Source: Lachnospiraceae bacterium (lineage in GTDB: Bacteria; Bacillota; Clostridia; Lachnospirales; Lachnospiraceae). Taken from it: a stretch of 39,862 bases of DNA. The stretch covers positions 1-39,862 of the forward strand of contig JAEEOO010000008.1 of assembly GCA_016284315.1 (NCBI GenBank), given 5' to 3'. Positions within the stretch are counted from its first letter, which is position 1. Each line of letters opens with the position of its first letter. A program made the position numbers and the translations under genes. Under the pieces are notes generated by a model. That model had not been told where the DNA came from and searched no databases. It was given only the letters and a program-made list of their open reading frames with translations. This document shows, one piece after another, positions 1 to 39,862 of the stretch.

Positions 1-2
1 AA

Positions 3-1856
3 CATGCGGTTAAATCCATTGAACTTTTTAATGATCTTGGAGTAACCGATGGTCATTATGCGGCTGCTCTTTCCGCGCTCGGAAGTTATTATTATATCAA
101 GGGCGAGTTCGCCAGCGGAATGAAGGTTTATGAGACTGCAATGGAAGCCATGGAGCAGGCTCTTGGAAAGAACGCATACTATAAGAGGCTTGAAGAGAAC
201 TATCTGGCTTGCAAGAAGGCACTCCAAGAGGAGATGGCTGCAAAGGGCGAGAGCTTTGAGAAGGTAGCAGGCGCCAACGCTGGATCAAGTAGCGAAGTAT
301 CCAACGGTTACAACGATGATACTCACGGCCTTGACATCTGTCACGAATATTTCGAAAAGGTCGGCTACCCTGTCTTCAAAGAAAGGTTTGCAGACTATCT
401 TCCGGAGCTTGCTTTTGGACTTGCGGGAGAGGGCTCTGACTGCTACGGATTTGATGATAAAGTTTCAAGGGACCATGACTGGGGACCTGAATTTTGTATA
501 TTTGTAACGGATGAAACCTACGAAAAGATCGGTGCGGAGCTTGAGAAAACCTACGCCGAACTCCCCGCTGAATTTGATGGATACAAGAGAGCTCAGACTG
601 TACAGGGAAGTGGAAGAAGAGGCGTTATCAGGATCTCTGATTTCTGCAGGAAGTTCCTTGGGGTTAACGCAAGTGAACTTAAGATCGCTGAGAAGTGCTG
701 CGGAATAAGAGAAGAAATTGATTTTAGATCTATTTCCGACGCAAGTCTTTCAGCTTTTGTTAACGGAGAGATCTGGGTTGATAACAAGGGAATGATCACG
801 GGCTTAAGAAGAGAAGTAGCCAAAGGTTATCCTGAGAATGTTTTGTATGCAAAACTGGCACAGGCCTGTGCAGAGTTTTCCCAGGCAGGCCAGTACAATA
901 TCATCAGATGTATTGAAAGGGGCGACGCAGTAACTGCAGAGATCATGAAGGGTGATGCCATGAGAGCGGCTTGCAAATTGGCTTACCTTATCGAGAACCG
1001 CTTTGCACCCCATGATAAATGGCTCTTTAAGGGACTTGACGGACTCCTTGGCGGAACCGCTGTCAAAGAAGGTCTTAAGACTTTAATGCTCTGCAAGACT
1101 CCCGAGGAGATCGTAAAGATCCTTGAAAAACTGGGGGAATCCCTGGCGATGGAGCTTTATGTCTGCGATTATATAAGCGATGTGGATCCTTATCTTGATC
1201 ATCAGACTGAAGAACTTATGAAGAAGAGCTTCTTCTCAACCCAGACAAACGAAGAACTTACCATGATGATCGCAAAGGCTGAGTTTGCAGCATTTGACAA
1301 GGTTCAGAACGAAGGCGGAAGAGCTTCATGTCAGAACGACTGGCCCACCTTCGGTATCATGAGAAGAAGCCAGTATCTTACATGGAACAGGACAATGCTT
1401 CTTCAGTATCTCTACGATTTTGAGAGGGAGACGGAGCTTGGCCACAATCTTATCACCGAGAAGTACGGCCGCATGATGGAGAGCACCGCACCGGAGCGCT
1501 ACGAGGAGATCAAGGACAACTTCCCCGCTCTTACAGATGAGCAGAAGGCCATAATCGAAGAGATCTGCAGGATCCAGGTTTCATGGATGGAGGAGTTCTC
1601 CGAGAAATATCCTCATCTCGCAGGTCAGGCTCGTACCGTTCACACCTACGACGACAAGAATTACGACACTTCTTATGAGACCTATCTTCGTGGGGAGATC
1701 AGCACATATTCCGACAAGATGCTTCAACTTTATACGAAGTTCATCGTGGAGCTTGCACAGGACGGAAAGAACCTTGCAAAGATGACCATGGAAAACAGCT
1801 GCAAACTATACGGATACAAGGGCCTGGACGAGGCAGAAGCATTTCTTGCAAAGTAG
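3..1856 (+). CDS. TPR-like plus DUF4037 protein, 5' end cut by window edge
   Basis: The frame is open from base 3, so the gene starts upstream of the window; 617 residues are visible. The first ~75 residues look like alpha-helical TPR repeats (Tyr/Ala/Leu spacing as in SALGSYYYIKGEF). From about residue 115 the protein resembles the DUF4037 family. A nucleotidyltransferase-like signature GSDCYGFDD followed by SRDHDWGPEF lies near residues 142-158, with Gly-Ser and downstream acidic residues as in polymerase-beta-type nucleotidyltransferases. The substrate is unknown. The ATG at 120 is internal, because reading continues upstream without a stop and without an obvious ribosome binding site there. 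The next gene starts 9 bases after the stop, so the two are probably co-transcribed. The family call is fairly firm; the enzymatic activity is inference. Confidence 0.75.
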   Translation, partial: HAVKSIELFNDLGVTDGHYAAALSALGSYYYIKGEFASGMKVYETAMEAMEQALGKNAYYKRLEENYLACKKALQEEMAAKGESFEKVAGANAGSSSEVSNGYNDDTHGLDICHEYFEKVGYPVFKERFADYLPELAFGLAGEGSDCYGFDDKVSRDHDWGPEFCIFVTDETYEKIGAELEKTYAELPAEFDGYKRAQTVQGSGRRGVIRISDFCRKFLGVNASELKIAEKCCGIREEIDFRSISDASLSAFVNGEIWVDNKGMITGLRREVAKGYPENVLYAKLAQACAEFSQAGQYNIIRCIERGDAVTAEIMKGDAMRAACKLAYLIENRFAPHDKWLFKGLDGLLGGTAVKEGLKTLMLCKTPEEIVKILEKLGESLAMELYVCDYISDVDPYLDHQTEELMKKSFFSTQTNEELTMMIAKAEFAAFDKVQNEGGRASCQNDWPTFGIMRRSQYLTWNRTMLLQYLYDFERETELGHNLITEKYGRMMESTAPERYEEIKDNFPALTDEQKAIIEEICRIQVSWMEEFSEKYPHLAGQARTVHTYDDKNYDTSYETYLRGEISTYSDKMLQLYTKFIVELAQDGKNLAKMTMENSCKLYGYKGLDEAEAFLAK

Positions 1857-1864
1857 GTATTAAT

Positions 1865-2629
1865 ATGGGAAATTTCACAGATAACACAAACCAAAACGAG
1901 GCAAAGCTTGCCCTTATAACAGGAGCATCAAGAGGCATCGGAGAGGCCATCGCAAGGAAACTTGCATCCGATGGTTATGACCTTGTGCTCACTTGCAAAA
2001 GCTCTTTTGAGGATCTTAGCGCTCTTGCTAATGAACTAAAAGAAACGTATAATATAGAGTGTATATGTAAGCGCGTCGATGCGGGGAATTTTGGCGAAGT
2101 TCAGGAACTTTTCGAGGAAACTGTCTTTGATAGGCAGGGGCTTGATGTTCTTGTTAACAATGCAGGGATTTCTTACATCGGTCTTTTGCATGAGATGAAA
2201 GAAGACGAGTGGCAGGCGGTTATGAATGCCGACCTTAACAGCGTCTTTTATCATTCCAAACTTGCCATTCCCCTTATGCTGAGAAAGCACTCCGGAAGGA
2301 TCGTGAACATTTCTTCCGTTTGGGGAAATGTGGGAGCTTCCACCGAGGTTGCATATTCTGCGGCAAAGGGCGGAGTCAATTCGTTTACAAAGGCGCTGGC
2401 AAAGGAGCTTGCTTCTTCGGGGATCACGGTAAATGCCGTTGCCTGTGGCCTTATTGATACAAAAATGAACGAGTGCTTTTCCGAGGAGGATCTTGCGGGA
2501 GTTATCGAAGAGATTCCTGCCGACAGGATCGGAAAGCCTGAGGAAGTGGCTGAGACAGTCAGCCTGCTTTTGAATGCGCCGGATTATCTTACGGGGCAGA
2601 TCATAACCATGGATGGTGGCTGGACTTAA
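1865..2629 (+). CDS. Short-chain dehydrogenase/reductase, FabG/YmfI-like
   Basis: A 254-residue classical SDR. It has the NAD(P)-binding motif TGASRGIGEAIA near residues 20-31, the NNAG motif near residue 97, the catalytic Ser in NISSVWG, the Tyr-x3-Lys in YSAAKGG, and a C-terminal GQIITMDGGWT. FabG-type 3-oxoacyl-ACP reductases share all of these. The stretch GLIDTKMN and the IPADRIGKPEEVAE region resemble YmfI-type reductases, which act on 5-aminopentanonylated elongation factor P in Bacillus, so that is an alternative to a fatty-acid role. No fab or efp gene is nearby to decide. The N-terminus carries about 13 extra polar residues. It sits 9 bases after the DUF4037 gene. Confidence 0.8.
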   Translation: MGNFTDNTNQNEAKLALITGASRGIGEAIARKLASDGYDLVLTCKSSFEDLSALANELKETYNIECICKRVDAGNFGEVQELFEETVFDRQGLDVLVNNAGISYIGLLHEMKEDEWQAVMNADLNSVFYHSKLAIPLMLRKHSGRIVNISSVWGNVGASTEVAYSAAKGGVNSFTKALAKELASSGITVNAVACGLIDTKMNECFSEEDLAGVIEEIPADRIGKPEEVAETVSLLLNAPDYLTGQIITMDGGWT

Positions 2630-2668
2630 TGTCCGGTATTTCTCAATTAATTATGTGGGGTCAATTAG

Positions 2669-4891
2669 ATGTACGGAAAAATCTTTTTTTCGATCATTCT
2701 TTTAATATCAATAATTGAACTTATCTTCCTTATCCCAAGGGTCAGGCAGATCAAGGAAGACTACGGGATCCATCTGTTTCGCACCATCGTGACTGCGATG
2801 GTTGCTATGGCGGCGAATATCCTGATCGCATTTTCATTTAATCCGATGATGGCAAATATTGCATATTGTCTTTATTTTGCAGCTATTGATTGGGAGGTTT
2901 TCCATATCAGTTCTTTTTGTGCTGCGTACACTAAGCATAAGATCGCCTTCAAGTATCTTAGAATCCCTGCTATCATTATTTTTGCTGCAGACTCGGTGTC
3001 TTTATTTATAAACCTATATGGTGAGCGTTTTTTCTCCATCGAGGAATATTACAACAGAAAAGACGTTGTTTTCTATGTGACCAAGGCACTCCCTCTCTAC
3101 AATGTCCATCTTATCCTGGATTATGTGGGAGTTGCGACCTGCCTTATCTACCTTTTCTGGAAACTTGTCCAGTCCAAGAGTTTTTACAAATACAAGTATC
3201 TGTCCGTATCCTTCGTTATCATTTTGATAATCGTGCTGAATGCCCTTTATATGCTTACTGACATTCCACTTGATATGTCGGTTATTTTCTATGGTGTGGC
3301 TAGCACTATGATCTACTTCTTTACGGAGAATTTTGCGCCACGTATCCTGATCAGCCAGGCCATGAAGAAGACCATTAACACCATGGACAAGGGCCTTATC
3401 CTATTTGATATTGACGACAGATGTATCTATGTCAACAACTTCATCAAAAAACATTTCAGGCTCAGCACTGAAGATTGCGATACCCATACCGAAATGATCA
3501 GCTCCATCACAGGTGACAAGCCTTTGAGGGATGTTTACCCCGGTGGCTTTGACTATGTAAAGCCTTTGAAAAATCCTGCTTTGAAGGACAAGCACTACAG
3601 ACTTACTTTGGACAGGATCCTTGGCACAACAGGAGCTTATCTGGGAGCTTACATCATGGTGGATGATATCACCGATAATTATTACGTCCTGCAGGAACTT
3701 GAAAAAGCAAAGGAAGACGCAGACGGAGCAAATGCCGCAAAGAGTAACTTCCTTGCGAACATGTCCCATGAGCTCAGAACACCTCTTAATTCGCTCCTTG
3801 GAATGAATGAGATGATCATCCGCGAGGCTGAGGACAAAAAGCTTATTGAGTATGCGGAAAACATAAAGGTAGCGGGCAACAGCTTGCTGTCACTTCTTAA
3901 CGATATCCTTGATTTCTCCAAGATCGAGGCCGGCAGAATGACGGTGGTTGAGGCAGAGTACAATATCCACAAGATCCTTAGGGACTGCTACAATTTCCTT
4001 GGCCGTTACGCAAAGGAGAAGGGACTTGCCTACAATATCGTTTGTGACGAGAACGTTCCCAAGGCTCTTTACGGCGACGAAATGAGGATCCGCCAGATCG
4101 TTTCAAACTTTATCTCAAATGCCATCAAGTATACCAGCAGAGGCTCTGTTACCGTAAAGGTGGCTTTTGAAGAGACGGATATCAAGCAGATCATGCTTAA
4201 GATCTCGGTTATTGATACCGGTGTTGGAATTTCAGAGGAGAATCAGAAGATCCTCTTTGATGCTTTCCAGAGAGTGGATGAAACAAAGAACAGAAATATC
4301 GAGGGAACAGGCCTCGGACTTACCATTTGCCGTGAACTTTCCGCTCTTATGAACGGAAGGATCGAGGTTAAGAGCGAGGTTGGAAGAGGCTCAACCTTTA
4401 CCCTTAAGATCCCCCAGGTTGTTCTTGATAGCGAACCGGTTGGTCCTTTCACCCTTGAGAGCAACACGGTTTCGGAAAAGTATCTTGTAAGCTTTATTGC
4501 TCCCGATGCAAAGATCCTTGTTGTAGACGATGTTCCCATGAACCTTAAGGTTGTTAAGGCTCTTCTTGGCAAGACCAAGATCTATATGCAACTGGCAAGT
4601 GGCGGAAATGAAGCGATCGAGCTTTGCAAACGTGAGAGATATGATCTCATATTCATGGATCATATGATGCCTTCACCGGACGGCGTTGAGGCCTTTAAAG
4701 AGATCAGAAAAGACAGCCTAAATATGAACACTCCCGTCATCGTCCTTACGGCAAATGCCATAAACGGCGTGGAAGAGGAGTACAGAAACGTGGGATTTAC
4801 GGATTATCTTTCAAAGCCAGTCAGAGGGGTTGACCTTGAAAAGGCTTGTGTGAAGTATCTTCCTTCGACGAAAATAACGTTGAATTACTAG
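2669..4891 (+). CDS. 7TM hybrid sensor histidine kinase with C-terminal receiver
   Basis: 740 residues. The first ~225 residues form about seven hydrophobic segments, a 7TM-type sensor region. A PAS-like segment follows at ~235-350. The HisKA H-box NMSHELRTPLNS puts the phospho-accepting His at about residue 367. The HATPase domain shows the N box (SNFISNAIKYT), G1 (DTGVGI), F box (FDAFQRVDE) and G2 (GTGLGL). A receiver domain fills ~610-740, with the acidic pair in VVDDVPMN, phospho-acceptor Asp664 in FMDHMMP, and Lys in LSKPV. It is therefore a complete membrane hybrid kinase. No HPt domain or partner regulator is adjacent, so its output is unknown. The 3' end overlaps the convergent VanZ-like gene by 71 bases. 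Confidence 0.9.
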   Translation: MYGKIFFSIILLISIIELIFLIPRVRQIKEDYGIHLFRTIVTAMVAMAANILIAFSFNPMMANIAYCLYFAAIDWEVFHISSFCAAYTKHKIAFKYLRIPAIIIFAADSVSLFINLYGERFFSIEEYYNRKDVVFYVTKALPLYNVHLILDYVGVATCLIYLFWKLVQSKSFYKYKYLSVSFVIILIIVLNALYMLTDIPLDMSVIFYGVASTMIYFFTENFAPRILISQAMKKTINTMDKGLILFDIDDRCIYVNNFIKKHFRLSTEDCDTHTEMISSITGDKPLRDVYPGGFDYVKPLKNPALKDKHYRLTLDRILGTTGAYLGAYIMVDDITDNYYVLQELEKAKEDADGANAAKSNFLANMSHELRTPLNSLLGMNEMIIREAEDKKLIEYAENIKVAGNSLLSLLNDILDFSKIEAGRMTVVEAEYNIHKILRDCYNFLGRYAKEKGLAYNIVCDENVPKALYGDEMRIRQIVSNFISNAIKYTSRGSVTVKVAFEETDIKQIMLKISVIDTGVGISEENQKILFDAFQRVDETKNRNIEGTGLGLTICRELSALMNGRIEVKSEVGRGSTFTLKIPQVVLDSEPVGPFTLESNTVSEKYLVSFIAPDAKILVVDDVPMNLKVVKALLGKTKIYMQLASGGNEAIELCKRERYDLIFMDHMMPSPDGVEAFKEIRKDSLNMNTPVIVLTANAINGVEEEYRNVGFTDYLSKPVRGVDLEKACVKYLPSTKITLNY

Positions 4892-5456
4892 AGTTTTCGT
4901 TTTCCTTTGCGATGGCCTTTTCCCTTCGCTTATCAATATTCTTCTTGATGAGAATGATGATGAACATGGCGGTAACACTTCCTGCGGTGTCTAACAGGAC
5001 ATCGAGGGGAGAACCGTAGCGGCCTTCAACAAAGAGCTGGTGAACTTCATCGGTGGCAGCATACAAAATGCACCAAAGGATGGAGAAGATAAGAAGATAT
5101 CCTTTGCGAAGAGTTACGCGCTTGCGCACCTTCAGGGAATTGAAAATAAGATAAGCTGAATTAAATGTCAGAGCGCCTAAAGCTGCAAATTCGCAGAAGT
5201 GGGCGCTTTTTCTTACGGCATGATCGATGAGCTTCGCCTGATCAATCTGGGCGCCGGCGGACATTTCGTCAAATCCGTTTACTACAAGGCTACAGATCCA
5301 CTTGCCAATGGTTAGTGACTGCTCTGTTGATTCATCGGCGGGAATGCCGGAAAACCAGAAGATAAGGACCATTAGTCCGATCCATGCAAAGAAAAGCATG
5401 TAATGGATATACAAAAGTATTAAGTTTTTCCTTACGCCTGAGATGCCTTTTTTCAT
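4821..5456 (-). CDS. VanZ-like family membrane protein
   Basis: A 211-residue protein and the only minus-strand gene in the window. VanZ-family hallmarks are present: an N-terminal membrane segment ending FWFSGIPADES, then RKSAHFCEFAALG, then ATDEVHQLFVEGRYGSPLDV with its LLDTAGS continuation. Four hydrophobic segments are visible, followed by a charged, disordered tail of about 35 residues (KENENSSNS region). VanZ proteins are linked to teicoplanin resistance in enterococci, but most family members have no known function, so only the family is claimed. The tail-coding end overlaps the 3' end of the histidine kinase gene on the other strand. The start is the ATG whose complement lies at 5454-5456; its ribosome binding site is weak. 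Confidence 0.85.
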   Translation of the reverse strand: MKKGISGVRKNLILLYIHYMLFFAWIGLMVLIFWFSGIPADESTEQSLTIGKWICSLVVNGFDEMSAGAQIDQAKLIDHAVRKSAHFCEFAALGALTFNSAYLIFNSLKVRKRVTLRKGYLLIFSILWCILYAATDEVHQLFVEGRYGSPLDVLLDTAGSVTAMFIIILIKKNIDKRREKAIAKENENSSNSTLFSSKEDTSHKPFQGQPL

Positions 5457-5600
5457 TATGATGAGTTGTCTCTTTATGAATTATTATTTTATGATCTGCT
5501 TCCTTGCGAATTGTGTCTAAGGTGATTAAATTTTCTTAATTTGTGAAATTTTCAACATTTTTATTATAAAATAATCCTGTTATTTAGGGCAAGTTAAAAA

Positions 5601-5629
5601 TGTACATAGAATGTGCAGTGTGATATACT
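5601..5629 (+). promoter_or_regulatory. Predicted sigma-A promoter of the surface-polymer operon
   Basis: A -35-like TGTACA at 5601-5606 is followed by a 17-base spacer and an extended -10, TGATATACT (TG at 5621, TATACT at 5624-5629). The -35 matches consensus at four of six bases. It lies 45 bases upstream of the chosen PIG-L start. The rest of the divergent gap (5457-5600) is AT-rich and shows no other clear element; I could not place a convincing promoter for the VanZ-like gene. Confidence 0.6.
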
Positions 5630-5674
5630 AACTATAACTGTGTGTACATTTATAAAATAGAGAGAATTAAAGAA

Positions 5675-8176
5675 ATGAAGAGATTTATAAAGCATTTTTG
5701 CATTGCTGTTTTAGCCATGGGCGGACTTTTGCTTCTTCCCATGTTTCATACAGATTCTTTTGCAGAGGGAAGTGAAGTTACTCCTTCTGTAGTATTTTCA
5801 AACGGCTCCGGCAGCGGAAACGTTACAGACACTGATTACGATACTTGCGTAAGTGTCGGAAGCTCCGATACCGTTACGGTTTCAAGTTCCGACGGATCCG
5901 CGATCTCCGGCGTTTATCTTATCTGGAACAGCCCGGTTTCATCCTATACCGTGACCACCGACAATGAGACCATTTCCTGCGGTCAGTACGGAATGATCCA
6001 TGATTATGTGGCATTTTCGGAGCCTACGACCAAGGCAGTCATCAGCGTAAACTCTTCTCAGAAGCTTTCAAGAGTAAGAGTTTTTACGGACAACAATAAC
6101 CTTCCGAGTGATGTACAGGTTTGGCAGCCTCCCTGCGAAAAGGCGGACATACTTGTTTTCTCAAGCCATTCGGATGACGAGATCCTTTTCTTCGGATCCG
6201 CCATTGCAAAATATATTTATGAAAAGAACGCAAAGGTCCAGGTTGCTTATCTTACCCAGTATTGGAACAACCTTACCGTAAGAGAGCACGAGAAACTGGA
6301 CGGCCTTTGGTGCGACGGCGTAAGATATTATCCCGTTTGCGGAAACTTTGATGATATCTATGCTGCCGATCTTGCGGCTGCAAAAACTGTTTACAACGAA
6401 GATGACATGATCGCGTACGAGACTTCGGAGATCAGACGTTTCAAGCCTCTCATTGTTATAACTCACGACTTTAACGGCGAGTACGGTCACGGTTTCCACA
6501 AACTGGTTGCGGAGTCGGTTTCCATCGCGCTTGAGAATGCGGCAGATCCCGCATATGACGAGGGAGCAAGCGCCTCCTACGAAGCATGGGATACTCCCAA
6601 GGCATATTTCCACAACTACACCGAGAATGCCATTACCCTTGACTTAAGAACTCCCGTGGAGGAGCGAGACGGTCTCTGCCCCGTAGAGATCGCGGCTCTT
6701 GCCTATAAGCAGCATGTTTCGCAGCAGTGGTGCTGGTTCTATGTAAGCGATGATCCCAACGATAAGCATCCCGAGATCAACAGCGCGGCATGGGGACTTT
6801 ACAGGACCAATGTGGGAACCGATACAAACAATGACTTTTTTGATAATCTGACCGATTTCAAATATGAGGACAAGAGGATCCATATCAAGAACTGGGAAGA
6901 CTTCATGGCCATCAAAGATGACCCCACAGCAAGCTATGTTCTTGATGATGACATTAATTTTGCCGGATGCATCGAAGATTGGGAGCCCTTTACATTCAGG
7001 GGTGTTCTCGACGGTAACGGACATGCGATCTTAAACCTCTATGTTGACAGAGTGGGCAGCGCGGTTTACACCACCTACGACGGCAACTTCAAGACATACG
7101 ATACGAAGTTTGCAGGTATTTTTGATGCATGTATCGGTGCGACAATTAAGAACCTTTCAATCCTTGGAATGGAAGCTCATGTTGATATCGATGAGAGCTG
7201 CTTCGTAGGTAGCCTTGCAGGATATACCGAGAATACAAGGATTACCAATTGCAAGGTTGAAGATACAAGACTTTTTCTTCATGTAAATGCACCAATGTTC
7301 GGCGTGGGCGGCCTTGTGGGCTATGGCTACGGTAAAGTTAAGGACTGCGATATCAGTACGACTCTTGTGTGCGTTGACAAGAACAAAGAAGAGAGGGACG
7401 AGCAGTTCATGGGCGGTGTTTACGCTGCCGGATATCTTGATGTCGATTACTGTGATGTCTATGTTGACGGATACGATTCGGATCACGGATATGTGCACGA
7501 CGGCGGTATTGTCGGAATGTATATCTTCTATCCAAACCTAAACATCGGTTATCATGGATCCTTCACCCACAACAATGTGGACGGTATGATCACCTTCTTT
7601 GAGGACAATACCAACCGCCGTGCATACTGTGCACCTATCTGGGGCGAAGTAATGATCTGGGATTTTGATTATGACGGCAATACCGAGACCTTTACAAGAA
7701 ACGAGGTCTTTGATTACAGCAAGGATCTTTATCCCGACAAGTGTGATGAACCTCATTATATCCAGACCGAGCGTGTGGAGCCTGACTGCTATCATTACGG
7801 ATATATCATGAGCACTTGTGAGACTTGCGGATACTCATATAAATCTACCATCCTTCCTCACAGCCATCAGTTCCCTGAAACAGGCGTGGTCACCAAGGAG
7901 CCTACTTACGAGGAAGCCGGTATTGAGACATTTACCTGTACCGTCTGCGGATACACCGAGGATCGAGGAATCGCCCCTCTTGTAAGGATTGAAGAGCCCG
8001 AGGAAGAGGAGACAGAGGAAGAGGTAACAGTTGATCCTGAGCTCTCAAAAATTTCGGGTACTGATAAAAAGATGATCGTTGCAGCGGTATGCTGCGGCGC
8101 GCTTGCCATCACAATCGCAGCTTTTGTTGCAGTCAGATATTCGTCAAAACGCAGGGGAAGCGAAGACAGAAGATAG
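5675..8176 (+). CDS. Secreted, C-terminally anchored PIG-L-type deacetylase with GLUG-like region
   Basis: 833 residues from the ATG at 5675, which follows GAGAG and begins a clean signal peptide (KRFIKHF, a hydrophobic core, then SFA-EGSE). An in-frame GTG at 5642 would add 11 charged residues ahead of the signal and is rejected. A galactose-binding-like beta region precedes the PIG-L domain (~155-300). That domain has the zinc motif HSDDE at residues 165-169 and distal histidines in GHGFH at 272-275. PIG-L enzymes N-deacetylate GlcNAc-containing substrates. Residues ~410-690 carry GLUG-like beta-solenoid features (FRGVLDGNGHAI, GGLVGYGYG, GGIVGMY). Then come Cys-x2-Cys repeats (CETCGY, CTVCGYTE), an acidic linker, a transmembrane helix and a basic tail. 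It is probably anchored outside the cell. The substrate is inferred to be a surface glycan. Confidence 0.82.
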   Translation: MKRFIKHFCIAVLAMGGLLLLPMFHTDSFAEGSEVTPSVVFSNGSGSGNVTDTDYDTCVSVGSSDTVTVSSSDGSAISGVYLIWNSPVSSYTVTTDNETISCGQYGMIHDYVAFSEPTTKAVISVNSSQKLSRVRVFTDNNNLPSDVQVWQPPCEKADILVFSSHSDDEILFFGSAIAKYIYEKNAKVQVAYLTQYWNNLTVREHEKLDGLWCDGVRYYPVCGNFDDIYAADLAAAKTVYNEDDMIAYETSEIRRFKPLIVITHDFNGEYGHGFHKLVAESVSIALENAADPAYDEGASASYEAWDTPKAYFHNYTENAITLDLRTPVEERDGLCPVEIAALAYKQHVSQQWCWFYVSDDPNDKHPEINSAAWGLYRTNVGTDTNNDFFDNLTDFKYEDKRIHIKNWEDFMAIKDDPTASYVLDDDINFAGCIEDWEPFTFRGVLDGNGHAILNLYVDRVGSAVYTTYDGNFKTYDTKFAGIFDACIGATIKNLSILGMEAHVDIDESCFVGSLAGYTENTRITNCKVEDTRLFLHVNAPMFGVGGLVGYGYGKVKDCDISTTLVCVDKNKEERDEQFMGGVYAAGYLDVDYCDVYVDGYDSDHGYVHDGGIVGMYIFYPNLNIGYHGSFTHNNVDGMITFFEDNTNRRAYCAPIWGEVMIWDFDYDGNTETFTRNEVFDYSKDLYPDKCDEPHYIQTERVEPDCYHYGYIMSTCETCGYSYKSTILPHSHQFPETGVVTKEPTYEEAGIETFTCTVCGYTEDRGIAPLVRIEEPEEEETEEEVTVDPELSKISGTDKKMIVAAVCCGALAITIAAFVAVRYSSKRRGSEDRR

Positions 8177-8183
8177 GAATTTT

Positions 8184-9323
8184 ATGAACGTTACAATTGT
8201 TTTACCATCCCTTAACCCGGATGAAAAAATGAATACGGTGGTTGATTCCCTTATCGAAAAGGGATTTAACGATATTGTTATTGTCAATGACGGAAGCAAT
8301 GAAGCCCATCTTGAGCCCTTTAAAAAGGCTGCGCTTCATCCGGAAGTTACGGTGCTTACCCATGAGGTTAACAAGGGAAAGGGCCGCGGACTTAAGACTG
8401 CTTTTGAATTTGTTCTTGAGAACAGACCGAATTCAAATGGTGTTGTTACCGTTGACGGAGACGGACAGCACACTCCCGATGATATTTTAAAATGTGCCCG
8501 GAGGATGATCGCAGAGGGCGACAAGGTAGTCCTTGGCTGCAGAGATTTTGACAGTCCCAACGTCCCTCCTAAGAGCCGTTTCGGAAACAAGACAACCAGC
8601 CGTGTATTTTCCATGTTCTGCGGCATGAAGATCTCCGATACCCAGACAGGTTTAAGAGCCATTCCCAGAGAGCATCTTCCTCTTCTTGTTAAGACCAAGG
8701 GAGAGAGATTCGAGTACGAGACAGAAATGTTTTTTGCTCTTCACAAGGCTCATATTTCCTGGGTTGAAGAAAAGATCGAGACTGTTTATATCGACGATAA
8801 TTCGGAGACGCATTTCAATCCTTTTCTTGATTCCATCAAGATCTACAGGATCATCTTGAAGTTTATCTTTAAGTACACTTTAAGCTCTCTTATTTGTTGT
8901 GTTATTGACATCGGACTGTTTAACCTGTTTAATATTCTTTTGGCGGGATCTGCTTTTCTTGAGAATATCAAGATAACAACTCCCATCGGAAGATTCTTTG
9001 TCAGGATCTTTTCAGGCGGAAACGATGCCATTGCGCTTAAGGTTTTGATCGCTACCGTTGTGGCCAGGGTCATTTCCTCTATTGTCAATTACATCTTGAA
9101 CCGCAATGCGGTGTTCGAGTCTAATACTTCCGTTAAGAAATCCATGTGGAAGTATTACATCCTCTGCTTTGTACAGATGATCTGTGCGGCAGCAGGAGTA
9201 TTCGGGCTTTCGGCGCTCTTCGGCGGCGGAGAAGCTCTTGAAGGATTGGTTTACAAACCCATCGTTGACGTGCTTTTGTTCCTCGTAAGCTATCAGATTC
9301 AGCAAAGATGGGTATTTAGATAA
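8184..9323 (+). CDS. GT2 glycosyltransferase fused to a GtrA-like membrane domain
   Basis: 379 residues. The ATG at 8184 follows AGGA and sits 7 bases after the previous stop; an upstream in-frame start at 8079 would run back through the PIG-L gene and is rejected. The N-terminal ~220 residues are a GT-A fold of the dolichol-phosphate mannosyltransferase type: VTIVLPSLNPDE, VNDGS, NKGKGRGLKTAF, and the metal-binding VDGDGQHTPDD (DxD-like). The C-terminal ~140 residues hold four hydrophobic segments and the GtrA signature (SSIVNYILNRNAVF and the terminal QQRWVF). Such fusions usually make a polyprenyl-phosphate sugar and help flip or use it at the membrane. That would supply sugars to an extracytoplasmic polymer, matching the neighbouring surface enzymes. 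Sugar identity cannot be read from sequence. Confidence 0.88.
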   Translation: MNVTIVLPSLNPDEKMNTVVDSLIEKGFNDIVIVNDGSNEAHLEPFKKAALHPEVTVLTHEVNKGKGRGLKTAFEFVLENRPNSNGVVTVDGDGQHTPDDILKCARRMIAEGDKVVLGCRDFDSPNVPPKSRFGNKTTSRVFSMFCGMKISDTQTGLRAIPREHLPLLVKTKGERFEYETEMFFALHKAHISWVEEKIETVYIDDNSETHFNPFLDSIKIYRIILKFIFKYTLSSLICCVIDIGLFNLFNILLAGSAFLENIKITTPIGRFFVRIFSGGNDAIALKVLIATVVARVISSIVNYILNRNAVFESNTSVKKSMWKYYILCFVQMICAAAGVFGLSALFGGGEALEGLVYKPIVDVLLFLVSYQIQQRWVFR

Positions 9324-9339
9324 AAGGAGACGGGTTTCG

Positions 9340-10785
9340 ATGAAAGACGAAAAACGTAAAGGCGGATATTTCGAGGATTCAAACGAATATTCCGGCGAAG
9401 TTTATTATGATGAAAACGGCGGATACTACGACGAGGCCGGAAACTACTTTGATTCCGAAGGCGGCGTGTACGACGTAGAAGGCGGTTATACCGATGCACA
9501 GGGTAATTATTATACCCCTGAGGAAATGGCAGCATATGCTAACGGTGAGTATTACGGGGAAGAAGGCAACACCGAAGAAGCATATGAAGAACTGACATAC
9601 GAAGACATCGACACCGGCCTTGATAAATACAATACCGGTAGAAGCGTAAAGAGAGAGTATAACTCAGGCGTAGGAAGACCTACCAATTACCAGACAGGTA
9701 AAAAGAAGACCAAGATCAAGGCAGGAATCGTTATCGCAAGAGTTGTTCTTGTTATCGTAACTGTTCTTATCATAACCGTTGGTGGCTTGTATCTTACTTT
9801 GAGAGAAATCTACAACGGCCCCGAATCGGCAAGGGAGCTTATGGTTTCAACTATTCAGGAGACCGGACAGCTTAAGTTCATTAACAAGATGTTCCTTACT
9901 GTTGACGAGATCGAAGAGATCACCGGAAGAAACAGTATGGGTACTCTTGATGCGGAAGTAGATACCGGACTCATCAGCTTCGGCGGAGAAACTACCGAAG
10001 AAGGCGATAACGGTGAGGCTGCAGAGGCATTTGATATCAATGGATTTGAGATCGTAGAGATCTCCGGCCGTACCTACCACGCAAAGATGATGATCATCAA
10101 CGATCCTTCAAGAGTAAAGCTTACCACTATCTATGACAACGGATGGAAGGAATACGGTGAGACCCTTGATGTGCTTGTTGATAACGGCGGATTCCTTGCG
10201 GGTGTAAACGGAGGAGAGTATCAGTCCGATTCAAACAAGGGTGGATCTCCCAAGGGCCTTGTTGTATGCGACGGACAGATCCAGTACAACAATCCCATGG
10301 CCGGCGACGTTATGGTTGGCTTCAACACAGACAACTACCTTATCATCAAGGATATCGGCGGTATGTCAGCAGACAACGTAAAGAACCTTGTTGCAGAACT
10401 TAATATCCGTGATGCGGTAACCTTCAAGGATATCGCAGACGGCGATGATAACCACTTTACAAAGCTTATGATCAACGGTGAGTCCGTATCCCTCAATGGA
10501 TCGGGATCCGGTGCAAACCCCAGAACCGTTATCGGACAGAAGGCAGACGGAACAGTGCTCCTTCTCGTTACCGATGGACGTGGTGAAGGCGGACACCTTG
10601 GTGCTACCGCAGCGGACGTAATTTCCATCATGCAGGAATACGGCGCAGTTAACGCCGCTAACCTTGACGGCGGAAGCTCATCATGCATGTACTGCGACGG
10701 TGAGTGGGAAATGACATCGGTTACTTTATATTATAAGAATGCATCATGGAGACTTCCTCTTGCATTTGTAGTAGAAAGGAGATAA
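9340..10785 (+). CDS. Membrane-anchored phosphodiester glycosidase (NAGPA-like domain) with Tyr-rich repeat
   Basis: 481 residues, preceded by AAGGAG 10 bases before the ATG. The cytoplasmic N-terminus (~1-125) is acidic and Tyr-rich and includes five heptad repeats at residues 22-56. One transmembrane helix follows at ~128-150. The exterior domain (~230-481) matches the phosphodiester glycosidase/NAGPA family: FLAGVNGGEY, GSPKGLVV, NPRTVIGQ, LVTDGRGEGG and NAANLDGGSSS. In mammals this fold uncovers mannose-6-phosphate by removing GlcNAc-1-P. Bacterial members are thought to cut sugar-phosphodiester bonds in exopolymers. Next to a deacetylase and a sugar transferase, a role in trimming a phosphodiester-linked surface glycan is a reasonable inference. 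Confidence 0.86.
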   Translation: MKDEKRKGGYFEDSNEYSGEVYYDENGGYYDEAGNYFDSEGGVYDVEGGYTDAQGNYYTPEEMAAYANGEYYGEEGNTEEAYEELTYEDIDTGLDKYNTGRSVKREYNSGVGRPTNYQTGKKKTKIKAGIVIARVVLVIVTVLIITVGGLYLTLREIYNGPESARELMVSTIQETGQLKFINKMFLTVDEIEEITGRNSMGTLDAEVDTGLISFGGETTEEGDNGEAAEAFDINGFEIVEISGRTYHAKMMIINDPSRVKLTTIYDNGWKEYGETLDVLVDNGGFLAGVNGGEYQSDSNKGGSPKGLVVCDGQIQYNNPMAGDVMVGFNTDNYLIIKDIGGMSADNVKNLVAELNIRDAVTFKDIADGDDNHFTKLMINGESVSLNGSGSGANPRTVIGQKADGTVLLLVTDGRGEGGHLGATAADVISIMQEYGAVNAANLDGGSSSCMYCDGEWEMTSVTLYYKNASWRLPLAFVVERR

Positions 10786-10791
10786 CCGATC

Positions 10792-11895
10792 ATGAGCAAG
10801 AATGTTAAGAAAAGTTCAGCAGGCTTTTGGGCCTTTTATGTAATACTGGTTCTTTTACTCGTAGGATTTTGGTTCTTCTTCCTTAACGGAGTCATCAAAA
10901 AGGACATGAAGATCTACGAGGCAGCTCAGCCCGAGCATATAATGGAAGATGTTGTAGCAAAAGTTCAGTCCGGCGATTTAAGCGACATGAATTTTGCTGA
11001 GAGCTCTTCAAGATTTGAAGCCAGCGATATATATAAAGAAGCATTTACAAACGGCATTGCGGGAAAGACCATTTCCTTTAAGAAGAATCCTACCAGCTAT
11101 GATGCGCAGGCTCCCGTTTATGAGCTTTATGCAGATGATGCACACATTGCAACCGTAACATTGAACGCTACCTCATCAAAGCCTCTTATGTTCATCCTTT
11201 CCGTACAGGATTGGAGCGTTGCATCCGTTGTTCCTCTTTACGAGACCGGAAGCGAAGGAATCACCATTAAGATCCCCGATTGCTACACCGCATACGTAAA
11301 CGGAGTACAGGTTGATGAGAGAGAACTGGCAGGGGAGCCTAAAGAGTACAAGGATTTCGAGATCGTTGCAAAGTATGTTGATGTTCCCAAGGAACTTACC
11401 TACAGTGTAACCGGTCTTATGGCTCAGCCCACCGTGGAAGTTAAGGATGCAGCGGGAAATGTGATATCGGTAGAGCAGAACGGATCTGAATATGTTGCAG
11501 GCTTTACCGGAACCGAAGTTCCTTCAGATATTGCAGATAACGCTATTACCAATGCGAAGTATATCTCCGAGGTATATGCAGGCGACAGAACCCTCAGCGC
11601 TATTAAGCCCTTCCTTACCTCAGATTCATATTTGATCCCTCTCTTTGAGAGCTACATCAATCATGACCTTTGGATGTACAGCGGACATGCAACTCCCACC
11701 TACTCAAACGAGGCTGCAAGCGAGTATGTTAAGTACAATGACAACTTCTATTCTGTTGTTGTTTACTTTGACAAGACCATGTATCTTCCCAAGAGAAACA
11801 TGACTGCAGAGGTTACCACTCACAACAAATATTTCTATGTTAACGTGGATGGTAAGTGGGTTATCGCAGACATGCTTAATATGACTGAAGAGTAA
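10792..11895 (+). CDS. Single-pass membrane-anchored extracellular protein, unrecognised
   Basis: 367 residues. The ribosome binding site GGAG is inside the end of the preceding gene, and the ATG follows 6 bases after that stop, so the genes are tightly coupled. One N-terminal transmembrane helix (~12-31, FWAFYVILVLLLVGFWFFF) leaves about 335 residues outside. I do not recognise the family firmly. The middle segment (IPDCYTAYVNGVQVDE, residues ~163-178) resembles the Ig-like TcaA-type domain of Firmicutes. The C-terminal ~120 residues (KPFLTSDSYLI, YVKYNDNFYSVVVYFD, KWVIADMLNM) read like an NTF2-like fold. No catalytic motif is visible. Being last in the operon suggests a scaffold or accessory role for surface-polymer enzymes. 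It is clearly protein-coding; the function is unknown. Confidence 0.75.
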   Translation: MSKNVKKSSAGFWAFYVILVLLLVGFWFFFLNGVIKKDMKIYEAAQPEHIMEDVVAKVQSGDLSDMNFAESSSRFEASDIYKEAFTNGIAGKTISFKKNPTSYDAQAPVYELYADDAHIATVTLNATSSKPLMFILSVQDWSVASVVPLYETGSEGITIKIPDCYTAYVNGVQVDERELAGEPKEYKDFEIVAKYVDVPKELTYSVTGLMAQPTVEVKDAAGNVISVEQNGSEYVAGFTGTEVPSDIADNAITNAKYISEVYAGDRTLSAIKPFLTSDSYLIPLFESYINHDLWMYSGHATPTYSNEAASEYVKYNDNFYSVVVYFDKTMYLPKRNMTAEVTTHNKYFYVNVDGKWVIADMLNMTEE

Positions 11896-11940
11896 ATATT
11901 ACATTAATAGAAATCGAATTATTTCTAAAAAATTTTGAAA

Positions 11941-11990
11941 CAAGCCTGTTTAGGCGCTTTCCGGCACCTAAGCAGGCTTGACTCATTTTT
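11941..11990 (+). terminator. Intrinsic terminator of the surface-polymer operon
   Basis: A 14-base-pair stem has arms at 11941-11954 (CAAGCCTGTTTAGG) and 11967-11980 (CCTAAGCAGGCTTG) with one G-T wobble. The loop is 12 bases, and a TTTTT run lies at 11986-11990. It stands 45 bases after the last gene of the operon. Confidence 0.85.
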
Positions 11991-12006
11991 AAATCTATGC
12001 TATATT
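11978..12006 (+). promoter_or_regulatory. Predicted promoter of the NlpC/P60 gene
   Basis: TTGACT (-35) at 11978-11983, a spacer of exactly 17 bases, then an extended -10, TGCTATATT (TATATT at 12001-12006). The first three -35 bases are the last three bases of the upstream terminator stem, so the two elements overlap. Confidence 0.75.
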
Positions 12007-12053
12007 ATCTGTAACATTCGTAATAAATTTGTAACAATTGTAGTGAAAGTGTC

Positions 12054-13154
12054 ATGAAAAGATTTACAGAGTATAGTTTTAAGCCTTCTAAAGCAGTAAG
12101 ACTGTCAGCTATATCTTTGGCAGCCTTATTTTTTTCGGCCTCAATTCCGTTTTCGGGACTGAATTCATATGCAGCTACTCCTTCGGATGTTCTTCCCACC
12201 GGCGGTGCGGGAGTGGTCCTGGGAACAAGTAATAAGACTTCAAAGACGGACAAGAGTGTTGAGAACGTAATCAGTACAACTGAAGAAATGGAAGAGCGTC
12301 TTGCTCAGAATGCAAAGGACGCATACGAAAGACTTTTAGCTAACCTTGCGGTAGCAGATACAGAAAGTTATTTAAACATTAGAGAGTCTGCAGATGAAAG
12401 ATCTGAGGTTCTCGGAAAACTCTACAAAGATGGCGTTGGGGAGATCATCGGTAGAGAGGACGGATGGCTTCTTGTTGAGTCGGGGAATGTAACGGGTTAT
12501 GTTAAAGCGGATAATGTGGTGACCGGTAAGGCAGCAGAGGAAATGGCCCCTGAGATCGGTTACGAGCTTGCATTTGTAAATGCTCCTACATTATTCGTAA
12601 GAAGCGAAGCGGACAAGGATTCTGATGTTGTTTGCGTTGTAACAAGCGGTGAGGAATATCTTGTCACTGAAAAAGAAGATGGCTGGTACAAAGTTGAGAC
12701 AGCTTCCGGAGACGGATGGATCAACGAAGAGTACGCTACCATCAACTGGCAGTTCAAACTGGCTGAGAGCAGGGAAGAAGAACAGATCAGACTTGCTGCG
12801 GAAAGCCTTGAAAAGGGTAAGGAACTTGTTGAGTACGCGCTTCAGTTCGTCGGTAATCCTTACGTATGGGGCGGAACAAGCCTGACCAATGGTTGCGACT
12901 GTTCGGGATTTACAATGTCTCTTTACAAGCACTACGGAATCAGCCTTTCACATGCTTCCGATGCTCAGAGATATGCCGGAGTTGCCGTTGACGGTCTTGA
13001 GAATGCTCAGCCCGGAGATATCATCATCTATTCCGGACACGTTGCAATCTACATGGGTAACAACCAGATCGTACATGCCGCAAACTCCAGACTAGGAATC
13101 GTGGTATCCGGCGTGGACTTTATGACAGTCCTTGGTATCAGAAGAATATTCTAA
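12054..13154 (+). CDS. Secreted SH3-SH3-NlpC/P60 peptidoglycan endopeptidase
   Basis: 366 residues. The ATG at 12054 opens a signal peptide (basic start, hydrophobic SAISLAALFFSASIPF, cleavage near SYA-ATPS). Two bacterial SH3 domains follow: ~100-162 (YLNIRESADERSEVLG) and ~168-232 (LFVRSEADKDSDVV, GWINEEYA). A charged helical linker leads to the C-terminal NlpC/P60 domain (~255-366), which has Cys283 in CDCSGF, His329 in SGHVAIY and His341 in VHAAN as the Cys-His-His triad. The family cleaves D-Glu-gamma-diaminopimelate bonds in peptide stems and functions in cell-wall turnover or separation. The ribosome binding site is weak (GAAAGTG). It is a one-gene unit with its own promoter and terminator. 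Confidence 0.93.
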   Translation: MKRFTEYSFKPSKAVRLSAISLAALFFSASIPFSGLNSYAATPSDVLPTGGAGVVLGTSNKTSKTDKSVENVISTTEEMEERLAQNAKDAYERLLANLAVADTESYLNIRESADERSEVLGKLYKDGVGEIIGREDGWLLVESGNVTGYVKADNVVTGKAAEEMAPEIGYELAFVNAPTLFVRSEADKDSDVVCVVTSGEEYLVTEKEDGWYKVETASGDGWINEEYATINWQFKLAESREEEQIRLAAESLEKGKELVEYALQFVGNPYVWGGTSLTNGCDCSGFTMSLYKHYGISLSHASDAQRYAGVAVDGLENAQPGDIIIYSGHVAIYMGNNQIVHAANSRLGIVVSGVDFMTVLGIRRIF

Positions 13155-13165
13155 ATGCGTTTTAT

Positions 13166-13202
13166 ACTGCATAGCCTATATATTGGGCTATGCAGTTTTT
13201 TT
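13166..13202 (+). terminator. Intrinsic terminator after the NlpC/P60 gene
   Basis: A perfect 11-base-pair stem, ACTGCATAGCC (13166-13176) with GGCTATGCAGT (13186-13196), a 9-base loop and a run of seven T's at 13196-13202. It begins 11 bases after the stop codon. Confidence 0.93.
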
Positions 13203-13318
13203 AATACTCTATTATGTGTTAAACCGTTTTCCTATAATTGGCCATAGAATAAAGGAAATGTAGTGTATATAGCGTTCTTGGGACTCGAAAACGATTAAGA
13301 TGTCATATTTAAAATCTT

Positions 13319-13595
13319 GTCAGATTTGCACAAAGAATAGTGTAAATACAATTTAGACAACTCTGTGGATAGCAAAAGTTATCCACATTTTTTTGAGAGC
13401 GAAGCCGAAAAATAGGCTTTATACACGATTTTATACACATTATCCACGGGTTTTATAAGGTTTTGGGGGCAAATTATGGTAAACCAATCGAACAAAGGTT
13501 TTGTACAAAAAGACAAATATCTGTCAGATTTTAAAGTTTTCAGATAATTAAAAATCTAGTAGACGATACTAAATTTAGCGATAAATTGTCAGATT
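13319..13595 (+). repeat. Dispersed direct repeat TGTCAGATT, three copies
   Basis: Exact TGTCAGATT occurs at 13319-13327, 13522-13530 and 13587-13595; the first and third extend to TTGTCAGATT. A degenerate TTTTCAGAT lies at 13537-13545. All copies are in the same orientation and bracket the DnaA-box cluster. No function is known to me. Confidence 0.5.
13364..13448. other. Cluster of five DnaA-box-like 9-mers
   Basis: Read directly against consensus TTATCCACA: CTATCCACA on the minus strand at 13364-13372 (one mismatch); a perfect TTATCCACA at 13379-13387; TTATACACG at 13419-13427 (two mismatches); TTATACACA at 13431-13439 (one mismatch); TTATCCACG at 13440-13448 (one mismatch). The last two abut directly, and the last four share one orientation. 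The boxes are seen in the sequence; binding by DnaA is inference. The density is origin-like, but dnaA and dnaN are absent and genes on both sides point the same way, so a titration or regulatory cluster is as likely as an origin. Confidence 0.65.
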
Positions 13596-13599
13596 ATTA

Positions 13600-13628
13600 T
13601 TGATAAATACCAAGTATTGTGCTACTAT
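13600..13628 (+). promoter_or_regulatory. Predicted promoter of hpf
   Basis: TTGATA at 13600-13605, a 17-base spacer, and an extended -10, TGCTACTAT (TACTAT at 13623-13628). It lies just downstream of the third TGTCAGATT copy and leaves a leader of about 100 bases before hpf. Confidence 0.65.
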
Positions 13629-13655
13629 ATTCTTACGAAATCCATATGAAAGGTA

Positions 13656-13719
13656 CTCGCTTTTTTAATAAGCGAGATTGGAGTATATGATCCGGCAAGA
13701 TCAGTGATCAAACTCCAAT
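13656..13719 (+). promoter_or_regulatory. Two stem-loops in the hpf 5' leader
   Basis: Hairpin one: CTCGCTT (13656-13662) pairs with AAGCGAG (13670-13676). Hairpin two: ATTGGAGT (13677-13684) pairs with ACTCCAAT (13712-13719), with an inner TGATC/GATCA stem (13688-13692 with 13706-13710). The second hairpin ends 5 bases before the AGGTGA ribosome binding site at 13725-13730. A role in translation or transcript stability is inferred; neither stem is followed by a T run, so they are not terminators. Confidence 0.5.
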
Positions 13720-13735
13720 GCAAAAGGTGAAGCAT

Positions 13736-14263
13736 ATGAAATTTGTAATCATCGGACGAAACATCGAGATCACCCCCGGACTTAAGAGTGCAGTGGAAGA
13801 CAAACTCGGAAAACTCGAAAAGTACTTCAACGAAGACACTGAAGTTCACGTAGCCTTGAGCGTAGAAAAGGAGAGACAGAAGATCGAGGTTACGATCCCC
13901 GTAAAAGGAAGCATTATCCGTTCAGAGCAGGTTAGCAGTGATATGTACGTATCAATCGATCTTGTGGAAGAGATCATTGAGCGCCAGCTTAAGAAATACA
14001 AGAACAAGATCATTGAAAAGCAGCAGGATGCGGTAGCATTCTCAAGAGCCTTCGTAGAGAAGGAAGTAGAAGAAGATGATGAGATCAAGATCATCCGTTC
14101 AAAGAAGTTCGAGATCAAGCCCATGTATCCCGAAGATGCATGCGTACAGATGGAACTCCTTGGACACAACTTCTTCGTATTTATCAACGCAGAGACCGAT
14201 CAGGTCAATGTAGTTTACAAGAGAAAAGGCGAGACCTACGGTCTTATCGAGCCTGAGTTTTAA
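13736..14263 (+). CDS. hpf: Long-form ribosome hibernation promoting factor HPF
   Basis: 175 residues from the ATG at 13736, which has AGGTGA 5 bases upstream; an earlier in-frame ATG at 13718 lies within the leader stem and is rejected. The N-terminal ~100 residues match the YfiA/HPF ribosome-binding domain (MKFVIIGRNIEITPGLK, then the basic helix QLKKYKNKIIEKQQD). The C-terminal ~55 residues form the long-HPF dimerisation domain (IIRSKKFEIKPMYPEDA, LGHNFFVFINAET, VVYKRKGETYGLIEPEF). In Gram-positive bacteria this protein pairs 70S ribosomes into inactive 100S dimers in stationary phase. secA or prfB often follow hpf in Firmicutes but do not do so here. Confidence 0.95.
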   Translation: MKFVIIGRNIEITPGLKSAVEDKLGKLEKYFNEDTEVHVALSVEKERQKIEVTIPVKGSIIRSEQVSSDMYVSIDLVEEIIERQLKKYKNKIIEKQQDAVAFSRAFVEKEVEEDDEIKIIRSKKFEIKPMYPEDACVQMELLGHNFFVFINAETDQVNVVYKRKGETYGLIEPEF

Positions 14264-14308
14264 ACATTAGAGAGCGTACAGCTCCTCCTCTTGAATAAAA
14301 TTATTTGT

Positions 14309-14345
14309 AATAAGGATGCAACGATGAGTTGCATCCTTATTTATT
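14309..14345 (+). terminator. Probable intrinsic terminator after hpf
   Basis: A perfect 14-base-pair stem, AATAAGGATGCAAC (14309-14322) with GTTGCATCCTTATT (14328-14341), and a 5-base loop. The T tract is short and mixed into the stem end (TTATTTATTT), so termination may be incomplete. Confidence 0.75.
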
Positions 14346-14435
14346 TGCGTGGCATGTTGTCAAACAGTATGCTTTTTTTACAAAAAAAGCCTAAAAATTT
14401 CTCCTTATTTTAGCCGTTTTAAGATTGTTTTTGCA

Positions 14436-14464
14436 TTGCATTTACTATGGGATTGTGATAAAAT
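14436..14464 (+). promoter_or_regulatory. Predicted promoter of the butyryl-CoA operon
   Basis: TTGCAT at 14436-14441, a 17-base spacer and an extended -10, TGATAAAAT (TAAAAT at 14459-14464). The -35 keeps only the TTG of consensus well; the -10 is good. This leaves about 65 bases of leader before thl. I see no other strong feature in 14346-14537. Confidence 0.55.
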
Positions 14465-14537
14465 TATCAAACAGTGTGAAAAAAATAACAATCACATTAA
14501 AACATAATATTTTCTAAATGAAACGGAGGAATTCGAA

Positions 14538-15734
14538 ATGGCAAGAAAAGTTGTTTTGGCTGGTGCTTGTCGTACCGCAATCGGTACAATGGGTGGTTCA
14601 CTTTCCACCATTCCCGCTGCAGAGTTGGGTGCAATCGTAATCAAGGAGGCTCTTAATCGTGCTGGCGTAGCTCCCGAGAAAGTTGATCAGGTTTACATGG
14701 GTTGTGTAATCCAGGCCGGTCAGGGACAGAACGTTGCTCGTCAGGCTTCCATTAAGGCCGGTCTTCCTATCGAAGTTCCTGCCGTAACTATAAACGTTGT
14801 ATGCGGATCAGGTCTTAACTGCGTTAACCAGGCTGCACAGATGATCATGGCAGGCGATGCTGACATCGTTGTTGCAGGTGGTATGGAGAACATGTCAATG
14901 GCTCCCTTCGCACTTCCCCAGGGCCGTTACGGATACAGAATGACATGGCCCAGCCAGAGCCAGGGCGCTCTTGTTGATACCATGGTTAAGGATGCACTTT
15001 GGGATGCATTCAATGACTATCATATGATCACAACTGCTGATAATGTAGCTAAAGAGTGGAATCTCACCAGAGAAGAACTCGATGAGTTCGCATTAAAGTC
15101 ACAGCAGAAGGCATGCGCTGCTATCGAGTCAGGCGCTTTCAAGAAAGAAATCGTTCCCGTAGAGATCAAGAAGAAGAAAGAGACCGTTGTATTCGACACC
15201 GATGAAGGACCTCGTCCGGGTTCAACCATCGAGGGTCTTGCTAAGCTTCGTCCTCTTAATCCCGACGGAGTTGTTACCGCAGGTAACGCATCTGGAATCA
15301 ACGACGGTGCAGCAGCAATTGTTGTTATGAGCGAAGAAAAGGCTAAGGAGCTTGGCGTTAAGCCTATGGCTACTTTCGTAGCAGGCGCTCTTGCAGGTGT
15401 TCGTCCCGAGGTTATGGGTATCGGACCTGTTGCAGCTACCAAGAAGGTTATGGCTAAGGCCGGCATGAAGATCGAAGACTTCGACATCATCGAGGCTAAC
15501 GAGGCATTCGCAGCTCAGTCTGTTGCAGTTGGTAAGGATCTCGGAATCGATGTTGATAAGCAGCTCAACCCCAACGGTGGTGCTATCGCTCTCGGACATC
15601 CCGTAGGAGCATCAGGTGCTCGTATCCTTGTTACCCTTCTTCACGAGATGGAAGCTAAGGGCGCTAAGAACGGACTTGCTACTCTTTGCATCGGTGGCGG
15701 TATGGGATGCGCAACCATCGTAACTCGTGAATAA
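14538..15734 (+). CDS. thl: Acetyl-CoA C-acetyltransferase (thiolase)
   Basis: 398 residues, the usual length for biosynthetic thiolases; GGAGGAA lies just before the ATG. The nucleophile Cys89 is in VVCGSGLNC. The catalytic His lies in the [16 protein letters not shown] motif, and the second Cys is in the C-terminal CIGGGMGCA. It condenses two acetyl-CoA to acetoacetyl-CoA, the first step of the butyrate pathway, in the cytoplasm. It heads an operon whose remaining genes are the later pathway steps. Codon use is strongly biased, as expected for a highly expressed fermentation gene. A structured 154-base element separates it from crt. Confidence 0.97.
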
Positions 15735-15759
15735 TTAATCTGTTAATTATAAGATTACA

Positions 15760-15913
15760 GTGGGAGAGCGCGTGTAATAAATTTCCGGCAATGTGTCCGA
15801 GGCCGGTACTTATTGAGAACAAGCGCTAGCGCTGTTCGAAATTAGTTCCGCTGCCACGAGGACCCATAGCTGGGAAGCGGTGCCGGAAATTTCGTTGCAC
15901 GTGCTAGGCCCAC
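15760..15913 (+). ncRNA. Candidate structured RNA / cis-regulatory element between thl and crt
   Basis: An unusually GC-rich, self-complementary block. Outer helix: GTGGG (15760-15764) with CCCAC (15909-15913). Second helix: 15768-15777 with 15895-15904, ten pairs including two G-U. Third helix: AAATTTCCGGCA (15779-15790) with TGCCGGAAATTT (15881-15892), perfect. Inside lie a small stem CCG/CGG (15797-15806), a hairpin at 15817-15837 with one bulged A, and a stem CCGCT/AGCGG (15848-15880) enclosing CCCA-TAGC-TGGG. This makes a closed multibranched fold. It ends 7 bases before the crt GGAG (15921-15924), as a translational riboswitch or leader would. Alternatives are a processing site or an inserted MITE-like repeat; TTAC flanks both sides (15755-15758 and 15915-15918). 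I recognise no known RNA class. Confidence 0.6.
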
Positions 15914-15932
15914 GTTACTAGGAGAATAAACA

Positions 15933-16763
15933 ATGGAATTTGTTCTTTATGAGCAGAAAGGTAGTATCGCTACCATTACAATCAACCGTGAGAAAGCTTT
16001 AAACGCACTTAATTCACAGGTTCTCGATGAGCTTAACGCTACCTTAGATGGCGTAGATCTCGAGACCGTTAGATGTCTCATCCTTACCGGTGCAGGCGAG
16101 AAGAGCTTCGTTGCAGGCGCTGATATCGGAGAGATGAGCACCCTTACTAAGGCTGAAGGCGAAGCTTTCGGTAAGAAGGGTAACGACGTTTTCAGAAAGC
16201 TTGAGACTTTCCCCATTCCCGTAATTGCAGCCGTTAACGGATTTGCACTCGGCGGAGGATGTGAGATCGCTATGAGCTGCGATATCCGTATCTGCAGCGA
16301 CAACGCTATGTTCGGACAGCCCGAGGTTGGTCTCGGAATCACTCCCGGATTTGGCGGAACTCAGAGACTTGCCCGTCTTGTAGGCGCAGGCATGGCTAAG
16401 CAGCTTATCTACACTGCAAGAAACATCAAGGCTCCCGAAGCTTACCGCATCGGACTTGTTAACGATGTTGTAGCAGCAACTGTAGATGAAGCAGGAAACG
16501 TTACCGTATCCGCAAAGGACAACCTTATCGCAGCAGCTGAGAAGATGGCAACCACCATCGCTCAGAACGCACCCATCGCAGTCCGCAACTGCAAGAAGGC
16601 TATCAACGAAGGCCTTCAGGTAGACATGGACAAGGCCATCGTCATCGAAGAGAAGCTCTTCGGCGACTGCTTCGAGACCGAAGACCAGAAGGCCGGCATG
16701 GGCAACTTCCTTGAGAAGGATAAAGAGAAGAAACTCAAAGTAGTTCCTTTCCAGAATAAGTAA
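15933..16763 (+). CDS. crt: Enoyl-CoA hydratase / crotonase
   Basis: 276 residues, close to family length. GGAG lies 8 bases before the ATG. Crotonase motifs are clear: the oxyanion-hole region FVAGADIGEM near residues 54-63, the first catalytic Glu in GGGCEIAM, and the second in FGQPEVGLGITPGFGGTQRL. It dehydrates 3-hydroxybutyryl-CoA to crotonyl-CoA, step three of butyrate synthesis. A short insertion near residues 178-192 (VVAATVDEAGNVTVS) makes it slightly longer than many relatives. Co-transcription with thl and hbd is likely. Its ribosome binding site is immediately downstream of the structured element, so its translation could be controlled separately from thl. Confidence 0.96.
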   Translation: MEFVLYEQKGSIATITINREKALNALNSQVLDELNATLDGVDLETVRCLILTGAGEKSFVAGADIGEMSTLTKAEGEAFGKKGNDVFRKLETFPIPVIAAVNGFALGGGCEIAMSCDIRICSDNAMFGQPEVGLGITPGFGGTQRLARLVGAGMAKQLIYTARNIKAPEAYRIGLVNDVVAATVDEAGNVTVSAKDNLIAAAEKMATTIAQNAPIAVRNCKKAINEGLQVDMDKAIVIEEKLFGDCFETEDQKAGMGNFLEKDKEKKLKVVPFQNK

Positions 16764-16800
16764 ACTTAAACACACTATATATTTTACGGAGGAATTTATC

Positions 16801-17673
16801 ATGAAAGTAGGCGTTATTGGTGCCGGCACAATGGGCCAGGGAATCGCAAAAGCATTCGCTCTGGTTGATGGCTATCAGGTAGCTCTCTGCGATATCAAGC
16901 AGGAGTGGGCTGAAGGCGGAAAAGACAAGATTGCTAAGGGTTATGCAAAGCTTGTTGAAAAAGGAAAAATGACTCAGGAGAACGTTGATGCTATCCTTGC
17001 AAGGATCACTCCCGGACTTAAGGAAGATCTTTGCGCAGATTGCGACCTCATCGTAGAGGCTGCTTTCGAGGATATGCAGGTTAAGAAGACCACTTTCTCT
17101 GAGCTTGACAAGATCTGTAAGGAAGGATGCGTATTTGCATCAAACACTTCTTCACTTTCTATCACCGAGATCGGCAACGGACTTACCCGTCCTATGATCG
17201 GTATGCACTTCTTCAATCCCGCTGACAGAATGAAGCTTGTTGAGGTTATCGCAGGTGTTAACACTCCTCAGGCTACTGTTGACAGGATCATCGAGATCTC
17301 TAAGGAGATCGGCAAGGAGCCCGTTCAGGTTAACGAGGCAGCAGGATTCGTTGTAAACCGTATCCTCATCCCTATGATCAACGAAGCAGCATTCATCAAG
17401 ATGGAAGGTGTTTCAGATATCGAAGGTATCGACAGCGCTATGAAGCTTGGTGCTAACCATCCCATGGGACCCCTTGAGCTCGGCGATTTCGTAGGACTTG
17501 ATATCTGCCTTGCTATCATGGACGTTCTTTACAAGGAGACCGGCGATTCCAAGTATCGTGCTTGCCCTCTTCTTCGTAAGATGGTTCGCGGCGGCAACCT
17601 TGGATGCAAGAGTGGAAAGGGCTTCTACGTTTACAACGCAGACAGAACCAAGACTCCCGTCGACAAACTTTAA
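16801..17673 (+). CDS. hbd: 3-hydroxybutyryl-CoA dehydrogenase
   Basis: 290 residues with a strong ribosome binding site (CGGAGGAA). The N-terminal Rossmann domain begins GVIGAGTMGQGIA, the NAD(H)-binding GxGxxG. The catalytic His is in GMHFFNP near residue 138, with the downstream Glu in KLVEVI. The C-terminal helical domain (VNRILIPMINEA, GANHPMGPLELGDFVGLD) forms the dimer. It reduces acetoacetyl-CoA to 3-hydroxybutyryl-CoA with a nicotinamide cofactor; which one cannot be read from sequence alone. It lies 37 bases after crt and is followed by an 80-base gap with a GC-rich hairpin before bcd. Confidence 0.96.
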   Translation: MKVGVIGAGTMGQGIAKAFALVDGYQVALCDIKQEWAEGGKDKIAKGYAKLVEKGKMTQENVDAILARITPGLKEDLCADCDLIVEAAFEDMQVKKTTFSELDKICKEGCVFASNTSSLSITEIGNGLTRPMIGMHFFNPADRMKLVEVIAGVNTPQATVDRIIEISKEIGKEPVQVNEAAGFVVNRILIPMINEAAFIKMEGVSDIEGIDSAMKLGANHPMGPLELGDFVGLDICLAIMDVLYKETGDSKYRACPLLRKMVRGGNLGCKSGKGFYVYNADRTKTPVDKL

Positions 17674-17693
17674 TGAATATTAATGAGCGAAAA

Positions 17694-17719
17694 TTGGGGA
17701 CAGGGTTGCCTGCCCCCAA
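17694..17719 (+). repeat. REP-like GC-rich hairpin between hbd and bcd
   Basis: TTGGGG (17694-17699) pairs with CCCCAA (17714-17719), continued by CAGG/CCTG (17701-17704 with 17709-17712) around one A-C mismatch and a GTTG loop. Outer TAATGA (17681-17686) and TCATTA (17723-17728) could extend it. There is no T run, so it is not a terminator. The TTGGGGACAGG arm resembles REP-type palindromes known to me from clostridia; copies elsewhere in the genome are needed to confirm it. Confidence 0.55.
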
Positions 17720-17753
17720 ACATCATTAAATAAATTTTGGAGGAAATAAAATA

Positions 17754-18920
17754 ATGGATTTTACTCTTAGCAAGCAGCATGAAATGGCACAGACTCTGTT
17801 TAAAGAGTTTGCTGAGAACGAAGCTAAGCCTCTTGCAATCGAGACAGATGAAAATGAGGCATTTCCCAGACCTACAGTAGACAAAATGGCAAAGTATGGT
17901 TTCCTGGGAATTCCCGTACCCAAGGAGTACGGCGGACAGGGCGCAGATATCCTCACCTATGTTATGTGTGTTGAGGAACTTTCAAAGGTTTGCGCTACCA
18001 CAGGCGTTATCGTATCTGCACACACCTCACTTTGTGTAGATCCTATTCTTACTTACGGAACTCCCGAGCAGAAGGCAAAGTATCTTCCTGATCTTGCTTC
18101 AGGAAAGAAGCTTGGTGCATTCGGTCTTACCGAGCCCGGCGCAGGTACCGATGCTCAGGGTCAGCAGACCAAGGCTGTTCTTGACGGAGACGAGTGGGTT
18201 CTTAACGGATCCAAGTGCTTCATCACCAACGGTAAGGAAGCTGATATTTATGTAGTAATCGCTGTTACCGGAAAGATCGAGAAGCGCGGCAAGATGCTCA
18301 AAGAGATCTCTGCATTCATCGTAGAGAAGGGCACTCCTGGATTCACTTTCGGTACCAAGGAAAATAAGATGGGTATCCGTGGTTCATCAACTTACGAGCT
18401 TATCTTCACCGATTGCCGTATCCCCAAGGAGAACCTCCTCGGACAGCAGGGCAAGGGCTTCAATATCGCAATGCACACCCTCGACGGTGGACGTATCGGT
18501 ATCGCTGCTCAGGCTCTTGGAATCGCTGAGGGCGCTCTTGAGAGAACCATCGAGTACACCAAGGAAAGAAAGCAGTTTGGCAAGTCCATCAGCGCTTTCC
18601 AGAACACCCAGTTCCAGCTTGCTGACATGGCTACCAAGGTAGAAGCAGCTAAGATGCTCGTTTACAAGGCAGCTATGAAGAAGGCTGAGTATCAGACCAA
18701 TCCTAAGGTTTCTTACTCTGTAGAAGCAGCTCAGGCTAAGCTCTATGCAGCAGAAGTTGCTATGGAAGTTACCACCAAGGCAGTACAGCTCCACGGTGGA
18801 TACGGATACATCAGAGAGTACGAGATCGAGCGTATGATGCGTGATGCAAAGATCACTGAGATCTACGAAGGAACCAGCGAGGTTCAGCGTATGGTCATCA
18901 GTGCTGCTCTCTTAAAGTAA
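17754..18920 (+). CDS. bcd: Butyryl-CoA dehydrogenase (acyl-CoA dehydrogenase)
   Basis: 388 residues, standard for short-chain acyl-CoA dehydrogenases; GGAGGAA precedes the ATG. Visible signatures are [14 protein letters not shown] (FAD/substrate loop), [50 protein letters not shown], and the catalytic Glu in [12 protein letters not shown]. With EtfAB it reduces crotonyl-CoA to butyryl-CoA. In clostridia this complex bifurcates electrons, reducing ferredoxin as NADH is oxidised, which gives the pathway its energy value. The downstream etfB and etfA support that assignment. Confidence 0.96.
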
Positions 18921-18959
18921 TTAACGGGATTTTTAGAATAACAAAGGAGTTAACATACA

Positions 18960-19757
18960 ATGAAAATAATCGTTTGTATTAAACAGGTTCCTGATACAAA
19001 GGGTGGCGTAAAGTTCAATCCCGATGGAACTCTTGATAGAGCAGCAATGCTCGCTATCATGAACCCTGATGACAAGGCAGGCCTCGAGGCTGCTCTTCGT
19101 CTCAAGGATCAGTATGGTGCTGAAGTAACCGTTCTTACCATGGGTCTTCCCAAGGCAGCAGACGTTCTTCGTGAGGCACTTGCAATGGGCGCTGACAAAG
19201 CAGTTCTCGTAACCGACAGAGTACTCGGCGGTGCTGATACCTGGGCTACTTCAACCACCATCGCAGGAGCAATCAGAAAGCTTCAGCAGACCGATAAATA
19301 TGACCTCATCATCACCGGACGTCAGGCAATCGACGGCGATACCGCACAGGTTGGACCTCAGATCGCTGAGCACCTTGGATATCCCGTAATCTCTTACGCT
19401 CAGGATATCAAGGTTGAGGGAGATAAGGTTATCGTTCAGCGTCAGTACGATGACAGATATCACGTACTTGAGGCTCAGATGCCTTGCCTTATCACCGCAC
19501 TTGCAGAGCTCAACGAGCCCAGATATATGACTCCCGGCGGAATCTTCGATGCATGTGCAGCAGAAGTTGTTACCATGTCCAGAGCAGATCTTGTCGATGT
19601 AGAAGACGGCAACCTCGGACTTAACGGATCACCTACAAAGATCGCTAAGGCATCCGATAAGGTTCGTAAGGGCGCAGGAGAAAAGGTTACTCCCGATTCT
19701 CCCGAAGATGCAGTTGCATACATCGTAGGAAAGCTTGCTGAAAAGCACGTCATCTAA
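18960..19757 (+). CDS. etfB: Electron transfer flavoprotein beta subunit
   Basis: 265 residues with AAGGAG before the ATG. It begins MKIIVCIKQVPDTKGGVKFN, the usual EtfB start. Family motifs include NPDDKAGLEAALRLKD, GADKAVLVTD, and GRQAIDGDTAQVGPQIAEHL, the ETF-beta signature region. EtfB pairs with EtfA and carries the flavin and nucleotide site that receives NADH electrons in bifurcating Bcd-Etf complexes. It is 39 bases after bcd and 21 before etfA, consistent with a three-gene complex unit. Sequence alone suggests but does not prove the bifurcating type. Confidence 0.96.
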   Translation: MKIIVCIKQVPDTKGGVKFNPDGTLDRAAMLAIMNPDDKAGLEAALRLKDQYGAEVTVLTMGLPKAADVLREALAMGADKAVLVTDRVLGGADTWATSTTIAGAIRKLQQTDKYDLIITGRQAIDGDTAQVGPQIAEHLGYPVISYAQDIKVEGDKVIVQRQYDDRYHVLEAQMPCLITALAELNEPRYMTPGGIFDACAAEVVTMSRADLVDVEDGNLGLNGSPTKIAKASDKVRKGAGEKVTPDSPEDAVAYIVGKLAEKHVI

Positions 19758-19778
19758 TAACAGTGAGGTAAATGAATC

Positions 19779-20837
19779 ATGAAAATGACAGAAGAACAGA
19801 TCGCTCAGTACAAGGGCGTATTCGTATTCGCACAGCAGGTTGACAATCAGGTAAGCGGAATCGCTTACGAGCTGCTGGGCAAAGCAAAGGAGCTTGCACA
19901 GCCCCTTAACGCACAGGTTACCGCAGTTCTCATCGGTAGCGGCGTTGCTAATCTTGTAGATTCTCTTGCACAGTACGGCGCAGACAGAGTAATCGTTGTT
20001 GACGATCCCGAACTTAAGGAGTATCGTACCGAGCCCTATGCACACGCGCTTGCATCAGTTATTAATGAGTACAAGCCTGAGATCGTACTTGTAGGCGCTA
20101 CTGCAATCGGACGTGACCTTGGTCCTACCGTTTCTGCAAGAGTTGCTACAGGTCTTACTGCAGACTGTACCGTACTCGAGATCGGTGATTTCCCTCTCGT
20201 AGCACTTCCTAACCAGACTCAGAAGCACAATCAGCTTCTTATGACTCGTCCTGCATTCGGTGGTAACACCATCGCTACCATCGCTTGCCCCGACAACCGT
20301 CCTCAGATGGCAACCGTTCGTCCCGGCGTTATGCAGAAGATCGAGCCCATCGCAGGTGCTAAGGCAGAAGTTATCAACTACAATCCCGGATTCACTCCTA
20401 ACAACAGATATGTAACCATCAAGGAAGTTGTTAAGGCAGTTGGTGATACCGTTGATATCATGGACGCTAAGGTTCTTGTATCCGGCGGACGTGGAGTTGG
20501 AAGTCCTGAGAACTTCAAGATCCTTGAGGATCTCGCAAAGGTTCTTGGCGGTGAAGTTTCCTGCTCACGTGCAGTTGTAGATTCAGGCTGGAAGCCCAAG
20601 GATCTTCAGGTTGGTCAGACCGGTAAGACCGTTCGCCCTCATCTCTACTTCGCAATCGGTATTTCAGGTGCTATCCAGCATGTTGCAGGTATGGAAGAGT
20701 CAGATATCATCATCGCTATCAACAAGGACGAGGATGCTCCTATCTTTGATGTAGCTGATTACGGTATCGTAGGCGACCTCAACAAGATCGTTCCTCAGCT
20801 TACCGAGGCTTTAAAGAAGGCTATCGCTGAGAAATAA
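19779..20837 (+). CDS. etfA: Electron transfer flavoprotein alpha subunit
   Basis: 352 residues; GAGGT lies 10 bases before the ATG, and the second Met two codons later is a possible alternative start. The N-terminal domain has LVGATAIGRDLGPTVSARV. The C-terminal FAD domain has VSGGRGVGSPENF, AVVDSGWKPKDLQVGQTGK, the ISGAIQHVAGM segment and INKDEDAPIFDVADYGIVGD, all typical of EtfA. There is no N-terminal ferredoxin domain. It passes electrons between EtfB and butyryl-CoA dehydrogenase. It is the last gene of the operon; a hairpin terminator lies about 125 bases downstream. Confidence 0.96.
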   Translation: MKMTEEQIAQYKGVFVFAQQVDNQVSGIAYELLGKAKELAQPLNAQVTAVLIGSGVANLVDSLAQYGADRVIVVDDPELKEYRTEPYAHALASVINEYKPEIVLVGATAIGRDLGPTVSARVATGLTADCTVLEIGDFPLVALPNQTQKHNQLLMTRPAFGGNTIATIACPDNRPQMATVRPGVMQKIEPIAGAKAEVINYNPGFTPNNRYVTIKEVVKAVGDTVDIMDAKVLVSGGRGVGSPENFKILEDLAKVLGGEVSCSRAVVDSGWKPKDLQVGQTGKTVRPHLYFAIGISGAIQHVAGMEESDIIIAINKDEDAPIFDVADYGIVGDLNKIVPQLTEALKKAIAEK

Positions 20838-20882
20838 TTTAACACGTTAAAGCCGGAAAAAACTTAATTTTTCATTGTGATC

Positions 20883-20933
20883 TTGCACAAAAGAAAAATT
20901 ATGTAAACCAGGAAATGAGCCCGTTTTGTGCAA
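20883..20933. repeat. Inverted repeat TTGCACAAAA / TTTTGTGCAA
   Basis: Exact 10-base arms at 20883-20892 and 20924-20933 are separated by 31 bases. A third copy of the core, TTGTGCAA, is at 21004-21011, and a fourth, TTGCACAA, at 13326-13333. They could form a hairpin downstream of etfA or be paired binding sites for an unknown regulator near the Tad promoter. Confidence 0.5.
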
Positions 20934-20962
20934 ATTTCCAAATCGGCAAATACAGTAAAATC

Positions 20963-21002
20963 AAGGGCCCTGAGTGCATTCGTCAAAATGCCGGGGCCTT
21001 TT
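20963..21002 (+). terminator. Probable terminator of the butyryl-CoA operon
   Basis: AAGGGCCC (20963-20970) pairs with GGGGCCTT (20993-21000) with one G-G mismatch, and an inner GCATT/AATGC stem continues it. The T run is short (TTTT across 20999-21002). It is the only clear hairpin of this type between etfA and the Tad promoter. Confidence 0.65.
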
Positions 21003-21045
21003 GTTGTGCAAAAATAACGAAGAATAAAAACTTGAAAAAAACCTA

Positions 21046-21074
21046 TTGACGCTTTTTCTCCCGAGGAGTAAATT
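21046..21074 (+). promoter_or_regulatory. Predicted promoter of the Tad/Flp operon
   Basis: TTGACG at 21046-21051, an exact 17-base spacer and TAAATT at 21069-21074. The expected transcript start near 21082 leaves about 40 bases of leader before the AAGGAGG and GTG start of tadA. TTG at 21046 is the -35 box and not a start codon. Confidence 0.65.
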
Positions 21075-21120
21075 GGCAATCACTGCGGCATGCGCAAGAA
21101 AAAATATACAAGGAGGAACA

Positions 21121-22269
21121 GTGGAAGACGAGTTAATTGTTTCGCTTCCCAATGTGGAAGACGGATTTAAAACACTTGTGGGAGATTACATCAATCAAAA
21201 GCAGACAAAGCTCCTGGCTCTTCGAAAGGGAAGCCTTTCAAGAGAAGATTTTCTCGAAGAGGTAAGAGAGCATATAAAAATGAACATGCATCTTCCGGAA
21301 GATATGGAAGAGCAGCTGCTTTCAAGATTTGAAGAGTATGTCTTCGGATACTCAAGATTATCGGAACTCATCGACGATCCGGAAATCTCGGACATACGAG
21401 TTATAAACTTCGACAAAGTTAGGATCAAGAAAAACGGCAAGCGTATGGATTGCCGGATAAAGTTTGATGATGAAAAAGAGTACAGACAATTTGTTGATTA
21501 CGTGGCCATGAAGAATCAGGCCAATATCTCAAACTTAAATGCCATACAAAGATTTACGGATGCGGAATCACATCCCGATTTTATTCTTAGATTTACGGTT
21601 TCAATGCCGATCGTTAATTCTCAAAACTCACCCTATTTATGTATCAGAAAAGTTCCCAAACATTTCCCTTTGATGAGCGAACTGGTGGAAAAAGAAATGC
21701 TGTCAAATGAGACTGCTGAGCTCTTGGTAAAAAGCTTCAGAGAAGGCTCCATGCTCATTTGCGGCGGAAACTCTTCAGGTAAAACTACGCTCTTAAATGC
21801 CTTAAAGGAAACCATCCCGGACGATGTGGCGGTACTGATAGCGCAGCAGGCGGACGAACTTACTTCGAGATTCCATCCCGATACCATGTTCATGCATTCA
21901 CTTCCCGGAAACAGCGAGAGCAAGGCGAATTACGACTTGAAGAATATTTCAATCGCGGGACTTACCATGGACGTTGACTATTTCATTATCGGTGAGGTCA
22001 AGGGAGAGGAGGCACTTTATCTTCTCAATGCGGCATGTACGGGTCAGACCTGCGCGGCAACCATCCACTCAACAAGTGCGGATAGGGCGACGGACAAACT
22101 GGTGGATTACGCCATGTATGAAAGCAGGTACTCAAGGAACGAACTCATGAGAATGATGGACTGCTTCAAGACCGTTGTCTTTATGAAGGATTACAAGGTG
22201 GCACAGATCTTTAAGTGCAGGGGATGGAACGAAGAAAAGAAGGAGCTTGACTATGAACAGATACTTTGA
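21121..22269 (+). CDS. tadA: TadA/CpaF-type secretion ATPase
   Basis: 382 residues from the GTG at 21121, which has a near-perfect AAGGAGG 5 bases upstream. It has the two-part layout of type II/IV secretion ATPases: an N-terminal helical domain (~1-95), a central domain with ISDIRVINFDKVRIKKNGK, then the RecA-like core. Walker A is CGGNSSGKTT near residues 218-227. The Walker B-like DYFIIGEVKGEEA and TCAATIHSTSADRA (His box) follow. It powers assembly of Flp pili at the inner face of the membrane. It heads the Tad operon and overlaps the next gene by 17 bases. The CpaF/TadA subtype follows from the neighbouring TadB, TadC and pilin genes. Confidence 0.93.
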   Translation: MEDELIVSLPNVEDGFKTLVGDYINQKQTKLLALRKGSLSREDFLEEVREHIKMNMHLPEDMEEQLLSRFEEYVFGYSRLSELIDDPEISDIRVINFDKVRIKKNGKRMDCRIKFDDEKEYRQFVDYVAMKNQANISNLNAIQRFTDAESHPDFILRFTVSMPIVNSQNSPYLCIRKVPKHFPLMSELVEKEMLSNETAELLVKSFREGSMLICGGNSSGKTTLLNALKETIPDDVAVLIAQQADELTSRFHPDTMFMHSLPGNSESKANYDLKNISIAGLTMDVDYFIIGEVKGEEALYLLNAACTGQTCAATIHSTSADRATDKLVDYAMYESRYSRNELMRMMDCFKTVVFMKDYKVAQIFKCRGWNEEKKELDYEQIL

Positions 22270-23197
22270 GTTAGCACTTATTTTTGCTTTCCTTCTGACA
22301 GGATTTATTCTTCTTCTCGGAAGGCTAAGATTCCTTTCAAGGATGCGGAGCATTCTGCTTGAAGCAAAGAATTCCATCGATGAAAAGGACCGAAAGGTAA
22401 GGGCTCAGCGAAGACAGAATCTCATTGATTTTGAGAAAAAGAATTCGTTATGGATGAGCATTGAAAGACAGATCGAGTACAGCGGCTTAAGGAGAAAATA
22501 TCCGGGGCTTAGCGCAGGAAAGCTGATCGTCATTGATGTTATCGCTGTGGCGCTTATCTTCTGGGGAATCTCATGTTTATTAGGTATTGCAGCGGGGGCT
22601 GTAGCAGTAGTTATATTTTTCTTTCTTCAATTTGGATTCGTTGAATTTCTTAAAGCAAAGAATCTTAAAGCGGTCACGGAAGAACTACCCAAATTCCTTG
22701 ATTTCCTGGGAAATTACAGTTTAAGCAGCGGAGAGATCATGAGCATCTTTTCCCAGATAAGCAGATATTTAAAGGATCCTTTGAGGAGCGTTATCGAGGA
22801 ATGCGAAGCAGAAAGCAGGATCACAGGTGATGTCAGAACTGCGCTTGCGTCAATGGCAGATAAGATCGAGCATCCTCAGTTTAAACAGCTGATCCGAAAT
22901 ATTGAGATCACATCGAGATACAGCGCGGATTTCACCGGACTTGTTTCTGACAGCAGAAGGAGCCTTCGTGAATATCTTTCCCAGAACAGGGACAGGCAGG
23001 GAATGCTTCGAGAAGCGGGAATAAACATGATACTTTTGTGCGTCATGTCCGCAGTTGTACTTTATTCTGTAAATCTTTTGATCGGAGGCGGAGTTGCGGA
23101 AATACTGCTTCATACCTTCGTCGGTCATGTTGCCATAGGGGGAATGGCATTCATCATTATCTTGTTTATCGGTCAGTATGTTTTATTAAACAAATGA
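22253..23197 (+). CDS. tadB: TadB-like inner-membrane platform protein
   Basis: 314 residues. The ATG at 22253 has AAGGAG 8 bases upstream and overlaps the end of tadA, a translational-coupling arrangement. Hydrophobic segments occur near residues 5-22, ~95-130, ~255-275 and ~285-310, with a cytoplasmic domain between that matches the type II secretion F fold (EELPKFLDFLGNYSLSSGEIM, then RSLREYLSQNRDRQGMLREAG). TadB and TadC together form the platform through which pilins are inserted. Similarity to TadB is weak at the sequence level; the call leans on order and topology. Confidence 0.8.
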   Translation: MNRYFELALIFAFLLTGFILLLGRLRFLSRMRSILLEAKNSIDEKDRKVRAQRRQNLIDFEKKNSLWMSIERQIEYSGLRRKYPGLSAGKLIVIDVIAVALIFWGISCLLGIAAGAVAVVIFFFLQFGFVEFLKAKNLKAVTEELPKFLDFLGNYSLSSGEIMSIFSQISRYLKDPLRSVIEECEAESRITGDVRTALASMADKIEHPQFKQLIRNIEITSRYSADFTGLVSDSRRSLREYLSQNRDRQGMLREAGINMILLCVMSAVVLYSVNLLIGGGVAEILLHTFVGHVAIGGMAFIIILFIGQYVLLNK

Positions 23198-23275
23198 TGG
23201 ATCTTAAACATTATTGATCACAGTTTTGAATAACAGTTTTAATAACATTTTTAGTAACAATGAAAGGAAACGAGG

Positions 23276-24103
23276 ATGAGAGAAATTCTTGTACTTGCAC
23301 TGCCGGGAATAGCTGCAACGCTGTTCGGTGTCCTTATCGTTATGCTTGGAGCGGGAAACAGAAAGAAGAAACTCATCGGGGGGATGAGGGACTTTGTAGG
23401 GCTACTTGAATCGGGCAGCAGGAAGAGCGCTTTCGGAGAAGGAATAGAAAGATTCCTGACTAAAAACGGAGTGACTTTTCACTATGGAAAAAGAATGAGC
23501 GCAGTTAAATTGGTTTTGGTAAGCGTGCTTCTTTTTGCGGGGGGATACGTGCTTGGACTTCAGGTCTCTTTTTCCGTAGGAATCCCGGCGGGAGCGTTCT
23601 TTGCGGCGCTTCCATGGATGCTTGTGCCTGTTCTTAACAGAAAGGATAACGAGAAGATGCTTCCGGATCTACAGGCGGTTTTCAGAAGTCTTGCGATGCA
23701 GATCAGAGCAGGCGTCCATGTTTCGGATGCTCTTGCGGAAATGTATGTAAGCATCACGGAAGTCCGCTTAAGAGAAGCGTTTATAGCTCTCGGCAGTGAC
23801 ATTATCTTAAAGTCCGATATGTTCTCGGCTTTAGAGAATTTTCAGTCGAAGTTCGACAACAGATATGTGGATTCGTTATGTATCACGGTCCTTCAGTCCA
23901 TGGAATCGGGACAGGCGTCCCAGCTTCTTCAGGATATTGGAGACCAGATGAAGGACATGGAGAAGGATGTTCTTGAAAAGAAAAAAGGAAAGCTTGACAG
24001 AAGCCTGACCTTTTATCAGCTGGGGATGCTGAGCTGCATCCTGGCAGTGGCGCTATATGCGGGAATCAGCTATATGTTGGCTGCTGCAGTACAGATTGGT
24101 TAA
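23276..24103 (+). CDS. tadC: TadC-like inner-membrane platform protein
   Basis: 275 residues; a purine-rich GGAAACGAGG precedes the ATG. It has an N-terminal membrane segment, a paired membrane region at ~78-118, the type II secretion F-like stretch MLPDLQAVFRSLAMQIRAGVH with GVHVSDAL, and a C-terminal helix. The conserved pattern ESGQASQLLQDIGDQMKDME resembles the platform-domain motif of TadC proteins. It pairs with TadB. A 78-base AT-rich gap with repeated AACA..TTTT tracts separates it from tadB; I see no promoter there. Confidence 0.82.
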   Translation: MREILVLALPGIAATLFGVLIVMLGAGNRKKKLIGGMRDFVGLLESGSRKSAFGEGIERFLTKNGVTFHYGKRMSAVKLVLVSVLLFAGGYVLGLQVSFSVGIPAGAFFAALPWMLVPVLNRKDNEKMLPDLQAVFRSLAMQIRAGVHVSDALAEMYVSITEVRLREAFIALGSDIILKSDMFSALENFQSKFDNRYVDSLCITVLQSMESGQASQLLQDIGDQMKDMEKDVLEKKKGKLDRSLTFYQLGMLSCILAVALYAGISYMLAAAVQIG

Positions 24104-24166
24104 CAAAAGGCGGGGAGCAGCAGATCAGATAAATATAAATCTTAATCAGAAAATAAGGAGAAAACA

Positions 24167-24400
24167 ATGAAAAACTTTATGAACAATATGATGAACAACG
24201 TTAAGAAGATTTTTATGAATAAGGAGGATGGCATCGACGGAATTCTTGTAACCATCGGTTTGTGCGTTATCGCACTGGTGCTTTGCGTTGTTATGAAGGA
24301 CGCACTTATCACTCTTATTCAGGATGTAACCTCAGCTATGTCGGTCAAGGCTCAGCAGATCCTTTCAAGTACCGCGGTAATGGCCATTGGTTACAGATAA
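24167..24400 (+). CDS. flp: Flp-like major pilin precursor
   Basis: 77 residues with AAGGAG before the ATG. A basic, Asn/Met-rich leader of about 22 residues ends KEDG, followed by one long hydrophobic helix (ILVTIGLCVIALVLCVVMKD) and a short polar tail. That layout and the size fit Flp-type pilins, which are cut after a Gly by the prepilin peptidase (here the gene at 27346). The canonical Glu-Tyr pair of Flp pilins is not present, so this is a divergent member. Its position right after tadC and before two pseudopilins supports the role. Confidence 0.75.
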   Translation: MKNFMNNMMNNVKKIFMNKEDGIDGILVTIGLCVIALVLCVVMKDALITLIQDVTSAMSVKAQQILSSTAVMAIGYR

Positions 24401-24405
24401 GAATT

Positions 24406-24801
24406 ATGATGAAAACGTTGAAGAACATATTCAAGAAAAATGTAGTAAAAAAGCAGGATGGGAATGTGGCAGATATCCTGACCATGTTTATCTTTATCAT
24501 GGGATTAACCGTGGTCCTTATTGCTTTCTACGATTGCATCGGACTTTTGAAGACAAGAGAGGATATCAGCCAGATCGCCAGAAAGTACACTCTTATTGCG
24601 GAGACGGAAGGCTATGTCAGTGATGAGACAAGAGAAAAACTTGTTAGTGAACTGACGGCAGGCGGGCTTACGGAGATCGATCTTTCCGGAACAACATTTG
24701 CTCCCGTGGGATATGGAAATGTTGTGACGGTAAAGATCGCAGGAAAGGTTAAGGAAAAGTATGACATTACAGAACAGAGAGCATCTACGGCAAAGTATTA
24801 A
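24406..24801 (+). CDS. TadE-like minor pseudopilin
   Basis: 131 residues from the ATG at 24406 (a second ATG follows at 24409), five bases after the pilin stop; a longer frame from 24262 would overlap the pilin gene and is rejected. A basic leader ending KKQDG is followed by a single hydrophobic helix (LTMFIFIMGLTVVLIAFYD) and a soluble domain with a short beta-rich end (GNVVTVKIAGKVKEKYD). This is the TadE/pseudopilin layout, with the same Gly junction as the pilin. Its 3' end overlaps the next gene by 41 bases. The exact family is uncertain. Confidence 0.7.
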   Translation: MMKTLKNIFKKNVVKKQDGNVADILTMFIFIMGLTVVLIAFYDCIGLLKTREDISQIARKYTLIAETEGYVSDETREKLVSELTAGGLTEIDLSGTTFAPVGYGNVVTVKIAGKVKEKYDITEQRASTAKY

Positions 24802-25387
24802 GAAGAATCTGTTTAAAGATGAAGCCGGGTTTGCAAATTCCTGTGTAGGTCTTTTTATCATGCTGTTTTTCGTGGTGATGCTGATATTTGTCATTGATAT
24901 TGCAGCCTATAAATCCCTTTCCGACAAGATGGAGGATGCCCTTGCGGCAAGCGGACTTGCAGCCTGCGTCATTGACATTAAAAGATACGGAAAGGACCAC
25001 AGTGTAGTTATCGCAGATCCGGGAGATGCTTTTGAAAAATATAAGGAGACCCTTGAAATCAATATGAATCTTCTTGGAAATATACCCGGAGCAGATTCTT
25101 TTATTGACGGTCCCGTGAAGATCGATACCTTCAGGGTTTACAACTGCGAGGGCGACGAAGTGACTGAGTACATATTTAACGATGAAGTTTATGCAGGAGA
25201 AACAGTGGGGATTCTTGGAAATGTTAAGGCCCCAAACGGTCAGCTTGTGACGGAAACAGGAGTATACAGCGAGATCTCCTTCCCTGTGGACAAGGGGATC
25301 CTTATGATCGGCGGCGGTGAATATGACGAGAATAACAGGCTTATTGCCAAGAAAAACAAGCTGACTTTTGTAAGGAAAAAGAGTTAG
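24761..25387 (+). CDS. Second TadE-like pseudopilin
   Basis: 208 residues. The ATG at 24761 lies within the end of the preceding gene, with AAGGAAAAG just before it. A leader with a KDEAG junction, then a hydrophobic helix (LFIMLFFVVMLIFVIDIAAY), then a ~155-residue exterior domain rich in Asp and Gly. It is probably a minor pilin or pilus-tip component processed by the same peptidase. I recognise no further domain. The next gene starts 15 bases after its stop. Confidence 0.7.
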   Translation: MTLQNREHLRQSIKKNLFKDEAGFANSCVGLFIMLFFVVMLIFVIDIAAYKSLSDKMEDALAASGLAACVIDIKRYGKDHSVVIADPGDAFEKYKETLEINMNLLGNIPGADSFIDGPVKIDTFRVYNCEGDEVTEYIFNDEVYAGETVGILGNVKAPNGQLVTETGVYSEISFPVDKGILMIGGGEYDENNRLIAKKNKLTFVRKKS

Positions 25388-25401
25388 AAATAGGAGAAAT
25401 A

Positions 25402-26073
25402 ATGGATAACAAAAAAGAAATAAAGAGGAAAACTAAAAAGGCTCCCGGAAAGATCGGCCCCGGAGTTGTTATTGCGGCTTTTCTTGCGGCAGCAGTTGTT
25501 TACGGAGTTATGCTCTACACAGAGAAAGCAGCCATGGAGACGGAGGAGACGATTTCTGTTCCTGTTGCCATGGGGACCATCAAAAAAGGTCAGCCTCTTG
25601 TGACAGAAGGAAGCGGGGTAAACATCGGTTATAAGGAAATCCCTGTAAGCTGTATTCCAAAGGATGTGGCGGTGCTTGATGAATTCGTCAGCAGTCTTGA
25701 AGCGGCCTGTGACATCAGCGAAGGAAGCCCTTTGACCAAGCAGATGACTGTAAAAACGGACATTTATAAAAAGAACCTGACTAATCCCGTCCTCATCGGA
25801 TTCAAGGCGGAGGATTTTTTTCAGACAGTTGGAGGAACCATTAAAAAGGGCGACAAGATCCATATTTATGCCGAGGATGAAGAGGGGGAGATGACCTTAA
25901 GATGGAGCGATATTTATGTGGCGAATGCCTTTGATGCTTCGGGAGAAGAGATCGAAGCCGGGGAGGAAGGAAAGTCCTTAAGATTCAACATTTACTTGAA
26001 CAAGAATGACGTGGAGGAGTTTTATGAAAAAGTGGAGTCAAAATCCCTTCGTATCGCTCTCGCATGTAAGTAG
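25402..26073 (+). CDS. cpaB: CpaB/RcpC-like SAF-domain pilus assembly protein
   Basis: 223 residues. Lys-rich cytoplasmic start, one transmembrane helix (~21-38, VVIAAFLAAAVVYGVML), then an exterior SAF-like region. Typical CpaB features are the first beta segment ISVPVAMGTIKKGQPLV, the EGSPLTKQM turn, and the later VGGTIKKGDKIHIYA segment near residues 148-163. In other Tad systems CpaB/RcpC helps align the pilus through the envelope and may contact wall glycan. A Gram-positive host with no outer membrane fits the absence of a secretin gene here. The next gene starts 50 bases before its stop. Confidence 0.82.
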   Translation: MDNKKEIKRKTKKAPGKIGPGVVIAAFLAAAVVYGVMLYTEKAAMETEETISVPVAMGTIKKGQPLVTEGSGVNIGYKEIPVSCIPKDVAVLDEFVSSLEAACDISEGSPLTKQMTVKTDIYKKNLTNPVLIGFKAEDFFQTVGGTIKKGDKIHIYAEDEEGEMTLRWSDIYVANAFDASGEEIEAGEEGKSLRFNIYLNKNDVEEFYEKVESKSLRIALACK

Positions 26074-27340
26074 ATTTCTTGTTACAGCCTTTTGGGCAGT
26101 TCTTTTATTCTTATGCTATTTTGCGCTATCGGGAAGCGATGGCTTTTGCTCCGAGAGCGCATTCTTATCAAATCCCTATCTTTCATTTTCGCCTTCAAGG
26201 ACCGGGTTCACTTTTTCACTAGGAGATACAAATATAGATTATAAAGAACACAGTCGGTATTACGGTTACAGAAAAAATGTTCGCGGGAGCATCGGGACCG
26301 GGAACGCGGGGGCAGGCTATCATACGTATACCGGAGAAGTGCATGGGCTTGTCCCTGTCAGCTATTGGGAAATAGGTAGGGCGCCCGGACAATGCAATCA
26401 TTCCAATCCGTCTTTTAATCTCAAGTTTTGTGATGTCGATAAAATGGGAGCGAATATTCAAAATTGCGGAAGATATTATAATCCGGGATGGTTTGGGTAT
26501 TGTGCATACTGTGGGAAAAAGATCAATGACGGCCTAATTTATATGCCGGAATGGGTTGCTGCGAGTGTTTCGTACATTCCTGCGGGAGTCTCTTATGCTA
26601 ATTATTTCTATCTTTGTCCCTTTGATTATTCGCTGGAGCAGGGAATCTCCATTAGCCATGTTTGTTCACTTACCTCTGCCAACAGATACAGAGTGGTCTA
26701 CAATCCAAACGGAGCTACATCAGGTTCAATGCCAGCAGAATACTTCTATACCGATAATTCAGCTACTTACGAGGGTGGAAACTCCGGTGCAAAGGCAAAT
26801 TTAAGAGGGCTCGGCTATGCGAGAGAGGGATACATTTTCAAAGGATGGTCTCTTACTCCGGGGGGAAGTGAGGTATTCGCCGATAAGGAAAGTTGGATCA
26901 ATATTCAAAATGCTACGGGAATGAAAAACAAGGCCAATAACAGTACATTAAATCTCTACGCGGTCTGGGAAGTGGCTTTTGATATGAGCGCGGAGGTTAA
27001 AAGGCTTCTTAAGGATGTGGATGGAAATGATACATTCAAAAGAGGGGAAAGCGGCGAACTGACCATAGTAACCAAGGGTTATGCTGATTATGTTGAGGTC
27101 ATTTTCCCTGATGAATTGTCGGAGTACAATACAGTTTTTGACCATAGGGATAATCCGGTGAAAACCGCGGAGGATAAGCTGGAATTCATGATACCGCTAT
27201 ATGATACTCCGGGTGGTGAGTGGGTATTTAACATAACGGTCATTGCTCATAAGGGAGAGAAGCAGATCAGGAAGACTCCTGAGGTTCGGGTCCTCAGCGA
27301 TGCAACAGTTCTTAATGAACTGGAAACGGGGCTTAGATAA
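26024..27340 (+). CDS. Large secreted protein with Cys-rich region and InlB-type repeat
   Basis: 438 residues. The ATG at 26024 has GGAGGAG just upstream and lies inside the cpaB gene (50-base overlap, different frame). Residues ~18-35 form a signal or membrane segment. A Cys-rich region holds Cys124, 136, 148, 160, 163, 198 and 214, including CAYCGKK, which looks like a zinc-ribbon or disulfide-tied fold. Residues ~222-316 match one InlB/Listeria-Bacteroides repeat (YRVVYNPNGATSG, GYIFKGWSLTPGG, LNLYAVWE). The rest (~317-438) is beta-rich and Ig-like. Being in the Tad operon, it may be a pilus-associated adhesin; this is inference. Confidence 0.75.
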   Translation: MKKWSQNPFVSLSHVSRFLVTAFWAVLLFLCYFALSGSDGFCSESAFLSNPYLSFSPSRTGFTFSLGDTNIDYKEHSRYYGYRKNVRGSIGTGNAGAGYHTYTGEVHGLVPVSYWEIGRAPGQCNHSNPSFNLKFCDVDKMGANIQNCGRYYNPGWFGYCAYCGKKINDGLIYMPEWVAASVSYIPAGVSYANYFYLCPFDYSLEQGISISHVCSLTSANRYRVVYNPNGATSGSMPAEYFYTDNSATYEGGNSGAKANLRGLGYAREGYIFKGWSLTPGGSEVFADKESWINIQNATGMKNKANNSTLNLYAVWEVAFDMSAEVKRLLKDVDGNDTFKRGESGELTIVTKGYADYVEVIFPDELSEYNTVFDHRDNPVKTAEDKLEFMIPLYDTPGGEWVFNITVIAHKGEKQIRKTPEVRVLSDATVLNELETGLR

Positions 27341-27345
27341 CTAAT

Positions 27346-27801
27346 ATGGATTTAAATGTAATTGATATGATCGTCCTGATCCTCTTCCAGTCAGCGCTAT
27401 TTGCGGCTGCGGTGATGGATATTTTTTGGCAGCAGGTTTACGATTTCCTGTGGCTTTTAACAATACCTGTTCTGGCGGGTTTTACATTTGCAAAAGGGGG
27501 GTACAGCGCAGAGGCATTATTTAGTCTTGCGCTGTATTTTGGCGTGCAGGAATTCATTATGAAAAGGGCTTACGGAAAGGCTGATTGCCACGCCCTTTGC
27601 TGCTCTGCACTGTTCTTTGCCTATTTCGGGCTTGAACTGAAGGCCTTTGTATTTCATCTTGCAACGACGTTTATTCTCCTTGCCACGATGCAGGCATTTA
27701 ATAAGAATATTTCTCACAAGCTTAAACTAAAGAAGCCGGTGGCCATGATCCCCTATATTTTAGTGGGGCAGTGGATCTCTTTTATTGCCTTGGTTTATTG
27801 A
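27346..27801 (+). CDS. A24 prepilin peptidase (TadV/CpaA-like)
   Basis: 151 residues, almost wholly hydrophobic with about five to six membrane segments. The two catalytic aspartates of A24 peptidases can be placed: Asp in AAAVMDIFWQQ (~residue 25) and Asp in YGKADCHAL (~residue 80), the latter standing in for the usual GxGD motif with Ala-Asp in place of Gly-Asp. It would cleave the leaders of the Flp-like pilin and the two pseudopilins. It begins 5 bases after the preceding stop and has no strong ribosome binding site. It ends the Tad operon. The degenerate GxGD site lowers confidence slightly. Confidence 0.78.
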   Translation: MDLNVIDMIVLILFQSALFAAAVMDIFWQQVYDFLWLLTIPVLAGFTFAKGGYSAEALFSLALYFGVQEFIMKRAYGKADCHALCCSALFFAYFGLELKAFVFHLATTFILLATMQAFNKNISHKLKLKKPVAMIPYILVGQWISFIALVY

Positions 27802-27826
27802 AAGTTACGCTTTATTTTGGTAAAAT
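27798..27826 (+). promoter_or_regulatory. Predicted promoter of the glycosyltransferase-hisC unit
   Basis: TTGAAA at 27798-27803 overlaps the prepilin peptidase stop codon (27799-27801). A 17-base spacer is followed by an extended -10, TGGTAAAAT (TAAAAT at 27821-27826). It lies 42 bases before the chosen start at 27869. Confidence 0.7.
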
Positions 27827-27868
27827 ATAACGGATTGTGGGGTAGTGTTTGTAAATGAGGATCACAAC

Positions 27869-28879
27869 ATGACAATTTCTATTTGCATGATAGTAAAAAA
27901 CGAGGAAAAGGTGCTGGCAAGATGTCTTGACAGTATAGCCGATCTTGCTGAGGAGATCATTATCGTGGACACGGGTTCCACTGATTCAACCAAGGAGATC
28001 GCAGCCCGTTACACCGACAAGATCTATGATCTTGAGTGGGTTGGGGATTTTTCCGTTGCAAGGAACTTTGCTTTTTCAAAGGCAACCATGGAGTACATAT
28101 ACTCTGCGGATGCTGATGAAGTCCTGGACGAGGAGAACCGTCAGAGGTTCAAGATCCTTAAGGCAAGCCTTTTGCCTGAAATTGAGATCGTTCAGATGAA
28201 GTATGGCAATCAGCTGGAGAACGGTTCTGTTTACAATTTCGACGAGGAATATCGTCCCAAGCTGTTTAAGAGAAACAGGAACTTCACCTGGATCGAGCCT
28301 ATACATGAGACTGTGCGTCTTGATCCTGTGGTGTTTGACAGTGATATTGTTATCACACATAAACCTCTTGAGAATCATGCCGGAAGAGATCTTGCAATCT
28401 TTAGAAAGAGCCTTGAGGCAGGCGAGGTCATGTCCAGCCGTCTTTGGGAAATGTATGCCAAGGAATTGTTTATCTCCGGCACAGAGGAAGACATCGTCGC
28501 AGCAGGTAAGTATTTCAGAGCTTATGAAAAGACTGTTGTTGAAACAGGGCTTCACAAGATGGTTTGCTGTGTCTGCGCAAGAGCCGCAAGGTATGAGAAG
28601 GATGCCAGCAGGTTTTTCAAGTATGCCCTCAGGCTCCTGGTAGGTCAGGAGGAATGCTCCGAGATCTGTTACGAGATGGGCAAGTGGTACGAAACTGCTG
28701 AAGATTATGAGGAAGCTCTTGTGTGGTATTTCAATGCCGCCAAAGAGACGATGCCTGTTATACAGCTTACATTGGGAGGCGTTGAGCCCCTTGACAGAAT
28801 GATAGAATTACACGAAAAGCTCGGCAACAAAGAAGAAGCTGATGTTTGCAGGAGGATGAAAGATGAGCTGGGAAGATAA
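27869..28879 (+). CDS. GT2 glycosyltransferase with TPR-like C-terminus
   Basis: 336 residues from the ATG at 27869 (GAGG 8 bases upstream); a GTG at 27845 has poorer support. The N-terminal GT2 domain begins TISICMIVKNEEKVLARC and has the nucleotide-binding VDTGSTDST, SVARNFAF, the metal-binding SADADEVLDE (DxD), and FTWIEPIHETVRL. The last ~130 residues are helical with TPR-like spacing (EICYEMGKWYETAEDYEEALVWY, split here in two helices). Such SunS/WaaE-like two-domain transferases modify proteins or glycans; the acceptor is unknown. The hisC-like gene overlaps its end by 17 bases. Confidence 0.88.
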   Translation: MTISICMIVKNEEKVLARCLDSIADLAEEIIIVDTGSTDSTKEIAARYTDKIYDLEWVGDFSVARNFAFSKATMEYIYSADADEVLDEENRQRFKILKASLLPEIEIVQMKYGNQLENGSVYNFDEEYRPKLFKRNRNFTWIEPIHETVRLDPVVFDSDIVITHKPLENHAGRDLAIFRKSLEAGEVMSSRLWEMYAKELFISGTEEDIVAAGKYFRAYEKTVVETGLHKMVCCVCARAARYEKDASRFFKYALRLLVGQEECSEICYEMGKWYETAEDYEEALVWYFNAAKETMPVIQLTLGGVEPLDRMIELHEKLGNKEEADVCRRMKDELGR

Positions 28880-29915
28880 TGTCAGAAAAATGGTACCTTA
28901 TGTTGCGGGCGAGCAGCCTAAGAGCAAGGACGTGATAAAGTTAAACACCAATGAGTGTCCTTATCCGCCTGCTCCCGCAGTTGCAAAGCTGGCTCAGGAA
29001 ATGGACACAGGTCTTTTCAGGCTTTATCCCGATACCGATTCAACATCTCTTACAAATGCTTTGTCAGAGTACTACGGAGTTAAGCCCGGTCAGGTTTTCG
29101 TGGGCGTCGGATCCGATGATGTTTTAAGCCTTTGCTTTTTGACTTTTTTCAATTCGGATAAGCCCATCCTTTTCCCGGATGTTACTTATTCTTTTTATGA
29201 TGTTTGGGCAGATCTTTACAAGATCCCTTATAAGACAGTTCCTTTGAAGGACGACTGGTCAATCGACGTAGAGGGATTTAAGCAGGAGAACGGAGGAGTC
29301 ATCTTCCCCAATCCCAATGCGCCCACAGGTCTTTTTTCAAGCCTTGAAAAGGTGGAGGAGATCATAAAAGCAAATCCCGATGTGGTTGTTATCGTTGACG
29401 AAGCCTACATCGATTTTGGCGGAGAGAGCGCGCTGCCTCTTCTTGAAAAGTATGAGAACCTTCTCATCGTTCAGACCTTCTCAAAATCAAGAGCGATGGC
29501 CGGTCTTCGTATCGGTTTCTGCATGGGTAACGAGAAGATCATCAAGTATTTGAATGATGTTAAGTTCTCCGTTAACTCATACACCATGAACCGTCCGGCT
29601 CAGACTTTGGGAGTCCTTGCAGTCAAGGATGATGCGTACTTTAAGGAGATCACCGGCAAGGTCATGGCAACAAGAGAGTGGACCAAGAAAGAACTCACAA
29701 GACTTGGCTTTACTTTCCCGGATTCAAAAGCAAACTTCATCTTTGCTTCGCATGAGTCCGTTCCCGCAAAGGATATCTTTAATTACCTTCGCGGCCATAA
29801 TATTTACGTAAGATTCTGGGATAAGCCCAGGATAAACAATCATCTCAGAATAACCATTGGCACCGACAATCAGATGAGAACCCTCATCGCCGCATTGGAA
29901 GCCTATCTGGGATAA
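28863..29915 (+). CDS. hisC: Histidinol-phosphate aminotransferase-like PLP enzyme
   Basis: 350 residues, usual HisC length; AGGAGG precedes the ATG, which overlaps the previous gene. Fold-type I aminotransferase motifs include KLNTNECPYPP, GVGSDDVLSL, PNPNAPTG (Asn binding PLP), IVDEAYIDFGG (Asp/Tyr), the PLP Lys in TFSKSRAMAG, and the Arg in LRITIGT for the carboxylate. HisC converts imidazole-acetol phosphate to histidinol phosphate; relatives act on aromatic amino acids. No other his gene is nearby, so substrate choice is not certain. It is followed after 34 bases by an export-protein gene. Confidence 0.88.
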   Translation: MSWEDNVRKMVPYVAGEQPKSKDVIKLNTNECPYPPAPAVAKLAQEMDTGLFRLYPDTDSTSLTNALSEYYGVKPGQVFVGVGSDDVLSLCFLTFFNSDKPILFPDVTYSFYDVWADLYKIPYKTVPLKDDWSIDVEGFKQENGGVIFPNPNAPTGLFSSLEKVEEIIKANPDVVVIVDEAYIDFGGESALPLLEKYENLLIVQTFSKSRAMAGLRIGFCMGNEKIIKYLNDVKFSVNSYTMNRPAQTLGVLAVKDDAYFKEITGKVMATREWTKKELTRLGFTFPDSKANFIFASHESVPAKDIFNYLRGHNIYVRFWDKPRINNHLRITIGTDNQMRTLIAALEAYLG

Positions 29916-29949
29916 CATAATAGAAAATTAGAAATGAGATTTTAGGAAA

Positions 29950-30720
29950 ATGAAAAAATGGTTTTGTAACAAGAGATTTACTTTTGGTTTTACTGTAGCA
30001 CTTGCGCTTGCAATGCTTACTTTAAGCTTTGGGGCACCTGTTAAGAACGCATCCTTTGCAATAAATGCTGTAGCTGAGGAAGTTAATGAGACTTCATCAG
30101 AGGACATCGTACTTACCCAGACTGCGGGTGAGGAAGTAGTTACCGAAGGAACTGTAACCGAAGATCTTGAGATCGTGACTGAGGATGCTTCCACTGAAGA
30201 AACCGAGGAAAAGCTTTCTTTTACAGAGAGAATCGCAGCTAAGTTTGCATCAAGTCTCGGGCAGTATGTTCCCAGGGAAGTGGTTGTGCTTCTTGTATCA
30301 ATGATGCCTATTCTTGAACTCAGAGCAGGTCTCTTTGTTGCAAAGTTTTTGGATATGCCCCTTCTTGAGGCCATTCCCATTTGCATCGTGGGAAATATCA
30401 TTCCCATTCCTCTTATTTTGTTATTCATCAAAAAGATATTTAAGTGGATGGGCAAGACAAAGCTTTTCCACAAGCTTATCGAGAAACTTGAAGCAAGAGC
30501 AATGAAGAAGAGCTCAGCTCTCGCAAACGGAGAGTTCGTTGGTCTTATGCTCTTTGTCGGAATTCCCATTCCCGGAACCGGTGCATGGATGGGATCCCTT
30601 ATCGCAGCTCTTCTTGAGGTCGATTTCAAGAAGGCAATCGTTGCCGAGCTTGTTGGTATCGCCATCGCAACCGTAATTGTTTCAATCCTGTCCTATGGAC
30701 TTCTTGGAATGTTCATTTAA
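29950..30720 (+). CDS. Sm_multidrug_ex family membrane protein with N-terminal extension
   Basis: 256 residues. The C-terminal ~165 residues match the small multidrug export family (COG2426): VVVLLVSMMPILELRAGLF, IVGNIIPIPLILLF, and VGIPIPGTGAWMGSLIAALL, four to five membrane segments. Despite the name, drug export is not well shown for the family. The first ~90 residues are additional: a basic start, a hydrophobic segment ending FAINAVAE (signal-like), then an acidic Thr/Glu-rich stretch. The A of the ATG is nine bases after AGGAA. Membrane location is clear; the substrate is unknown. Confidence 0.82.
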   Translation: MKKWFCNKRFTFGFTVALALAMLTLSFGAPVKNASFAINAVAEEVNETSSEDIVLTQTAGEEVVTEGTVTEDLEIVTEDASTEETEEKLSFTERIAAKFASSLGQYVPREVVVLLVSMMPILELRAGLFVAKFLDMPLLEAIPICIVGNIIPIPLILLFIKKIFKWMGKTKLFHKLIEKLEARAMKKSSALANGEFVGLMLFVGIPIPGTGAWMGSLIAALLEVDFKKAIVAELVGIAIATVIVSILSYGLLGMFI

Positions 30721-30751
30721 GATATTTGGTTTAATTCGAAAGGTGATTTAA

Positions 30752-31648
30752 ATGGCTGAGAGTTATTCTGAATTTGCTTATGTTTACGATGAACTGATGG
30801 ACACCGTTCCCTACGAGAAATGGTGCGAAAGAATAGTGAACGCCATTGATGAATACGGTATCTCAAAGAGAGTCAGACAGCCCTTGTACGACGAGAATGG
30901 TGACGAGGTTTTCTTCGATGATCTCGATACAGAAAGCGAGTACGAGGGATTAACCGATGGTGATGAAGAAGCGCAGGAAGAAGCCCTTCTTGAATCAGAG
31001 AGAAACCTTGTGGTGGATCTTGGATGCGGAACCGGAACGGTTACAGAGATGCTTTACAGCGAAGGCTTTGACATGATCGGAATCGACAATTCCGAGGATA
31101 TGTTGGAGATCGCTTTTGAGAAAAGAGATGAGACGGGTTCCGAGATCCTCTATTTAAATCAGGACATGCGTGAGATGGAGCTTTATTCCACCGTGGGAAC
31201 CGTGATCAGCGTTTGTGATTCTGTAAATTATCTTACGGGAGAGAACGACCTTAAGACCGTGGCAGACCTTGTGGCCAATTATCTTTATCCCGGAGGATTG
31301 TTCATATTTGATTTTAATACCGATTATAAATACCGTGAGGTCATCGGAAACAGGACCATCGCCGAGAACCGCGATGACTGCAGCTTTATCTGGGAGAATT
31401 TCTACGACAGCGACACGAAGTTTAACCAGTACGACCTTACTTTATTTATAAAGGATGAGGACGGAAGATTCGATAAGTCCGAGGAGACCCATATCCAGAA
31501 AGGATACGAGCCCGAGGATGTAAAGAAGATATTAAATGAGGCGGGGCTTGAAATAATAAAGATGAGCGATTCGGAGACCGAAGGCGAAGTTACTGATGTA
31601 ACGGAGAGGGTTTTTGTTATCGCAAGATCAACCAAGGAAGTGAAATAG
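30752..31648 (+). CDS. Class I SAM-dependent methyltransferase
   Basis: 298 residues with AAAGGTGA before the ATG. It starts SEFAYVYDELMDTVPYEKW, the opening seen in a common Firmicute methyltransferase family. Motif I is VVDLGCGTGTVTEML near residues 88-102, motif II GIDNSEDML, and later YPGGLFIFDFNTDYKY. Between the opening helix and motif I is an acidic insertion of about 50 residues (DENGDEVFFDDLD, TDGDEEAQEEALLES) not expected in this fold. The substrate is unknown; small molecules are possible. The next gene begins at the base after its stop. Confidence 0.85.
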   Translation: MAESYSEFAYVYDELMDTVPYEKWCERIVNAIDEYGISKRVRQPLYDENGDEVFFDDLDTESEYEGLTDGDEEAQEEALLESERNLVVDLGCGTGTVTEMLYSEGFDMIGIDNSEDMLEIAFEKRDETGSEILYLNQDMREMELYSTVGTVISVCDSVNYLTGENDLKTVADLVANYLYPGGLFIFDFNTDYKYREVIGNRTIAENRDDCSFIWENFYDSDTKFNQYDLTLFIKDEDGRFDKSEETHIQKGYEPEDVKKILNEAGLEIIKMSDSETEGEVTDVTERVFVIARSTKEVK

Positions 31649-32515
31649 ATGGAAGATTATATCGTAAGCGCCATGGCAGCAGGAGAGCAGATCAGAGCTT
31701 TTGCCTGCACCACAAGAAATCTCGTTGAACATGCGCGCAGTATACACAATACCAGTCCCGTTATGAGCGCAGCGCTTGGAAGAATGCTCAGCGCAGCGGC
31801 TATGATGGGAAGCATGATGAAGGGGGAAAAGGATGTACTTACCCTTCAGATAAAGAGCGCAGGCCCTGCGGGAGGAATTACCGTTACAGCGGATGCTCTT
31901 GCAAATGTTAAGGGCTATGTAAATGAGCCCAATGTCATCATCCCCGCAAAGCCCAATGGAAAGCTGGACGTTTCCGGAGCAATCGGACCCGGCGTTCTCA
32001 GAGTCATTAAGGACATGGGCCTCAAAGAGCCCTATTCCGGAGAGGTTGATCTTCAGACCGGTGAGATCGCAGAAGACCTTACCTATTATTTTGCGGCTTC
32101 CGAGCAGGTGCCTTCATCCGTTGGCCTTGGAGTATTAATGAACAAGGACAACACCGTAAGACAGGCGGGGGGATTTATCATCCAGCTCATGCCTTTTGCA
32201 TCGGATGAGGTTATAAGTATTCTTGAGGAAAACCTTAAATCCATACAGTCAGTCACCACAATGCTGGATGGTGGCGATACTCCGGAGGATATGCTTAAGA
32301 AGGTTCTTAAGGGACTTGATATTGAGTTTACAGGGTCACAGCCCTGTGCATATAAGTGCAATTGCAGCAGAGAAAGACTCGAGAGAGTCATGATGAGCCT
32401 CGGACGCAAGGAACTTGAAGAGATGGTGAATGAGGGAAAGCCTGTTGAAGTTGGCTGCCATTTCTGCAATACGAAATATGTATTCACTCCCGAAGAATTA
32501 TCAAAGCTCTATTAA
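31649..32515 (+). CDS. hslO: Hsp33 redox-regulated chaperone
   Basis: 288 residues, typical for Hsp33. It starts EDYIVSAMAAGEQIRAFACT and includes HNTSPVMSAALGRML, GGITVTADALANVKGYV and LGVLMNKDNTVRQAGGFI. The C-terminal redox switch has all four zinc cysteines: CNC (in CAYKCNCSRERL) and CHFC (in VGCHFCNTKY). Oxidation releases zinc and activates the holdase that protects unfolded proteins in the cytoplasm, a sensible need for an anaerobe meeting oxygen. The gene starts immediately after the methyltransferase stop and is 24 bases before glnA. Confidence 0.96.
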   Translation: MEDYIVSAMAAGEQIRAFACTTRNLVEHARSIHNTSPVMSAALGRMLSAAAMMGSMMKGEKDVLTLQIKSAGPAGGITVTADALANVKGYVNEPNVIIPAKPNGKLDVSGAIGPGVLRVIKDMGLKEPYSGEVDLQTGEIAEDLTYYFAASEQVPSSVGLGVLMNKDNTVRQAGGFIIQLMPFASDEVISILEENLKSIQSVTTMLDGGDTPEDMLKKVLKGLDIEFTGSQPCAYKCNCSRERLERVMMSLGRKELEEMVNEGKPVEVGCHFCNTKYVFTPEELSKLY

Positions 32516-32539
32516 CCGATGGTTAGGAAAGGAAAAGTC

Positions 32540-33874
32540 ATGAGAAACTACACCAAAGATGACGTACTTAGCTTACTTGAAGAGGAAGATGTGGAGTTTA
32601 TAAGACTTCAGTTTACGGATCTTCACGGAACTCTTAAGAACATGGCGGTTACAGCGGGAAAGATAGCAAGCATCCTTGAGAACGGATGCCACTTCGACGC
32701 AGGAGCCGTTGACGGATTTAGGAGAACCTATGATACCGAGAGACTGTTGATCCCTGACTTTTCAACTTTCGAGATATTACCCTGGAGACCTCAGCAAGGA
32801 AAGGTTGCAAGACTTCTTTGCGACGTTACTCTCCCTGACGGAGAGCCTTCGAGCCTTTGCTCCAGACAGATCTTAAAGAAGAACCTTGAGAAGGCTTCAA
32901 AGCTTGGATTCACTGTTAATGTGGGACCTGAGTGCGAGTTCTTCTTATTTGAAACAGACGAAAACGGTAACCCCACTGTTGTTACTCACGAGCAGGCAGG
33001 TTACTTTGATGTGGGACCTCTTGACGAAGGCGAGAACGCAAGAAGAGATATCGTTATGAACCTTGAGGACATGGGCTTTGAGATTGATGCTTCCCACCAC
33101 GAAGCGGCTCCCGCACAGCATGAGATCAATTTAAGCTACGGAGAGGCTCTTACCACCGCTGACAATATCCAGACCTTTAAACTTGCGGTAAGGACCATGG
33201 CCAAGAGACACGGTCTTCATGCGACCTTCATGCCCAAGCCCAAGAATGATGTAAACGGCTCAGGCATGCATCTCAATGTTTCCATCGAGAAGGACGGAAA
33301 GAATATTTTCGAAGATCCCGCAGGAAAGAACGGCCTTTCACAGGAAGCATATTACTTCATCGGCGGTCTTATGAAGCATTTGAACGCTATGAGTGTTATA
33401 ACCAATCCTCTTGTTAACTCATACAAGAGACTTAATCCTGCTTATGATGCTCCCGTATATATCGCATGGAGCGCAAAGAACCGCAAGCAGATGATCAGGA
33501 TCCCCGCAGTTATGAAGGGGGACAATGCAAGGATCGAGCTCAGGAGCACCGATTCAGCAGCAAACCCTTATCTTACTCTTGCTCTTGTTGTGGCAGCAGG
33601 TCTTGACGGAATCGAGAACAAGATAACTCCTCCCGAAGCTGTTGATGCAAACTTTGCAGCTCTCTCAGCAGAGGAGATCGAGAAGCTTGGCGTACAGAGA
33701 CTTCCCGGCAACTTAAAGGAAGCGATCGAAGCTGCCAAGGCAGATCCTTTCATTAAGGAAACCCTTGGAGAAGAAGCATTTGAAACATATATCGCCATGA
33801 AGGAAAAGGAATGGAATGATTACAATACATTCGTTTCCGAGTGGGAACTTTCAGAATACCTGAATCGCTATTAA
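32540..33874 (+). CDS. glnA: Type I glutamine synthetase
   Basis: 444 residues from the ATG at 32540, which follows AGGAAAGG; an in-frame ATG at 32519 would put that site inside the gene and is less likely. GSI landmarks are FIRLQFTDLHGTLKN, the beta-grasp segment with FDAGAVDGF, GPECEFFLFE (metal Glu), NGSGMHLNVS, NPLVNSYKRL and ARIELRSTDSAANPYL. The segment where enteric GSI has the adenylylated Tyr (NLYDLPP) reads DANFAALSAEEIEK, with no Tyr, so it is a non-adenylylated GSI-alpha type. It makes glutamine from glutamate, ammonia and ATP. The adjacent ANTAR protein suggests RNA-level control. Confidence 0.95.
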   Translation: MRNYTKDDVLSLLEEEDVEFIRLQFTDLHGTLKNMAVTAGKIASILENGCHFDAGAVDGFRRTYDTERLLIPDFSTFEILPWRPQQGKVARLLCDVTLPDGEPSSLCSRQILKKNLEKASKLGFTVNVGPECEFFLFETDENGNPTVVTHEQAGYFDVGPLDEGENARRDIVMNLEDMGFEIDASHHEAAPAQHEINLSYGEALTTADNIQTFKLAVRTMAKRHGLHATFMPKPKNDVNGSGMHLNVSIEKDGKNIFEDPAGKNGLSQEAYYFIGGLMKHLNAMSVITNPLVNSYKRLNPAYDAPVYIAWSAKNRKQMIRIPAVMKGDNARIELRSTDSAANPYLTLALVVAAGLDGIENKITPPEAVDANFAALSAEEIEKLGVQRLPGNLKEAIEAAKADPFIKETLGEEAFETYIAMKEKEWNDYNTFVSEWELSEYLNRY

Positions 33875-33893
33875 GATTTGCTAGGAGGTGCAG

Positions 33894-34439
33894 ATGGCTA
33901 ACATCATAATTGCACTTTCCGGACCCGGTGAATCCGATGGCATCAGGAACCTACTGGCGAGAAGCGGATTTAGATCTGTTTTTGTCTGCGCTAACGGTGC
34001 GCAGGCCATAGCTAAGATGGATGACCTTGACGATGCGGTGGTCATCTGCAGTTACAAGCTGCAGGATATGATGTATTCGCAAGTCAAAGAAAACATGCCT
34101 TACGGATTCAATATGTTGCTGCTGGTTTCACAAAAGCATGCAAACGAATGCTACGACCCTGATATTGTGACTCTTACGATGCCCTTAAAGGCAGTGGCTT
34201 TGGTCGAAGCCGTCAATAATATTATTGATGAACAGCTGAGGCGAAAGAAGAGGGACAGGCAAAAGCCTAAGGCAAGAAGCGAGGAAGACAGGCGGATCAT
34301 TGAAGAGGCAAAGGCCTTACTTATGAAACGCAACAATCTGACCGAAGACGAAGCACACAAATATATCCAGAGAAACAGCATGGAGACCGGTTCGGGACTG
34401 GTCGAGACAGCGAGGAAAGTGCTGACACTAATGAAATAG
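33894..34439 (+). CDS. ANTAR-domain regulator with receiver-like N-terminus
   Basis: 181 residues from the ATG at 33894, which has AGGAGG 5 bases upstream; a GTG at 33888 overlaps that site. Residues ~1-115 are receiver-like, but the expected phospho-acceptor Asp position reads VVICSYKLQDM, with no Asp at the strand end, so it may not be phosphorylated in the usual way. A basic linker follows (RRKKRDRQKPKARS). The ANTAR domain fills ~128-181 (IIEEAKALLMKRNNLTEDEA, then YIQRNSMETG and ARKVL). ANTAR proteins bind paired hairpins in RNA and block termination. Its place behind glnA suggests nitrogen control. I found no paired hairpins near glnA. Confidence 0.9.
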   Translation: MANIIIALSGPGESDGIRNLLARSGFRSVFVCANGAQAIAKMDDLDDAVVICSYKLQDMMYSQVKENMPYGFNMLLLVSQKHANECYDPDIVTLTMPLKAVALVEAVNNIIDEQLRRKKRDRQKPKARSEEDRRIIEEAKALLMKRNNLTEDEAHKYIQRNSMETGSGLVETARKVLTLMK

Positions 34440-34457
34440 ACATACGAGGACTTGAGT

Positions 34458-35318
34458 ATGAAATTTACGAAAATGCATGGCTGCGGAAATGATTACATTT
34501 ACGTTGACGGAGCCAAAGAGGTTATCCCTCAGGAAAAGAAACCCGAGATCATAAGAAATTTAAGCGACAGACATTTCGGTATCGGCGGCGACGGAGTGAT
34601 CTTTATCAATCCATCAAGTGAAGCTGATTTTGAAATGGAGATGTGGAACGCAGACGGAACCCGCGCCGAGATGTGCGGTAACGGTATCAGATGCGTTGCA
34701 AAGTATGTTTACGATAACGGAATGACCGATAAAAAAGAGATTTCCATTATCTCTGCGGGCAAGATCAAATACATCACCGTTATGGAAGAGAGAGCGGGAA
34801 AGACTCCTTCCGGAAGAGAGGCATTAAAGCTTCGCGTTAATATGGGAAGTCCCATCCTGGAACCCAAGGAGATCCCCGTTGATCTTGAGGGCGATACCGT
34901 GATCAATGCCCCCATTACCGTTCAGGGAAAGAGCTATCGAATGACCTGCGTATCCATGGGAAATCCCCATGCGGTCATCTTTACCGAAGGGGTTAAGGAC
35001 CTTAAACTTGAGACCTTTGGTCCCGATTTTGAGCACCACAAGCTTTTCCCTAAGCGCACAAACACTGAGTTTGTAGAGATCGTTGATCGGACAAATGTCA
35101 ATATGCGTGTTTGGGAGAGAGGAACAGGAGAGACCTGGGCTTGCGGAACCGGCGCCTGCGCTACTGCGGTTGCCTGCATCCTTAACGGCAAGACCGATGA
35201 TAAGGTTACCGTTCATCTTCTTGGCGGAGACCTTGAGATCGAGTGGGACAGAGAAAAGAATCTTGTATTCATGACCGGCCCCGCCACCACCGTTTTTGAA
35301 GGCGAAGTGGAGATCTAA
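34458..35318 (+). CDS. dapF: Diaminopimelate epimerase
   Basis: 286 residues from the ATG at 34458, with ACGAGGA 7 bases upstream; a TTG at 34452 is less likely. It begins KFTKMHGCGNDYIYVDG. The two catalytic cysteines are in MCGNGIRC and ACGTGACA. RHFGIGGDGVIFI and SMGNPHAVIF are further DapF signatures. It converts LL- to meso-diaminopimelate for lysine and peptidoglycan. dapL follows directly, giving the last two steps of the aminotransferase branch side by side. The gap to dapL is 66 bases. Confidence 0.96.
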   Translation: MKFTKMHGCGNDYIYVDGAKEVIPQEKKPEIIRNLSDRHFGIGGDGVIFINPSSEADFEMEMWNADGTRAEMCGNGIRCVAKYVYDNGMTDKKEISIISAGKIKYITVMEERAGKTPSGREALKLRVNMGSPILEPKEIPVDLEGDTVINAPITVQGKSYRMTCVSMGNPHAVIFTEGVKDLKLETFGPDFEHHKLFPKRTNTEFVEIVDRTNVNMRVWERGTGETWACGTGACATAVACILNGKTDDKVTVHLLGGDLEIEWDREKNLVFMTGPATTVFEGEVEI

Positions 35319-35330
35319 GTTTTATATAAT

Positions 35331-35360
35331 TTGAAAATCAGCGTGTTTATCATGTAATAA
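35331..35360 (+). promoter_or_regulatory. Possible promoter of dapL
   Basis: TTGAAA at 35331-35336, an 18-base spacer and TAATAA at 35355-35360, in the 66-base gap after dapF. The spacer is one base long and the -10 is imperfect, so this is a weak call; readthrough from dapF is also likely. Confidence 0.35.
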
Positions 35361-35384
35361 ATAGGAAATGTGAGGAAAGACAAA

Positions 35385-36605
35385 ATGGTAAAAGCAAATG
35401 ACAACTATCTCAAATTACCCGGAAGTTATCTTTTTTCCACCATCGGAAAGAAGGTAAGAGAATACAGTGAGGCACATCCTGAGAGCAAGATAATCAGACT
35501 CGGTATCGGAGACGTTACCCAGCCCATCGCTCCTGCCATTCTTGAGGCTATGCACAAAGCCGTTGACGAAATGGGCGTTCGCGAGACTTTTAAGGGATAC
35601 GCTCCCGATCTTGGATATGAGTTTTTAAGAAGCACCATCGCCAAGAATGACTATCAGGCAAGAGGCTGCGATATTTCAGCAGACGAGATCTTTGTTTCCG
35701 ACGGTGCAAAGTGCGATTGCTCCAATATTCAGGAAATCTTCAGCCTTGATAACAAGATTGCTGTTTGCGATCCCGTTTATCCCGTATATGTAGATTCAAA
35801 CGTTATGGCAGGAAGAGCAGGCGACTATGATGCTACCACCGAAAAGTGGAGCGATGTTATCTACATGCCCTGCACAGCAGCAAATAATTTCGCACCCGAG
35901 CTTCCCAAGGAGACTCCCGATCTTATTTATCTCTGCTTCCCCAACAACCCTACAGGTTCAACCATCACCAAGGCACAGCTTCAGGAGTGGGTTGATTATG
36001 CAAACAAGGTTGGCGCCATCATCCTTTATGATGCGGCTTACGAAGCATATATTTCAGAGGCTGACGTTCCCCACACCATTTACGAGTGCGAAGGAGCAAG
36101 AACCTGCGCAATCGAGTTCAGATCATTCTCCAAGAATGCAGGATTTACCGGCGTAAGACTTGGATTTACCGTTATCCCCAAGGAGCTAAAGGCGGGGGAT
36201 GTTCAGCTTCACGGCCTCTGGGCAAGAAGACACGGAACCAAATATAACGGAGCACCTTACATCATCCAGCGTGCCGGCGAAGCGGTTTACACCGAGGCAG
36301 GTAAGGCACAGCTCAAAGAGCAGGTTGCTTACTATATGAAGAATGCAAAGGTCATCTATGACGGACTTAAAGGTGCAGGCTTCACCGTATCAGGAGGTGT
36401 TAACGCTCCTTACATCTGGCTTAAGACCCCTAACAACATGACCAGCTGGGAGTTCTTTGATGCACTCCTTGAGAAGGTTAATGTTGTCGGTACTCCCGGA
36501 TCCGGATTCGGACCTTCAGGTGAGGGCTACTTCAGACTGACAGCATTCGGTACCTACGAGAACACCGTTGAGGCTGTAGAAAGAATCAAGAAGATCAACC
36601 TTTAA
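35385..36605 (+). CDS. dapL: LL-diaminopimelate aminotransferase
   Basis: 406 residues from the ATG at 35385 (GAGGAAA upstream; a GTG at 35370 overlaps that site). Typical DapL length and motifs: the N-terminal [20 protein letters not shown] region, [50 protein letters not shown], and the PLP Lys in [12 protein letters not shown]. It makes LL-diaminopimelate in one step from tetrahydrodipicolinate and glutamate, bypassing the acylated route. It works directly upstream of DapF in the pathway. Confidence 0.96.
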
Positions 36606-36616
36606 GAGGTAAGAAT

Positions 36617-37126
36617 ATGAATTATACTTGGCTTATCATATGGCTGGTATTGTTTGTTATTTTGATCATCATTGAAATGATCACCACGGCTGTGACCGCG
36701 ATATGGATCGGAGTCGGAACGGTGGCGGGAGCCGTAGCTGCGGCTTTCGGCGCGCCGGTCTGGCTCCAGATCATCATTGTTGCAGCTGTTTCATTTATCT
36801 GCTTTGCTTTTATAAGGCCGAGAGTCAAGCGAAACTTTGACAAGAAGAAAAGATGGTCTGCTTTAAAGGACTTCATCGGAACAAGAGCTCTTGTTATAAG
36901 TGAGATAGACAATATCCGAGGCATAGGCGAAGTTAGGATCGGGCGTCACGAGTACGCCGCAAGGTGCAGCGAATCGGGTTATGCCATTCCTGAGGGAACG
37001 GTGGTTAAGATTATCGACGTTCACAGGGATATCATGCTGGTTCGTGTTGATGACACCATTGGTTACAATATGGAGGTGAAGAGCTCCGAGGCGAGACTGG
37101 ATCCCCATATATATGATGATTTTTGA
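36617..37126 (+). CDS. NfeD-like membrane protein (short form)
   Basis: 169 residues; AAGAGGTAAG precedes the ATG. Two to three hydrophobic segments occupy residues 4-65 (LIIWLVLFVILIIIEMIT; ITTAVTAIWIGVG; LQIIIVAAVSFICFAFI), followed by the OB-fold domain (FIGTRALVISEIDNIRGIGE through VKIIDVHRDIMLVRVDD). This is the short NfeD type. Family members usually sit with SPFH/stomatin-type proteins and act in membrane organisation; no SPFH gene is adjacent here. It lies 11 bases after dapL and 21 before argF. Confidence 0.85.
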   Translation: MNYTWLIIWLVLFVILIIIEMITTAVTAIWIGVGTVAGAVAAAFGAPVWLQIIIVAAVSFICFAFIRPRVKRNFDKKKRWSALKDFIGTRALVISEIDNIRGIGEVRIGRHEYAARCSESGYAIPEGTVVKIIDVHRDIMLVRVDDTIGYNMEVKSSEARLDPHIYDDF

Positions 37127-37147
37127 TTATGAGTTGGAGGAAATGCA

Positions 37148-38131
37148 ATGGATTTACGCGGAAGAGACTTTTTGAAACTGCTTGATTATACACCCGAAGA
37201 GATCACTTATCTCCTTGACCTGGCGAAAGACCTTAAGGACAAGAAGAAAAAGGGCATCCCTGTTGACCATCACAGAGGAAAGAATATTGCCCTTATTTTT
37301 GAGAAGACCAGCACCAGAACCAGATGCTCTTTCGAAATTGCTGCTCATGATCTCGGAATGGGAACTACTTACCTTGACCCCACCGGATCCCAGATCGGCA
37401 AGAAGGAATCCATCGCCGATACCGCAAGAGTATTGGCAAGCATGTACGACGGTATCGAGTACCGCGGCTTTGGCCAGGACATCGTTGAGGAACTTGCGAA
37501 GTATTCAAAGGTTCCCGTTTGGAACGGACTTACCAATGAGTTCCACCCCACCCAGATGCTGGCAGATATGCTGACCATCATCGAGGAATTCGGACACTTA
37601 AAGGGCATCAAACTTGCATACATGGGCGATGCCCGTTACAACACCGGCAACTCACTTATGATCGCCTGCGCGAAGATGGGCATGCATTTCTATGGATGTG
37701 CACCCAAGAAGTACTGGCCTAACGAAGAGCTGGTTAAGACCGCCAAGGAGATTGCCGAGAAGACCGGCGCAAGCATTACTCTTACAGAGGATCCCATGGA
37801 GGGAACCAAGGATGCCGATGTTGTTTGCACCGATGTTTGGGTTTCAATGGGTGAGCCCGATGAGATCTGGGCTGAGAGGATTGCAGACCTTAAGGCATAT
37901 CAGGTTAATTCTGCTATCATGAAGAATGCTTCAGATAAGGCAATCTTTATGCATTGCCTTCCCGCATTCCACGATCTTAAGACCAAGATTGGCGCAGAGG
38001 TAGGAAAGAGATTCGGAATCACCGAGATGGAAGTTACGGACGAGGTATTTGAGAGCGCTCAGAGCCGTGTCTTTGAGGAGGCTGAAAACCGCATGCATAC
38101 AATAAAAGCGGTTATTGATGCCACTGTTTAG
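37148..38131 (+). CDS. argF: Ornithine carbamoyltransferase
   Basis: 327 residues with TTGGAGGAAA before the ATG. Carbamoyl-phosphate binding motif STRTR (in [13 protein letters not shown]); [11 protein letters not shown]; the ornithine-binding DVWVSMGE; and the active-site HCLPAFHD. These separate it from aspartate carbamoyltransferase. It makes citrulline in arginine synthesis or works in the reverse direction in arginine breakdown; no arcA or arcC is near, so synthesis is more likely. birA follows 8 bases later. Confidence 0.96.
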
Positions 38132-38139
38132 TTTTTGTT

Positions 38140-39147
38140 ATGAGATCAGAGATACTTGAACTTTTAAGAAATACAAGTGAATATGTATCCGGTCAGGAGC
38201 TTTGTCACAAGTTCGGAGTTTCAAGGACCGCGGTTTGGAAAGCTATTGAGTCTTTGAAGAAGGACGGTTATAATATTGAGGCTGTCCGCAACCGCGGTTA
38301 CAAACTTGTTGATGCCGGGGAGGACGTCTTTTGCCAGAGAGAACTTGACGCCTGCCTTGCGGAAAGCGGTCTTGTGACCAAGGCTCTGTTTTTTGAAGAG
38401 ATTGGTTCAACCAATACGGAAGCCAAGAAAATGGCGGAAGAGGGAGAGGGCGAAGGTCTTCTTCTTGTTGCCGACAGACAGACCTCGGGCCGCGGAAGAC
38501 GCGGAAGGGAATGGGTCAGCCCCTCGGGTAAAAATGCTTATTATACATTGATGCTAAAGCCTCAGTTTGCACCGGACAAGGCGCCCATGCTGACTTTGGT
38601 CATGGCTATGGCTGTGGCAAAGGCAATTAAGGATCTTCAGCCCGCATCCGCAAAGGGCGAAGATAAACAGGTCACCATCAAATGGCCCAATGACATTTTG
38701 ATCGGTGATAAAAAGATCTGCGGAATATTGACGGAGATGAGCGCGGAGAATGATTATATTCATTACGTAGTCATTGGCGTCGGAATTAATATAAAGCCTC
38801 AGGATTTTGATGAGGAGATCAAGGATAAAGCCACCTGCATTGATGCGGAGTGGAATATCAAAACAAAGAGATGTGAACTCATCGGTAATATAATGAAGCA
38901 CTTTGAAAAGTATTACCGTGAATTTATAAAGAAGGAAGACCTCTCGGGGCTTAAGAAGGAATATGAAAAGCTTCTTGTAAATGCCGGAAGAGAGGTGTTA
39001 GTCCTTGACCCCAAAGGAGAATACAAAGGAAAAGCCCTTGGCATCACCGATACAGGTGAGCTTATAGTAAAGAAGAAAAACGGCGCGACGGTTGAAGTCT
39101 ATGCCGGAGAAGTATCCGTAAGAGGAATATATGGTTATGGCAGATAA
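38140..39147 (+). CDS. birA: Bifunctional biotin-protein ligase / biotin operon repressor
   Basis: 335 residues. The N-terminal ~65 residues are a winged helix (YVSGQELCHKFGVSRTAVWK, then LKKDGYNIEAVRNRGYKL), so it should also bind DNA. The ligase core has EEIGSTNTEAKK, the biotinyl-AMP loop QTSGRGRRGREW, the WPNDILIGDKKICGILTE segment and VVIGVGINI. The C-terminal SH3-like domain (~285-335) is present. It attaches biotin to carboxylases and probably represses biotin genes; none is in the window. There is no clear ribosome binding site before the ATG, 8 bases after argF, so coupled translation is likely. Confidence 0.95.
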   Translation: MRSEILELLRNTSEYVSGQELCHKFGVSRTAVWKAIESLKKDGYNIEAVRNRGYKLVDAGEDVFCQRELDACLAESGLVTKALFFEEIGSTNTEAKKMAEEGEGEGLLLVADRQTSGRGRRGREWVSPSGKNAYYTLMLKPQFAPDKAPMLTLVMAMAVAKAIKDLQPASAKGEDKQVTIKWPNDILIGDKKICGILTEMSAENDYIHYVVIGVGINIKPQDFDEEIKDKATCIDAEWNIKTKRCELIGNIMKHFEKYYREFIKKEDLSGLKKEYEKLLVNAGREVLVLDPKGEYKGKALGITDTGELIVKKKNGATVEVYAGEVSVRGIYGYGR

Positions 39148-39598
39148 TTTTGATAAAGATAATATGGAAAAAGATTTTGAAGAGAATGAGGATATCAAAT
39201 CCCTGAATAATAAAGAGATAGGCGATAACGGAGAATTGGGCGACGGAAGAGTTGTTCTTTGCGGCGCCAACGCTTATGAGCAGAAGTACTATTTTAATAA
39301 GAGATTTTCAAAGCTCCCCGAATCCATTCAGAAGGAACTTCATATTATATGTGTTCTCTTCACTGAGGAAGTCGGCGGACTTTTCTATATCGTATTTGAT
39401 GAGGACGGCGGTGTAAGTCTTGAGACTAATGCAGATACAGACGACATCTACTATGATGAGATCTCATCCGGACTTCTTATTGGTGAGATAAGAAGAAACA
39501 GAGCGGAGCTCCTTGAGTCCCTCAGCATTTACTACCGTATGGTGATCCTTGGCGAGAAGCCCGAGGACCTGCTTTCTGAACTTGAAGAAGATCAGTAG
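39131..39598 (+). CDS. DUF6145-like small acidic protein
   Basis: 155 residues. The ATG at 39131 has GAGG just upstream and overlaps birA by 17 bases; an ATG at 39137 is also possible. The first ~38 residues are highly charged and low in complexity. The core (VVLCGANAYEQKYYFNKRF, LHIICVLFTEEVGG, FDEDGGVSLET, YDEISSGLLIGEIR, YYRMVILGE) matches my recollection of the DUF6145 family of Lachnospiraceae. No function is known. No signal or membrane segment is present, so it should be cytoplasmic. Confidence 0.7.
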   Translation: MVMADNFDKDNMEKDFEENEDIKSLNNKEIGDNGELGDGRVVLCGANAYEQKYYFNKRFSKLPESIQKELHIICVLFTEEVGGLFYIVFDEDGGVSLETNADTDDIYYDEISSGLLIGEIRRNRAELLESLSIYYRMVILGEKPEDLLSELEEDQ

Positions 39599-39631
39599 AG
39601 AGTTAGTAAGTAACCATTGGAGAGAGCTTTA

Positions 39632-39862
39632 ATGGAAAAGAGTTCAATTAGGCCAAATAAATATTTAAAGTGTATTCCGGTCGGTGTACTGAGCGCCCTT
39701 GCGTGTTTGGCAGTTTCATATATCATAAAGAATACAGATGTGACGCAGACATTCTTTGGGCCGGGAATATTTGGCTTTAATCCTGTCAGCATTGTTTTTT
39801 TTGCCTTTGACTTTATCCTTTTATGGAGATTTTTTAAGGGAGAGGTTTTATCGAACATAGGC
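39632..39862 (+). CDS. N-terminal part of an unrecognised membrane protein, cut by window edge
   Basis: An open frame of 77 codons from the ATG at 39632 to the window end with no stop; GGAGAGAG lies about 6 bases upstream. The polar start MEKSSIRPNKYLK is followed by a hydrophobic segment (VLSALACLAVSYII), a loop (KNTDVTQTFFGPGIFGF) and a second hydrophobic segment (SIVFFAFDFILLWRFF). It looks like a multi-pass membrane protein. Too little is visible to name a family. Confidence 0.65.
   Translation, partial: MEKSSIRPNKYLKCIPVGVLSALACLAVSYIIKNTDVTQTFFGPGIFGFNPVSIVFFAFDFILLWRFFKGEVLSNIG

Follow-up and report, generated by a model that had tools for sequence, protein, structure and literature searches.

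Does the strongly folding sequence between thl and crt in a Lachnospiraceae bacterium belong to crt as a regulatory RNA, or is it one copy of a repeat that moves? The DNA analyzed here (the window, 39,862 nucleotides in full) comprises positions 1-39,862 of the forward strand of contig JAEEOO010000008.1, assembly GCA_016284315.1. The thl-crt gap measures 198 nt (15734 to 15933), and the next gap, crt-hbd, measures 37 nt (16763 to 16801). An earlier note had described an RNA-like structured element in the thl-crt gap. It had proposed a riboswitch, an RNA thermometer or a processing site that sets crt-hbd-bcd-etf levels, with a mobile palindromic repeat as the rival.

The structured element is real. 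The minimum-energy fold of 15750-15930 was -75.7 kcal/mol, and none of the shuffled sequences was as low (0/200; n=200, mean -51.8, sd 4.2). The z value of -5.7 rules out chance folding as the explanation. Stacked helices of 5, 10 and 12 pairs had been reported; three helices were indeed found in the outer stem P1, with lengths of 5, 12 and 12 pairs in the minimum-energy fold. The pairing joins 15760-15764 with 15909-15913, and 15767-15790 with 15881-15905. The closed domain consists of a long mismatch-bearing hairpin and a GGGA-capped hairpin. The last P1 pair closes at 15913, and GGAG of crt lies at 15921, 7 bases on, in agreement with the earlier note. The features of the locus are as follows.

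14538..15734, + strand: thl (thiolase), the gene upstream of the element; gene call and Pfam thiolase.
15757..15916, + strand: whole element copy, of which the structured strand is the crt mRNA strand; fold z -5.7, 17 model matches in its own genome, limits set from the conserved feet.
15757..15760, + strand: 5' foot ACAG (CAG conserved); in 48/75 copies CAGG or ACAG lies no more than 45 nt upstream of the core, against 14-15/74 in each of three control intervals.
15760..15790, + strand: P1 outer stem, 5' arm (15760-15764, 15767-15790); predicted fold, with copies that vary in sequence and keep the pairing.
15795..15863, + strand: P2 long hairpin with a C.A/U.U position, a U.U mismatch and a tandem G.A step (GA at 15815-15816 and GA at 15838-15839); predicted fold and motif counts in distant copies.
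15869..15878, + strand: P3 hairpin GCU-GGGA-AGC with a GNRA loop; predicted fold, and the loop counts in other copies given below.
15881..15913, + strand: P1 outer stem, 3' arm (15881-15892, 15894-15905, 15909-15913); predicted fold, pairing kept among copies.
15913..15921, + strand: 3' foot CGTTACTAG (consensus CGTNACTNAG), which runs into the beginning of the crt ribosome-binding site; in 49/76 copies GTNACT lies no more than 45 nt downstream of the core.
15933..16763, + strand: crt (enoyl-CoA hydratase), the gene downstream of the element; gene call and Pfam ECH_1.

The element had been matched to no RNA class, and this holds for Rfam release 15. No family reached the gathering score over the whole window, and in 15600-16000 the only two matches with E up to 10 were at chance level. 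Similarly, no family was found over the element copies in 18 of the at least 115 named loci that were fetched. A known Rfam RNA is ruled out by these searches. The Clostridiales-1 RNA (RF01699) lies at L208:2648-2826, near an element copy and without overlap.

Copy number was then measured by DNA search and by covariance models. The DNA search of the window's own genome found copies spread over several contigs, diverged to 68-83% identity. Model R1 was built from 8 copies, and model R2 was built from 51 copies. R1 matched 17 unlinked places in the own genome (2.25 Mb draft, weakest E 5e-7), which is the outcome of a repeat element and supports the mobile palindromic repeat that had been named as the rival. 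Among 59 genomes, R1 matched 30, namely the own genome, 28 of the 30 congeners and G032, which belongs to another genus of the same family. R2 matched 45 of 294 genomes drawn from the order at a completeness of at least 90%, with the own genome (81%) besides or among them. All 45 belong to the window's own family, and they represent 24/144 genera. At most 12 candidates per genome were scored in this order-wide scan, and the per-genome copy numbers, those of the congener scan included, are to be read as "at least".

A hairpin-tip pattern identified at least 115 stretches in named GTDB genomes, and R2 confirmed a match in 80 of the 80 loci listed. Among these 80 titles, 35 read Lachnospiraceae. 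Another 11 read Butyrivibrio, Agathobacter, Marvinbryantia, Lachnoclostridium or [Clostridium] symbiosum, which we take to belong to Lachnospiraceae. Most of the others read only Clostridia, Clostridiales or similar, with 2 Mogibacterium and 1 Crickella, and two odd labels (Selenomonadaceae, Muribaculaceae) may be misbinned. The element gave no blastn match in phage and plasmid collections, and an exact search for the core pattern gave 0 matches in viral contigs. A phage or plasmid origin was rejected on these results.

The crt site in relatives bears directly on the regulatory reading. A regulatory RNA that acts in cis on crt, be it a riboswitch, thermometer or attenuator, would agree with the very stable mRNA-strand fold directly before the crt ribosome-binding site, and with the conserved junction and GNRA loop, as in regulatory RNAs. 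Against it, the same fold occupies 16 other sites in the own genome. Moreover, among 18 congeners with readable thl-crt gaps, 14 lack the element and 4 (G009, G014, G006 and G013) carry the orthologous element inverted, where the mRNA contains the complement; conservation upstream of crt in mRNA orientation was not borne out. No preference of the element strand relative to the genes was found in the distant set of copies either (25 ++ versus 29 --). The regulatory reading is already largely refuted and is highly improbable. The element was probably not selected as a crt regulator, and any effect on crt is probably incidental.

The 14 element-free gaps include 7 of at most 26 nt and 7 of 53-101 nt that hold an unrelated simple stem-loop. 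This stem-loop after thl (L063, L064, L065, L068, L070, L071 and L075) may itself separate thl from crt expression. The inverted state is clear in G014, where 166/182 positions match the reverse complement, with a local score of 140 versus 60 in the same orientation. The flip at thl-crt could have arisen by inversion or by local re-insertion. In G000 the mRNA sense strand folds more stably (-78.7 versus -63.0 for antisense), in G014 the antisense strand does (-87.3 versus -71.8 for sense), and in G009, G006 and G013 the strands lie within 1.9 kcal/mol of each other. At the G013 crt locus (L060), the inverted element has lost its P2 tip, and about 100 nt of a different palindromic sequence stand in its place. 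Three further locus pairs (L030/L117, L105/L122 and L044/L051) were considered as in-place flips; they show opposite orientations at orthologous gaps, but their arms are unrelated, and they look like separate insertions or turnover. At L017/L127, G000 and G014 carry copies at one shared insertion point in front of the same gene, and the two belong to different subfamilies (identity 0.69, with 0.81 for the best other match), which looks like the replacement of one copy by another.

The copies share the architecture of a three-way junction, composed of a copy-specific outer stem, a hairpin with conserved mismatches (U.U and tandem G.A), and a hairpin capped by a GNRA loop. The sequence of P1 differs in nearly every subfamily, and its pairing is retained. 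The P2 tip is near-constant; when P2 motifs were parsed (65/84 and 91/94 copies parsed), U.U was found in 85/91 and tandem GA/GA in 79/91 of the copies parsed from the 94 distant ones. The two-pair step between U.U and GA/GA alternates among GC/GC, AT/AT, AC/GT and GT/AC. The P3 GNRA tetraloop is present in 78/84 and 87/94 copies, with six different GNRA sequences. Extra sequence is inserted in P3 or in the loop of P2 at L020, L163 and L214.

Compensatory change was measured in alignments that were fitted to the structure, which favours pairing counts. In alignment A4 (51 copies), 95.4% of the cells are paired, both sides change in 31/36 pairs (shuffles 24.5), and 494 cells show a double change versus 149 in shuffles. 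In alignment A7 (94 distant copies), the corresponding values are 92.3%, 31/36 (shuffles 26.5) and 1004 versus 327. Slid control versions of both alignments were at most 44% paired. Covariation, for which the earlier note had suggested a test, is strong; it is seen between dispersed copies rather than between crt leaders. G.U pairs exceeded A.C pairs in three counts (58 vs 17, 140 vs 38 and 108 vs 44; alignments A4 and A5 share members). This indicates that one strand folds, the + strand, which at thl-crt is the crt mRNA strand.

Such single-strand selection raises the question of a mobile structured RNA: the copies would be a transcribed RNA, or descend from one, that acts in trans or multiplies through reverse transcription in the manner of a SINE. 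The G.U excess, the GNRA loops of varying sequence, and the tandem G.A and U.U mismatches are typical of one-strand RNA selection. Single-stranded DNA, however, also favours G.T and GNRA-like loops, and the anchored upstream profile showed A+T richness only and no conserved promoter-like block. This RNA reading is considered quite unlikely.

The ends of the element are sharp and asymmetric. In a foot profile aligned on the core, with the six G032 copies left out, GTNACT was found within the 45-nt downstream interval of the genus copies at the frequency listed above, versus 1, 2 and 0 of 75 in control intervals, and it is preceded by C in 49/50. The 5' foot CAG is the weaker of the two. TTAC is present on both flanks, as had been remarked, and had been taken as a sign of a mobile repeat; it is no evidence of target-site duplication because the 3' TTAC is part of the conserved foot CGTNACT. 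The feet of other lineages (L161, L175, L198, L164 and L157) differ, for example GTAGTC..ACGGAC and GTAGCC..GGGCGGCC, and are reminiscent of the REP GTAG tag.

Recent spread is seen in G013, where five sequences are identical over 161 nt with at least 3 different flanks, one of them upstream of tpiA; two flank-sharing pairs in this set may be one locus assembled twice. In L096-L100 of the same genome, what spread recently is the element together with about 80 nt more, ending again in GTCACT. Close neighbours (at most 600 nt apart, picked by eye among the matches listed) were arranged as (-)(+) in 25/27 pairs, on the same strand in 2/27 and as (+)(-) in 0, where some of the 27 are the same pair in related species. 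The head-to-head pairs place CGTNACT at both outer ends as inverted termini.

These inverted termini and the sharp end motif are what a classical MITE would show. In a MITE of this kind, a DNA transposon has lost its interior and a DDE-type transposase cuts at its ends; the head-to-head pair would be the terminal inverted repeats, and the singletons would be decayed halves. Singletons are common, however, and they keep the full fold and two different feet. In addition, the strand asymmetry of the wobble pairs is unexpected for a double-stranded terminal repeat. No transposase gene was found between paired copies; L196, with its copies 3.1 kb apart, was considered as the site of an autonomous relative and rejected, as the pair encloses host-type genes (lyase-like and CCA-adding-enzyme-like, named by eye). 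The MITE reading is regarded as unlikely.

The genomic context was determined from crude ORF calls, with 14/84 and 10/94 copies unplaced. Copies lie between co-directional genes in 59/70 cases of the genus set and 54/84 of the distant set, at convergent sites in 8/70 and 22/84, and at divergent sites in 3/70 and 8/84. Only 1 copy of the genus set and 6 of the distant set lie inside an ORF of at least 100 aa. The genus set leans to the mRNA strand (41 ++ vs 18 --), and these copies are not independent. A RAYT/Y1 partner was rejected, as 15/16 Y1 transposase matches have no element nearby, and Y1 was found in 25/45 element carriers versus 152/249 non-carriers of the same genome draw. Among 620 clustered neighbouring ORFs, examples of the 25 largest clusters were inspected by eye and no mobile gene was recognized. 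Similarly, no transposon was found by eye in the neighbourhoods inspected.

Taken together, 15757-15916 is likely a member of a family of non-coding palindromic repeats that are dispersed and mobile in Lachnospiraceae; the repeat is REP/REPIN-like and unusually large and elaborate. Mobility is indicated by the CGTNACT foot, the head-to-head pairs, the few divergent-promoter sites and the five 161-nt-identical copies in G013. The assignment of 15757-15916 to such a family rests on the following findings: genomes hold several copies that have diverged; one end carries a sharp, asymmetric motif; a relative has recent, identical copies at different loci; copies form head-to-head pairs; and compensatory changes have preserved a three-way-junction fold that is specific to one strand. 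Several results stand against the REP-like reading. No mobilizing enzyme was found by the Y1 comparison and no enriched neighbour gene was recognized by eye; neither a clean empty site nor a target duplication could be resolved among the copies; many copies are old, as they are often kept at orthologous gaps across species; and the genus-set lean to the mRNA strand is unseen in the distant set.

As proposed for REP/REPIN, a trans-acting enzyme would recognize the folded strand, probably when it is exposed as single-stranded DNA at a replication fork. Recognition would fall to the conserved core (P2 tip and GNRA-capped P3), and the variable outer stem would need only to pair. In the thl-crt mRNA, the element would form a stem of about 75 kcal/mol just upstream of the crt ribosome-binding site. 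Like the stems of REPs, it may be a passive barrier or a target for RNase III, and it may slow exonucleases.

Across at least 24 genera, compensated pairs and conserved non-canonical motifs have been retained in the core; therefore, an enzyme or host factor must read the fold. Finding this reader would give a new single-strand recognition system. We tentatively raise the possibility of a family-wide class of mobile elements, in which selection acts on a single strand, RNA or DNA, whose complex fold has a three-way junction, a GNRA loop and a tandem G.A platform, the mover is neither Y1/RAYT nor a neighbour gene, and the element can lie flipped at one locus in sister species. Lachnospiraceae are leading gut butyrate producers, and a folded repeat in their operons (thl-crt, pgk-tpiA) could change how the mRNA is processed and contributes to differences in regulation among species. 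The locus also cautions against taking strong covariation in an operon gap as proof of a riboswitch.

Among known systems, the element resembles Rfam families in the strength of its covariation and differs from them in lying below the gathering score in the window (release 15). ERIC elements have a length within roughly 100-200 nt. The element is likewise roughly 100-200 nt, non-coding, strongly folding, intergenic and transcribed with genes. Bacterial MITEs such as ERIC, RUP, BOX and Correia/NEMIS (PMC10969869) are non-coding, strongly folding, inserted between genes and co-transcribed; PMC2229807 and PMC3049150 are further literature on such elements. In contrast to them, singletons of the element have no classical terminal inverted repeats, no target duplication was resolved, no parental transposon was found in the neighbourhoods inspected by eye, and the core is conserved across many genera with strand-specific compensation.

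The closest likeness is to REP and REPIN (BIME). As described in the relevant sections of PMC3733652, PMC3116915 and PMC8266576, GTAG- and CGTC-tagged REPs are dispersed extragenic palindromes with an asymmetric unpaired foot tag and head-to-head dimers, are sited mostly between unidirectional or convergent genes, and include CGTC families without an associated transposase. The element is also dispersed, extragenic and palindromic, with inverted doublets among the matches listed, mostly unidirectional or convergent sites and, as in the CGTC families, no associated transposase. It differs in unit size, since those sections give REP as a simple stem-loop of 20-40 bp, whereas the element is a three-way junction of about 160-190 nt with GNRA and tandem G.A motifs, a variable outer stem and a conserved tip. 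The REP tag in the same sections is GTAG or CGTC at one foot; the element has an asymmetric foot too, but its CGTNACT is longer and stands on the 3' side of the folding strand, and other lineages have other feet. The host differs as well; the element is found in Lachnospiraceae, and the words Firmicutes and Clostrid are absent from the main text of the PMC3733652 survey. The element is also unlinked to Y1/RAYT. REP membership fails because of the unit size and the missing Y1 transposase association. No description of this repeat was found in the literature searched or in Rfam, which is not proof of absence. It is best described as a palindromic repeat of Lachnospiraceae that is large, built on a three-way junction and marked by conserved RNA-like motifs; it works like REP and is not filed as REP.
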